From SAR202 cluster bacterium (GTDB taxonomy: Bacteria > Chloroflexota > Dehalococcoidia > Lucifugimonadales > UBA826), in the NCBI GenBank assembly GCA_009392815.1, contig VFFS01000050.1, forward strand, positions 1 through 50,489: 50,489 nucleotides of DNA. The letters run 5' to 3'. This document shows, piece by piece, positions 1 through 50,489 of this stretch. The translations under genes were made by a program, and so were the position numbers. How positions within the stretch are numbered: position 1 is the stretch's first letter; every line of letters begins with the position of its first letter. The notes beneath the pieces were generated by a model, which worked only from the letters and a program-made list of their open reading frames with translations, had not been told where the DNA came from and searched no databases.

Positions 1-19
1 CAATTGGAAAGGAATTTAA

Positions 20-1105
20 ATGGAAGTAGTCAGCCTCCGAGACTTAGAAAGAATCTCTAAAGAAAGAACCGTCAGTGATATGTGGGACTTTATAGACGGG
101 GCAGCCTTTGATGAGGTAACGAAAAAACGTAACGAACAGAAATTTCAAGAACTTTCTATAAATCCCAGTTTCTTGATTGACATTGGCACCAGAAATACAA
201 AAACTAAAATATTGGGGGAAGAAATTGATTTCCCAATAATGGTTGCTCCCGCGGGAGGTCAGCGACAACACCACCCAGAAGGGGAACTGGCAACAGCACG
301 TGGCGCAGGAATGGCAGGGACGCTCTTTGCCCTTCCAACCGCTTCCGGTTACAGCATAGAGGAAGTAGCCGACGTTGCTACCGGACCTTTGTGGTTTCAG
401 TTATACCACTCAGCAGACGATATTACGGAAAACTTGGTAGTACGTGCTAAAAACGCAGGATATAAGGCAATTTGCCTGACTGTAGATACCCCAACAGCGG
501 CAGCAAAGGAAAAGGATCTTCGTAACAACTTTAGAAGAATTGATCATCTTCACAATGGTAGTTTCCGAGACAATCCGGAATGGGCAAGACGAAGAGATAT
601 AGGCCCTCGGGATTTTGCAGATTGGGACGTAACCGGTTTTAGGGGTCTGACCTGGGAGCGACTGGATTGGCTAAAATCATTGACCGATCTCCCTCTTGTC
701 GTCAAAGGGGTTCGAACTGTAAGAGACGCTGTGATGTGTGCAGAAAATGGTGTAGACGGGATAGTAGTATCCAACCATGGAGGACGCCAGATTGATAGAA
801 CACTATCATCAATTGAAACACTACAATCTATTACGGAAGCTGTAGGAGACAGACTAGAAGTCTACTTAGATTCGGGAGTCCGCCGCGGAACTGACGCATT
901 CACGGCGATGGCGCTAGGAGCAAAAGGTGTATTTGTTGGCCGCCCACTGTTCTGGGGACTTTCCTATGATGGGGCTGACGGAGTGAAGCTGATGCTAGAC
1001 ATACTGCGATCAGAATTTGATAGAGCTATGGCTTATTGTGGATTCACTGGAGTCTCTGAAATTAACTCCTCAGCAGTCCATGTTCCATCCACCTGGAACT
1101 TCTAG
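20..1105 (+). CDS. FMN-dependent alpha-hydroxy-acid oxidase/dehydrogenase
   Basis: Predicted to oxidise an L-2-hydroxy acid (lactate, glycolate or similar) to the 2-oxo acid with FMN, in the cytoplasm. The protein has 361 residues, the usual length, on a TIM-barrel scaffold. Visible family landmarks are PLWFQLYH (Tyr129), LTVDTP (Asp156), VVKG (Lys229), SNHGGRQ (His253 catalytic base and Arg256) and LDSGVRRGTD for FMN phosphate. The residue matching the substrate-carboxylate Tyr24 of glycolate oxidase is Phe24 in the segment WDFIDGAA, so substrate handling may differ. The start follows a GGAAAGGA ribosome site. The gene converges on the glycine cleavage operon with a 19-bp gap. Family assignment is secure; lactate oxidase, lactate 2-monooxygenase, glycolate oxidase and mandelate dehydrogenase cannot be told apart here. 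Confidence 0.9.
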   Translation: MEVVSLRDLERISKERTVSDMWDFIDGAAFDEVTKKRNEQKFQELSINPSFLIDIGTRNTKTKILGEEIDFPIMVAPAGGQRQHHPEGELATARGAGMAGTLFALPTASGYSIEEVADVATGPLWFQLYHSADDITENLVVRAKNAGYKAICLTVDTPTAAAKEKDLRNNFRRIDHLHNGSFRDNPEWARRRDIGPRDFADWDVTGFRGLTWERLDWLKSLTDLPLVVKGVRTVRDAVMCAENGVDGIVVSNHGGRQIDRTLSSIETLQSITEAVGDRLEVYLDSGVRRGTDAFTAMALGAKGVFVGRPLFWGLSYDGADGVKLMLDILRSEFDRAMAYCGFTGVSEINSSAVHVPSTWNF

Positions 1106-1124
1106 AGGGTCATACCCGTACTCT

Positions 1125-2624
1125 CTACTCTGAATCTTCATGTGAGGGACGCCATCTGAGGTCAGGGAAACGTGCCGCCCTAGCTTCATCCAATCGTGTG
1201 TTTGGAGTGAAATGAGGAGCATCGTGAAGGAGTTCCGGGTTCGAATGAGCTTCTTCAGAAATAGTTCTCATAATATCTATGAAAGTATCCAAAGTCTCAA
1301 GAGACTCTGTCTCGGTCGGTTCAACCATAAGCGCTTCTTCCACAATCAGGGGAAAGTACATGGTTGGAGGATGCACTCCGTAATCTATCAACCTTTTTGC
1401 TACATCTAGGGCAGAAACCCCGCAATTATTTTTTAGGTTTCGCGCCGAAAAAACTACCTCATGCATACAAACTCTTTCATAGGGTAGGTCAAAACTATCT
1501 TTCAATCTTTCGAGAATATAGTTGGCATTAACAACCGCGTCATCGCTGATAGATCTTATTCCCTCACCACCCAAACTTCGAATATAGGTAAAAGCTCTTG
1601 CCAATACCCCAAAATTACCTTGGAACGCTCCCATTCGACCTATCGATTGTCCCGGATTGGAGCGTTTAAATACAGATCTGCCATCAATATTCTCTCTACA
1701 AATCACAGGGCTCGGTAAATAATCAACCAATCTGGGACCCGCTATGACAGGTCCAGCCCCCGGCCCGCCTCCGCCATGGGGAGTGGAGAAAGTTTTGTGA
1801 AGATTAGAGTGAATAACATCGAATCCTAAATCACCCATTTTCACTCGCCCCAAAAGAGCATTTAGGTTAGCACCATCACCATACACAATCCCACCTGACT
1901 CTCTGACGATACGTGTAACCTCAAGGATGTTCCTGTCAAATAAGCCAAGAGTACTTGGTAAGGTAATCATTAAGCCCGCCAAATCATCTCCCACGGACTC
2001 TTGCAGGGCATCCAGATCTGTGTTTCCTTCGCTATCCGAAGGTAATGTTTTCACAGTGAATCCTGCCATCACAGCGGATGCTGGATTTGTTCCATGCGCA
2101 CTATCAGGGATCAAAACTACTTTTCTTTGATCGTCTCCACGATCCAGATGATACGCTCTGGCCATCAACATCCCGGCCAATTCTCCATCTGCCCCTGCCA
2201 TAGGTGTCAGGCATGTTCCCGCCATTCCAGTAATTTCTGTTAAATACTCCTGTACTTCCCAAACAAGCTGTAGCGCTCCTTGCACTGTGGCATCATCCTG
2301 AAGGGGATGAATATTAGAAAAACCTGGCATAGACGCAACAAGATCATTCAACTTAGGGTTGTACTTCATAGTGCAAGACCCTAGAGGATAGAAATTATTA
2401 TCTATTGAAAAATTATATTGGCTGATCTGGGTGAAATATCTAACTATTTCCCCCTCACTTACTTCTGGCAGCGGCAAATCCTCACGAATCAGGTTTGATG
2501 GAGGTAAATCAAACTCAGGCACATCCAAATCAGGTAATGTCGCACCAATACGGCCTTCAACGGTACGATCCATCAAAAGTTTTCTAGATTCTTGCTCTAA
2601 TTTGGAAAAAAGTGGCGAAGTCAT
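1125..2624 (-). CDS. gcvPB: Glycine dehydrogenase (decarboxylating) subunit 2, P-protein beta half
   Basis: C-terminal half of the split P-protein of the glycine cleavage system. With the first subunit it decarboxylates glycine on PLP and passes the aminomethyl group to the lipoyl arm of GcvH. The PLP lysine is Lys277 in SNLHKTFSTPHGGGG, numbered from ATG 2624, and the glycine-rich run after it is typical. The ATG overlaps the gcvPA stop as TGATG, so I prefer it to the TTG one codon upstream. Length (499 residues) is normal for the bacterial two-subunit form. It is the last gene of gcvT-gcvH-gcvPA-gcvPB and is translationally coupled to gcvPA. Confidence 0.95.
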   Translation of the reverse strand: MTSPLFSKLEQESRKLLMDRTVEGRIGATLPDLDVPEFDLPPSNLIREDLPLPEVSEGEIVRYFTQISQYNFSIDNNFYPLGSCTMKYNPKLNDLVASMPGFSNIHPLQDDATVQGALQLVWEVQEYLTEITGMAGTCLTPMAGADGELAGMLMARAYHLDRGDDQRKVVLIPDSAHGTNPASAVMAGFTVKTLPSDSEGNTDLDALQESVGDDLAGLMITLPSTLGLFDRNILEVTRIVRESGGIVYGDGANLNALLGRVKMGDLGFDVIHSNLHKTFSTPHGGGGPGAGPVIAGPRLVDYLPSPVICRENIDGRSVFKRSNPGQSIGRMGAFQGNFGVLARAFTYIRSLGGEGIRSISDDAVVNANYILERLKDSFDLPYERVCMHEVVFSARNLKNNCGVSALDVAKRLIDYGVHPPTMYFPLIVEEALMVEPTETESLETLDTFIDIMRTISEEAHSNPELLHDAPHFTPNTRLDEARAARFPDLRWRPSHEDSE

Positions 2625-3943
2625 CAAGATTCACCTATTTCTCTTAGAGCATCTGAAAGGTTTTCTATGTCTTCACGAGAATTCATCTCAGTGACGCATA
2701 AAAGCAGTCCATTTTCCGAATATTCACTAACATCAAAACCACCAATAATGCCTTTTTCTAAAAGTGACTGATTGACCTCTTTGGGCGGAACCGGACATCT
2801 CACTGTGAACTCTCTAAAAAATATACCGGTGCCATATTCAACAATCGAAAAACCTGGAATAGCACTGATAAGGGAAGCAGCGTAATGAGCTTTGTGGTAA
2901 CAAAGTTCCGCCACCTTTCTCATACCTTGCTTGCCCATACAAGCTAAATATACGGTCATCATCAGGGATATTAGTGCAACCGAAGTACAGATATTGGAAG
3001 TGGCATGTTCCCTGCGTATATGTTGTTCCCTAGCCTGGAGAGTTAATACATATGCTTCTTTACCCTGTGTATCGAGAGTTTTACCAACAATCCTTCCAGG
3101 CATCTGTCGAACGAACTCCTGCCTGCAAGCGAATATCCCCACATAAGGGCCTCCATAGCTCATAGGAACACCTATCCCTTGACCCTCCGCCACAACTATA
3201 TCTGCCCCATAATCAGATGGAGGATTAAACATCCCCAGTGACACCGGATCAACTGAGACAACAAGAAGAGCACCCGCATCATGCGCAATATTGGCCAGAT
3301 TCTGCATATCTTCCAAATACCCAAAAAAATTAGGCTGTTGGACGATCAAACACGCTATCTCATCCCCGAGCGTCATATGGCCTTCTTCTACAATCTCCAA
3401 ATCTATTCCAGGAGCCTGGACGTAAGTATCAAGTACATCCGTATACAGAGGAGATGTTGAGTTGAGAATAGCCACTTTATTCCTACGAGTCACTCTGCAG
3501 GCCATCAGTGCCGCCTCAGCCAACGAAGTGGATCCATCGTACATACCGGCATTAGCCACATCCATACCAGTCAACTGACAAATCATAGATTGGAATTCGT
3601 ATGCCACCTGAAGCGTACCTTGTGATACCTCAGGCTGGTAGGGAGTGTAGGCGGTCATGAATTCACCCCTACTGGCAATACTAGACACCACCGCAGGTAT
3701 ATGATGCCAATAAGACCCTGCCCCTAAGAAGGAAGTGTACTCGCCAGCAGAAACATTTCGTGATGAGAGTTCAGATGCATAGGCCCTGAGATCCAACTCA
3801 GACATGGCCTTTGGCAAATTCAAATTAGGATTACGGACTTTTTCAGGAATATCCTTGAATAGATCTTCCACAGAATCCATCCCGATAGTAGCCAACATCT
3901 TCTTCCGATGTTCTTCGGTATTAGGTGTGAAAGGCGAGGACAT
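2624..3943 (-). CDS. gcvPA: Glycine dehydrogenase (decarboxylating) subunit 1, P-protein alpha half
   Basis: N-terminal half of the split glycine decarboxylase, 439 residues. It has the PLP-transferase fold of P-proteins but no PLP lysine, which is supplied by gcvPB. Recognisable segments are the N-terminal TPNTEEHRKKML, YTPYQPEVSQGTLQ, the glycine-rich GVPMSYGGPYVG, and the REQHIRREHATSNICT stretch conserved in these subunits. The ATG shares one base with the gcvH stop (TAATG) and the stop shares one base with the gcvPB start, so three cistrons are tightly coupled. The TGA at 2624-2626 is a true stop, which shows that TGA terminates translation in this genome. Confidence 0.95.
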   Translation of the reverse strand: MSSPFTPNTEEHRKKMLATIGMDSVEDLFKDIPEKVRNPNLNLPKAMSELDLRAYASELSSRNVSAGEYTSFLGAGSYWHHIPAVVSSIASRGEFMTAYTPYQPEVSQGTLQVAYEFQSMICQLTGMDVANAGMYDGSTSLAEAALMACRVTRRNKVAILNSTSPLYTDVLDTYVQAPGIDLEIVEEGHMTLGDEIACLIVQQPNFFGYLEDMQNLANIAHDAGALLVVSVDPVSLGMFNPPSDYGADIVVAEGQGIGVPMSYGGPYVGIFACRQEFVRQMPGRIVGKTLDTQGKEAYVLTLQAREQHIRREHATSNICTSVALISLMMTVYLACMGKQGMRKVAELCYHKAHYAASLISAIPGFSIVEYGTGIFFREFTVRCPVPPKEVNQSLLEKGIIGGFDVSEYSENGLLLCVTEMNSREDIENLSDALREIGES

Positions 3944-4335
3944 TAATTACCCTCTGACTGAATAACAAAATTATCATATTCACTCATAGTCATCAGATTA
4001 TCTAACTCACTTGCATCGTTGAGTTTGATTTTAATCATCCAACCTTTTTCATAAGGACTCTCATTTACTAAGTCAGGAGCGTCGTTAAGTATATTGTTAA
4101 CTTCCACTACCTCACCACCTACCGGAGAAAACAGTTCAGAAAATGCCTTTACGGACTCTATCTCCCCCATCTTGCCGAACTGAGTCATAGAATCCCCCAC
4201 TATGGGCAAATCAACAAAAACCACGTCTCCAAGACTGTCAGCCGCATGCTGAGATATACCCACTAATCCGACTCCGTCATCATCTAAATACACCCATTCG
4301 TGTTCGCTAGAATATTTACATTGGTCTGGAGTCAT
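3943..4335 (-). CDS. gcvH: Glycine cleavage system H protein
   Basis: Lipoyl carrier of the glycine cleavage system. It shuttles the aminomethyl intermediate from P-protein to T-protein and the dihydrolipoyl arm to E3. It has 130 residues, the usual size. The lipoylated lysine is Lys63 in EIESVKAFSELFSP. The N-terminal SSEHEWV and central GISQHAADSLGDVVFVDLP are standard. It lies 47 bp downstream of gcvT and overlaps gcvPA by one base. The L-protein (E3) is not in this operon; the only lipoamide dehydrogenase in the window is at 42424-43815 and may serve both complexes. Confidence 0.96.
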   Translation of the reverse strand: MTPDQCKYSSEHEWVYLDDDGVGLVGISQHAADSLGDVVFVDLPIVGDSMTQFGKMGEIESVKAFSELFSPVGGEVVEVNNILNDAPDLVNESPYEKGWMIKIKLNDASELDNLMTMSEYDNFVIQSEGN

Positions 4336-4382
4336 ATGTTTTTCTCCCTAATTAAGTTCCCGATTGTCTTGAGGGAAGAGAT

Positions 4383-5492
4383 TCACAATCGCACTCTCTT
4401 GTAAAAAGGTAATTCCACAACCTTAGCTTGTGTCATCTTACCTCTAATATCTACACCAAGCTTAGTCCCAGGCTCCGACAACGCCACTGGGATATAGGCC
4501 ATAGCTATATTTTGTTTCAATGTTGGAGATGGCCCCCCACTCGATATCTCCCCTATTTTTTCACCCTCATGAAGAATAAAACAGCCATGCCGTGCCACTG
4601 ACCTTCCATCAATTAGCAACCCAACAATTCTTCTCGCAATTCCTTCTTGCCTTATCAAAGCAAGGGACTCTCCGGCTACATATTCCGGCCGATCGTTACT
4701 TACAAAATTATCTAACCCTGCCTCATAAGGATTTACTGATAAATCCATATCGCTTCCGTGCAATAGTAGTCCCGCCTCTAAACGTAAAACGTCGCGGGCA
4801 CCAAGCCCGCAAGGGCTGGCACCAGAATTCTCTAGAGTTTTCCAAATCAAAGGTCCATAACTTGAAGAAGCTATAATCTCGAATCCGTCTTCGCCTGTAT
4901 AACCAGTCCGGGCAATAAAAACTTCCACACCAAAAGCCTCCGCATCTACAGCACTGAATGGGCGTAGCCGCGTTAGGTCAGTAGTAGTGTGTTTGGATAA
5001 AATATCCACAGACAGGGGTCCTTGCACTGCTATCATCACTGTACTATCGGAAATATCGCTTATTTCAACATCAGCTCCATCTCTCATATTGCCAAATAGC
5101 CAGTCGAGTACAGTCTCACGGTTCGAGGCATTGGGTATTAACAGAAACCGATCACATTTCCTATAAACTATGCAGTCATCAATTATTCCGCCTTGATCAT
5201 CACATATGACATTATATTTAGCTTTTCCAACATCTACGGCTGATATATCAACACTCAGGACCCGGTTTAATAAAAGTTCTGCATCTCGGCCAGAAAGTTC
5301 CAGTCTTCCCATATGTGAAACATCAAAAATGCCAGAGCTCTGCCGTACTTTTGATACCTCTCCGAGAATTCCAGAATATTGGACCGGCATTTCCCAGCCA
5401 GCAAAGTCAATTAGCCTTCCACCTGAATCCAGATGGCTTTCAAATAATGACGTCCTCTTCAAAGGTCCTTCAAAACTCATATTATTTGACAT
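4383..5492 (-). CDS. gcvT: Aminomethyltransferase, glycine cleavage T protein
   Basis: Transfers the methylene group from aminomethyl-GcvH to tetrahydrofolate, releasing ammonia and giving 5,10-methylene-THF. It has 369 residues, the normal length. Family signatures are TSLFESHLDSGGRLIDFAGW near the N-terminus, GIFDVSHMG, the ARTGYTGEDGFEI segment, GLGARDVLRLEAGLLLHG, and the C-terminal barrel with GEISSGGPSPTLKQNIAMAY. The first ATG is at 5492, with a second Met four codons on. It follows the pentapeptide-repeat gene after 46 bp on the same strand. I saw no glycine riboswitch in that short gap. Confidence 0.95.
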   Translation of the reverse strand: MSNNMSFEGPLKRTSLFESHLDSGGRLIDFAGWEMPVQYSGILGEVSKVRQSSGIFDVSHMGRLELSGRDAELLLNRVLSVDISAVDVGKAKYNVICDDQGGIIDDCIVYRKCDRFLLIPNASNRETVLDWLFGNMRDGADVEISDISDSTVMIAVQGPLSVDILSKHTTTDLTRLRPFSAVDAEAFGVEVFIARTGYTGEDGFEIIASSSYGPLIWKTLENSGASPCGLGARDVLRLEAGLLLHGSDMDLSVNPYEAGLDNFVSNDRPEYVAGESLALIRQEGIARRIVGLLIDGRSVARHGCFILHEGEKIGEISSGGPSPTLKQNIAMAYIPVALSEPGTKLGVDIRGKMTQAKVVELPFYKRVRL

Positions 5493-5538
5493 CCAAAATA
5501 AATCACCACTCCAGGTCAGTTACCAAGAAATACTTCCA

Positions 5539-6378
5539 TCAAAGCGGAGTTTCGGCGGAATCACCATCGAATTCAGTATCACTGAAATCCGTCCAAAGCA
5601 TATTACACCCCAGAAGAACCGCACCTCTTAAATCCACCTGTGTGAAATCAGCCAAAGTAAGATCGGCTTCTTGCAGATCCGAAGAATTCAATGATGATCC
5701 AGTTAGGTTGGCCATCTGAAGACTGGTGCTCACGAGGGAACAACGTCTTAAACTAGCCTTAGAAAGGTCTGAGCCATCTAATCTAGCCTCGTCGAATATT
5801 GAACCGTCAAGAACAGCCTCTCTAAATTTTATAGTAGTCATGGTGGCCCGTGTAAAAATTGAACCATTCATAGTGACACCGCTGAGGTCTGATCCAGACA
5901 AATCAGCATCCGACATGTTTATCCCTCTCATAAATGAAACCGTAAAGTCTGCATTCCTGGCTAGCCCACCAGACATATCAGCCCCCCTCATATTCACTCC
6001 CACCAGAATTGATCGGTCCAAACGCACACCTCCAGTCATGAATGCCCCACTCATGTTTGAACCTGTCAAGTTCGTGTCACAAAGGTTCGTTGCAAAGAGT
6101 CGAGCTTCCATCAAATATGCATCGCTAATGTCAGATCCCGATAAATCAGATTCTCGTAGGTTCGTTTCTCGAAGATTAGTCTCACTGAGATTGGCATTGG
6201 ATAGATTACTGCCACTCAAATTAGCTCCTCGAAGATTTGTACCTCTAAGATCACAGTCAGAAAAGTCAACACCACTCATAACAGCCCTATTTAAATTAAG
6301 GCCAGTTAAATCCATTCCTGAGAGTTTTTTCCCTTCTGAGAAGTACTCGAAGACTTGTTTTTCAGTAATCTCTGCCAT
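5539..6378 (-). CDS. Pentapeptide-repeat protein
   Basis: A 279-residue protein made almost wholly of tandem A(D/N)LXX-type pentapeptides such as GANLS, GSNLS, NANLS, ETNLR and ESDLS, expected to fold as a right-handed quadrilateral beta-helix. A short N-terminal segment (about residues 1-20) precedes the repeats. There is no signal peptide or membrane segment, so it is probably cytosolic. Repeat-helix proteins of this type can act as DNA mimics against gyrase poisons or as scaffolds, but most have no known role. It sits immediately upstream of gcvT on the same strand (46 bp), so it may be the first cistron of the glycine cleavage transcript. Function unknown. Confidence 0.85.
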   Translation of the reverse strand: MAEITEKQVFEYFSEGKKLSGMDLTGLNLNRAVMSGVDFSDCDLRGTNLRGANLSGSNLSNANLSETNLRETNLRESDLSGSDISDAYLMEARLFATNLCDTNLTGSNMSGAFMTGGVRLDRSILVGVNMRGADMSGGLARNADFTVSFMRGINMSDADLSGSDLSGVTMNGSIFTRATMTTIKFREAVLDGSIFDEARLDGSDLSKASLRRCSLVSTSLQMANLTGSSLNSSDLQEADLTLADFTQVDLRGAVLLGCNMLWTDFSDTEFDGDSAETPL

Positions 6379-6436
6379 TTTCCTGCAAATACATACCTAC
6401 GTGGTTACTTGGTCACTCAAAAATCCTAATATCCGA

Positions 6437-6862
6437 TCATTCTTCCCCATCATATGCCAAGATTTTTTCTGGATTTATATCCACAAGAACAAACTCGATA
6501 TTTCCTAATATTTCCGCTAAATATATAGGTGCCTGCTCTGGACCCAGGTAATGGTGCGCAAGTCGGGAAACTATGTCGTCTATATCGGAAGGTTCCCTTA
6601 TACAAGCAGATCCATTAACTTGAATCCAGGGCTGAGGAAATCTATTTGCCGCAGATACGAGCGAAACTCTCTGATCCTCTCTCAAATTCCGAGCCTTTAC
6701 CGTAGTTTTGGAGGTCGCAACCCAAACATGGGAGTCATCTTCATTCAGAATATGCCATACAGGTGAGGTGTGAGGAGATCCATCAGGATTTACTGTAGTA
6801 AGAAAAGATATTATTGGCTCCAAAAGGAGTGATTTTGCCTGTTCTTCACTCAGGTATCCCAT
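6437..6862 (-). CDS. PPOX-family flavin/F420-dependent enzyme
   Basis: Small split-barrel flavoprotein of the pyridoxamine-phosphate oxidase-like family, 141 residues from the chosen start. The N-terminal segment IISFLTTVNPDGSPHTSPVWH is a classic PPOX opening, followed by VWVATSKTTVKARNLREDQRVSL. Such proteins bind FMN or F420 and reduce various substrates; the substrate is not predictable. An ATG at 6886 would add eight residues, but ATG 6862 is preceded by GGGAGAGAGG at ideal spacing. It lies 58 bp upstream of the pentapeptide gene on the same strand. A second PPOX protein is at 30460-30885. Confidence 0.85.
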   Translation of the reverse strand: MGYLSEEQAKSLLLEPIISFLTTVNPDGSPHTSPVWHILNEDDSHVWVATSKTTVKARNLREDQRVSLVSAANRFPQPWIQVNGSACIREPSDIDDIVSRLAHHYLGPEQAPIYLAEILGNIEFVLVDINPEKILAYDGEE

Positions 6863-7027
6863 GCGTGCCTCTCTCCCGTCAAACACTGTGTATACATAAT
6901 TCTATAATTCAAACACATACGTTTCATATTCTCACAAACTATATTCACCGATTAATACCATGTTGGCGTAGACTCCAATACCATATAACACCTTCTACCA
7001 TTCACTGAACCTCAGGGAGAAACTAAA

Positions 7028-7324
7028 ATGATCATCGTTAAAAGGACCTATACCCCTGTACCCGGCGCTTCTGGTCTTGCCAAACTATTGGAGCAGGTCA
7101 GCCAAGAAACGATCGCAGCTGGAATGCCCGAAGTAAAAGTGTTCAGGAAATATCTTGGCTATCACGGAGTCATGGTCACCATGCAAGAATGGAACACCAT
7201 GGAAGAATACAATGACTCCAGAAATCAAGTTCGCCAGACTCCGGACATTCGAAAAATATTCGAAAATATTTATCCCCTATTATCAGAAACCCACAAAACA
7301 GAAATATTCGAATCTGTAACGTGA
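7028..7324 (+). CDS. Small dimeric alpha/beta-barrel (NIPSNAP/ABM-like) protein
   Basis: A 98-residue protein with the alternating strand-helix pattern of dimeric ferredoxin-like barrels. It has an N-terminal strand (MIIVKRTYTPVPG), a helix, a strand with VKVFRKYLGYHGVMVTMQEW, and a helix containing the polar NDSRNQVRQTPDIRKIFENI. Family members include NIPSNAP proteins and antibiotic biosynthesis monooxygenases, and the exact subfamily is uncertain. The upstream CTCAGGGAGAAACTAAAATG gives a good ribosome site. It is a lone plus-strand gene between minus-strand genes. It ends in TGA at 7322-7324, another use of TGA as a stop. Confidence 0.7.
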   Translation: MIIVKRTYTPVPGASGLAKLLEQVSQETIAAGMPEVKVFRKYLGYHGVMVTMQEWNTMEEYNDSRNQVRQTPDIRKIFENIYPLLSETHKTEIFESVT

Positions 7325-7350
7325 AAATATCAATATAATAAAGGTGAGGC

Positions 7351-8376
7351 TCAGATTTCCAGAATTACTTTTCCAGTTTCACCTGAAACAAACTTTTCAT
7401 ATGCTTGCTGAGCACCGTCGAGATCGTATTTATGGGTAATCAACTTGTCCATTGGAGAGTTTCTTTCAACTACAAATTTGGCAACTTCGGCTAGTCCAGC
7501 CTGACTGAAAGTCCACGATCCTAATATCGTTAGCTGTTTATGTATTATCTGAGAACTCACATCAAAAGTTGTTGTATTTCCTTCCCCTACAAAACATACC
7601 TTACCCCAGTATTTTGCACTTTCCACCGCTTGTATTCTTACTTCGGGTATCCCCGTCGCGTCCAGTGTGGAATCAGCACCCTGTCCCCTCGTAATTTCTC
7701 TTATAGCTTCCTCAACATTTACATTTGAGGAGTCAATAACTTCATCAGCTCCCAACTTCTCCGCAAGCCTTAATCGATAGGGGGAAATATCGACAGCAAT
7801 TACTCTTGCACCCATCTGGGCGGCAAACATAGTTGCGGAAAGACCCACAGGCCCCTGACCAAATATCGCAACAGTATCCAACCCAGTTGGTTCAATACGC
7901 TTCACAGCATGGAAAGCCGTCCCAGTGCCACATGAGCATGCTGCTGCTGCTGCAAAGTCTAGTTCGTCGGGCATAGGTATACATGTGTATGCTGGAACCA
8001 ACATGAATTCCTGATGGCCACCATGAGCTGTGGATCCATACACCTCATGATGGACCATACACATCTGAGTGTATCCAATAAGACACATTGAACACTGAAG
8101 ACAACCTGTATAGTGATGCATCATAACCCTGTCTCCCACAGACACGTTTGTAACACCCTCTCCTAGTTCCGAAACAATTCCTACAGGCTCATGGCCGGGA
8201 ACTTTTAAGTCTGCGAATGCCGGTTTTTCAGCCTTCGATAAGCGAAGATTCTTCAAATCACTTCCGCAGACCCCCGAAGCTTTCATCTGGAGAACAACCT
8301 CTCCTTTGCCTGGACTGGGTTTATCGGTCTCTACTAGATCAACTATCGAGTCCCCTGTAAAATACAACGCCTTCAT
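7351..8376 (-). CDS. Zinc-dependent medium-chain alcohol dehydrogenase
   Basis: Zinc-binding alcohol/polyol dehydrogenase of the MDR superfamily, 341 residues. Catalytic zinc ligands are the Cys in SGVCGSDLKN and the His/Glu in VPGHEPVG. The structural zinc loop is CLQCSMCLIGYTQMC. The Rossmann motif is FGQGPVGLS, followed by an acidic residue in VIAVDISPYR, which points to NAD rather than NADP. It resembles threonine/sorbitol-dehydrogenase-like enzymes of unknown substrate. The neighbouring thioesterase and enoyl-CoA hydratase do not define it. A paralogue lies at 29398-30432. Confidence 0.9.
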   Translation of the reverse strand: MKALYFTGDSIVDLVETDKPSPGKGEVVLQMKASGVCGSDLKNLRLSKAEKPAFADLKVPGHEPVGIVSELGEGVTNVSVGDRVMMHHYTGCLQCSMCLIGYTQMCMVHHEVYGSTAHGGHQEFMLVPAYTCIPMPDELDFAAAAACSCGTGTAFHAVKRIEPTGLDTVAIFGQGPVGLSATMFAAQMGARVIAVDISPYRLRLAEKLGADEVIDSSNVNVEEAIREITRGQGADSTLDATGIPEVRIQAVESAKYWGKVCFVGEGNTTTFDVSSQIIHKQLTILGSWTFSQAGLAEVAKFVVERNSPMDKLITHKYDLDGAQQAYEKFVSGETGKVILEI

Positions 8377-8510
8377 ATTTAATCCTTATCTATCCTGAGC
8401 ATTAGAGCTACTTAGTGATATATCCTTAACTATCGCAACTACGATTATCCATAATCACCCGCTGACTTCAAATTACAAAGAGGTGGCAGAAGACTAAAAA
8501 TCTGTCAAGA

Positions 8511-9350
8511 GTGCATGAAAATATGAGTTCCACAGTTTTCCCACTGTCATTTTTCAATATTGATAATTCAAATTCTTCCATTTTTCATCCTACGACGCAG
8601 TCTAAAGGACCATGGGACCCTACCACCCTCCACGGAAGGGTTATTTCTGGTCTCGCAGCTTACGAAGTAGAAAGGTTCCACCTTCAGGGGTCTGACAAAA
8701 ATACTTTCCAGCTAGCCCGACTAACGGTGGATATGTTCCGCCCAGCTCCCATGGCTGCCCTGACTGTTACAAATGAAGTAGTTCGAGCAGGTAGGCGCAT
8801 TAAAGTTATCGAAGTGAAGATAGAAGCCACGGTGCCAAAAAGAGGTCACGTGGAAATAGCGCGATCAAGTGCGGTCCTTCTGCGAAGGTCAAAAAATCCG
8901 CCGGGAGATATTTGGACACCTTCGAAGTGGAAAATGAGTGCCCCAGATGAAAACCTACCATATGCCGTGGAGGGTGAGCCCCAATCAAATTCAATATGGC
9001 ATTCCGTTTCACCAGAGGGAACCACAACGGAAAATCTCCTATCGTCTAGACGGCTATGGATACGTGAAACTCACAATCTGGTCTCTGGGGTCGAACCCAG
9101 CCAACTAGTTAAAGTGGCTCAAGTAGCCGATTTTGCCAACCCAGGTGCAAATTCCGGCACAAATGGTCTGAACTACATTAACGCAGATGTATGTCTATAC
9201 CTACACCGTGACCCAGTAGGTATGTGGATTGGAACAGAATCTTTCTATCATGGGTCTGACTCGGGCGTTTCCGTTGGAACAATTGCACTTTATGACAAAA
9301 ACGGTCGAATCGGAACATCAACGGTATGTGCCCTAGGCCAAGATCGATAG
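8511..9350 (+). CDS. TesB-like double-hotdog acyl-CoA thioesterase family protein
   Basis: A 279-residue protein resembling TesB-like thioesterases with two hotdog domains. The N-terminal part carries GRVISGLAAYEVERF and ARLTVDMFRPAPM, the region that builds the first hotdog. The second half holds VAQVADFANPGANSG and YINADVCLYLHRDPVGMWIG, matching the second hotdog with its Asp and Asn. The predicted role is hydrolysis of acyl-CoA esters in the cytoplasm. The frame opens with GTG at 8511, with an in-frame ATG four codons later at 8523; no strong ribosome site decides between them. It converges with the enoyl-CoA hydratase. Family membership is likely and substrate unknown. Confidence 0.75.
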   Translation: MHENMSSTVFPLSFFNIDNSNSSIFHPTTQSKGPWDPTTLHGRVISGLAAYEVERFHLQGSDKNTFQLARLTVDMFRPAPMAALTVTNEVVRAGRRIKVIEVKIEATVPKRGHVEIARSSAVLLRRSKNPPGDIWTPSKWKMSAPDENLPYAVEGEPQSNSIWHSVSPEGTTTENLLSSRRLWIRETHNLVSGVEPSQLVKVAQVADFANPGANSGTNGLNYINADVCLYLHRDPVGMWIGTESFYHGSDSGVSVGTIALYDKNGRIGTSTVCALGQDR

Positions 9351-9377
9351 AGAGAGCAGCTGTAAAGCTACTCGAAA

Positions 9378-10184
9378 TCATTCACCCTTATAAACAGGTG
9401 AACGCTTTTCCAAGAAAGCCTGAACAGCCTCTTTCTGATCATAGGTATCATAGAGGGGTGACCCATAAAAATCCTCATCAGCAACTGAGTCAACCCAATC
9501 ACGGTATCCTGATCTAAGCAGCTGCTTGGTATTTTTCACTGCCAGTGGGGGATTGGAAGAAATATCGTCCGCAAATTCAAGAGCTTCCGACATTAAGAAT
9601 TGGGATTCAACAATTCGACTGACCAGCCCATGGGACTCTGCCCATTCCGCATCATAAATCCGCCCCGTCAAGCACATTTCCGCCGCAACAGAATGTCCCG
9701 CTATTTCCGACAATGTGGCAGAGGCGGCAGTATCCGGAACAAGTCCGCGCCGTACGAAAATAGCAGAAAATTTAGCATCCTGTGAAGCGATTCTAATGTC
9801 ACATGCCAAAGCAATAGAAAAACCAGCTCCTACTGCTGCCCCGTTTATCGCCGCTATTACAGGTTGTGGGATGCTACGAATACTGGCTGCAAGCTCCTGT
9901 ATTCGTAGCATCCCAGTTTGTCCCGAACCATTCCCAGGCATCCTTCGGTTTTCAGATCCGCCAGAAGCCATACGGGAAAGATCTGCTCCTGAACAAAACC
10001 CTCTTCCCTCTCCTGTAATAACAACTACCCTTACCTCCGGAAACATTTCAGGTAAGGCTTCCAGAACAGAATGGAATTCAAGGGTAATTTCTCGGTTGAG
10101 GGCATTCATGACTGATCCACGCCTAAGAGTTATAACTCCTGTGTGATTAATCTTTTCGAAAGATAAATTCTCGTATTTGCCCAT
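9378..10184 (-). CDS. Enoyl-CoA hydratase/isomerase family protein
   Basis: Crotonase-fold protein of 268 residues that acts on CoA thioesters. It has the first oxyanion-hole segment GRGFCSGADLSRM and the second, AAINGAAVGAGFSIALACD. The FVRRGLVPDTAASATL segment occupies the place of the catalytic glutamates; the second position (Val/Pro-Asp) is not the classic hydratase Glu-Gly-Pro, so isomerase or another crotonase activity is possible. It is 53 bp downstream of the FAD subunit gene of the molybdenum hydroxylase on the same strand and may be the last cistron of that operon. A perfect 17-bp inverted repeat lies inside the gene at 9867-9915. Confidence 0.9.
   Translation of the reverse strand: MGKYENLSFEKINHTGVITLRRGSVMNALNREITLEFHSVLEALPEMFPEVRVVVITGEGRGFCSGADLSRMASGGSENRRMPGNGSGQTGMLRIQELAASIRSIPQPVIAAINGAAVGAGFSIALACDIRIASQDAKFSAIFVRRGLVPDTAASATLSEIAGHSVAAEMCLTGRIYDAEWAESHGLVSRIVESQFLMSEALEFADDISSNPPLAVKNTKQLLRSGYRDWVDSVADEDFYGSPLYDTYDQKEAVQAFLEKRSPVYKGE
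9867..9915. repeat. Perfect 17-bp inverted repeat inside the enoyl-CoA hydratase gene
   Basis: TGGGATGCTACGAATAC at 9867-9883 is exactly the reverse complement of GTATTCGTAGCATCCCA at 9899-9915, with a 15-base spacer. In the protein it covers the segment Gly-Met-Leu-Arg-Ile through Ser-Ile-Pro-Gln just before the second oxyanion-hole segment. The frame stays open, so it is compatible with a working gene. In mRNA it would be a very stable hairpin. Confidence 0.9.
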
Positions 10185-10237
10185 TGTTTTTGCCTATATT
10201 TATTTCGAACACATGTAATTAGACCCAATCAACATTG

Positions 10238-11233
10238 TTAACATAAATCTTGAATCACCTTATCAAGAGCTCTTTTTAAATGCGAAATGGCCAAGTCGAT
10301 TTTATAAGCATTGTTTTCTGACATGGGTTTGGCGTCGCCCAGTGAACTCTCAACTTTGGCAGAAAATTCGTCGGAGCACCTCAGATCATCTATAGGTATA
10401 CCCATCATATATTCTTCAATCTCTTGAAGGCGCCAGGGAATTGGGGCTATCCCACCTAACGCAACACCAGCTCGATGAATTTTCCCTTCTGCCAACGAAA
10501 TGGATACAGCTGCGCTCGCAAGAGCGAAATCCATTGACTGTCTTTCTTTGAATTTTAAGAAAGTGCTCGACGATTTATCATCACAAGATATTTCAATAGA
10601 TGAAACAAATTCGCCTTCTTTCAAAACATTTTCATTATGAATATCTATGCCTGGACCAACAAAAAAATCATCTATTTTCATGTTTTTGTATCCAGAAGGA
10701 CCGAATATTTTTACTTTCGCATCCAATGCTGTAAGTGCTACGGCGATATCGGAAGGATGGACAATCCAACACTTTTCACCCCCAATAATCGAATGGTATT
10801 TATCCAATCCACCCACAGCGAAACACTTGTTTCCACCCTTTTTCAAACAATCGAATAGTGGACTTCGGTAATACCAACACCTCGGTCTTTGACATAGATT
10901 CCCCCCTAGAGTCCCAATAGATCTAATTTGGGGCGTTGCTACTGATGCAGCAGCCTCCACCAATGCCGGAAAATTTACCTTCAAATACTTACTATCAACA
11001 ATATCTGACAAGGTCACCATTGAACCCAATTTACTTTCATTTCCATTTATGTGGAAAACTTTCATTCCCTCCACATCGGCGAGACTTACTAGCGATTCTG
11101 GATGCACCAATCCCTGCTTCATTTCTCCCAATAGATCGGTGTTTCCTGAAACAACATGTGCTCGGGGGCTGGAAGTTAGTAATAAAGATGCCTGTTTTTG
11201 AGTTGAAGGTCGATGATATTCAAAGGAATCCAT
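10238..11233 (-). CDS. Molybdenum hydroxylase FAD-binding subunit (CoxM/PaoB-like)
   Basis: Middle subunit of a xanthine-dehydrogenase-family enzyme, 331 residues. It carries electrons from the iron-sulfur subunit through FAD. FAD-binding landmarks are VVSGNTDLLGEMK and TLGGNLCQRPRCWYY. Cysteines 114, 119, 129, 137 and 155 lie in one insert, a pattern like that of E. coli PaoB and the beta subunit of 4-hydroxybenzoyl-CoA reductase, which bind an extra [4Fe-4S] cluster here. It starts six bases after the Mo-subunit stop, so the three subunits are co-transcribed. Confidence 0.9.
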   Translation of the reverse strand: MDSFEYHRPSTQKQASLLLTSSPRAHVVSGNTDLLGEMKQGLVHPESLVSLADVEGMKVFHINGNESKLGSMVTLSDIVDSKYLKVNFPALVEAAASVATPQIRSIGTLGGNLCQRPRCWYYRSPLFDCLKKGGNKCFAVGGLDKYHSIIGGEKCWIVHPSDIAVALTALDAKVKIFGPSGYKNMKIDDFFVGPGIDIHNENVLKEGEFVSSIEISCDDKSSSTFLKFKERQSMDFALASAAVSISLAEGKIHRAGVALGGIAPIPWRLQEIEEYMMGIPIDDLRCSDEFSAKVESSLGDAKPMSENNAYKIDLAISHLKRALDKVIQDLC

Positions 11234-11239
11234 AACAAA

Positions 11240-13498
11240 TTAAGCCTTATGGCTTTTGATGGCAGAAAGCAATTTGTTCGGAGTTATCGGCAAATCAGTA
11301 ATTCTTACTCCGACTGCGTCATAGATTGCATTTGCAATCGTCGGTGCAGGACCAATGCAAGGTGGCTCACCCAGGGATTTTGCTCCAAAGGGACCAATAG
11401 GATCTGTTACGTCTGCGAAAACGACGTCGATATCAGGAAAATCCAAAATGGTCGGACTTTTGTGATCCAAAAAATTACTGTTTACAACTATTCCAGTGCC
11501 AGGATCTATCTCCATATCTTCTGAAAAGGTAAATCCCAACATTTGTGATACTCCCCCTCGGACCTGATTCTCTGCCATCTTGGGATTAATTATCGTACCT
11601 GCATCATGTGCCGCAACGTAACGGGATATATTGACTCTTCCTGTTTCAACATCCACTTCAACTTCTACAAAATGTGCTCCAAACGAATTAATCACATAAT
11701 CCGAACTGCCAGGGACAACGGAGGCCTTGGCACTTATAGCTCCACTATGTTCAACAAGATCGGATAAAGATAGAGACTTACCTGATTCAGATATTACCTT
11801 TGAACCATGTAAGTTTAAAACGCCTTGGGGTTCCGCCAGAAGCTGTGAGGCCTGATTTAAAATTTTGTTCCGGAGAACTTCAGCAGCATCTTTTACTGCC
11901 AGACCAGAAGAAAAGGTAACGGAAGAACCTGCTGTAATACTAGCTTCAGGGGTGATATCTGTGTCACCCATCACCAATTCAATTTCATCATATGGAATGG
12001 AAAGAACTTGTGAGGCGATCTGGCTAAGAACTGTGGCACTTCCTTCTCCTACATCCATGACTCCTGTAAACAATGAATATGATGCATCCTCGGTTAAAGC
12101 AACAGCAGCGTGTGATTTCCCCCCAGGGCCACCTCTGTAAAGGAACATTGACATTCCTCTGCCCCGCTTGATTGACTTGCTGAAGGATTCGCCAATTCCA
12201 TTCACTGGCTGATCCCAACCTATCTTTTCCGCCCCTAACGTTAAACATTCAGACAGACCATTGCTGGAAAAGGGAATTCCCCCTTCAGATGGTTGAGTAT
12301 CAACTATTTCATTCACTGGAGTAGTCCGTTCACCAGGTTGACCCTCAATAGTCACTTGGTTCTTCTTCCTAAAATGTAGTGGGTCTAAGCCAAGTGACTT
12401 AGCCGCCAAATCAGCTACAGACTCTAAAGCAAAATGTCCTTGTGGTGCCCCCAATGCACGATAAGAACCCGCTGTTGGGGTATTAGTATAGACAAGGGAT
12501 GCTTCATATCTGACATTGGGACAACGGTACAGGTATAAAGCACCTTGACCAGCACGCCTAGCAACCCCCGGACCAGAAGATAAATATGCACCTGTATCCA
12601 TTACAGTTTTCGCATGAATCGCGGTGATTTCTCCATTCGATTTTAATCCCATGCGCAGAGTGGTCATCGTTGAGTGACGACGGCGGCCAGCAACAAATTC
12701 CTCCTCCCGAGAAAGTTCCAATCGTACGGGCATCTGGGTTCTTATTGAAAGAATAGAAGCCAACACGGCTGTACGAGTTTCATCCTTCCCTCCATACCCT
12801 GCTCCCATGTGGGGTCCTATGACCCTCAGAGACTTAGATGGAAGGCCTAGGGCCTGCGATAAACTCGCCTTGTCTGCATGTATTCCTCTACTTGATTTCC
12901 ATAACGTTAATCTGGAACCATCCCATTTAGCCAATGCGGTTCTAGGCTCCAGTGGGGCAGGACTATGAGCTGGAGTTGTAAACGACTCCTCCAAAACCAG
13001 GTCTGCCTCTGCAAAACCTTCATCCAGATTACCCCGCTGCTCGACTAGCGGCCCATTGTTTATAAGATTACCGCCTGCGTGAATCGGTTCAGCTCCCTCA
13101 GATAAAGCCTCATCGGTGGTGCGATAAAATGGGAGAACGTCATAGGACACTTTGATCAATTTTACAGCCAACTCAGCTGTATAAGGGTCGTCCGCGGCAA
13201 CAACAGCCACTTCATCCCCGACAAACCGCACCTTTTTGTCAAGAATAGATACGTCAGGTGCTATACGACCATTGGATATATCAAAAGGAGTTACAACAGC
13301 CCTCACTCCCTGCAATTTATCCGCTTCAGTAGTATCTACCGATAAAATAATTGCGTGAGGATGAGGACTCCTTAAAACCTTGGCATGTAACATGTCATCA
13401 AAGCTAATGTCAGCGGAATATTCGGCTTCTCCAGTTACTTTATCTTTCAAATCTCGACGTGGCGGAGATGTCCCTACCCATCCTAAATTTTCAGACAT
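11240..13498 (-). CDS. Molybdenum hydroxylase large subunit (molybdopterin-binding)
   Basis: Catalytic subunit of a xanthine-dehydrogenase/CO-dehydrogenase-like enzyme, about 752 residues from the chosen ATG. It binds Mo-pterin cytosine dinucleotide and hydroxylates a carbon with water as oxygen donor. Landmarks are the N-terminal RRDLKDKVTGEAEYSADI domain, HMGAGYGGKDETRTAVLA, GSYRALGAPQGHFALESV, and the C-terminal GAKSLGEPPCIGPAPTIANA holding the catalytic Glu. The active-site loop lacks the AYRCSFR motif of form-I CO dehydrogenase, so true CO oxidation is unlikely. ATG 13498 follows AGGAGA and overlaps the small-subunit stop by eight bases; a longer in-frame reading to 13552 has no such support. 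Confidence 0.92.
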   Translation of the reverse strand: MSENLGWVGTSPPRRDLKDKVTGEAEYSADISFDDMLHAKVLRSPHPHAIILSVDTTEADKLQGVRAVVTPFDISNGRIAPDVSILDKKVRFVGDEVAVVAADDPYTAELAVKLIKVSYDVLPFYRTTDEALSEGAEPIHAGGNLINNGPLVEQRGNLDEGFAEADLVLEESFTTPAHSPAPLEPRTALAKWDGSRLTLWKSSRGIHADKASLSQALGLPSKSLRVIGPHMGAGYGGKDETRTAVLASILSIRTQMPVRLELSREEEFVAGRRRHSTMTTLRMGLKSNGEITAIHAKTVMDTGAYLSSGPGVARRAGQGALYLYRCPNVRYEASLVYTNTPTAGSYRALGAPQGHFALESVADLAAKSLGLDPLHFRKKNQVTIEGQPGERTTPVNEIVDTQPSEGGIPFSSNGLSECLTLGAEKIGWDQPVNGIGESFSKSIKRGRGMSMFLYRGGPGGKSHAAVALTEDASYSLFTGVMDVGEGSATVLSQIASQVLSIPYDEIELVMGDTDITPEASITAGSSVTFSSGLAVKDAAEVLRNKILNQASQLLAEPQGVLNLHGSKVISESGKSLSLSDLVEHSGAISAKASVVPGSSDYVINSFGAHFVEVEVDVETGRVNISRYVAAHDAGTIINPKMAENQVRGGVSQMLGFTFSEDMEIDPGTGIVVNSNFLDHKSPTILDFPDIDVVFADVTDPIGPFGAKSLGEPPCIGPAPTIANAIYDAVGVRITDLPITPNKLLSAIKSHKA

Positions 13499-13967
13499 GA
13501 GTTCTCCTATCAAGGGCGGACTGTACTGAATCCAATATAGCTCCGTATGCATTGCAGCGACACAAATTCCCCCCTAATGCATCAGCTATTTGATCTCTTG
13601 TGACTGGAGCCTCTTCTTCCATTAAGGGAATGGCACTCATAATAAATCCAGGAGTACAAAAGCCACACTGGGCACCATCGTTTTGGAGAAAAGCGACTTG
13701 CAAAGGATGCAAGTTCCCGTCGTCGGACAAACTTTCTATGGTAGTGACTTTACAAGCTGAAATAGAAGCGACCAGGACCTGACAAGCATTTACTGGTAAA
13801 CCATCGAGTAAAACCGTACAGGCCCCACACTCACCCATATCACAGCCTCTTTTGGTCCCAGTAAGACCAAATTCCTCTCGAAGTAAATAAAGAAGCGTCC
13901 AACGTGTGTCTGCTTCTACGCAGTGTCCGGTTCCGTTAAGACTAAATGAGACTTCGGTAGTGACCAC
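13491..13967 (-). CDS. Molybdenum hydroxylase (2Fe-2S) small subunit
   Basis: Electron-transfer subunit with two [2Fe-2S] clusters, 158 residues. The plant-ferredoxin-type cluster uses Cys42, Cys47, Cys50 and Cys62 (GCDMGECGACTVLLDG). The second uses Cys101, Cys104, Cys136 and Cys138 (CGFCTPGF and NLCRCNAYG). The start is GTG at 13967. It overlaps the large subunit by eight bases and follows the lactonase gene after 13 bp. The gene order small-large-FAD is common for this family. It belongs with the two following cistrons in one complex. Confidence 0.94.
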   Translation of the reverse strand: MVTTEVSFSLNGTGHCVEADTRWTLLYLLREEFGLTGTKRGCDMGECGACTVLLDGLPVNACQVLVASISACKVTTIESLSDDGNLHPLQVAFLQNDGAQCGFCTPGFIMSAIPLMEEEAPVTRDQIADALGGNLCRCNAYGAILDSVQSALDRRTHV

Positions 13968-13980
13968 AGAATTCTATTTA

Positions 13981-14997
13981 TCAATCTGTAGCATGTATAA
14001 GTAACCACATAGGCTCTTTTCCAACTTCATAGCGGGATATCAATCTAAGTGATCCATCTCCCTCTATATGAAAAGCCGACACATGGCCCGACTCCAATCC
14101 AGCCGAATAAAGAAATTGCCCCGTATTATCTATGTCTAGAACCCTTGGTACAGCCTCTGTTGTAAATCTACCAGCTTGCTTCATTTTTCCTGTGTCTGGA
14201 TCAATGGAAAAGGCCGCCAAAGAATCATGCCCCCGATTTGGTGCATATAAAAAACTTCCGTCAGGAGTTAAACGTATCTGGGCACAAGTGTTTACACCGC
14301 CATAATGCATCGGAAGGGTGGATTCTGTTTGAATTTCCTTCAATGAGGAGGACTCAATGTCAATCTCATAGGAAGTCACACTACAGTCCTGCTCATTGGA
14401 AAAAAAAGCGAATTTCCCGTTCGGATGTATTGAATAGTGGCGTGGACCCCTATTGTCAGGCTGTAAACACTCGAAAGCATCCGACGGGGTCAGATCGCCA
14501 GTTTCTTCAGAGAATCTAAATAAGCGAATAGTATTCAACCCATTTTCACCTGCTATGTGTGGAAGCATAGCCATGCTGTTAGTTGCATCTGTATAGACAC
14601 AATGAGCCCCGGTGCCTGTCGAAATCCAATCATTTCTTCCTTCAAAGGATCCTTCTTTGACTTCATGGACACTTACACCACCTGCCAAGTAGTAGGCAGA
14701 AAGTAGATATTGGGAGGTATTGTCCAGGGAAATATAACAAGGGTCTCCTTGGAGAATGGGGCCATCGGAGAGATGTTCTAAGGAGCCGTTAGAAGAGTTA
14801 AATCTATAGGATGAAACCCGAGGAATATCTCTTCTTCCAACGTAGATAATGGACTTCTCTGTGTCCAGAGCGAGGGGAGCCGGCCTACCGTCAATTTCAG
14901 TATCGGAAAGAAATTCCAGCTCTCCAGTGGAATCATCAATCTCCCAGCAGGACAACTTGTCACTTGCCGCTAAAGTCATAAACATAATTTGACGCAA
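13981..14997 (-). CDS. Lactonase-family seven-bladed beta-propeller protein
   Basis: A 338-residue protein of the 6-phosphogluconolactonase/carboxy-cis,cis-muconate-cyclase-like propeller family. Blade signatures are YVGRRDIPRVSSYRF, DPCYISLDNTSQYLLSAYY, GPRHYSIHPNGKFAFFSNE, IRLTPDGSFLYAPNRGHDSL and PRVLDIDNTGQFLYSAG. The likely reaction is hydrolysis of a lactone or enol-lactone. TTG at 14997 is taken as the start because AGGAG stands six bases upstream; ATG codons at 14985 and 14979 are alternatives. Thirteen bases separate it from the molybdenum hydroxylase genes, so it is probably the first cistron of that operon and may act on the oxidised product. No signal peptide is visible. Confidence 0.85.
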   Translation of the reverse strand: MRQIMFMTLAASDKLSCWEIDDSTGELEFLSDTEIDGRPAPLALDTEKSIIYVGRRDIPRVSSYRFNSSNGSLEHLSDGPILQGDPCYISLDNTSQYLLSAYYLAGGVSVHEVKEGSFEGRNDWISTGTGAHCVYTDATNSMAMLPHIAGENGLNTIRLFRFSEETGDLTPSDAFECLQPDNRGPRHYSIHPNGKFAFFSNEQDCSVTSYEIDIESSSLKEIQTESTLPMHYGGVNTCAQIRLTPDGSFLYAPNRGHDSLAAFSIDPDTGKMKQAGRFTTEAVPRVLDIDNTGQFLYSAGLESGHVSAFHIEGDGSLRLISRYEVGKEPMWLLIHATD

Positions 14998-15268
14998 GCC
15001 ACACTCCTAGACGCATCCTGCAATAAGTATTGGTGAAATTTGTGGATATATCTTTCTAGCATTAATCTTAACAGGGGAATCGTATATACAGTAATTGATA
15101 CAACACCAATGACCTGACATAGCGAAATCTGTGAATAAAAATTAAGAAGCCAAGAAACCTTTCACTTTCCCTATTTGATGATTAAAATTGTATTGCCTAC
15201 TTAGGTAACCCAATCAAACACGCGGTAATGCCGCCCTATTTAATTCAAAAATGACAAACCAATATTAG

Positions 15269-16702
15269 GTGCGGTCGGTGACAATATCATCTGTGAAACT
15301 TTCGCTGGCGAACCGTTGGTCAAGACCCAACGGATATCGGCCAGTATTATTGATAGCGTTTCCACTCATACTAAGTACTGGGTCTTGGTCAATCCAACAA
15401 TTCGTGGACCGTATGTTCCTATCCTGGTATTCGTCCGATGCCCTGGCCGCCGCTATGCCAACAGGGATATTAAGTTTCACAATCGTTAGTTTTTTTGTCG
15501 GGACATCTGGTTATGCCAGCACTTTCGTCGCACAGTACACCGGAGCAGGTAGGCATGACAGAGTGGGTCCAGCAATGTGGCAAGCCATATATTTTTCACT
15601 CATAGGTGGAATTGTAACCTTCACAGCGATGTTCTTTGCTGAACCAATTTTTCAATTTATTGGACATGATGAGTCAGTGAGAGAACTTGAAACCAAGTAC
15701 TGGCGTTATCTTACAATTGGGGGATTTTTTCCCATATGCCTAGCTGCCGTATCTTCTTTTTTTAATGGTCGCGGAAACACATATCCAGTGATGTGGGCGA
15801 GCCTACTCGCCACTTGTTTGAATATTTTACTTAATTATTTGTTGATATTTGGCCATTTCGGATTTCCTGAAATGGGTATCTCCGGAGCCGGATTATCAAC
15901 AGTAATATCGCAATTTTTTAATTTATCACTATTACTAATAATGACTTTTATGGGAGATAACAATGTCAAGTACAAAACTATCTCAGGCTGGAAGTTTGAT
16001 AAAAAACTGTTTGCTCGTTTGATTAGATACGGACTCCCAAACGGAATCCATTTCTTCTTAGACATAGCAGCGTTCTCTGCTTTCATATTAATAGTTGGCA
16101 GGTTAGGTGCTTCACAATTAGCTGCAACCAACATCGCTTTGAATGTAAGCATGTTGGCTTTTATGCCAATGATAGGAATGGGAATAACTGTTTCTATCCT
16201 AGTTGGTCAGTCACTTGGCGCGAATGATGAAGACATGGCCGACAGGGCAACTACTTCGGCTGTCCAAATGGCATTTATTTACATGGGAAGCATTTCACTC
16301 ATGTATCTACTCATACCTTCTATGTTCATATATCCATTTGCTGCCAACGCAGATCCAACCACATTTGAGGAAATAAGAATCTACGCAATGACAGCAATGA
16401 AATTTGTAGCTGCATGGTCAATAATAGACTCATTGGGAATAGTTTATTCATCCGCCCTGAAAGGTGCGGGAGACACTAGATTCACAATGTTTACGATCAT
16501 AATTCTATCCCTAATTCTACTAATCCTTCCGACATTCATAGCGCTAGAGGTGATGGGATGGGGACTTGAGGCAGCTTGGACAGTAGGACTCATATACATA
16601 ATTGGACTCGCCGCAGCATTCAGCCTCAGGTACAGAGGAGGCAAATGGAAATCCATGCGGGTAATCGAGCAACCAGCCTTTGAAGATTCATCGCAACGCT
16701 AG
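15269..16702 (+). CDS. MATE-family efflux transporter
   Basis: Integral membrane exporter of 477 residues with about twelve hydrophobic segments in the duplicated arrangement of MATE (NorM/DinF-like) proteins. Typical motifs are the first-helix region PLILSTGSWSIQQFVDRMFLS and the equivalent second-half start ANGIHFFLDIAAF-like segment. FFNGRGNTYPVMWASLL and KGAGDTRFTMF are the paired loop motifs. It would exchange Na+ or H+ for cationic or hydrophobic compounds. No ATG is in reach; GTG at 15269 or GTG at 15278 is the likely start. The 271 bp upstream hold no gene that I can see and probably the promoters of this and the divergent lactonase operon. Confidence 0.9.
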   Translation: MRSVTISSVKLSLANRWSRPNGYRPVLLIAFPLILSTGSWSIQQFVDRMFLSWYSSDALAAAMPTGILSFTIVSFFVGTSGYASTFVAQYTGAGRHDRVGPAMWQAIYFSLIGGIVTFTAMFFAEPIFQFIGHDESVRELETKYWRYLTIGGFFPICLAAVSSFFNGRGNTYPVMWASLLATCLNILLNYLLIFGHFGFPEMGISGAGLSTVISQFFNLSLLLIMTFMGDNNVKYKTISGWKFDKKLFARLIRYGLPNGIHFFLDIAAFSAFILIVGRLGASQLAATNIALNVSMLAFMPMIGMGITVSILVGQSLGANDEDMADRATTSAVQMAFIYMGSISLMYLLIPSMFIYPFAANADPTTFEEIRIYAMTAMKFVAAWSIIDSLGIVYSSALKGAGDTRFTMFTIIILSLILLILPTFIALEVMGWGLEAAWTVGLIYIIGLAAAFSLRYRGGKWKSMRVIEQPAFEDSSQR

Positions 16703-16793
16703 AGAAAAATTTAGGTTGATTAGTAGAATCAAGGCATTATCTGCTAAAAATAGATCTTCTGGAAATCATAAATTTGTGAGGAGTTAAAGAGTA

Positions 16794-18101
16794 ATGAAAA
16801 ATCAACCCAACATAATTCTGATTATGTCGGATGACCTTGGATACGAAGTAATCGGTGCCAACGGAGGAACTTCATATAACACTCCAAAACTAGACGAAAT
16901 GGCTAAAAATGGAATGCGATTTGAGAACGCTCACGTGATGCCACTTTGTACTCCAACACGTATTTCTCTCATGACAGGAAAATATAACTTTCGCAATTAC
17001 ATTGGATTTGGTCTACTCGCCCCAGATGAGACCACTTTTGGGCATTTAATGTCCGACGCCGGGTACAACACATGTATAGCCGGCAAATGGCAGCTATATT
17101 CGTATAACCCCCCTGACGAAGTACCTGAAATGAGAAATAAAGGACAAAAAATAGAGAATTCCGGATTCAATGAGTTCTGTGTATGGCATCCACATCAGAC
17201 CGAAGAAAAGGGCTCCAGGTATAAGAATCCCATCATCTATGAAAATGGTCGATTCATGGAAGATACGAAGGACAAGTACGGAGAAGATATATTTTGCGAC
17301 TACATAATAGACTTCATAGACAGAACCAAGGACGAAAATGACCCATTTTTCGTTTATTGGCCTATGGCAGCTACTCATAAGCCTCATGAACCCACTCCTG
17401 ACAGTCTTGAATGGGATAGTTTCGACCCACCATCAAATCATTCCTTGGGTGGTAGAACATGGTCGGAGCTTGAAGATGGATCCTGGGAAGACGATCCTAA
17501 ATTTTATAAAGATATGGTTGAGTATCACGATAAGGTCATAGGAAGGCTCATCGACTATCTTTCTGAACAGAATCTATCAGAGAATACTCTCATAATTTAC
17601 CTCGGAGACAATGGAAGCCCACACGATGTTTGTTCGATGGTTCACAGCCACAACGAGATTTGTGGAGGAAAGGGTAAAACAAATGACCGCGGCACACATG
17701 TGCCTCTGATATGTAGTATGCCCGGAACCATCCCATCAGCTACCGTACAAGTGGATATGGTGGAAGCAACCGACTTCCTACCCACTATCTTCGAAGCTGC
17801 GGGTCTCAACTTTCCAGAGGGCTACTTAATTGACGGAAGATCCTTTTTGCCGCAGCTTAAAGGCGAACCTGGAAATCCAAGAGATTGGATGTTTTTTCAT
17901 TTTGAACCCATGAATGACAGAAATGACATTGGACAGATCAGATTTGTTCGGGACCACGAGTGGAAACTGTACGAGACTGGCCAACTTTATGACTTGAAAA
18001 ATGATCTGGAGGAAGATCTTCCGATATTCGAGTCAGAAGACAATCCGGAACAATCTATGGCAAGGTCTAAACTGAAACCGGTATTTTCAAAGATGCATTA
18101 G
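16794..18101 (+). CDS. Type I sulfatase (arylsulfatase A-like)
   Basis: Sulfate-ester hydrolase of the formylglycine-dependent alkaline-phosphatase superfamily, 435 residues. The modification site is Cys52 in LCTPTRISLMTGKYNFRN (the C-x-P-x-R motif). Metal ligands include the N-terminal MSDDLG aspartates (Asp13, Asp14) and IYLGDNGSPHD. No signal peptide is visible, so the enzyme is probably cytosolic, unlike most secreted polysaccharide sulfatases; this favours small imported sulfate esters. GAGGAG lies upstream of the ATG. The formylglycine-generating enzyme is not in the window. It converges with msrB. Confidence 0.92.
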   Translation: MKNQPNIILIMSDDLGYEVIGANGGTSYNTPKLDEMAKNGMRFENAHVMPLCTPTRISLMTGKYNFRNYIGFGLLAPDETTFGHLMSDAGYNTCIAGKWQLYSYNPPDEVPEMRNKGQKIENSGFNEFCVWHPHQTEEKGSRYKNPIIYENGRFMEDTKDKYGEDIFCDYIIDFIDRTKDENDPFFVYWPMAATHKPHEPTPDSLEWDSFDPPSNHSLGGRTWSELEDGSWEDDPKFYKDMVEYHDKVIGRLIDYLSEQNLSENTLIIYLGDNGSPHDVCSMVHSHNEICGGKGKTNDRGTHVPLICSMPGTIPSATVQVDMVEATDFLPTIFEAAGLNFPEGYLIDGRSFLPQLKGEPGNPRDWMFFHFEPMNDRNDIGQIRFVRDHEWKLYETGQLYDLKNDLEEDLPIFESEDNPEQSMARSKLKPVFSKMH

Positions 18102-18122
18102 TATCATCAGAAACAGATTTTC

Positions 18123-18527
18123 TTACTCTGGTTTTAGGTCGATTGATGCTGAATTTATGCAGTACCTGAGTCCGGTTGGATTCGGTCCGTCTGGAAACAC
18201 ATGCCCCAAGTGAGCCCCACAAGACTGACATATAACCTCTGTCCGAACCATACCGAGCGAACTGTCTGTTTCTTCCTCGATTTGATCCTCAACGATCGGG
18301 GCGTAAAAACTTGGCCATCCGCACATAGAATCGAATTTTGTATCTGAGGAGAATAATTCAGCACCGCAACAAACGCATAAATACTTACCGTCGTCAAAGG
18401 TATTCCAATATTTACCAGTGAAAGCTCGTTCCGTGGCTTTGTTCCGAGTTACCTCGTATTGCATTGGTGTTAACTGGTCTCGATACTGCTCATCATTTCT
18501 TGGATCAATATTTTCTTCTTGAGCCAT
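18123..18527 (-). CDS. msrB: Peptide-methionine (R)-S-oxide reductase
   Basis: Repairs the R epimer of methionine sulfoxide in proteins, 134 residues. Zinc is bound by Cys51/Cys54 (LCVCCGAEL) and Cys100/Cys103 ([12 protein letters not shown]). The catalytic residue is Cys123 in LRYCINSAS, a cysteine rather than the selenocysteine found in some relatives. [11 protein letters not shown] is the usual substrate-binding segment. It is a single-gene unit facing the sulfatase. The 148 bp to the divergent luciferase-like gene probably hold both promoters. Confidence 0.97.
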
Positions 18528-18675
18528 TGGTATATCTCCAACGAATTTAGTTTCTTGTTTGTGAGACTAGTATAGCGTGAATTTTTGGCACATCCACCTG
18601 AAACTAATTTAACCTCAGGTGTAACATAATAACTCTACCTATAAATATTAGCTCTTGTGAAAGGTTCATCTAAAA

Positions 18676-19809
18676 ATGTCCATCAAATTTGGAGTATTTG
18701 ACCATATAGAACCCGTAGAAAAAATGCCTCTTCATGAAGTGTACAACCTTCGTATGCAGCAAATTGAGCAGTTCGACAATAACGGGTTTTACGCTTATCA
18801 CCTGGCTGAACACCATACTCCAGCAGTACATAGTCTTGCTCCCTCACAAAATGTTTTCTTAGCTGCTGCATCCCAAAGAACTTCTAAACTCAAACTGGCT
18901 CCTTGCGTCTATGTTCTACCATTACATCACCCATTACGCTTAATAGAAGAAATTAGTATGCTGGATCACCTAAGTGAAGGAAGACTCGAGATCGGAATCG
19001 GAAGAGGCGGGGTCATGGAAGCTTTCTTCTGGGGACAAGAAGCCGAGTCTGAAACAAACTATCTACGCTATAAAGAGACTTTAGACATAATCAAACAGGG
19101 ATTGGATACAGATTTCCTTTCATATGAGGGACAATTTCATCAGTTTGACGAACTTCCCATGCGCCTAGATCCAATCCAAAAGCCCTATCCGCCAATGTGG
19201 TATATGCGCAACGCGGAGACTGCGGCGTTGGAAGGCATGAATACCGTAGTTGTAGGAACTTTGGACAGCCTACGTACAGAGACGATTCGTTTCAAACGAG
19301 TATGGGAATCTACACATGGGAAAAATGCACTCACGATTCAAGGAACAGAACCGAAGATCGGCCTAGTCGTCCACATGGTTGTAGCCGAGACCGATGAAGA
19401 AGCCATTCAGATAGCAAAACCAGCTTGGGAAAAGTATAGATGGAACCTTGCAGCACCCAGACGCATCGAAGCTGAACGTAGAGGTTTGACACAGTTTCAG
19501 TCGAGTACTGACGGTTCATTCGGTTTTGTGGGAGACAGACCAGCAAATTTGCCTGATAGAGAAACCAGACGGGATATCGAAGCGGAAATAGAACGATTTG
19601 ACAACCAATCGGCAAGGGAAGATCCGACTAGGTTAGGTGGTGTCGCCCTGGCAGGATCACCAGAATCTGTCATGAGATACATGGAAGAGTATGTAGATAC
19701 GGGCGCAAACTATTTTATGTGCTCTTTCCAGTGGGGAGATCTAGATCATGCTACGGCTATGAAATCAATTCATCTATTTTCAAATGAGGTGATGCCCAAC
19801 TACTCGTAG
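18676..19809 (+). CDS. Luciferase-like (LLM class) flavin-dependent monooxygenase
   Basis: Bacterial-luciferase-family TIM-barrel enzyme, 377 residues, using FMNH2 or F420H2. Family features are the N-terminal KFGVFDHIEP strand, YHLAEHHTPAVHSLAPSQNV, the LAPCVYVLPLHHPLRLIEE strand-helix, and LDHLSEGRLEIGIGRGG. The C-terminal GVALAGSPESVMRYMEEYVDTGANYFM is the usual closing segment with the GSPE helix cap. The substrate cannot be inferred. It is followed by a second LLM gene 102 bp on and an FMN reductase that could supply reduced flavin to both. Confidence 0.9.
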   Translation: MSIKFGVFDHIEPVEKMPLHEVYNLRMQQIEQFDNNGFYAYHLAEHHTPAVHSLAPSQNVFLAAASQRTSKLKLAPCVYVLPLHHPLRLIEEISMLDHLSEGRLEIGIGRGGVMEAFFWGQEAESETNYLRYKETLDIIKQGLDTDFLSYEGQFHQFDELPMRLDPIQKPYPPMWYMRNAETAALEGMNTVVVGTLDSLRTETIRFKRVWESTHGKNALTIQGTEPKIGLVVHMVVAETDEEAIQIAKPAWEKYRWNLAAPRRIEAERRGLTQFQSSTDGSFGFVGDRPANLPDRETRRDIEAEIERFDNQSAREDPTRLGGVALAGSPESVMRYMEEYVDTGANYFMCSFQWGDLDHATAMKSIHLFSNEVMPNYS

Positions 19810-19911
19810 AAGGTCAAAATCATTATAAAAAGACTGCCTTTAACACAATAAGTGTAAAATCAACCGCAATGCTCGAACCAACAAATAGCATCTAGGATTT
19901 TGAGAATTGAA

Positions 19912-21033
19912 ATGTCTTTAGAAATAATAGGAATGATAGGAGCCAAGAGAGAGGGGACAGGTAAAAAAGGGGCTGAAGTTCATGTCATCGGGGGCGGCAT
20001 TGACGGTGACTACATAACAGAATTTGCCCAAGCACACGAAAAAAGTGGTTTTGACAAAGTCCTCGTTGGTTATACTTCTTCCTCCGCTGATGGCTTCATT
20101 GTCGCTATGCATGCAGCAGCCAACACAAAGCATTTAGGCTACTTAATAGCCCATAGACCGGGATTCGTCAGCCCAACCGTCCTTGCACGGAAAGCTGCAA
20201 CTTTCGACCAATTAACTAACGGACGTATCGCATTACACATTATCAGTGGAGGTGGAGATACTGAACAACGCCGTGACGGAGATTATGAGACTCATGACAG
20301 TAGATACGAGCGTTCTGGCGAATTTATCAAAGTCCTTAAAAATCTATGGTCTCAATCAGAACCTCTCACCCATCATGGACACTTTTACAAATTTGAAAAT
20401 GCCAAAAGTGACTTTCAATGTTTTCAGGAACCTCACATACCGATCTACTTTGGAGGTGCCTCGGAGGCTGCCCTAAGTGTGGGAGCGGAGACTTGCGACG
20501 TATATGCTCTCTGGGGAGAGCCTCGCAAAGAGGTAAAGAAGAAAATAATTGACTTCAAAAAAAGAGTCAAAGCGACAGGTAGAAACCCTGAGACCATCAG
20601 GTTTTCTATTTCAACCAGACCGATCGTTGCTGAAACAGAGTCTGAAGCCTGGGACAAGGCTTATCACACTTTAGAATCAGTTTTGCAATCTGGACAAAGA
20701 TCCATGCACGGGACTGCAGATGAGAGACTCGAATCCGTCGGATCTCAAAGACTAGTTGATTTCGCCGCAGCGGGTGATGTACTGGATGATCGCCTTTACA
20801 TGCCTATTGCAGCGGCAGCCGGGGGAGCAGGAAATACAACCGCCCTAGTAGGAACCCCTGAACAAGTGGTTGAGTCTTTAATAAAGTATTACAAACTTGG
20901 GTGCACGACATTATTGATCCGGGGCTTCGATCCTTACAACGACACAATCTATTGGGGAAAAGAGCTTATTCCCTTGCTCAGAGATGAAGTCAACAAATAT
21001 CTAAAATCCAACGTAGTTACAGCCCATGCGTAA
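19912..21033 (+). CDS. SsuD-like FMNH2-dependent monooxygenase
   Basis: LLM-class enzyme of 373 residues resembling alkanesulfonate and dimethylsulfone monooxygenases. Typical parts are DKVLVGYTSSSADGF, LGYLIAHRPGFVSPTVLARK, LTNGRIALHIISGG, DYETHDSRYERSGEFIKVL and IYFGGASEAALSVGAE. It probably cleaves a C-S bond in a small sulfonate or sulfone using FMNH2 and O2. The ATG at 19912 is preferred to an in-frame TTG four codons earlier. It overlaps the next gene, an FMN reductase, by eight bases, the usual two-component layout. The true substrate could differ, since marine LLM families are diverse. Confidence 0.87.
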   Translation: MSLEIIGMIGAKREGTGKKGAEVHVIGGGIDGDYITEFAQAHEKSGFDKVLVGYTSSSADGFIVAMHAAANTKHLGYLIAHRPGFVSPTVLARKAATFDQLTNGRIALHIISGGGDTEQRRDGDYETHDSRYERSGEFIKVLKNLWSQSEPLTHHGHFYKFENAKSDFQCFQEPHIPIYFGGASEAALSVGAETCDVYALWGEPRKEVKKKIIDFKKRVKATGRNPETIRFSISTRPIVAETESEAWDKAYHTLESVLQSGQRSMHGTADERLESVGSQRLVDFAAAGDVLDDRLYMPIAAAAGGAGNTTALVGTPEQVVESLIKYYKLGCTTLLIRGFDPYNDTIYWGKELIPLLRDEVNKYLKSNVVTAHA

Positions 21034-21538
21034 CGTCGTCGCAATATTGGGGAGTCCTTTTTCACAATCATCCTCTGAAAAAATCGTTCGACTGATTCTT
21101 GATAGCCTCAATTCTAATGAGTGGACAGCGACAGTCATTGACCTATCCAAGATCTCAGCAGACGATCTACTACTTCGTTCAAAAGGCCCTGAATTGGATC
21201 AAGCCTTGAACAAAACTATTGAAGCAGATTTAATCATCCCCGCATCACCAACGTACAGAGCAACATACACAGGTCTGTTAAAGGTATTCTTTGACCAGAT
21301 GCCACCGGAAAGTCTTTCAGGATCATATGTATTGCCCGTGCAAACAGGTGGTTCCCCACATCATTCATTAAGCATAGAACATGGAATGGTTCCGATGGTT
21401 AGAAGCCTGGGTGCATTGGTGTTAGCAAATACTATCTATGCTTGGTCTGAACAGTGGAATAAAGACGGCTCAGCAGGAGCGGATTTGATATCAATGATCC
21501 AAAATTCTGTAGAGGAAATATCTAGACTATACGGATAG
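21026..21538 (+). CDS. NADPH-dependent FMN reductase (SsuE/MsuE-like)
   Basis: Flavodoxin-fold reductase of 170 residues that would deliver FMNH2 to the monooxygenase encoded just upstream. The N-terminal VVAILGSPFSQSSSEK is the FMN phosphate loop, and IPASPTYRATYTGLLKVFFDQ is the conserved second flavin-binding segment. The start ATG lies inside the last codons of the SsuD-like gene (8-base overlap), which implies translational coupling. It converges on the CitE-like gene with an 11-bp gap. Confidence 0.92.
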   Translation: MRNVVAILGSPFSQSSSEKIVRLILDSLNSNEWTATVIDLSKISADDLLLRSKGPELDQALNKTIEADLIIPASPTYRATYTGLLKVFFDQMPPESLSGSYVLPVQTGGSPHHSLSIEHGMVPMVRSLGALVLANTIYAWSEQWNKDGSAGADLISMIQNSVEEISRLYG

Positions 21539-21549
21539 TAGTAACTTGA

Positions 21550-22449
21550 TCAGTCCAACAATCCTAACGCCTTGGAAAAACTCAGCATATCTCTAGCAGT
21601 TTTCTCATGTGCGATGTCAACCATAGCCCCGTTAAACTGAACCGCAGCGCCTCCCATTTTTCTAACACCATCCATGGCTTCAATAATCCCCATCCACTCA
21701 GCAATCTCTTGGTGCGTGGGAGAGAAAACTTGGTTAACTATTTCAATATGTGACGGATGTATTACGCTCATACCTGTGTATCCCAAATCTCTCGAGTGTT
21801 TTGCGAATGACCTTAGTCCGTCATGATCATGAATATCCTGCCAAAGTCCGGTAACGGGATAAGGAACTCCAGCAGCTCGGGAGTCAAGCAATACTTTTGA
21901 TCTAATGAACAAAGTCTCATTCCCCTGAGGTGACCAACGGTAACCAATTGATCGAGCAACATCTCCACCTCTTCCACCACTTGCCCCCATATGGGCCACC
22001 CTCTTCGATGAGACAGCGATGTCATATGCAGAACGTATACCACTGGCGGTCTCAAGCCCTGGATCTATAAGAACAGTACCGAGAGGAATACCTTTGTTTT
22101 CCTCTTCCATCCCTATTAGGGCATCAACGGATTCAACATCACTTACCTGTTTGACCATTGGCAGTGTTATCCCATACAAACCATCTACCACACAGTGTGC
22201 AATATCATCCTCAGTAAGACCTGTAGACGGATCATTCACCCTGACAAACACAGTTATATTTTGCTCAGCCAAAATTGGCACGAGCCTAGACACCACTTCC
22301 CTTGCTAACGATTTTTCAGTTAGCGGAACTGAATCTTCAAGATCTAATATCAGCGCATCAGATCCATATTTTGGAGCTTTTAGAATCCATTCCTCTTTAT
22401 TACCAGGAACGTACAAAAGCGTACGAAGTGGTTTCGCTAAATCTCTCAT
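21550..22449 (-). CDS. CitE-like CoA-ester lyase (HpcH/HpaI aldolase family)
   Basis: A 299-residue TIM-barrel enzyme of the citrate-lyase-beta/malyl-CoA-lyase family. LRTLLYVPGNKEEWILKAPK and SDALILDLEDSVPLTEK form the N-terminal active-site region (Mg2+ and CoA contacts). ITVFVRVND supplies the substrate arginine, and AHMGASGGRGGDVARSIG follows. Likely reactions are cleavage of malyl-, methylmalyl- or citramalyl-CoA. ATG 22449 is chosen over the preceding GTG because GAGG lies seven bases upstream. It follows the family III CoA-transferase 44 bp upstream on the same strand, consistent with activation of a dicarboxylic acid and then retro-aldol cleavage. Confidence 0.9.
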   Translation of the reverse strand: MRDLAKPLRTLLYVPGNKEEWILKAPKYGSDALILDLEDSVPLTEKSLAREVVSRLVPILAEQNITVFVRVNDPSTGLTEDDIAHCVVDGLYGITLPMVKQVSDVESVDALIGMEEENKGIPLGTVLIDPGLETASGIRSAYDIAVSSKRVAHMGASGGRGGDVARSIGYRWSPQGNETLFIRSKVLLDSRAAGVPYPVTGLWQDIHDHDGLRSFAKHSRDLGYTGMSVIHPSHIEIVNQVFSPTHQEIAEWMGIIEAMDGVRKMGGAAVQFNGAMVDIAHEKTARDMLSFSKALGLLD

Positions 22450-22493
22450 CACGTAACCTCTAAGAACAACAAACCAGTCCTGTTAGAAAATTC

Positions 22494-23744
22494 CTAAATC
22501 ACACCGTCAGACTCAAGTCTACTCAAATGCGACTCATCTATCCCAAGAATATCTCCATAAATATCCGCGTTCTGCTGACCTAGTAAAGGCGCACCAGTCT
22601 CCTGTGGCAGACTACCACCAGAAAACACAACGGGGAATCCGGAAACGATCCCGGGAAGATCCTCATCAAATGCCTGACTCCGCATAGATCTAAGGGTGCC
22701 TCTGTCCCAAAAGTGCTGATCGTCAATAATTTGAGACACGGACCTTACATCGCTGCACGGCACATCATTTTGGTCCAATATCTTCAGTGCTTCCTTCTTC
22801 GTGAACGTCATCAGTATCTCTTGGACAGCAGAGCGCGCTGCATCAAGATTTTTACCTCTATCCAAAAAACGCGCGAATCGAGGATCCTCAATTAGGTGGG
22901 GGGCACCAATCGCTTTTGCTAAACGTTCCCACTGATCATCACTGGCAACAGTGATAATAATGTCTCCGTCCTTCGTGTGATATAGGCCCATTGGACCTCC
23001 TCTTATCCCGTTTCCCATTCTCAAAGGTTCACCCGCATACAGAGCCTCCTCAATGTTTTCGACGAACATAAGCGAAGTTAACGTATCCATCATAGAGACG
23101 TCTAAATACTGACCTTTTCCAGTGATATCCCGGTTTCTCAAAGCAGCTAATATCGAATAGCACGTGAAAATTGGTGTAACTAGGTCGGCAATATAGAACC
23201 CTACCCTCATAGGTGGACCATCTGGATCACCATTTATATCCATAATTCCGCTCATACCCTGTATTTCTGGATCATGCGCTTTTCTGTGCGAATGTGGGCC
23301 CGTTTGCCCATAACCAGAAATAGATGCGTAAATTATTTTTGGGTTAACTTTCAACACATCTTCGTATCCAAGGCCGAGTCTTCGCATGGCACCAGGGGAA
23401 AGATTTTCAACGACCACATCAGATTTGGCGGCCATGTCCAAAAACATCTGCTTCCCTTCTGGATGTTTCAGATTCAAAGTAACACTCTTAACACCTTGGG
23501 AACGCTTGAGGAATCGAGTGGACAGCTGGGAGTCTGTCTCTTTGGTAGGAGAATATCCATCGGGATCTGCAAATGGACCATTCCCACGTGTTGGGTCACC
23601 ATATTCTGGAACTTCAACTTTTATTGCTTCGGCTCCTAGTCTTGCGAGATTGACTAGCGTGAAGGGCCCAGCAAGATAGACAGTCACTCCTAGCACTCTT
23701 AATCCAGCCAATGGAGAAATAAAACTAGTTTCTTCTGACGACAA
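22494..23744 (-). CDS. Family III (CaiB/BaiF) CoA-transferase
   Basis: Transfers CoA between carboxylic acids through an aspartyl-CoA thioester. It has 416 residues. Recognisable parts are GLRVLGVTVYLAGPFTLVNL and GAEAIKVEVPEYGDPTRG at the N-terminus, VVVENLSPGAMRRLGLGYED, YASISGYGQTGPHSHRKAHD, and the segment FYIADLVTP holding the candidate active-site Asp. The start is TTG at 23744 with AGGAG seven bases upstream. The CitE-like lyase follows directly. A divergent gene begins at 23942. Two more members of this family lie at 26532-29092; substrates are unknown for all three. Confidence 0.92.
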   Translation of the reverse strand: MSSEETSFISPLAGLRVLGVTVYLAGPFTLVNLARLGAEAIKVEVPEYGDPTRGNGPFADPDGYSPTKETDSQLSTRFLKRSQGVKSVTLNLKHPEGKQMFLDMAAKSDVVVENLSPGAMRRLGLGYEDVLKVNPKIIYASISGYGQTGPHSHRKAHDPEIQGMSGIMDINGDPDGPPMRVGFYIADLVTPIFTCYSILAALRNRDITGKGQYLDVSMMDTLTSLMFVENIEEALYAGEPLRMGNGIRGGPMGLYHTKDGDIIITVASDDQWERLAKAIGAPHLIEDPRFARFLDRGKNLDAARSAVQEILMTFTKKEALKILDQNDVPCSDVRSVSQIIDDQHFWDRGTLRSMRSQAFDEDLPGIVSGFPVVFSGGSLPQETGAPLLGQQNADIYGDILGIDESHLSRLESDGVI

Positions 23745-23941
23745 ATTTTTACTCCTGATACATTTTCCAGAATAACTCAGACGTTGCGAGACAATGGTAT
23801 GAAAGTAGATAAGATATGGTCAATCTATCCTGGTTGGAAAGAAACCTAGATATCCTCCTCTCAAATTAACCAGTATTTCACTGTTGTCAGACTGTGTTAT
23901 AAATGTTTTCACATTCCCCACAGACTTATAGGAGGCGTTGA

Positions 23942-24862
23942 ATGAGGATAGCAGTAATTGGCCAAGCGGCTTTTGGAAAAGACGTACTGGAGGCACTAGT
24001 TGAAAAGGGAGAAGACGTTGCAGCGGTTTTATGTCCTCCCGATAGAAAAGATCGCCCTTTTGACCCAATCAAGGAATCTGCAGTCGAGCGTGACATTCCA
24101 GTCTACCAATACAAGCGTATGAGAGATGAAGAGGCAATAAAAGAGTTCTCATCACTTGGTATTGATCTTTCTGTAATGGCGTTCGTCACTGACATCGTTC
24201 CTATGGAGATATTGGAGAATCCCACTAATGGAACTATTCAATACCACCCGTCGCTTTTGCCGGAACACAGAGGCCCGAGCTCAATAAACTGGCCAATCAT
24301 CCAAGGAAAAAACAAAACAGGATTATCTATTTTTTGGCCCGATGAAGGTCTTGACACCGGTCCGATTCTACTTCAGAAAGAAACACCGATAGAGATAGAC
24401 GACACCCTGGGGTCAATTTATTTCGGTCGGCTATATCCAATGGGAGTGGATGCGATGGTAGAGGCGGTAGAACTGGTAAAAAATGGAGAGGCACCGAGAA
24501 TAGTTCAGGATAACTCAAAAGCAACCTACGAAGGTTGGTGTCGCTCCGAGAATGCAATAATTGATTGGAACAAACCAGCCGCTGAAATTTACAACTTGAT
24601 CAGGGGTAGTGATCCTAGCCCGGGCGCAAACACAAAATTTGGTGATGACAAATTGGCTTTTTTCAACGCCAAATTTTCGGCTGAAAGCTCAGATTCCGAT
24701 CCAGGCACAGTAACTAAAATAAATTCGGATTCTTTTACTATCTCACTGCAAGGTGGAAGCATAGATATAGGTCGAGTACAAATCAATCGAGAAAGAAAGA
24801 TAATGGCAGAGGAATTTATTAAATCAAAAAATCTTGAAATAGGGTTTAAATTTTCCAGTTAG
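23942..24862 (+). CDS. Stand-alone 10-formyltetrahydrofolate hydrolase-like formyltransferase-fold protein
   Basis: A 306-residue protein with the formyltransferase N domain (about 1-200) and C-terminal OB-like domain (about 210-300). It reads much more like the N-terminal hydrolase domain of animal 10-formyl-THF dehydrogenase (ALDH1L1) than like methionyl-tRNA formyltransferase. Matching parts are MRIAVIGQAAFG, YHPSLLPEHRGPSSINWPI with His102, FWPDEGLDTGPILLQKE with Asp138, and ATYEGWCRSENAIIDWNKPA. No aldehyde dehydrogenase domain follows. It would release formate and THF from 10-formyl-THF or act on a related formyl donor. AGGAGG six bases before the ATG gives a strong start. Methionyl-tRNA formyltransferase remains a weaker alternative. 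Confidence 0.8.
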   Translation: MRIAVIGQAAFGKDVLEALVEKGEDVAAVLCPPDRKDRPFDPIKESAVERDIPVYQYKRMRDEEAIKEFSSLGIDLSVMAFVTDIVPMEILENPTNGTIQYHPSLLPEHRGPSSINWPIIQGKNKTGLSIFWPDEGLDTGPILLQKETPIEIDDTLGSIYFGRLYPMGVDAMVEAVELVKNGEAPRIVQDNSKATYEGWCRSENAIIDWNKPAAEIYNLIRGSDPSPGANTKFGDDKLAFFNAKFSAESSDSDPGTVTKINSDSFTISLQGGSIDIGRVQINRERKIMAEEFIKSKNLEIGFKFSS

Positions 24863-24896
24863 CGAAGTTGAAATTATTAATTTAGGAGAATAAATC

Positions 24897-25241
24897 ATGG
24901 ATTCCAAATATTTTTTTACAGCGGCAATGGATATACCAGCCAACAAGGAACAGCTATTTAACGAAGTCTATGACGAGGAACACATCCCTTATCTATCAGA
25001 GGTACCCGGAGTGTTATCAATTGCTCGTTTTACGTCACAACCGCTTCGAATGGTGATAGGTGGAGAGGAAAAAGAAATAGTTATACAAGATCAACCAAAA
25101 CACACAGCGATCTACGAGATTGAAAGTCCTGAAATACTGACATCAGCTGGATGGTCTGAAGCTGTAGATAAAGGGCGATGGGCTACAGAGGTACGCGATC
25201 ACACATTTAACAGAAGGCACGTGCTACTGAGAAAATCTTAG
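24897..25241 (+). CDS. Small dimeric alpha/beta-barrel-like protein, function unknown
   Basis: A 114-residue protein with the pattern of a ferredoxin-like dimeric barrel. It has an opening strand (FFTAAMDIPANKEQLF), a helix with VYDEEHIPYLSEVPG, a strand SIARFT, and a closing strand in the RRHVLLRKS tail. The phrase DEEHIPYLSEVPGVLS is typical of DUF4286/EthD-like families, which act as small-molecule isomerases or have no known role. TTTAGGAG lies upstream of the ATG. It follows the formyltransferase-like gene by 34 bp on the same strand and may be co-transcribed. Confidence 0.65.
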   Translation: MDSKYFFTAAMDIPANKEQLFNEVYDEEHIPYLSEVPGVLSIARFTSQPLRMVIGGEEKEIVIQDQPKHTAIYEIESPEILTSAGWSEAVDKGRWATEVRDHTFNRRHVLLRKS

Positions 25242-25256
25242 GAAAGATAAAAAGAT

Positions 25257-26276
25257 CTACTTTTCTTCTCCTTCAGGTTCGTCGGAGTCATCACTTTCAT
25301 CGGCAACATCTTCAGGAGGAGCTCCACCTCCACCAGCGTTGTTTTCAAATCTTTCGCCCATTTGATTAAGAAAATCTTCCACATCTGGGGAAAGATTTAT
25401 ATCTTCTCCATCATTAGGATTGGAAGAGCTAGAAGATGACGAATCAGATGATGTGGGCTCCGATTTGTCCTCGGAGCGAGACAGAACACGGTCATAATAG
25501 GTCTCCAGCTGTTTTATCAACGTCCCAACCTCACCACCGTAATCAATTGCTTTATCTATTTCTTTGTATTGCTGTTCACCTTGAGCCATATCGGCCAGTT
25601 CAGATGGAAACCCATATACAGAACTTAAGACCTCAAGTAGGCGAGCCGCACCAAGATGATCTTCGTCCAACTGCACATATTGGGGAAGATGTGCCATTAA
25701 AGTTGTGTTTGCTATACCAAGCCCAGTCAGATCCTCATTCACTTGATTAACTATAGAAGTGGGTCCTTGGTAAGTGCTTCTGCGAGGATTCAGTTTTCCT
25801 GCTGCCTTTTGTTCCTGATCGTCTTTCATTGATCCAGTTACTAATATAGGCCGAGTGTGGGGAACGGAGTCATACATACCTCCGATTCGACAATATTCTG
25901 TGACATTACAGAACTTCAATAGTTCAACTATGGATTCCGTGTAGTCCTCACCAAAATTATGAGGCTCTCGCACATGAAGAAATAAATAGTCTCTGTCGGT
26001 ATATTCATCATGAGCGTAGTGGACTATGGTATTTGGCTTAGTAAAAATACGATTCCCATTTACTAATCTCATCCTCGGTCTATACCTAGTGAAGTCAAAA
26101 AACTTACCAGGCCGATGCAGTCGACCTATTTCCTTGGCCCCTAAATATCTCTGCAACGCACGGAGAGACAAAGTTCCTACCCTACCAACATCAATCCAAG
26201 GTCGAAGCATGCTGACAGCGATAGTATCCTTCATCTCTGGCACTGGTTCAGAAAGCTCAAATTCGCTAATTCTCAT
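25257..26276 (-). CDS. PAC2-family (proteasome assembly chaperone-like) protein
   Basis: A 339-residue protein. Residues about 15-240 match the PAC2 fold: an AVSMLRPWIDVGRVGTLSLR opening, HYAHDEYTDRDYLFLHVREP, CRIGGMYDSVPHTRP, and ANTTLMAHLPQYVQLDEDH. Family members are related to archaeal and eukaryotic proteasome assembly chaperones, but the bacterial ones have no defined role. The C-terminal 75 residues are a low-complexity acidic and serine-rich tail with a helical patch around LSPDVEDFLNQMGERFENN. No membrane segment is seen. It is a single gene convergent with the small protein at 24897-25241. Confidence 0.8.
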   Translation of the reverse strand: MRISEFELSEPVPEMKDTIAVSMLRPWIDVGRVGTLSLRALQRYLGAKEIGRLHRPGKFFDFTRYRPRMRLVNGNRIFTKPNTIVHYAHDEYTDRDYLFLHVREPHNFGEDYTESIVELLKFCNVTEYCRIGGMYDSVPHTRPILVTGSMKDDQEQKAAGKLNPRRSTYQGPTSIVNQVNEDLTGLGIANTTLMAHLPQYVQLDEDHLGAARLLEVLSSVYGFPSELADMAQGEQQYKEIDKAIDYGGEVGTLIKQLETYYDRVLSRSEDKSEPTSSDSSSSSSSNPNDGEDINLSPDVEDFLNQMGERFENNAGGGGAPPEDVADESDDSDEPEGEEK

Positions 26277-26431
26277 ATGTTGAAAATCCCGTTACTCCAT
26301 TACGTTTACGACAGTTTATGGAAACTTTCATATGTGCACAACAACGGAGCCGAGATTATACAACAGTAAGGACTCTGCAAGTTATTAAAAATTCCCGTTC
26401 TGGAGAGTCCCATTAAGGTCTAAAGACTGTA

Positions 26432-26437
26432 TATAAT
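26432..26437 (+). promoter_or_regulatory. Candidate -10 box TATAAT
   Basis: A perfect TATAAT stands 95 bp before the first of the two overlapping CoA-transferase genes, inside the 255-bp divergent gap. No good -35 box is visible at 16-18 bp, so this is a weak call. Confidence 0.3.
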
Positions 26438-26531
26438 GCCGCCAATATGTTTTTACGCCAAGGATCAAATTAAAAGACAAAGTTACCGGTTCCAACGCCA
26501 AGGTAGCAATATACAAACACTTGAGTAGAGG

Positions 26532-27788
26532 ATGGGCATGTCCAAAGCTAAACCCGCGGCAAGAACAAGCGCTCTTGAGGGCGTGAGAGTAATCGATTTC
26601 TCCTGGATTGTGGCTGGTCCACAATGTACAAGAATACTTGCAGATTTCGGGGCCGACGTAATAAAGATTGAAAATGATGCCAACATGGATTACATACGTG
26701 CCAGCAATCCTGTCCCTGGCTCAGACTCCCCAAATCGCAGCCCACTGTTTAATACGCTTAATCGGAACAAAAGAAGCCTAACTCTTAACGTAATGCATCC
26801 CCAAGGGATGGAACTTTTAAAAACACTTATAAAGAAGTCCGACGTTATAGTAGAGAATTTCAGCTCCCGTGTTTTGGAAAAATGGGGCCTTGGTTACGAG
26901 GAACAAAAGAAACTAAACCCGAAAATCATTTACTGCAGTATGTCCGGATTTGGTCATAGCGGAAGAGATAGAGATTTTGTTACCTGGGGACCAACTGCAC
27001 AAGCTCTGTCTGGACTAACCTACATGTCTGGGCTACCCGGTGAGGAGTCGGCGGGTTGGGGCTTTTCATATATGGATCATACAGGAGGATTTTACGGTGC
27101 CTTAGCCATCATGATGGCACTCATAAATCGTAACAAGACAGGAAAGGGTCAGCATCTTGATCTTTCTCAAGTTGAAGCCGGCATCGGCCTAACTGGCACC
27201 TCCGTACTCGACTATACCGTCAATAAACGACCATTCAGAAGAGAAGGAATGCCACCTGGGAATAGAGCACCAGACCAGAAAATTGCCCCCCATAATACCT
27301 ATCCCTGTAAGGGAGAAGACAGATGGTGTGTAATTGCGGTGACAAACGACGATGAATGGGAAAGTTTATTAGACGTTCTCGGAAACCCTGCATGGTCGAG
27401 TGATCCCCGCTTTTCCACAATGGAATCTCGATTAATCAACCAAGACGATTTAGATGAATTTATATCGCAGTGGACCATAAATCTAACGCCACTGGAAGTT
27501 TTCGATATTCTTCAGAAAGCTGGGGTTCCTGCGGGAGCCGTACAAACACCAATGGAAAGATCAGAGATCGACCCTCAGCTGAAACACAGAGGTTTCATTG
27601 CTGAAGTTGAACATGCGGAACTTGGCAATACTAAAGTTGAATCGATTCCAATGAAGATGTCAGAGACCCCTTGGCAATTGAACAGAGCTTCACCATTATT
27701 TGGTGAACACTCTGCAGAAATATATATGGACTTACTGGGACTAGATCCTGAAGAACTCGGGACACTCTATGAAGAGGGTATAGCATGA
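26532..27788 (+). CDS. Family III CoA-transferase, first of an overlapping pair
   Basis: CaiB/BaiF-type CoA-transferase, 418 residues. It has the N-terminal GVRVIDFSWIVAGPQCTRIL and GADVIKIEN, the VIVENFSSRVLEKWGLGYEE segment, IIYCSMSGFGHSGRDR, and MDHTGGFYGALAIMMAL carrying the candidate nucleophile Asp. The ATG at 26532 is followed by a second ATG two codons on, and either may be used. The stop overlaps the next CoA-transferase start (ATGA), so the two products are made together. That suggests a heteromeric transferase like the BbsEF type, or sequential enzymes of one pathway. Confidence 0.93.
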   Translation: MGMSKAKPAARTSALEGVRVIDFSWIVAGPQCTRILADFGADVIKIENDANMDYIRASNPVPGSDSPNRSPLFNTLNRNKRSLTLNVMHPQGMELLKTLIKKSDVIVENFSSRVLEKWGLGYEEQKKLNPKIIYCSMSGFGHSGRDRDFVTWGPTAQALSGLTYMSGLPGEESAGWGFSYMDHTGGFYGALAIMMALINRNKTGKGQHLDLSQVEAGIGLTGTSVLDYTVNKRPFRREGMPPGNRAPDQKIAPHNTYPCKGEDRWCVIAVTNDDEWESLLDVLGNPAWSSDPRFSTMESRLINQDDLDEFISQWTINLTPLEVFDILQKAGVPAGAVQTPMERSEIDPQLKHRGFIAEVEHAELGNTKVESIPMKMSETPWQLNRASPLFGEHSAEIYMDLLGLDPEELGTLYEEGIA

Positions 27789-29092
27789 ATACCCATGCAC
27801 CACAGACACCTCCCAATAGAACAGATGGTGCACTCGAAGGTATCACCGTCATAGAGTTATGCGGTGCCCGTGGACATTTTATGGGCAAACTGATGGGTGA
27901 TATGGGGGCTCGAGTTATAAAAATAGAACCAATGGGCGGAGTCTCTGAGAGACAGATTGGTCCATTCATAGATGACGAACCTCATCCCGACCGCAGTCTA
28001 TTTTTCTGGTCGCACAATACCTCAAAAGAAAGCCTTGAGATTAACATTGAAACCTCTGAGGGACAGAGGGTTATCAACTTGCTGGCAACCACTGCCGACG
28101 TAATACTCGAAGATTTTGCGCCTGGCTACCTTCCATCTCTAGGGCTGGGTTATCGGGATTTATCTAAACATAATGAAAGGCTGGTGATGACATCCTTGAC
28201 AGCATTTGGTCAAGATGGCCCATACAAAGACTACAAATCCCCAGATATTGTGGCTTTGGCAATGGGTGGCATTATGCATTCCTGTGGCTACGATGATCTA
28301 CCGGGAAGTCCGCCAATCAGACCGAGTGGGGACCACGGCAACAAAATTGCCTCTCACTACGGCCTTATTGGAACCCTTGCAGCCTTATTTAACAGGGATT
28401 TTTCAGGTAGAGGCCAGTATATAGACGCCTCGGCACACGAAGCATGTAATTCCACGACGGAACATGCTTTGCCCACCTATCTTTACAACGGCGCAACTGT
28501 TTTTAGGCAAACCGGAAGACACCATGCAGCTGCCCCAACTGCTAAAACTCTATGTAAAACATCCGACGGCAAATACCTAATAGTGTTTCAGCTTTTTAAT
28601 AACCTTTATTCCTGGAGAGCACTCGTTGGTTGGATGGCAGATGCGGGAATGGCGGAGGACTTAGAAGAAGAGAAATATAAAGACATGGCCAGAGGTGGAA
28701 GCAGAGGCATGCGTATGGCTACTGATACTACCGATTTAGATCATGCTATGGAGGTCGTGCGTAGATTTATAGCAGCGCACACATCAGACGAAATCTATAG
28801 AGGAGCTCAGAACCTTAAATTCCCATGGGGACAGGTGAGATCACCTGAGGAAAATTTAGACGACCCACATTTTTCTGAAGATCGTCAAATGTTCTCCGAA
28901 ATATCACACCCAGAACTTGGGGATGGGGTTAGCTTCAAATATGTGGGCAGACCATATCGATTTACAGAATCACCTTGGGACGCCTTCAGACCCCCGCTCG
29001 TTGGCGAACATACTAGGTCAATACTTATAGAAGACCTTGGATATTCGACAAGCGATCTAGAGACTCTTATTTCCAAAAATGTTATTTCTTAA
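27785..29092 (+). CDS. Family III CoA-transferase, second of an overlapping pair
   Basis: A 435-residue CaiB/BaiF protein. Key parts are GITVIELCGARGHFMGKLMG, GARVIKIEPMGGVSE, ILEDFAPGYLPSLGLGY, MTSLTAFGQDGPYKDYKSPD, and GDHGNKIASHYGLIGTLAALF with the candidate active-site Asp. It overlaps the preceding CoA-transferase by four bases. Its sequence is only distantly like its neighbour, so the pair is an old one and not a recent duplication. A small membrane protein and a zinc dehydrogenase follow on the same strand. Confidence 0.93.
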   Translation: MNTHAPQTPPNRTDGALEGITVIELCGARGHFMGKLMGDMGARVIKIEPMGGVSERQIGPFIDDEPHPDRSLFFWSHNTSKESLEINIETSEGQRVINLLATTADVILEDFAPGYLPSLGLGYRDLSKHNERLVMTSLTAFGQDGPYKDYKSPDIVALAMGGIMHSCGYDDLPGSPPIRPSGDHGNKIASHYGLIGTLAALFNRDFSGRGQYIDASAHEACNSTTEHALPTYLYNGATVFRQTGRHHAAAPTAKTLCKTSDGKYLIVFQLFNNLYSWRALVGWMADAGMAEDLEEEKYKDMARGGSRGMRMATDTTDLDHAMEVVRRFIAAHTSDEIYRGAQNLKFPWGQVRSPEENLDDPHFSEDRQMFSEISHPELGDGVSFKYVGRPYRFTESPWDAFRPPLVGEHTRSILIEDLGYSTSDLETLISKNVIS

Positions 29093-29127
29093 TTCTGAAC
29101 CTTTATGATTTCTAAGTTTTTAAAAAC

Positions 29128-29367
29128 ATGATAAAAAACAATCCAGAAGATCCCAAACGTATTGAAGGGGAAATCGTAGAATCAGAACAAGGTTATAGAG
29201 AACCTGAACAACCGGAAGAATTCAGATTACATAACCTTGACGGTCCCAGACGATCTTATGTACTTCGCTGGCAGTTAGGATGCTTGGGATGCTTAATCCC
29301 TGTATCGATTATATTTCTCCTCGGTTTTTTTATGTTTCGTATTGGAACCGGCATATTCGGAAATTGA
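29128..29367 (+). CDS. Small single-pass membrane protein, function unknown
   Basis: A 79-residue protein with a charged N-terminal half (about residues 1-48, rich in Glu and Pro). One strong hydrophobic helix (about 50-73, LGCLGCLIPVSIIFLLGFFM) ends near the C-terminus. The topology is probably tail-anchored with the N-terminus in the cytoplasm. It ends in TGA at 29365-29367. There is no recognised domain. It sits between the CoA-transferase pair and a zinc dehydrogenase, 30-36 bp from each, all on the plus strand. Confidence 0.6.
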   Translation: MIKNNPEDPKRIEGEIVESEQGYREPEQPEEFRLHNLDGPRRSYVLRWQLGCLGCLIPVSIIFLLGFFMFRIGTGIFGN

Positions 29368-29397
29368 AATAACACAATTCACCACCAGGAGATTCCA

Positions 29398-30432
29398 ATG
29401 AAAGCAGCCTTCTACGACGGGTCCGGGAAAATGCAAGTTAGCAACTATCCTGACCCCACAGCAGGACCAGGAGAAGTGGTAATCAAATTAAAATCTACTG
29501 GCATTTGTGGATCTGATCTAAATATGAACAAAGCAAAAACGGCTGCTGACGATCATCCTGCAGGCCACGAAGTAGCTGGAGAAATCGTCGACATAGGCAG
29601 CAATGTAGATAAAAGCTTCATTGGGGAAAGAGTAGCAGTGGAGGTATTAGGTACGGGAAGATCCTGCAACAGGTGTTGGTATTGCCGACAGGGTCAATAC
29701 ATACATTGTCCCGACCGAGAGGGTCCATCCAGTGGCGGGTTCGCAGAATACATAGTTAGGAAAATTGGAGGATGCTACAAATTGGGGGACTCTATGACCT
29801 GGGCTGAAGGAGCTCTCGTTGAACCTCTGGCTGTCTCAGTGCACGGTGTCCGACTGGGGGGATTAAAAGGTGGGGAAACAGTAGCCGTTGTAGGCTCTGG
29901 CACCATTGGACTAACTGCCATAGCCGCAGCACGAAAACTGGGAGCAGGAAAAATATTGGCCACCTCCCGACACAAACAACAGTCCGATATGGCTAAATCT
30001 CTTGGAGCAGACGATACTTGCGGGTCAGAAGGAGATGAATTTGAAGAGTTGATTTTAAGTGTTACTGACGGGCGAGGAGCTGATCTAACGATTGAAACCG
30101 TAGGGGGAAGCCGTAACGAAACACTTCTACAATCCTTCAATGTCACTAGACGCCAAGGCAGAGTTGTAATCCTGGGAGTATTCTATGGAAACCAGTCTAT
30201 CGACTGGAACAAACCCGTGTTAAAAGAGCAAACCGTTCAGGGTTCAATCTGTTACGGACTTATTGACGGAATTCACGATTTTGAAAAATCAGTTGACATG
30301 TTCGACGATCCCAACTTTAACCTGAAGCAGATCGTAACCCATGTGTATGGTCTAGATGAGATACAAAAAGGATTTGAGACAGCCTACGATAAAACAACTG
30401 GTTCGGTGAAAGTACAAATCCATCAGGATTAG
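29398..30432 (+). CDS. Zinc-dependent medium-chain dehydrogenase
   Basis: MDR-superfamily alcohol/polyol/threonine-type dehydrogenase, 344 residues. Catalytic zinc ligands are the Cys in TGICGSDLN and the His/Glu in HPAGHEVAGE. Structural zinc cysteines are in CNRCWYCRQGQYIHC. The cofactor motif is VVGSGTIGLTAI; the following strand ends ILATSRHKQQ with no acidic residue, so NADP is possible. A clear CAGGAGATTCCA ribosome site precedes the ATG. The next genes are a PPOX flavoprotein and a MaoC-like protein on the same strand with 27-bp gaps, suggesting a catabolic operon. Confidence 0.92.
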   Translation: MKAAFYDGSGKMQVSNYPDPTAGPGEVVIKLKSTGICGSDLNMNKAKTAADDHPAGHEVAGEIVDIGSNVDKSFIGERVAVEVLGTGRSCNRCWYCRQGQYIHCPDREGPSSGGFAEYIVRKIGGCYKLGDSMTWAEGALVEPLAVSVHGVRLGGLKGGETVAVVGSGTIGLTAIAAARKLGAGKILATSRHKQQSDMAKSLGADDTCGSEGDEFEELILSVTDGRGADLTIETVGGSRNETLLQSFNVTRRQGRVVILGVFYGNQSIDWNKPVLKEQTVQGSICYGLIDGIHDFEKSVDMFDDPNFNLKQIVTHVYGLDEIQKGFETAYDKTTGSVKVQIHQD

Positions 30433-30459
30433 TTTTAATTAAAGGAAAGGCTAACATTT

Positions 30460-30885
30460 ATGAACTTTCAAGATGCAATTCCATTTCTGGAGAAAAATCA
30501 TAATGGTGTAGTAGGCACAAACCGTCTGGGAGGCGGTACCCACTCCAGCATAGTTGTATCAGGCGTGTTCCGAAACAAGGCCGCTTTCGTATCGGTATAT
30601 CCCAAATCTCAGAAAGTTAGGAATCTGAAGCGAGACCCTCACTGTACTGTGCTAACTGTAACACCCAACTGGAGGGAGTATGTGGTGGTAGAAGGGGAGG
30701 CTGAACTTATGGACTATGGCAATACAGATGCGGAAATTCTTAGGCCTTTGTTACGAGAGGTATACATGGCCTGTTCTGATACAGAACATCCAGACTGGAA
30801 CGAATATGACCAGGCGATGGTAAAGCAAAAGGCCGTAATCGTATTGGTAAGTCCAGAAAAAACTTACGGACTGTTAAGACACTAA
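30460..30885 (+). CDS. PPOX-family F420/FMN-dependent enzyme
   Basis: A 141-residue split-barrel flavoprotein of the PPOX class F420-dependent family. It carries HNGVVGTNRLGGGTHSSIVV at the N-terminus, FVSVYPKSQKVRNLKRDPHC in the middle and YVVVEGEAELMDYG. These proteins reduce or oxidise unknown small substrates with a deazaflavin or FMN. It lies in a run of plus-strand genes after the zinc dehydrogenase. It differs in detail from the paralogue at 6437-6862. Confidence 0.87.
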   Translation: MNFQDAIPFLEKNHNGVVGTNRLGGGTHSSIVVSGVFRNKAAFVSVYPKSQKVRNLKRDPHCTVLTVTPNWREYVVVEGEAELMDYGNTDAEILRPLLREVYMACSDTEHPDWNEYDQAMVKQKAVIVLVSPEKTYGLLRH

Positions 30886-30912
30886 GAATCGAGAAAATTA
30901 GAAAAGAGTCAC

Positions 30913-31767
30913 ATGGGAAAAAACAAAGTAAGCAATAACGTTACGGCCTATTTAGACAATGATGACAGTCCTGATATAGAAAATCCCATTCATTCTACCG
31001 AAGTGGCCCGTGCATATGGCTACGACGGCCCATTAATCGGAGGTGTTACAGTCTGGGGATGGGCAACTGACACCATTATCCAAGCTCTTGGAAATGATTG
31101 GATTACTAGAGGATGGTCTGAGTACTCGTTCCGGAAACCAGTTTTTCCTGGAAATGTCATTACTATTACCGCCGAATCTGACGCAGAAGATCTCACAAAA
31201 CCTTGGAATGTCACCATGAATAACCAATCCGGGGACATATGTGTCATTGGGAAAATAGGACTTGGACAGACAAAATGGGAGAACACTCTCACTAGGCCTG
31301 TAAATATGTCCCCTTCGGAAGTAACAGAAAAACCACCACTAACATTGGACCGAGCCAGTCAAGAGACATCCTGGACAGCATTAGAAGTGGAATTCAATGA
31401 TCACATTTACGAGGAAATCAACCACAAGAATCGACTAACTTTTAATTCCATTTTCGATCACTGTAGCGGGATGAAACCTATAGCCCATCCATCTTGGATT
31501 GCGGGTTGGGCAGAGGCACTCATGCGTCACAATTTTGACATACCGAGCTCTATGCACACAAAGAGTTTGGTTAAGCATCATTCATCTGTCCCTCTTGGAA
31601 CAACAATAGTGGGAGGAGCAGAAGTTATTGATGCATATGAACGGAAAGGACACCACTACGTGGAATTTGACGTTCTACTCAAAGACACTAATGAAAAGGA
31701 TATAGCTCAAATAAGACACCGAACTATATTCCGAATAGCAACTGCTTCAGAGCGAACTGGCAATTAA
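30913..31767 (+). CDS. MaoC/FAS1-like hotdog dehydratase family protein
   Basis: A 284-residue protein with two hotdog halves. The first includes NPIHSTEVARAYGYDGPLIG and VFPGNVITITAESDAED, which look like the substrate pocket of MaoC-like enoyl-CoA hydratases. The second includes HPSWIAGWAEALMRHNF and VEFDVLLKDTNEKDIAQIRH. The classic MaoC His/Asp pair is not obvious, so hydratase activity is uncertain. It is the last gene before a 253-bp gap that leads to tRNA-Asn. That gap holds no gene that I can see. Confidence 0.65.
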   Translation: MGKNKVSNNVTAYLDNDDSPDIENPIHSTEVARAYGYDGPLIGGVTVWGWATDTIIQALGNDWITRGWSEYSFRKPVFPGNVITITAESDAEDLTKPWNVTMNNQSGDICVIGKIGLGQTKWENTLTRPVNMSPSEVTEKPPLTLDRASQETSWTALEVEFNDHIYEEINHKNRLTFNSIFDHCSGMKPIAHPSWIAGWAEALMRHNFDIPSSMHTKSLVKHHSSVPLGTTIVGGAEVIDAYERKGHHYVEFDVLLKDTNEKDIAQIRHRTIFRIATASERTGN

Positions 31768-31994
31768 TTCAGACTTAATCATCCTTCCCAAGTTATCCTG
31801 AATATTGCAAGAATCGAATCAAGATTAGTTGTAATGAATTCCACTGACGGCATAAAACTTCATTGCTTGACTAGCGTATCGCACTGCAAGACAATCGTAG
31901 TAGACTATGTTGGTTGATGAAGTAGTGCAGGATAACGTAATTAAGGTCAACAATTAGGCGCGTTGTCCGTCCAATCATCGAGTCAAACAGAGTT

Positions 31995-32000
31995 TATAGT
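31995..32000 (+). promoter_or_regulatory. Candidate -10 box for tRNA-Asn
   Basis: TATAGT lies 20 bp before the mature tRNA 5' end. A TTGTCC farther upstream is too far away (26 bp) to be a normal -35 box, so the call is tentative. Confidence 0.3.
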
Positions 32001-32020
32001 ATCGACATTATGCACCACGT

Positions 32021-32095
32021 TCCGCAGTAGCTCAGTGGTAGAGCAATCGGCTGTTAACCGATCGGTCGCTGGTTCGAATCCAGCCTGCGGAGCCA
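32021..32095 (+). tRNA. tRNA-Asn (GTT anticodon)
   Basis: Folds as a full cloverleaf. The acceptor arms TCCGCAG and CTGCGGA pair over seven bases, the anticodon stem is ATCGG/CCGAT, and the loop CTGTTAA has anticodon GTT at 32053-32055. The T loop is TTCGAATC. The 3' CCA is encoded (32093-32095) after discriminator G. Confidence 0.97.
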
Positions 32096-32162
32096 CTTTA
32101 ATCTCGTTCTAATTGTTTGCACATTTGTTCAAAACACTGATAAGCGGCTTAATGGAGTCAAA

Positions 32163-32726
32163 GTGAACGACAAAAGGGAATCAGAAAATTCAGAACCCGT
32201 CGAATCAGATAGCTCGGACTCTGCACAAGATGAAACTCCTATTTCTCTTGAGGTCGACTCAATACCTGAAAATACCGTCGCCTATCGTCAGTCAAACTGG
32301 GCGTGGATGTTACCATCAACTGTATGGATTGGCCTCTTGCTGGTGGTCGTATTTTTTGATTTCTTGACAATGGGTCTCATACCCATATTACTCATCGTTG
32401 GGATAGCTGGCCCCAGATATCTAAGGTGGAGACAAACTGTTTACTACCTCTCTGAAGATTCCTTATACCTAACGATGGTAGGGCTCCCATTCATTCAGAA
32501 AAAGAAAACCTATCGTCTTGGGTTTGACACCATGGTGGAATTGGAAGAAAAACCTGGAATGCTTGGTAGAACATTAGGATACGCAGAAATTGGAATAGTC
32601 TTCGACGACAGTAGGCAAGCAAAGCTCTCTTACCTAAGCAACGCAGAGTCCTTTGCTGACCACATTAGAACTAATACCAATCTTCCTGGCTTGCCTGATA
32701 CTCCTGTTGACGAGACAGATTCCTGA
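32163..32726 (+). CDS. Bacterial PH-domain membrane protein
   Basis: A 187-residue protein. Residues 1-40 are acidic and probably disordered. Two hydrophobic helices follow (about 48-85, with WMLPSTVWIGLLLVVVFF and TMGLIPILLIVGIAG). A soluble bPH-like domain ends the protein: WRQTVYYLSEDSLYLTMVG, KTYRLGFDTMVELEEKPGM and IGIVFDDSRQAKLSYLSNA. Proteins of this YdbS-like type have no clear function but are often tied to membrane or stress roles. The start is GTG at 32163 with GGAG upstream. It converges with the helix-turn-helix gene at 32765. Confidence 0.7.
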   Translation: MNDKRESENSEPVESDSSDSAQDETPISLEVDSIPENTVAYRQSNWAWMLPSTVWIGLLLVVVFFDFLTMGLIPILLIVGIAGPRYLRWRQTVYYLSEDSLYLTMVGLPFIQKKKTYRLGFDTMVELEEKPGMLGRTLGYAEIGIVFDDSRQAKLSYLSNAESFADHIRTNTNLPGLPDTPVDETDS

Positions 32727-32764
32727 AATCGGTGAGAACCATTAGTCAAGGTTGATCCAAGTCC

Positions 32765-33526
32765 TCAATTTGAACTGCCTGGCGGACAAAACAGATAGTT
32801 TGAGTCCGATGTTGATACGAGTAGTTTATCTTCAAGATTAATGCTTACATTACTCATATCCAGTCTATATCCGATCCATCCTCTAGAAACCAAAACATCT
32901 GGCGGTATGTCACTGTCAGAACATATAACAGTCACCCCAAAATCACTACGAGTTATTGAAACAAATCCATCGCTTCCAATCCAGACAGGTAATTCTTGAT
33001 CCAGAGTGAAAGTACAGACAGCATAAGAACCTTTTAATGGAGTCTGCGCTCCAAAGTCCACCTTCCCACCCGAACCTACTTTCTTCCATATACTTTCCCA
33101 GGTCACAGGATACGAAGAAGATAAATCTATCTTTAAAAGTTCCATATGCTCCAGAAGTACACAGTCGTCAACAATCGTTATAACTTCTGAATCAGATAGA
33201 TGGGGGTCCGTCGTATGAATACGCCACCACCATCGCGCCCTTCGCAAAGATGGCAAATCCTCCGAGGTATTCAGTTTTACCAAATACGAGGCTGAATCCC
33301 ACGGCAAACCGTTAAATCCAATATATCGCCATTTAATAGGAGCATCTTCCAAGATTTTGTCACAATCAATCCGTCTGAATCTACTAAGCCATCCACTAAG
33401 AGTTCTCAGACTAGGAGATCCGTTATGGGACGTGATTCTATCCCTGATATCGGAAAGTTTCCCCCCCCGAACATATAGATCCAGCGCATAGGAAATTTTG
33501 CGTGGGTCTGCGAATTGTCTAGCCAT
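32765..33526 (-). CDS. Unrecognised protein with N-terminal helix-turn-helix
   Basis: I do not recognise this 253-residue protein. Residues about 8-50 look like a helix-turn-helix: KISYALDLYVRGGKLSDIRD, then SPSLRTLSGWLSRFRR, similar to the first helices of transposase or terminase DNA-binding domains. The rest shows no catalytic motif. A tryptophan- and arginine-rich patch RRARWWWRIHT sits near residue 96, followed by mixed alpha/beta sequence. There are no terminal inverted repeats and no DDE residues, so it is not a typical transposase. The 130 bp upstream are very AT-rich. It could be a regulator or a remnant of a mobile gene. Confidence 0.6.
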   Translation of the reverse strand: MARQFADPRKISYALDLYVRGGKLSDIRDRITSHNGSPSLRTLSGWLSRFRRIDCDKILEDAPIKWRYIGFNGLPWDSASYLVKLNTSEDLPSLRRARWWWRIHTTDPHLSDSEVITIVDDCVLLEHMELLKIDLSSSYPVTWESIWKKVGSGGKVDFGAQTPLKGSYAVCTFTLDQELPVWIGSDGFVSITRSDFGVTVICSDSDIPPDVLVSRGWIGYRLDMSNVSINLEDKLLVSTSDSNYLFCPPGSSN

Positions 33527-33656
33527 ATTATGACTTTATTATGAAAAATAGTTACCTGTACATAATAAAATCAACATAATTAATGCGTATTTTTTAAAAA
33601 TTAATACGTTCCGAGATGTAAGCAACCGGAACCCATGTACAAGTTTATCGAAGGCC

Positions 33657-34625
33657 TTACGATTCTTTACTCACTGCTTCAATTAAACCTTGGATGTATC
33701 CATTAGCGAAAGCCCGCCCTCGATGACCCCATTCTGTGTCTTGAAATGTATTTGGGACATGATCGTCAATAAAAAATCCATCAAAGTCGACTTCTTGGTA
33801 AATTTTCATGGCTTTATACATATCGACATAACCCGTGTTTACAAATTCCTCATGAAATTTAGGCACCTGGCCAGACACATTACGAAAGTGAACATAAAGA
33901 ATTTTTCTGCGCTCACCAAAATAACGAATCATTTCGTAAATGTTGTCGCCCTTCATCTCAGAAAATGTTCCTTGGCAAAATTCGATAGCGTTACAGGGTG
34001 ACTCAACAATACTTATTAATCGCTTGTAAGCTTCGAAGCTACGCAAAAGTTGAGGCACACCACCCAATTGCTCAACAGGAGGGTCACAAGGATGAATTCC
34101 TAACCTAATACCCTCTTCCTCAGCCACAGGAGTTATTATCTTTATCCAATATTCAAGATTTTCCCACATCTCCTCCTCACTGTAGATACGACCGTGAGTT
34201 AAAGGTGCTTTTTTTGACTCTTCATAATCAAAAGCAGTGGCAAGAGCCCCACACCTTATATGGCGTGGTTTTGTTCTCCAAACCATGGAGGGCATCCAAT
34301 TATAGCCAAATATTGGTATACCAGCCCTCGCGATATTCCGAACCGTGTATATCATGTTCTCAATCTGTTCGTCTCTCCGCGGTCCACCCAACATGATATG
34401 GTCATAGAAATGAGCAGGAACGTTTTCTATTGCTGCAAATTTAAGTCCAAACTGTTCCGCGCTGATCCGAAGTTTCACAAGATCAGTCAACTCCCAGCGC
34501 CCCCCCAAACTAGGAAAGGGAGCACCTCGGTTGAAATTCATGAGTATATCCGTAGCCCCGTACTGAGCCGCAAATCTAAAATACTCTGGAGTCGGTTGAT
34601 TAAATTGCCCGAAACCTACTCTCAT
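33657..34625 (-). CDS. Mannonate dehydratase-like (UxuA family) TIM-barrel enzyme
   Basis: A 322-residue protein of the xylose-isomerase-like/UxuA superfamily. In UxuA the reaction is dehydration of D-mannonate to 2-keto-3-deoxygluconate. Family segments are FAAIENVPAHFYDHIMLGG, IFGYNWMPSMVWRT, RLGIHPCDPPVEQLGGVPQL, NAIEFCQGTFSEMKGDNIYE, ILYVHFRNVSGQVPKFHEEF and DGFFIDDHVP, which hold metal ligands and the catalytic His/Cys. It is somewhat shorter than enterobacterial UxuA (about 394), and marine UxuA-like paralogues may have other sugar-acid substrates. A small SAP-like gene lies 19 bp upstream on the same strand. Confidence 0.83.
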   Translation of the reverse strand: MRVGFGQFNQPTPEYFRFAAQYGATDILMNFNRGAPFPSLGGRWELTDLVKLRISAEQFGLKFAAIENVPAHFYDHIMLGGPRRDEQIENMIYTVRNIARAGIPIFGYNWMPSMVWRTKPRHIRCGALATAFDYEESKKAPLTHGRIYSEEEMWENLEYWIKIITPVAEEEGIRLGIHPCDPPVEQLGGVPQLLRSFEAYKRLISIVESPCNAIEFCQGTFSEMKGDNIYEMIRYFGERRKILYVHFRNVSGQVPKFHEEFVNTGYVDMYKAMKIYQEVDFDGFFIDDHVPNTFQDTEWGHRGRAFANGYIQGLIEAVSKES

Positions 34626-34644
34626 ATCCTATTCCTTACCGAAT

Positions 34645-34860
34645 TTATGCTCCCTCAAATCCCAGAGCCTTAGCAGCTCTCCTTAAATCATCTGACTTCA
34701 GAGCACCGAGTATGTCGGAAGTTGAAGCTCCCCCAGTGTGGTGTTCCACAAGTCTTTCGATTCTTTGAGGTTTCGTCCCTGTAACAGGTAATCCGAGTTC
34801 ACGAAGTGCATGCGCCAAGTCGTCCGACCTACATTCGCCAAGAAGTTGTTCGATATTCAT
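34645..34860 (-). CDS. Tiny SAP-motif-like protein
   Basis: A 71-residue protein starting at ATG 34860; a longer in-frame reading to 34956 lacks a ribosome site and family-like sequence. Residues 1-35 (LLGECRSDDLAHALRELGL followed by TGTKPQRIERLVEH) match the SAP helix-extended loop-helix consensus for binding AT-rich nucleic acid. A second, shorter copy begins at SDILGALKSDDLRRAAKALG and ends at the C-terminus. So it holds one and a half SAP-like units and nothing else. It is co-directional with the UxuA-like gene. Confidence 0.6.
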   Translation of the reverse strand: MNIEQLLGECRSDDLAHALRELGLPVTGTKPQRIERLVEHHTGGASTSDILGALKSDDLRRAAKALGFEGA

Positions 34861-35069
34861 TTTTTTGCCCCCAATGCCTAGAAGCCGAAGGTATTTCAAC
34901 AAGAAAATATCCTCAGAAAATCTAGGGTTTCGTCCATTATACAGATAGAACAACATTGATATGTCAACCGGAACTTATATAAACAAATCACACATATGGA
35001 TTTACAAAAAAATAGTCCCGGACAAAACCAGCCTCATTTACATATAATGCGTGCATCAGGAGGAACACT

Positions 35070-36515
35070 ATGGGGAAGATTAGGGCAACGATAATCGATT
35101 CAGAAACTGGAACTACAATAAATTCAAAAGCTCAAGTAATCGATTCATCTGGCAATTATGTCCATCCTAAAAATTCCCTCCAAAAAGTTGGCCCTGGACA
35201 GCCATTTTTCTATACAGATGGGACTTTTGAAGTAGATGTGAGTCGAGGTGATACAAGAATCACAGTTGAAAGAGGCACGGAATACACACCACAAACAATT
35301 TTCGTTGACTCGCCTCCCAAGAGCAGTAAATCGATTGAAATTCAGATCTCACGCTGGAACGACTTACAGGAAAAGGGCTGGCATCCAGGAAATACTCACA
35401 TACATTACGATGAGAAGGAAAACAGACCCGACGAACGACTGCAACTAGACCCGCGGGTAGAGAATCTGAGAATGACTGCGGTCAGCGTGTTGAAAAGATG
35501 GGACCTTGATTATGCTACAAATAAGTACCCTATAGGATTCCTGAACGACTTCTCTTCCAATCATCACTATGTACAAAATGGGGAAGAAAGTCGTCATAAC
35601 CAAAAACCGTGGGAAATCGGCTATGGACACATTATGCTTCTAGACATACGAAACATGGTTGATCCACTAAGTCGGGGATTACTTATCGACTCATTTGAAC
35701 CTGATTATCCTCCACTTTCCTATGCTTGTGATGACGCACACAGGCAAGGTGGAACAGTTATTTGGTGCCATAATGGACAGGGTATGGAGGCGCCTGTGGC
35801 TGCGGCACTAGGCAAAATTGACGCCTTTAATTTATTTGACCCCTACTGGAACGACGCAGAATATGACATTTATTATCAAATGTTAAATGCGGGAATAAGA
35901 CTTCCAGCCTCCACAGGATCAGATTGGTATATATGCTCGTCGAACCGAGTCTATTCTTGGACCGGAAGCAAATTTGATTATGCTGAATGGCTCGATTCAT
36001 TCAAAAGAGGCCATACATTTATTACAAACGGTCCTTCGCTACAAATAAGTGTGGGTGACGGCCAACCAGGAGATGAAATCCAGATTAACAGTGGTGAAGT
36101 TATACCTGCTGAGGTTCAGTGGTCGTCACATTATCCCATCCAGAAAGTTGAAATAGTGAAAAACGGCAAGGTTGTTGGAAGGGACAAATATCCAAATGGA
36201 TCAACTTCAGGCCTATTCAAAACCGACTTGGAATTAGAATGTGACAGTTGGATTGCAGCGAGATTATTTAGCTCCTTTCGGGACAGTTATTTACAGCCCC
36301 AATTCGCTCACACAAGCCCCATATACATAAAAACAGGTTTGACCTCTGATGTAAAAACGGATGCAAGCCTAAAGTTCGTAACTCAAATAGATGAATCTTT
36401 AGATTGGGTCCGCCGCAAAGGGCGTTTCTATAGCGATTCCCAACGTCAAGAAATTGAAACCTTGTTTCTAGAGGCCCAAGATATATATAGAAAGCAAGCT
36501 CTAGAAACCAGCTGA
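35070..36515 (+). CDS. CehA/McbA-family PHP-type metallohydrolase
   Basis: A 481-residue protein of the PHP-like metal-dependent family that includes carbaryl hydrolases. An N-terminal beta domain (about 1-100) precedes the metal-binding segment WHPGNTHIHYDE, then SNHHYVQNGEE, GYGHIMLLDIRNM, GGTVIWCHNGQGMEAP, FNLFDPYWNDAEY and LPASTGSDWYI, which supply His/Asp ligands. A C-terminal immunoglobulin-like domain follows. No signal peptide is visible. AGGAGG lies upstream of the ATG. It would hydrolyse an ester, amide or phosphoester of unknown kind. It is a single gene between the UxuA-like unit (divergent) and DegV. Confidence 0.82.
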   Translation: MGKIRATIIDSETGTTINSKAQVIDSSGNYVHPKNSLQKVGPGQPFFYTDGTFEVDVSRGDTRITVERGTEYTPQTIFVDSPPKSSKSIEIQISRWNDLQEKGWHPGNTHIHYDEKENRPDERLQLDPRVENLRMTAVSVLKRWDLDYATNKYPIGFLNDFSSNHHYVQNGEESRHNQKPWEIGYGHIMLLDIRNMVDPLSRGLLIDSFEPDYPPLSYACDDAHRQGGTVIWCHNGQGMEAPVAAALGKIDAFNLFDPYWNDAEYDIYYQMLNAGIRLPASTGSDWYICSSNRVYSWTGSKFDYAEWLDSFKRGHTFITNGPSLQISVGDGQPGDEIQINSGEVIPAEVQWSSHYPIQKVEIVKNGKVVGRDKYPNGSTSGLFKTDLELECDSWIAARLFSSFRDSYLQPQFAHTSPIYIKTGLTSDVKTDASLKFVTQIDESLDWVRRKGRFYSDSQRQEIETLFLEAQDIYRKQALETS

Positions 36516-36569
36516 TAAAAAGTCATTTAACAATAAAATCGCTAGAGAATTAAACTAGGAGCAATCACC

Positions 36570-37412
36570 ATGACCGTGAGAGTAGTGACAGATAGCACAT
36601 CTGACTTATCCCCAGAACTTATATCGAAACACGGAATTGAGGTTGTCCCTTTAAATATCCATTTTGCAGATGACGTTTACAAAGATGGAAAGGAAATCAC
36701 AGCAGATCAGTTCTTTGACAAATTAATTAACGGACCTATTCATCCAACAACATCTCAACCTTCAATAGGAGAATTTGTAGACGTATATAGAAAAATCGCT
36801 GATAAAGGTGATCAGATAGTGTCTATTCACATATCACAAATACTCAGTGGAACCTACAACTCTGCGTTTCAGGCATCAAAAACTGTTGAGGGCGAAATCG
36901 ACGTGCACCTTATAGACAGTGAGCAAGTATCAATGTCACTTGGGTTGTCAGCAATAGCAGCAGCCCAAACGGCTAAACAGGGAGGGACTGTAGATGAGGT
37001 TATAGCAGCAGCTGAATCTGCAGCAAAAAGGTGTCGATTCGTAGCACTTTTCGACACATTGGAGTATCTGGCAAAAGGTGGACGTATTGGCAAAGCTCAG
37101 TCCTTACTTGGCGGGCTCTTGAAAATACGCCCTATCTTGACTGTAGAAAATGGTGAAATAGCCCCATTCAGCAAAGCGCGTTCTAGAAAATCTGGGTTAT
37201 CTAAGCTTCAACAGGCCATTAGATCTTTTGGAGATATCGAGGAACTATACGTTATGTACAGCACCGAGACAGATGATGCGGAGACAGTGGCCAAAAGTTT
37301 AGGTGATTTACTACCAAGCGGAAAGTCGCCCATGGTTATGAGAGTCGGGCCTGTCATAGGAACACATGCGGGGCCAGACCTCATAGGAGTGGGTTGTTTA
37401 ACTGCTGTCTAG
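36570..37412 (+). CDS. DegV-family fatty-acid-binding protein
   Basis: A 280-residue DegV (FakB-like) protein. It has the N-terminal VRVVTDSTSDLSPELI with the Thr/Ser pocket, the TTSQPSIGEFVDVY segment, HISQILSGTYNSAFQAS and YLAKGGRIGKAQSLLGGLL, which line the acyl chain and phosphate sites. In Firmicutes such proteins bind a fatty acid for phosphorylation by FakA; no FakA is in the window. Final residues GTHAGPDLIGVGCL are typical. The ribosome site TAGGAGCAATCACC precedes the ATG. An alpha/beta hydrolase follows closely on the same strand. Confidence 0.93.
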   Translation: MTVRVVTDSTSDLSPELISKHGIEVVPLNIHFADDVYKDGKEITADQFFDKLINGPIHPTTSQPSIGEFVDVYRKIADKGDQIVSIHISQILSGTYNSAFQASKTVEGEIDVHLIDSEQVSMSLGLSAIAAAQTAKQGGTVDEVIAAAESAAKRCRFVALFDTLEYLAKGGRIGKAQSLLGGLLKIRPILTVENGEIAPFSKARSRKSGLSKLQQAIRSFGDIEELYVMYSTETDDAETVAKSLGDLLPSGKSPMVMRVGPVIGTHAGPDLIGVGCLTAV

Positions 37413-37428
37413 GCTCGCAAGGAGAGAT

Positions 37429-38295
37429 TTGCTGAATTCTGAAATTGTACATACGCTTACACGAGACGATGTAACTCTGGCTGGAGCTCTTTTTTTACCA
37501 AAGACGAAAACTTCCACCAATATCTCTGCACTACTTTTCTTTCATGGTGACGGAGGTAATTTCTATAACCCCTTATATATACGAATGGGGGAAATGTTAT
37601 CTGAACACGGTATTACTTTTTTATCTGCCAACCGGCGTGGTCATGACACCATTTCCTCTACTGGCAACCCAGAAGTAAAAGGTGGATATGCTTTCGAATC
37701 AGTCTCCCATTCTCCATTAGATATAGGGGCTTGGATTAACTTTTTGAAGGCTAGAGGTCATCAGGACATAGCTATCGGAGGGCACAGTGGTGGAGCTGTA
37801 AGAGCCACATACACGCAATCAACTACGCACTTCGAAAACGTAAAAGCATTAATCCCTGTTTCACCCGGGGAGTACTACCATGCAGGTATAGCTAAATTGC
37901 ACGGTAAGAAGTTTGAAGAATCGTTCTCCCTCGCTGAGTTTCACATTGCCAACGGAAATCCCGATCACCTAATGCAGCCAGGAATACCTTGGGGGTCAAC
38001 ATGGACTGCAACCTCATTTATCGATTGTTTTAATAGAGATGATCGGTACCAGGTGAGCCAACACGCTTTGGAGATTCAAATACCAACTAGGTTCATTTTC
38101 GGAGAGTTAGAAACAACTATAGGTGGCCCTGAAGAACTACCGGTCTGTGGCTTGGCACGTCAAACGATCGAAAAACACATAGGCGAAAATCATCCTCAAC
38201 TATCCTTAAGTGTCATAGAGTCAGCGAACCACGGCTACGCTGGAAAAGAATTGAGTCTGTACGAAACCGTCCACAGCTTCATAAAGAGCATTTAG
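37429..38295 (+). CDS. Alpha/beta-hydrolase family protein
   Basis: A 288-residue serine hydrolase. The nucleophile elbow is GGHSGGAVRA with Ser120. The oxyanion region is LLFFHGDGGNFYNP and the catalytic His is in ESANHGYAG near the C-terminus. The start is TTG at 37429 (or CTG at 37432), placed by AAGGAG just upstream. It follows DegV by 16 bp on the same strand. It could be a lipase, esterase or lactone hydrolase acting on acyl compounds bound by DegV; the link is only positional. Confidence 0.82.
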   Translation: MLNSEIVHTLTRDDVTLAGALFLPKTKTSTNISALLFFHGDGGNFYNPLYIRMGEMLSEHGITFLSANRRGHDTISSTGNPEVKGGYAFESVSHSPLDIGAWINFLKARGHQDIAIGGHSGGAVRATYTQSTTHFENVKALIPVSPGEYYHAGIAKLHGKKFEESFSLAEFHIANGNPDHLMQPGIPWGSTWTATSFIDCFNRDDRYQVSQHALEIQIPTRFIFGELETTIGGPEELPVCGLARQTIEKHIGENHPQLSLSVIESANHGYAGKELSLYETVHSFIKSI

Positions 38296-38387
38296 ATGGA
38301 CCAATTATCAGTTTTTGTGCATGTAGTAAGATTCGGCTAAATGATCAATCAATTTATCCGAACGGTTTGTATCGCGGTGAGGTAAAT

Positions 38388-39557
38388 ATGAGTCTAAGAG
38401 GAAAGGCAGCTATTGTCGGAATTGGTGAAGTTCCAACAAGACGAGTTTACCCGGGTCGTTCCTTAATGGGCCTATGCGCTGAAGCAACGGCATTGGCGCT
38501 TAAAGACGCGGGATTAAAGAAAGAGGACATCGATGGTCTGGTAACCGATGGGGTTGCTGCCCCGCCACAGACTGCTGAATACATTGGAATTAAGCCTCAA
38601 TTTGCCACTGGCGTAGCAATGCAAGGTGCCAGTGGAGCAACCGCCACTATGGTAGCCGCAGCTGCAATAAATGGGGGTATATGCAACACTGTCCTAGTCG
38701 TGATGGGAAATTCCCGAGAAGAAGGTGAGCGCCAAGGAAGGATTGCCGGAAGAGGAGCACCTGGACCTAGTGTACGCTCCGAATGGGAAGAGCCATATGG
38801 AATGGCACCAGGCGCCAATACGGGTTATGGACTCATATACAGGCGCCATATGCATGAGTATGGCACGACAGAAGAACAAATGGCGAAAATGGCAGCCGAT
38901 CAAAGATTTAACGCACATGATAATCATAACGCCGTATTTAATGGACAACCAGCATCTAAAGAAGACGTCCTCAACTCTAGATATATCAACGAACCTTTAA
39001 AACTATTGGAATCAGTCATGCCATGTGATGGCGCTGCTGCTTTGATAATCACTTCTCCAGAGAGGGCTAAATCTATCTCTAAAAGACCTGCCTATATTTT
39101 AGGTGTGGGACTACAACAAGGAGAAGCAAACATATGGCAACGTGAGAAATTCACGGAAACTCCAGCCGTGGACTCCGCCAAAAGAGCTCTTGCTATGGCA
39201 GGGTATCAACCAAGCGATATAGAGTTTGCAGAATTTTATGATTGATACACCATACTCGCGGCCGTGTGCCTCGAAGACGCCGGGCTCGTAGAAAAAGGTG
39301 AGATAGGACCTTTTTATGAATCTACTGATACAACATACAAGGGTGAATTCCCCATAAACACCGACGGTGGACAATTATCTGGTGGGCAGCCAGGTCTAGC
39401 AGGAGGCTTTCGCCACGTTATCGAGGGAGCACGACAGGTAATGGAGAAGGCCGGAAGCAGACAAGTTCAGAAAGATGATTTGTGCTTGGTTAATGGTTGA
39501 GGTGGTACGGCGAGCGAAATGTGCTCGCTTGTCCTCGGGTCCGAGGAAACACTTTAA
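38388..39557 (+). CDS. Thiolase-fold protein read through two in-frame TGA codons (candidate two-selenocysteine enzyme)
   Basis: Read continuously, this frame encodes a full-length 389-residue thiolase-family protein: N-terminal GKAAIVGIGEVPTRRVYPG, the AMQGASGATAT region, LESVMPCDGAAALII, NTDGGQLSGGQPGLAGGFRH, and an ending in GGTASEMCSLVLGSEETL before TAA at 39555. Two TGA codons interrupt it, at residue 286 (Tyr-Asp-TGA-Tyr-Thr) and residue 371 (Asn-Gly-TGA-Gly-Gly). The first falls on the cysteine of the Asp-Cys-Phe/Tyr-Thr motif of SCP2-type thiolases, the second in the glycine-rich C-terminal loop. There is no frameshift anywhere. The thiolase nucleophile Cys is absent (Gly-Ala-Ser-Gly at 80-83). 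The ATG follows TGAGGT; a DUF35 partner gene follows. Selenocysteine is inferred; a pseudogene or base-call error cannot be excluded from the sequence alone. Confidence 0.75.
39246..39285 (+). promoter_or_regulatory. Candidate bacterial SECIS element after the first TGA
   Basis: Starting right after the TGA, the RNA can pair CGGC (39259-39262) with GCCG (39279-39282), then, past a bulged C at 39263, GT (39264-39265) with AC (39277-39278), leaving a loop that opens with G (39268). The 36 bases 39255-39290 contain 26 G or C, well above the flanking gene. Stem quality is moderate. Confidence 0.45.
39501..39532 (+). promoter_or_regulatory. Candidate bacterial SECIS element after the second TGA
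   Basis: GCGAGC (39510-39515) pairs perfectly with GCTCGC (39523-39528) around the seven-base loop GAAATGT. A G-T wobble, a bulged T (39530) and two further pairs (C39508-G39531, A39507-T39532) extend it. The loop starts 16 bases after the TGA and its first base is G, as in bacterial SECIS hairpins. Bases 39501-39546 contain 30 G or C of 46. Confidence 0.6.
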
Positions 39558-39569
39558 CCACACTGAAAT

Positions 39570-39599
39570 GGTGTCGATGACTTTTTTATCATCGACACC
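39570..39599. other. Perfect 11-bp hairpin between the thiolase-like gene and the DUF35 gene
   Basis: GGTGTCGATGA (39570-39580) and TCATCGACACC (39589-39599) are exact reverse complements around the loop CTTTTTTA. The T tract is in the loop and not after the stem, so it is not a classic intrinsic terminator. It may be an mRNA-stability or attenuating structure, or a protein-binding site. Confidence 0.7.
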
Positions 39600-39618
39600 T
39601 AAACACTAGGGCAGCTAA

Positions 39619-40047
39619 ATGACAGATACAAGTTCAGCATACGACAGGCCACTTCCAGTCCCAGTACATGAAGATTTATCTAAACCTTTTTGGGAAGCCA
39701 CAAAAAAGCACGAACTCATAATGCCCAAATGCAATTCATGTTCAAGTATCTTCTTTTATCCTAGAGAGGCTTGTCCAGAATGTACTTCTATGGATTTGGA
39801 TTGGACAGAAGTCTCTGGCCAAGGACGTGTGTACAGCTACACACACGTCCGGCAGGCAGTTCATCCTTATTTCCAATCAGAGAACGGCCATATATACGCA
39901 ATAATTGAACTTCTTGAAGGGCCAAAAATACCCTCGAACATTCTGGAATGCGAACCTGAAGACATCTTTGTGGATATGAATGTTGTCGCAACTTTTGAGG
40001 ACCTCAACGACGACTTTACTTTACTAAAATTCAAACCCGGACCTTAA
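39619..40047 (+). CDS. DUF35 zinc-ribbon/OB-fold protein, partner of the thiolase-like protein
   Basis: A 142-residue protein with an N-terminal helix, a rubredoxin-like zinc ribbon with four cysteines (PKCNSCSSIF and EACPECTSMD) and an OB-fold CoA-binding domain starting at WTEVSGQGRVYSYTHVRQAV. DUF35 proteins form complexes with thiolase-fold enzymes. In steroid side-chain degradation the pair (Ltp2 with the DUF35 part of ChsH2) works as an aldolase, and in archaea the protein bridges thiolase and HMG-CoA synthase. It follows the thiolase-like gene by 61 bp on the same strand, with a hairpin in the gap. Confidence 0.93.
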   Translation: MTDTSSAYDRPLPVPVHEDLSKPFWEATKKHELIMPKCNSCSSIFFYPREACPECTSMDLDWTEVSGQGRVYSYTHVRQAVHPYFQSENGHIYAIIELLEGPKIPSNILECEPEDIFVDMNVVATFEDLNDDFTLLKFKPGP

Positions 40048-40159
40048 ATCAGCTAGTGTTTCACCTGGTTTTCGACCAACGATAACCATTAACCTCTAAG
40101 TTAATAACCGACCTTCTTTATCCCTTTATAATCACACCTATCTTCTAAGGAGTCATCGT

Positions 40160-41836
40160 ATGACCCGTATATATGAAATATCTGACCAGCTGGTAGAAAA
40201 AATCGCCTCTATTCACCCTATCGCAGCAACATCTCTTGGTGTACCGGGATATGAAAAGGAGCTGGGAGATTTTTCGCCAGAAGGTATTTCTGAAAGCGCG
40301 AATCTTGCCCGAAACACACTGACTAAATTAAAAGATGTCCCTATTGAAGATGACGCTGATAGAAGAGCGAAAGAGGTGATGGAAGAGGATCTCAAGGCAG
40401 ATGTAGATTCATATGAGAGAGGGGAACCTTTTAGAAAATTAAACATACTATCTTCACCCTTACAGAATATAAGAATGGTGTTCGACTACATGCCACAGGA
40501 AAGTACGGAGGATTGGGAAAATATTGCCTCCCGACTTTCCAAAGTCCCAGATGCTTTGAATGGCTACAAACAAACACTCCGCCATGGTATTAATGAGAAT
40601 TTGGTGTCTACTAAAAGGCAAACAAGTGAATGCTCTAAGCAAGCTCTAACACATTCAGGCAGAACCCATTCAACTTCTTTTTTTACTGATCTTCTGGACT
40701 CCTTTAACCAGTCTAATATTTCGTCAGAGTCACTAGGGTCTGACATAAAAACTGGGGTGGAAAGCGCCATGACCGCTTTTGGTAACTTCAGCGAATTTTT
40801 GGCCTCAGAATATATAAGCCACGCTTCTTCACAAGATGGAGTTGGAGAGGAAAGATATGCCATATCCTCAAATGAATACAACGGAATCACACTCGATTTA
40901 CGAGAAACTTATGATTGGGGATGGGAACAACTTAGGTGGGTTGAATCTGAAATGCGAAAGACGGCAGAAAAAATACTCCCTGGATCCAATATTGAATCTG
41001 CGAAAGCTCTTTTGGAATCTGACTTAAATAGATCCATCGATGGGGTAGACGAATTCAGGAATTGGATGCAAGAACTTCAAGACAAAACTATCGAAGAGCT
41101 AAATGGAACGCACTTCGATATTCCTGACCCTGTTCGAAAAATTGAAGCTCTGATAGCTCCTCCAGGAGGAGCCCTTGCAATGTACTACACCCGTCCATCC
41201 GGAGATTTCAGTAGACCTGGCAGAACATGGTATCCAACCGGAGGGAAAACCCGATTTCCACTGTGGGGAGAAGTTTCTATTGCGTATCACGAAGGAGTCC
41301 CTGGACATCACTTCCAAATCGGCACATCAGTTTTTCTCGAAGAGACTTTGTCTAGATATCAAAGACAACTTGGAGGCACTTCTGGCTATATAGAGGGATG
41401 GGCTCTCTACGCAGAAAGATTGATGGGAGAATTGGGTTATTTAGAAAATCCCGACTATTATCTAGGCATGCTTCGGGCACAGGCTCTAAGATCGGTTAGG
41501 GTGATTATAGATATTGGAATGCATCTGAGCTTGGATATCCCAATGGACTCTGATTTCTATCCTGGATCAACATGGACTCCAGAGCTAGGTTTGCAGTTTA
41601 TACAGAATAGAAGCCACTTCCCAAAAGATTTTGTTGCGAGTGAAATTGACAGATACCTTGGAATTCCTGGACAGGCCATCAGTTATAAAGTCGGAGAGCG
41701 AGCCTGGCTGCAGGCGCGGGAAGAAGCTAAAGAAAGAGAAGGCTCTAATTTCAATCTAAAAGATTGGCACACTAAAGCTTTAAGCCTTGGTGGCATGGGA
41801 CTAGCTCAGATGAAGAGAGAACTTTCAAACATCTAA
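40160..41836 (+). CDS. DUF885-family putative metallopeptidase
   Basis: A 558-residue protein of the DUF885 family, mostly helical. The zinc-type motif is YHEGVPGHHFQ (His377, Glu378, His383/His384), followed by GTSGYIEGWALYAERLMGEL and a further acidic segment, as in M2/M3-like helical metallopeptidases. MARF-like signal sequence is absent, so it may be cytosolic. The predicted role is peptide hydrolysis in nutrient recycling. AAGGAG lies nine bases before the ATG. It converges with the two tRNA genes. Confidence 0.88.
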   Translation: MTRIYEISDQLVEKIASIHPIAATSLGVPGYEKELGDFSPEGISESANLARNTLTKLKDVPIEDDADRRAKEVMEEDLKADVDSYERGEPFRKLNILSSPLQNIRMVFDYMPQESTEDWENIASRLSKVPDALNGYKQTLRHGINENLVSTKRQTSECSKQALTHSGRTHSTSFFTDLLDSFNQSNISSESLGSDIKTGVESAMTAFGNFSEFLASEYISHASSQDGVGEERYAISSNEYNGITLDLRETYDWGWEQLRWVESEMRKTAEKILPGSNIESAKALLESDLNRSIDGVDEFRNWMQELQDKTIEELNGTHFDIPDPVRKIEALIAPPGGALAMYYTRPSGDFSRPGRTWYPTGGKTRFPLWGEVSIAYHEGVPGHHFQIGTSVFLEETLSRYQRQLGGTSGYIEGWALYAERLMGELGYLENPDYYLGMLRAQALRSVRVIIDIGMHLSLDIPMDSDFYPGSTWTPELGLQFIQNRSHFPKDFVASEIDRYLGIPGQAISYKVGERAWLQAREEAKEREGSNFNLKDWHTKALSLGGMGLAQMKRELSNI

Positions 41837-41899
41837 ACCCAATGCTCAATTTCTGGGAAGTTGCCCAACTTGTGCCAACAATTGGAAAAAATAAAAAAA

Positions 41900-41975
41900 T
41901 GGAGCGGAAGACGGGATTCGAACCCGCGACCTTCTCCTTGGCAAGGAGATGCTCTACCAGCTGAGCCACTTCCGC
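41900..41975 (-). tRNA. tRNA-Gly (GCC anticodon)
   Basis: On the minus strand the acceptor arms GCGGAAG and CTTCCGC pair. The anticodon stem is TCTCC/GGAGA with loop TTGCCAA and anticodon GCC (complement of 41940-41942). The T loop is TTCGAATC. Discriminator T is followed by an encoded CCA (41900-41902). Confidence 0.97.
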
Positions 41976-42029
41976 CCGTTCATTTCAACACAAACATTCT
42001 GGCTTACTTAGCCAACAGACCCATGGATG

Positions 42030-42102
<73 letters not shown>

Positions 42103-42423
42103 TCATTTAATTTCTGAAGAATAAAGCGGAGTTACATGGTATGGCGGGGTATATTTAGTGTCAAGAAAACAAATCCCTTAAAATACTTTGCTCCATAAAC
42201 CACGAATTCCGTAATTTTAATTGGCTTGGAACTACAGATTGTCTCATAATCGTGAAGGTTCAAGTGGACCAAATACGACTTTCGCAACAAATTGGCTATA
42301 TGTAATAATTTTATTGTTTTCCGATAAGCAAGATAAGTCCGATTCCCTGCTCATGGTGTACAATTGTGTTCCTAAATCAGCGTGGAACCGTGATGTTCTG
42401 TGCGCCGTCCGAGGTTTTTATAA
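42103..42423. other. Intergenic region between tRNA-Phe and the pyruvate dehydrogenase operon
   Basis: This 321-bp stretch between divergent units has no convincing gene. A 73-codon open frame at 42221-42442 overlaps the start of the lipoamide dehydrogenase gene in another frame and shows no domain. It probably holds the promoters of the tRNA pair and the pdh operon; no clear boxes or riboswitch fold were recognised. Confidence 0.6.
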
Positions 42424-43815
42424 TTGGCAGATTATGACGTAGTTATCATTGGGGCCGGGCCGGGTGGTTATGTTGCAGCTATAAGAGCTGCTCAATTGGG
42501 ATTCAATACAGCCATTATCGAACGAGATACAGTGGGTGGCATATGCCTCAACTGGGGATGCATCCCCAGTAAGTCTCTCCTCCGAAATGCAGAAGTTTTG
42601 AATCTCATAAAAGATGCAGACGAATATGGCATATCGTTTGACAACTTCCGCTACGACTACAGCAAAGCGATTGATAGAAGTCGGCAAGTGGTGGATAGAC
42701 TCACTACTGGCGTACAGTATCTGCTCAGAAAAAATAGCGTAGAACATATAACCGGCGTAGCCACTCTGATAGATCCAAAGACAATTTCAGTTGAGTCTCC
42801 CCATGGAGACTCTGAAACTATCACTTCCGAAAACATTATCATCGCAACAGGAGCGCGGCAGAGAGATATCCCATCAATGCCTATTGATCACAGCGTTGTT
42901 ATGAACAGCCGTGATGCTTTGGAGCTACGTGAGGTGCCTGAAAAGATCGTTGTCGTCGGGGGTGGTGCAACTGGTGTTGAATTCTCACACGTATATCAAT
43001 CTTACGGATCTGAAGTAACAATTGTGGAACTGATGGATAGATTAGTTCCAAATGAAGACGAAGAGATTAGTGCCTCTCTGGAAAAATCATTCAATGACAA
43101 TGGAGTTAAATGCCTTACAGGGGTTTCGGTAAATTCCATAACCGTATCAGGCGCCAGCGCTAACGTGAACATAACTGCAGATGGATCGGAGACAAATTTG
43201 GAATGCGACAAAGTCCTAGTAGCGGTAGGGGTTCAGGGTAACTCCGACAATATAGGACTTGAAAACGTCGGCGTTACCACGGATAGGGGATTCATACCAG
43301 TTGGGGAAAATATGGAGACTAATGTCTCAGGAATATACGCTATTGGAGATGTTACTGGGAGAATGCTGTTGGCCCACGTGGCCTCAGCCCAAGCCATCGT
43401 TGCGGTTGAGTACATAGCTGGAATGAATCCAGAACAGCTCGATTATTCATTGATGCCGAGAGCAATATATTGCAAACCTCAAGTTGCTAGTTTTGGTCTA
43501 AGTGAAGCTCAAGCCCGTGATCAAGGGATTAATATAAAAGTTGGGAAATTTCCTTTTTCTGCGAGTGGCAAGGCTATTGCTCTGGGTGAAACAGATGGAA
43601 TGGTGAAACTCATTGTCGACGAGGAAATTGGAGAAATTATAGGGGCCCATATGATCGGGGCAGAGGTGACAGAGCTTCTAGCTGAACTTTCTATAACAAA
43701 AATGCTTGAAGGAACTGCGACAGAGATAGGCCTTCTTGTGCATCCACACCCCACAATCTCAGAAATGTTAAAAGAGGCTGCCTTGGACACTATGGGAGAG
43801 GCCATTCATATTTAG
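42424..43815 (+). CDS. lpdA: Dihydrolipoyl dehydrogenase (E3)
   Basis: Flavoprotein that reoxidises dihydrolipoamide with NAD+, 463 residues. It has the N-terminal FAD motif IIGAGPGGYVAA, redox cysteines Cys41 and Cys46 in GGICLNWGCIPSKSLL, the NAD motif VVGGGATGVEF, GIYAIGDVTGRMLLAH, and the C-terminal His-Glu in HPHPTISEMLKEA. The start is TTG at 42424 with GAGG upstream. The first gene of the pyruvate dehydrogenase operon, it may also act as L-protein for the glycine cleavage system. Confidence 0.95.
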   Translation: MADYDVVIIGAGPGGYVAAIRAAQLGFNTAIIERDTVGGICLNWGCIPSKSLLRNAEVLNLIKDADEYGISFDNFRYDYSKAIDRSRQVVDRLTTGVQYLLRKNSVEHITGVATLIDPKTISVESPHGDSETITSENIIIATGARQRDIPSMPIDHSVVMNSRDALELREVPEKIVVVGGGATGVEFSHVYQSYGSEVTIVELMDRLVPNEDEEISASLEKSFNDNGVKCLTGVSVNSITVSGASANVNITADGSETNLECDKVLVAVGVQGNSDNIGLENVGVTTDRGFIPVGENMETNVSGIYAIGDVTGRMLLAHVASAQAIVAVEYIAGMNPEQLDYSLMPRAIYCKPQVASFGLSEAQARDQGINIKVGKFPFSASGKAIALGETDGMVKLIVDEEIGEIIGAHMIGAEVTELLAELSITKMLEGTATEIGLLVHPHPTISEMLKEAALDTMGEAIHI

Positions 43816-43817
43816 CT

Positions 43818-44810
43818 ATGACAACTACGATAAATATTGAAAGTGAACAAGCGTTGGATATGTATTCAACTATGCTTCTGATTCGCAGATTCGAAGAAGC
43901 AACCGAGCGACTTTATCAGCGGGGTATGGTCCGCGGTTTCCTACATACCTATATAGGAGAAGAGGCTATTGCAGTTGGTGCTATCCCTAACCTGAGGGAG
44001 GACGATTACATAATCGGACACTATCGTGACCATGGTCACGCTCTAGCCAGAGGCATTGATCCCAATTCAGCAATGGCGGAACTCTGTGGAAAATCCACCG
44101 GGACAAGCGGGGGCAAAGGCGGTTCGATGCACTTGTTCGATGCTGAAAAGCACTTTATGGGAGGACATGCAATTGTTGGTGGTCAATTTCCCCTCGCAGT
44201 AGGTATGGCCTTAGCAATAAAAATGAAGCAAGAAAAAGACAGTTTGGTTATGTGTTTTTTTGGAGACGGCGCTGTTCAAGAAGGGGAATTCCATGAAGCA
44301 ATGAACCTTGCATCTCTATGGAAGCTCCCAATTATCTTCATGTTGGAAAACAATCTCTATGGTATGGGAACAGGAGTAAATAAATCTAACGCAGGAGGCG
44401 AAAATATATTCACTGCTGCTGAGGCATACAATATCCCTGCAACCCAAACAGATGGAATGGATATCCTGCAGGTAAGAGAAACCGTGTTAGCAGGAATAAA
44501 AAAAGTCCGCGAAGGTGATGGGCCGGTCTTTATAGAATCAATGGCCTACAGATATCACGGTCACTCTATGGCAGATCCAACAAATTACAGGGACAATACA
44601 GAAGTTGAGAAACAAAGAAGCCGGGATCCGATCGATAGCTTTAAAGCTTTTTGTCTCGAGGAAGGCTTACTTACAGATGACGATATTTCCCGCATCGACG
44701 AAGAGATAGACTCCAAAATCCAAGAGGCTGTCGAATTCGCCGAGCAAAGTCCAGAGCCGTCTCTTGACTCACTTTATACCAACATATATGCCGCTCCGGA
44801 GGCACAATAA
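43818..44810 (+). CDS. pdhA: Pyruvate dehydrogenase E1 component, alpha subunit
   Basis: Thiamine-diphosphate binding subunit of the E1 heterotetramer, 330 residues. The ThDP motif runs from GDGAVQEGEF to LENN (Asp, Asn). HTYIGEEAIAVG, ENNLYGMGTGV and MAYRYHGHSMADPTNYR are typical of the pyruvate type and differ from branched-chain enzymes. It starts two bases after lpdA ends. Acetoin dehydrogenase is a close relative, but no acetoin genes are present. Confidence 0.93.
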   Translation: MTTTINIESEQALDMYSTMLLIRRFEEATERLYQRGMVRGFLHTYIGEEAIAVGAIPNLREDDYIIGHYRDHGHALARGIDPNSAMAELCGKSTGTSGGKGGSMHLFDAEKHFMGGHAIVGGQFPLAVGMALAIKMKQEKDSLVMCFFGDGAVQEGEFHEAMNLASLWKLPIIFMLENNLYGMGTGVNKSNAGGENIFTAAEAYNIPATQTDGMDILQVRETVLAGIKKVREGDGPVFIESMAYRYHGHSMADPTNYRDNTEVEKQRSRDPIDSFKAFCLEEGLLTDDDISRIDEEIDSKIQEAVEFAEQSPEPSLDSLYTNIYAAPEAQ

Positions 44811-44813
44811 ACT

Positions 44814-45791
44814 ATGACGGAGATGATTCTTAGGGATGCAGTGGCTAAAGCTCTTAGAGAAGCTTTAGATACTGACGATCGCACTTTTCTCATGGGAGAG
44901 GACATTGGCGCATATGGAGGACCATACGCTGTTACTCGAGGCTTCTTAGAAGACTATGGAGAGGATCGAATAAGAGATACTCCAATAGCAGAGGCAGTGT
45001 TTGTAGGAGCTGGCGCCGGAGCCGCGATGATTGGTATGAGACCAATAGTAGAAGTTATGACCATTAATTTCTCGCTCGTAGCAATCGATCAAATTGTCAA
45101 CCACGCAGCCAAACTTTCTTATATGTCAGACGGTCAGTTAAGTGTCCCATTGATCATAAGAACAGTGACAGGAGGGGGCGGTCAATTAGCGGCCACACAC
45201 TCCCAGAGCTTTGAGAACTGGTATGCGTCTGTTCCTGGTTTACGTGTAGTTGTACCAGCCACTCCACAAGATGCGCTGGGATTGTTCCGTACATGCCGAA
45301 AGGACAACAACCCAATCATCTTTGCCGAGCATTCCTTGCTATATAGGGTAAGGGGAGAGGTACCAGACGAATACTATGAAATACCCCTAGGTAAAGCCCG
45401 TATAGCCAGACCTGGCGACGACGTAACAATAGTGTCGTATTCAGGAATGGTACGTGTGGCAGAAGAAGCGGCCGAAAAATTAGATGAACTCGGGATTTCC
45501 GCTGAAGTTATAGACCTGCGGACTTTGTCTCCACTAGATTTAGACACAGTCGTGGAGTCCGTTAAAAAAACGAATCGGGCAGTGGTCGTGGAAGAAACAT
45601 GGAAAACAGGCGGATTCTCTGGAACTATAGCCAGTAACATTCAAGAGGTTGCCTTTGACGAACTAGATGGTCCTGTTTTGAGAATTAACGGACCAGACGT
45701 ACCCGCGCCGTATGCGAGAAACATTGAACAGGCAATGATACCTAGTGCAGACTGGATAGTTGAATCGGTTACTTACAATTTTGGACTTTAG
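44814..45791 (+). CDS. pdhB: Pyruvate dehydrogenase E1 component, beta subunit
   Basis: Second E1 subunit, 325 residues. Characteristic segments are LMGEDIGAYGG, TPIAEAVFVGAGAGAAMIGM, EVMTINFSLVAIDQIVNHAAK and VPGLRVVVPATPQDALGL, with the C-terminal domain SPLDLDTVVESVKKTNRAVV. It contributes the active-site face opposite the alpha subunit. Three bases separate it from pdhA. Confidence 0.94.
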   Translation: MTEMILRDAVAKALREALDTDDRTFLMGEDIGAYGGPYAVTRGFLEDYGEDRIRDTPIAEAVFVGAGAGAAMIGMRPIVEVMTINFSLVAIDQIVNHAAKLSYMSDGQLSVPLIIRTVTGGGGQLAATHSQSFENWYASVPGLRVVVPATPQDALGLFRTCRKDNNPIIFAEHSLLYRVRGEVPDEYYEIPLGKARIARPGDDVTIVSYSGMVRVAEEAAEKLDELGISAEVIDLRTLSPLDLDTVVESVKKTNRAVVVEETWKTGGFSGTIASNIQEVAFDELDGPVLRINGPDVPAPYARNIEQAMIPSADWIVESVTYNFGL

Positions 45792-45838
45792 TTACCACTT
45801 AAGTCACTTAACAGAATTAAGCTGGAGACGTTAATACG

Positions 45839-47167
45839 ATGGCTACTGAACTTAAAATGCCACAAATGGGCTACGACATGGAAGAAGGTACCGTCGTACG
45901 CTGGTTGAAGGAAGAAGGGTCAACAGTAGGTCGAAACGAACCTGTCGCAGAAATTGAGACTGACAAAGCTGTGGTGGAATTCGAGTCAGAGGCTGAAGGA
46001 GTCCTGCTCCGAATTGTTGCCAGCGAAGGGTCGATAGTACCAGTTGGAGAGACGATAGCGCTGGTAGGATTGGAGGGCGAGGAAGCGGATAATGTTCCCT
46101 CAGCTGGTTCGACTGAATCAACTGACTCTGACACTGCTATACGGGAAGAATTAACGTCAGAAAGTGAACGACATGAAGTTCAAGAGCCCATTAGAAACAC
46201 CACTCAGGAATCCTCGGAAAGCACCCCAACGACAAGAATATTGGCAACTCCAGTCGCTCGGAGAATAGCGGATGAGCTAGGAATTGACCTGAAGCAGGTA
46301 GCGGGATCGGGACCAGGAGGAAGAATCACAAAGAAAGACGTGGAAACGTTCGATCCTGCCTCCAGTACTAGTACCAAAGAAACAAATTTTGAAATGAGCT
46401 CCTCGGAGACCCCTGAACAATCACCAGAAGAAATTCCTGAGACTGTATCAGAAACAACCGATCCCTCTGTAAATTCAATGCCTGGTGAAAAAGAACCACT
46501 TAGTAGAATGAGGCAGCAGATTGCCAGAGTCACGGTGAAAAGTAAAACTGAAAAACCTCATTTTTACGTGTCTGCAGAAATAGACATGACGAAAGCAATG
46601 GTTCTACGCAAACAAGTTAACGACCAATTATCAGATGACGGAGTTCGAATAACAGTTAATGACCTAATTGTAAAAGCTTGTATTGAATCTCTCAAAAAAT
46701 ACCCGAAGTTCAATGCCTATTTTCAGGACGATGGTATCCAATTCAACAACACTATAAACATTGCGGTAGCAATAGCAGGAGAAGAAGGCTTGATAGTTCC
46801 CGCTATCCTGGACTGTGGCAGCAAAACTCTCCGGGAATTATCACAAATGGTAAAAGACCTTGCCAATCGCTCGGCAAGCGGCACACTTAACAACCAAGAA
46901 TATACGGGGGGCACTTTCGCCATAAGTAATCTTGGAATGTTTGATGTGACTGGTTTCCTCGCAATCATCCATCCCCCCCAAAGCGCTGTATTAGCGGTCG
47001 GCACCGTAGCAGAAAAACCTGTGGTGAGAGATGGAGAGTTAGCGGTGGCCAACATCATGAACGCCACAATATCAGCCGACCACAGAATCGTTGATGGAGT
47101 AGAGGGAGCCGAATTCATAGTTGAAGTAAAACGACTACTAGAAAATCCAATGGGGCTAATTGTTTAG
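45839..47167 (+). CDS. pdhC: Dihydrolipoyl acyltransferase (E2) of the pyruvate dehydrogenase complex
   Basis: Core acetyltransferase, 442 residues. An N-terminal lipoyl domain (about 1-80) has Lys43 in EIETDKAVVEFES. A Glu/Ser/Thr-rich linker follows. The peripheral subunit-binding domain (about 132-168) is LATPVARRIADELGI with GPGGRITKKDVE. A second acidic linker leads to the catalytic domain with DHRIVDGVEG, catalytic His415. One lipoyl domain only. It follows pdhB by 47 bp with a GGAG site. It closes the lpdA-pdhA-pdhB-pdhC operon and converges with the MFS gene. Confidence 0.95.
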   Translation: MATELKMPQMGYDMEEGTVVRWLKEEGSTVGRNEPVAEIETDKAVVEFESEAEGVLLRIVASEGSIVPVGETIALVGLEGEEADNVPSAGSTESTDSDTAIREELTSESERHEVQEPIRNTTQESSESTPTTRILATPVARRIADELGIDLKQVAGSGPGGRITKKDVETFDPASSTSTKETNFEMSSSETPEQSPEEIPETVSETTDPSVNSMPGEKEPLSRMRQQIARVTVKSKTEKPHFYVSAEIDMTKAMVLRKQVNDQLSDDGVRITVNDLIVKACIESLKKYPKFNAYFQDDGIQFNNTINIAVAIAGEEGLIVPAILDCGSKTLRELSQMVKDLANRSASGTLNNQEYTGGTFAISNLGMFDVTGFLAIIHPPQSAVLAVGTVAEKPVVRDGELAVANIMNATISADHRIVDGVEGAEFIVEVKRLLENPMGLIV

Positions 47168-47177
47168 CCATATACCT

Positions 47178-48398
47178 TTAGGGTAGTCTTCGGACTTTCC
47201 CCAAGGATAACGAAGTCACTACTCCAGCTGACGCTAAAACCACGCCATTGAAAAGTAAGGCTACTGGAGCACCAAAAGAGCCCGCTATAGCACCAATTCC
47301 CAGATGACCAATTGGTGCAGTGCCAATACTGAGAACCCAGCCACCCATTGCTCTGCCTCTATCTCTGTTCGGAACATTTTCTTGCATTAGTGTTTTATAG
47401 AGAGTATCCACCGCCATTGCACATGCATTCACAAGAAGCAGTACAAACGCAAAGAAGACAACCCCGTCAACTGCGAAGAACAATATTTGCCCCAATCCAA
47501 AACAGATTGTAATAGCAAACATTAACTTGCCTTTACCTCGGTAATCTCCCAGTAATGCAAGTGCGGCCAATCCCAAAAAACCTCCTAACTGCCTTATAGC
47601 AGTGAGAACACCTAGTGCCCCGGCCCCCACACCCAATACATCCTTTGTAAATACTGGAACGAGACTCATATGAGTAAATCCAAAAATTTCCGTAGTCGCA
47701 GCAAGACACATAAGTGTAAAAAGAATTGGATAGTCTTTTAGCAAACTAACATATCCAACTAGGTTTGAAAGAATGGACGATTTTTCTTGAGACGCTGATT
47801 GACCCGACTCACGTGCGCCCAGTAAAACCAGAACGGAGAGAAAATATGTCCCTCCAACAACAACAAACTGCCAACCCACCCCAATACTTTCAATTAAAAA
47901 TCCAGCAATGAGCGAACCAAACACCGCACCTCCCTGCGAAGCAATTTGTAACATGGATAAGCCGTTTAGAGAATTGTTTGGACCTACTATGTCATAGGTA
48001 TACGCTTGCCTAAGGGTTAAGAGGAAAGAGAATGAAACTCCTATAAGTGTTGCCATCGCAATCACCATCCAGACACTGTTAATACCTGAAACCAATAAAC
48101 TACCAAGAATAAACATGTTGATGGCACCGGTAAGAGTTACGATTCTTAACAAAACTCTTCGATCAACTCTATCCGCGACGGCCCCAGAAACAATACCAAG
48201 AAGAAACAGGGGTATCATTCTCAAACCTGCAGTCACACCAACCATGAAAGGATCTCCGGTTAGTTCATAAACAAGCCAACCCAGAGCAACGTTGTCCATG
48301 CCAAATCCGGTGGATTGGCAAGCAGTGGCCACCCATAGAAATCTGAAATCTCTATAAGCTAAAGCAGACCCCAATCTGCTTCTAAAAGAAGAATTCAA
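47178..48398 (-). CDS. MFS transporter (EntS-like exporter family)
   Basis: A 406-residue major-facilitator protein with about twelve membrane helices. It has the YRDFRFLWVATACQSTGFGM first helix, LVYELTGDPFMVGVTAGL, the loop motif GAVADRVDRRVLL (motif A-like) and the equivalent second-half DYRGKGKLMFAI. It resembles the enterobactin-exporter/MFS_3 group, with an export direction likely. The start is TTG at 48398 since no ATG fits. A NIPSNAP gene lies 20 bp upstream on the same strand. Confidence 0.9.
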   Translation of the reverse strand: MNSSFRSRLGSALAYRDFRFLWVATACQSTGFGMDNVALGWLVYELTGDPFMVGVTAGLRMIPLFLLGIVSGAVADRVDRRVLLRIVTLTGAINMFILGSLLVSGINSVWMVIAMATLIGVSFSFLLTLRQAYTYDIVGPNNSLNGLSMLQIASQGGAVFGSLIAGFLIESIGVGWQFVVVGGTYFLSVLVLLGARESGQSASQEKSSILSNLVGYVSLLKDYPILFTLMCLAATTEIFGFTHMSLVPVFTKDVLGVGAGALGVLTAIRQLGGFLGLAALALLGDYRGKGKLMFAITICFGLGQILFFAVDGVVFFAFVLLLVNACAMAVDTLYKTLMQENVPNRDRGRAMGGWVLSIGTAPIGHLGIGAIAGSFGAPVALLFNGVVLASAGVVTSLSLGKVRRLP

Positions 48399-48418
48399 TA
48401 ACTATAGTTCCAAAGTAA

Positions 48419-48745
48419 TTATTGAAGCGGCGAATAATCAGTGGGTGTCAAAAGGTTGTTAAAAACACGCTTTACTATTGGCCCGTCCTTCTCTGACTCC
48501 TCCCTCACTTTATTCCATTCAGGATCGTTCCTAAATGACTCCCATGCCCTCTCTCGTGATCCTGCATCTTCGAAAGCAATAATATATGTGAGGCGATCGC
48601 TATACTCTCCAACATCCGAGGTCCAATACCCAATATTTTTAATTCCATGACGTTCAAAAATTTTCATCGTATGGTTTCTAAATCTAGCATTCAGTGCTGG
48701 TAACCTGCCAGGGTGAGTTTCATAGATCCTAGTCTCATAAATCAT
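48419..48745 (-). CDS. NIPSNAP-family protein
   Basis: A 108-residue dimeric alpha/beta-barrel protein with the NIPSNAP signature YETRIYETHPGRLPALNARF, HGIKNIGYWTSDVGE and YIIAFEDAGSRERAWESFRN. Function in bacteria is unknown; many are linked to oxidative degradation. ATG 48745 is chosen because AGGAGG stands seven bases upstream; a TTG two codons earlier is unlikely. Probably co-transcribed with the MFS gene downstream. Confidence 0.88.
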   Translation of the reverse strand: MIYETRIYETHPGRLPALNARFRNHTMKIFERHGIKNIGYWTSDVGEYSDRLTYIIAFEDAGSRERAWESFRNDPEWNKVREESEKDGPIVKRVFNNLLTPTDYSPLQ

Positions 48746-48906
48746 GACCAATCCTCCTAAAGACAGGCAAAGTAATTTTTATTAACGTGGAGCAATTCTG
48801 AGACCGGTACATTCAACTGTCAATGTGGCATATAAACACATGTTGAGGTAGCCCCGTCTTACAAATGTGTTCTAATTACATCTAACTCAAATTACAGGAG
48901 TGCTTT

Positions 48907-49869
48907 ATGAGCAAATCCCAAAGAGATGCAATGATCCAAGGTTACGGGCATGTTTTTTCACGAAATCCCATCGACAGGGGTGAGAAGGAACGAAGAGACG
49001 AAACCATAATTTCTAAAATGGCAGAGTCCTCTGACAGCTTGTTTCTGCCATTACGAAATTTAGATCTGCTTGTAGATACATCTGAATTAGATGAGCACCC
49101 TAGTCTGAAATGGATCAAACTAGAACAACTCCAGGAAAGGAATATAACAAACACTCCGATTTTTTTGGGCATCCTCGAAGGAACATATAGATTTGCCATT
49201 GACGTAACCGGGGAATATTTTCAGGATCAGTACCTTAAAACGCTAGATCCCCACCTTAGATTCATCGATGTCCGCACCTGCGGTGAGATGTTGGAACCTG
49301 GAGATGCAGGACTAGCTGCACAGGCGAGAATACAAACCAACTGGCACCAAAAGTACAGATACTGCTCCTCGTGTGGGTCAGAGACGACAATGAAACGGGG
49401 CGGGCAAGTTAGAAGCTGTACCAGTTGTGAAACCCAACACTTTCCTAGAACCGATCCTGTAATTATCGTTGTTGTGCATGACGGCGACAGGTGTTTACTA
49501 GGACAATCTAGAGGGCGTCTGCAACAAACCAACACATACTCGGCCTTAGCTGGCTTTGTGGATCAGGGTGAGTCAATAGAAGAAGCAGTTGCCCGGGAAG
49601 TAATGGAAGAAGCTGGAATAAAAGTAAAAAACGTCCGTTACCATTCTTCCCAGCCATGGCCATTACCATATTCGTTAATGATAGGCTGTCATGCCGAGGC
49701 AGAGACAACAAAAATCAACATGGACCCTGATGAAATGACAGATGTGAAATGGTTCTCTCGTGAAGAAGTACTCCAGTCACTGGAAGGCAATACGAATATT
49801 CTAAGAGTTCCAATGAAACTTGCCATTGCACATCACCTGGTAAAATCTTGGGCACTATATGAGATTTAA
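48907..49869 (+). CDS. nudC: NAD(+) diphosphatase (NADH pyrophosphatase)
   Basis: A 320-residue Nudix hydrolase that cleaves NAD(H) to NMN(H) and AMP and can remove NAD caps from RNA. A zinc ribbon has Cys153, Cys156, Cys171 and Cys174. The Nudix box spans about 216-238 (GFVDQGESIEEAVAREVMEE and following residues). The NudC-specific SQPWPLP is at 248-254. ACAGGAG lies upstream of the ATG. It converges on the partial MFS gene, with a 14-bp gap. Confidence 0.95.
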   Translation: MSKSQRDAMIQGYGHVFSRNPIDRGEKERRDETIISKMAESSDSLFLPLRNLDLLVDTSELDEHPSLKWIKLEQLQERNITNTPIFLGILEGTYRFAIDVTGEYFQDQYLKTLDPHLRFIDVRTCGEMLEPGDAGLAAQARIQTNWHQKYRYCSSCGSETTMKRGGQVRSCTSCETQHFPRTDPVIIVVVHDGDRCLLGQSRGRLQQTNTYSALAGFVDQGESIEEAVAREVMEEAGIKVKNVRYHSSQPWPLPYSLMIGCHAEAETTKINMDPDEMTDVKWFSREEVLQSLEGNTNILRVPMKLAIAHHLVKSWALYEI

Positions 49870-49883
49870 TAAATTCCAATTCC

Positions 49884-50489
49884 CTAATTACTAATATTTT
49901 TATTAGTCCTAGGCGGCAAAGCAAAAAGAGAAAATATGAGTGCTGCTACTGGCAGTGCCATAAGTATCCATAGAGCCATATCATAGCTACCTGTCCAATC
50001 ATAAATAAATCCAAAGGGTAGTGCCCCCAGAGCTGAGAAAGCCACCATTACCGTAGTGGCAAATCCTCTAATAGACCCAAGGTGTGCACGTCCGAAGTAA
50101 TTTGCCCAAATTACTGTACCTGTTGTGTTAACAAGACCCACGGCAGCGGCGCTTATAACCACGTAGACGATTGTCTGCCAGGATGAAGATATTACAAAAA
50201 CCCAGCCCATAGCAATTACCAGTATGGCTTGCCCAAAGGCTAGTAGATAGCGTCCTGGAAACCGATCGGCCAATAAGCCGGATATAACACTGAAAACCAG
50301 CATTAAGGGACCAAATAGTCCAAGGGTAGCTGCGGCCATTTGAGAAGATATTCCCTGGGCACCAAGTATCGATACATGATGAAACATCAATCCAGTCATA
50401 ACAAGTGGAACAGCAAGACTTGAGAGGGCTAGCATCCAAAGAGCTCGGGTCTTTAGTGCCTCACCTAGTGTATAGCCAAGTTCTTTATC
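49884..50489 (-). CDS. MFS transporter, C-terminal part (cut by window end)
   Basis: The frame stays open to the window edge, so 201 residues of a larger protein are seen. The visible part begins DKELGYTLGEALKTRALWML, a common linker-helix phrase in monocarboxylate-transporter-like MFS proteins. It continues with six membrane helices, including GPLMLVFSVISGLLADRFPG (motif A-like) and AFSALGALPFGFIYDWTGSY. It probably imports a carboxylic acid. The short 7-bp AT stem-loop at 49890-49907 overlaps its last codons. Confidence 0.85.
   Translation of the reverse strand, partial: DKELGYTLGEALKTRALWMLALSSLAVPLVMTGLMFHHVSILGAQGISSQMAAATLGLFGPLMLVFSVISGLLADRFPGRYLLAFGQAILVIAMGWVFVISSSWQTIVYVVISAAAVGLVNTTGTVIWANYFGRAHLGSIRGFATTVMVAFSALGALPFGFIYDWTGSYDMALWILMALPVAALIFSLFALPPRTNKNISN

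Follow-up and report, generated by a model that had tools for sequence, protein, structure and literature searches.

The CtSal-CtShy(DUF35) bile-acid side-chain aldolase of Comamonas testosteroni (PDB 9myr; PMC12329534) pairs a thiolase-fold subunit with a DUF35 partner. In CtSal the motif YDC304Y supplies both base and acid, Tyr302 and Cys304, and the variants C304A, C304S and C304H are inactive (PMC12329534). Gln347 and Gln352 have been proposed to tune Cys304, Gly391 forms part of the oxyanion hole, and a glycine replaces the thiolase nucleophile; the enzyme is incapable of thiolysis (PMC12329534). The TcLtp2-ChsH2(DUF35) steroid aldolase (PDB 6ok1) has a YDHF motif and a second tyrosine (344) as acid. 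In SCP2-type thiolases an HDCF loop, which replaces NEAF, is thought to supply a catalytic cysteine. In classical thiolases the cysteine of the CxG motif lies two residues before the oxyanion glycine.

A catalogue published in 2026, covering 119 families and subfamilies of prokaryotic selenoproteins, contains no member of the thiolase superfamily (PMC13188914). The known multi-selenocysteine proteins of prokaryotes (among them MduS, MbdU and TsoB; Table 1, PMC13188914) share with the protein described here more than one UGA-encoded selenocysteine (Sec) and bacterial SECIS decoding, but none of those listed belongs to the thiolase superfamily. No earlier description of a thiolase, SAR202 or Dehalococcoidia selenoprotein like these was found in the literature searched, from which most subscription journals and preprints are missing.

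A thiolase-superfamily gene with two in-frame TGA codons

The window (the whole stretch of DNA that was analysed) comprises 50,489 nucleotides of a contig from a SAR202 cluster bacterium. On its forward strand, at 38388-39557, lies a thiolase-superfamily gene of 389 residues that ends with TAA at 39555-39557. Translation shows just two internal stops, both TGA and both read here as Sec: codon 286 (39243-39245, forward strand), in a Tyr-Asp-Sec-Tyr motif, and codon 371 (39498-39500, forward strand), in the oxyanion-hole loop Asn-Gly-Sec-Gly-Gly. The Pfam model Thiolase_C_1 (PF22691) aligns with residues 246-384 and spans both TGA codons (E 1.5e-44); NCBIfam thiolase and lipid-transfer models match over the whole length, all below their curated cut-offs. 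Selenoprotein-specific NCBIfam models gave no match to the 389-residue protein. Elsewhere in the window TGA is an ordinary stop: the 37 open reading frames of at least 250 aa end with TGA (11), TAA (11) or TAG (15), the truncated reading frame of the Sec gene being counted among the 11 that end with TGA.

The initial annotation, made without database searches, had claimed that only two TGA codons interrupt the frame, with thiolase-like sequence on both sides of each, that TGA is a normal stop elsewhere, and that no described thiolase-family selenoprotein was known to its author. The first claim is borne out by translation, Pfam and NCBIfam, the second by the window reading frames, and the third holds within the 2026 catalogue and the literature searched. 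Its central proposal, that both TGA codons encode Sec in active-site loops, is supported by the analyses below; selenium incorporation remains an inference without measurement.

Computation shows the fold, the conserved active-site residues and the partner gene. The AlphaFold model (mean pLDDT 85) has its best structural match in the Sal-Shy(DUF35) aldolase 9myr (TM 0.86, 37% identity), followed by a Sphaerobacter thiolase-like protein and then by Ltp2-ChsH2(DUF35). In the alignment with CtSal, the counterparts of Tyr302, Cys304, Gln347, Gln352, Gly391 and the nucleophile-site glycine are Tyr284, Sec286, Gln329, Gln334, Gly373 and Gly80, respectively. Tyr284-Asp285-(Sec/Cys)286-Tyr287 is the Sal-type Tyr-Asp-Cys-Tyr motif, with Sec for Cys in the window gene. 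The SAR202 protein thus shares with CtSal-CtShy the fold, the Tyr-Asp-(Cys/Sec)-Tyr motif, both active-site glutamines, the glycine at the nucleophile position, the oxyanion glycine and a DUF35 partner. It differs in that Cys304 is replaced by Sec286, Thr389 (two residues ahead of the oxyanion glycine) by Sec371, and the oxyanion-hole residue Gln161 by Ala143; moreover, its DUF35 protein is encoded by a separate gene and lacks the MaoC hydratase domain.

With Ltp2 the protein has in common the fold, the DUF35 pairing and the catalytic tyrosine of YDxF/Y, but it carries Gln334 at the site of Tyr344 and Sec or Cys at 286. With SCP2-type thiolases it shares a chalcogen residue in the loop replacing NEAF, but it lacks the nucleophilic cysteine, the motif histidine (the motif being Tyr-Asp-Sec-Tyr) and the GHP histidine. 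Gly80 at the nucleophile position and Gln334 at the GHP histidine position are both invariant in the family alignment. Because nucleophilic cysteine and GHP histidine are absent, we regard the active site as being of the Sal/Ltp2 type and not that of a thiolytic thiolase. The first TGA had been assigned in the initial annotation to the cysteine of the SCP2-thiolase Asp-Cys-Phe/Tyr motif; the assignment is now refined to a Sal/Ltp2-type aldolase site.

The place of residue 371 is less firmly defined. An unmasked profile alignment pairs it with the CxG cysteine of classical thiolases; when 286 and 371 are masked the pairing is unsettled. We infer, with this dependence on alignment in mind, that Sec371 probably occupies the CxG cysteine position. 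By homology, Sec286 and Sec371 are likely to face one pocket, although the distance between the two selenium atoms is unmeasured.

Directly downstream on the forward strand, at 39619-40047, is a gene for a DUF35 protein of 142 aa with a zf-ChsH2 zinc ribbon and an OB_ChsH2_C domain (PF12172 and PF01796). DUF35 homologues lie behind the thiolase-fold gene in the same orientation, separated from it by a median of 33 bp. The cluster was found at 44 loci including the window; many other loci end close to the gene. Genes for CoA-transferases, crotonases and SDR proteins occur nearby in some loci, and no redox partner gene is conserved near the family loci. This neighbourhood fits a putative two-subunit CoA-thioester enzyme. 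After the DUF35 gene, at 40160-41836, lies a gene for a DUF885 protein (PF05960, E 5.8e-136), which is a neighbour in just two other loci.

Distribution of the family and codon states at 286 and 371

Among 118 related genomes, homologues with one or two in-frame TGA codons were found at 53-88% identity; nearly all of those at or below 45% identity have no internal stop. TGA occurs at the equivalent codons, without any other internal stop, in homologues that belong to several families and orders and are about 51-89% identical; sharing of positions to this degree lies far beyond chance. A public genome collection contained 66 family loci (L063-L128), all but one of them in Chloroflexota records (SAR202 cluster, Dehalococcoidia), whose names include marine, Lake Baikal and groundwater sources. 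The Dehalococcoidia-type member L123 (CAMATZ010000011.1) stands in a MAG titled Bordetella parapertussis; the record name is probably wrong. When 400 genomes from the phylum were searched with a strict DNA pattern, only two gave a match; the pattern allows a single arrangement of codons, and the lack of further matches is no evidence that the family is confined to the class.

To compare codon states, 68 distinct family genes were read through TGA and aligned. Codon 286 is TGA in 32 and Cys (TGC or TGT) in the remaining 36; codon 371 is TGA in 61 and Asn (AAC) in three. Every Sec286 gene with a readable codon 371 also has Sec371. Asn371 (L120, L123 and L126; also L164 and L165) is always paired with Cys286. 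No relative has Cys at 371, and Trp aligns at neither site. On the tree, position 286 has changed between Sec and Cys at least seven times and position 371 between Sec and Asn twice. Natural Sec/Cys pairs thus exist at 286 only. At 371 the alternative to Sec is Asn, which is an uncommon substitution and leaves Sec371 without any Cys counterpart. The conserved TGA codons and the Sec/Cys exchange at 286 are shown by these comparisons. On the same basis we infer that the genes very probably constitute a new Chloroflexota selenoprotein family (Dehalococcoidia, SAR202 and relatives), in which Sec371 is nearly universal and is joined by Sec286 in about half of the members.

The initial annotation had suggested looking for Cys in homologues at both sites, and had named random further stops or frameshifts in homologues as grounds for rejecting a selenoprotein. 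Cys was found at 286 and never at 371; TAA, TAG and frameshifts are absent from all aligned family genes that bear TGA. Both TGA codons are also present on a 3.18 Mb contig (OY282441.1, L076) and on a 2.30 Mb contig (CATOSD010000001.1, L088), which makes assembly error an unreasonable explanation.

Purifying selection acts on the codons downstream of each TGA. In close pairs with unsaturated synonymous sites, dN/dS between the two TGA codons is 0.03-0.06, similar to the region before TGA-286; past TGA-371 there are few changes of either kind, which is the pattern to be expected if the coding sequence must also form a hairpin.

Further members came to light when 393 genomes in the class were searched. 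Among them is a deeper branch (L166-L169) in which Sec stands at 371 only and Cys at 286, and which has a CtSal-like NTHGGQ motif. This branch suggests that Sec371 is older than Sec286. Some genomes carry three or four copies of the Sec thiolase-fold gene, and tandem Sec-containing genes occur at L150 (G137:C107:882-2060 and 2133-3317) as well as on G234:C11, G123:C34 and G244:C370. Such multiplicity hints at an expanded catabolic set or at hetero-oligomers.

SECIS-like hairpins and selenocysteine machinery

SECIS-like hairpins were sought with the published bacterial model (apical loop of 3-9 nt, 16-37 nt past the UGA, at most -7.5 kcal/mol; PMC13188914), and nt 22-24 were required to lie within the apical loop. 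The hairpin of TGA-286 (39256-39274, forward strand) covers nt 14-32 from the U of the UGA, with loop CGUGU and -7.1 kcal/mol; it just misses the threshold and is the sole miss among the 32 Sec286 genes. The hairpin of TGA-371 (39508-39530, forward strand; nt 11-33, loop AAAUG, about -15 kcal/mol) meets it. The loop appears to sit at the same place as in the E. coli fdhF SECIS.

Computation shows that these hairpins are a feature of the family. Qualifying hairpins follow 31/32 Sec286 and 59/61 Sec371 codons (97% of Sec sites), as against 14/36 Cys286 codons (39%), one of the three Asn371 codons and 33% of 22,309 other codons in the family genes. Hairpin energies differ between Sec286 and Cys286 genes (p = 2e-8), a value that ignores kinship of the sequences. 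Correction for the tree leaves six independent Sec/Cys contrasts, too few for significance, none of which runs in the opposite direction.

Codon +7 lies in the hairpin loop. After 286 it is GTN in all Sec genes (GTG in 28 of 32), whereas the Cys genes never have GTG and have ATG in 16 of 36; only the Sec286 genes are also nearly uniform for GCC at +6, CTC at +9 and GAA at +10. Codon +7 after 371 is ATG in 61/61 Sec genes and in 0/3 Asn genes. Resampling of synonymous codons gave mean z values of -2.6 at 371 and -0.9 at 286 with Sec, compared to +0.6 and -0.2, respectively, without. Two-sided stem changes were seen at 371 (20-28, T-A/A-T; 21-27, G-C/C-G) and at 286 (16-30, G-C/C-G), and stem-pair changes at both sites exceed those of all slid registers. 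The Rfam SECIS_1 model had no match in the source genome, nor in control genomes, and is hence uninformative; an Rfam scan of the gene returned only weak matches below gathering scores.

The presence of Sec machinery, apart from SelA, in the source genome (1.78 Mb, 88% complete) is likewise shown by computation. Of selA, selB, selD and tRNA-Sec, which the initial annotation had proposed seeking, the last three were found: SelB scored 331 bits and SelD 382 bits, both over their cut-offs (curated in the case of SelB), and the tRNA-Sec has anticodon TCA (UCA). The tRNA-Sec gene (L017:2324-2808, G000:C84) lies directly downstream of a thioredoxin gene and near a cysteine desulfurase gene. SelD (L051:1501-2418; G000:C58:2694-3611) is itself a selenoprotein, with one TGA in CAG-Sec-ASK, a UxxK site, and provides a positive control for Sec decoding in the source genome. 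SelA was not found in this 88% complete MAG. Of the other 25 genomes searched, 24 encode it and the remaining one is 55% complete. By our own count, 25 of the 27 additional genomes in which an internal TGA was verified also have SelA; those without are G209 (90% complete) and G244 (69% complete). SelA is common in the class (254 of 393 genomes), and its co-occurrence is accordingly consistent with Sec decoding but not decisive.

Proposed reaction and rival explanations

We consider the protein likely to be a selenoprotein with two Sec residues that forms the thiolase-fold subunit of a two-subunit, Sal/Ltp2-DUF35-type CoA-thioester C-C lyase, an inference made without activity data. The parts of this reading differ in strength. 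Selenium incorporation is very likely, although it is inferred from sequence alone and without protein or selenium evidence; for a lyase reaction over some other CoA reaction, the balance tips only slightly, by analogy with the nearest characterised enzyme. In the proposed mechanism, Sec would be inserted at UGA-286 and UGA-371 by way of SelB, tRNA-Sec(UCA) and the hairpin directly past each UGA. Tyr284 would take the proton from the beta-hydroxyl of a beta-hydroxyacyl-CoA, and the C-C bond would break; the chalcogen at 286 (Cys304 in CtSal) would then protonate the acyl-CoA enolate, held in an oxyanion hole that includes Gly373. Sec371, in the same pocket, may tune, protect or assist the chalcogen at 286; its role is open.

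There are points against this reading. Sec is a weaker base than Cys and is mostly ionised at neutral pH, and there is no clear reason for it to replace Cys as proton donor. SelA is missing from the incomplete genome, the window hairpin at 286 is weak, and Ala143 stands in place of CtSal Gln161.

A bolder reading, which we regard as possible, is that the two residues form a selenium dyad (a diselenide, a selenenylsulfide, or a selenolate paired with an acid) within a CoA-dependent C-C lyase. This would be chemistry without a sulfur counterpart, which bacteria of the SAR202 type would use to break down resistant organic matter.

Alternatively, 286 and 371 may be a redox pair (diselenide or selenenylsulfide) with no part in proton chemistry, which would switch, repair or shield the active site in oxygenated water. 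In favour of this are the placement of both residues on active-site loops by homology, the co-occurrence of Sec371 with every Sec286 for which 371 is readable, and the mostly redox functions of known selenoproteins (PMC13188914). However, the Asn371 homologues keep Cys286, so that a pair is not required, and the absence of a conserved redox partner gene nearby also speaks against it. We consider this explanation unlikely.

Still less plausible is a thiolase active in thiolysis or acyl transfer that would use a selenolate instead of the absent nucleophilic cysteine, so that an acyl-selenoenzyme would arise. The fold, the likely CxG position of Sec371 and the strong nucleophilicity of Sec would suit such an enzyme, but Gly80 and Gln334 are invariant, as in the CtSal aldolase, which is incapable of thiolysis, and the Asn371/Cys286 members lack any such selenolate.

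That the TGA codons are true stops (through pseudogenization, sequencing or assembly error, or programmed truncation) accords with standard annotation, which would end at residue 285, and with TGA as a normal stop in the genome, but is virtually ruled out by TGA at the same codons in dozens of species, including the one-chromosome assemblies L076 and L088, by the lack of TAA, TAG and frameshifts, by purifying selection past each TGA, and by hairpins that favour Sec sites. Decoding as Trp or Cys without selenium, through a changed code or a special tRNA, gains support from the Cys that aligns with the first TGA in relatives, but can be set aside with equal certainty: TGA ends many window genes, tRNA-Sec(UCA) and SelB are present, Trp occurs at neither site and Cys never at 371, and the hairpins are site-specific; the text of a report on RNA-dependent Cys synthesis in Chloroflexi does not mention UGA (PMC5424206).

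Returning to the two-Sec lyase subunit as the preferred reading, annotation that stops at TGA would truncate genes of this family at residue 285 or 370 across a major deep-ocean lineage. Selenium seems to have entered an enzyme family from which it was previously unknown, and on the tree Sec repeatedly replaces a Cys that is essential in a characterised CoA aldolase; for this reason the natural Sec/Cys enzyme pairs could be used to test what selenium does outside redox chemistry. Should the dyad reading prove true, the enzyme would be the first C-C lyase to depend on Sec, and the thiolase superfamily would gain its first selenoprotein.
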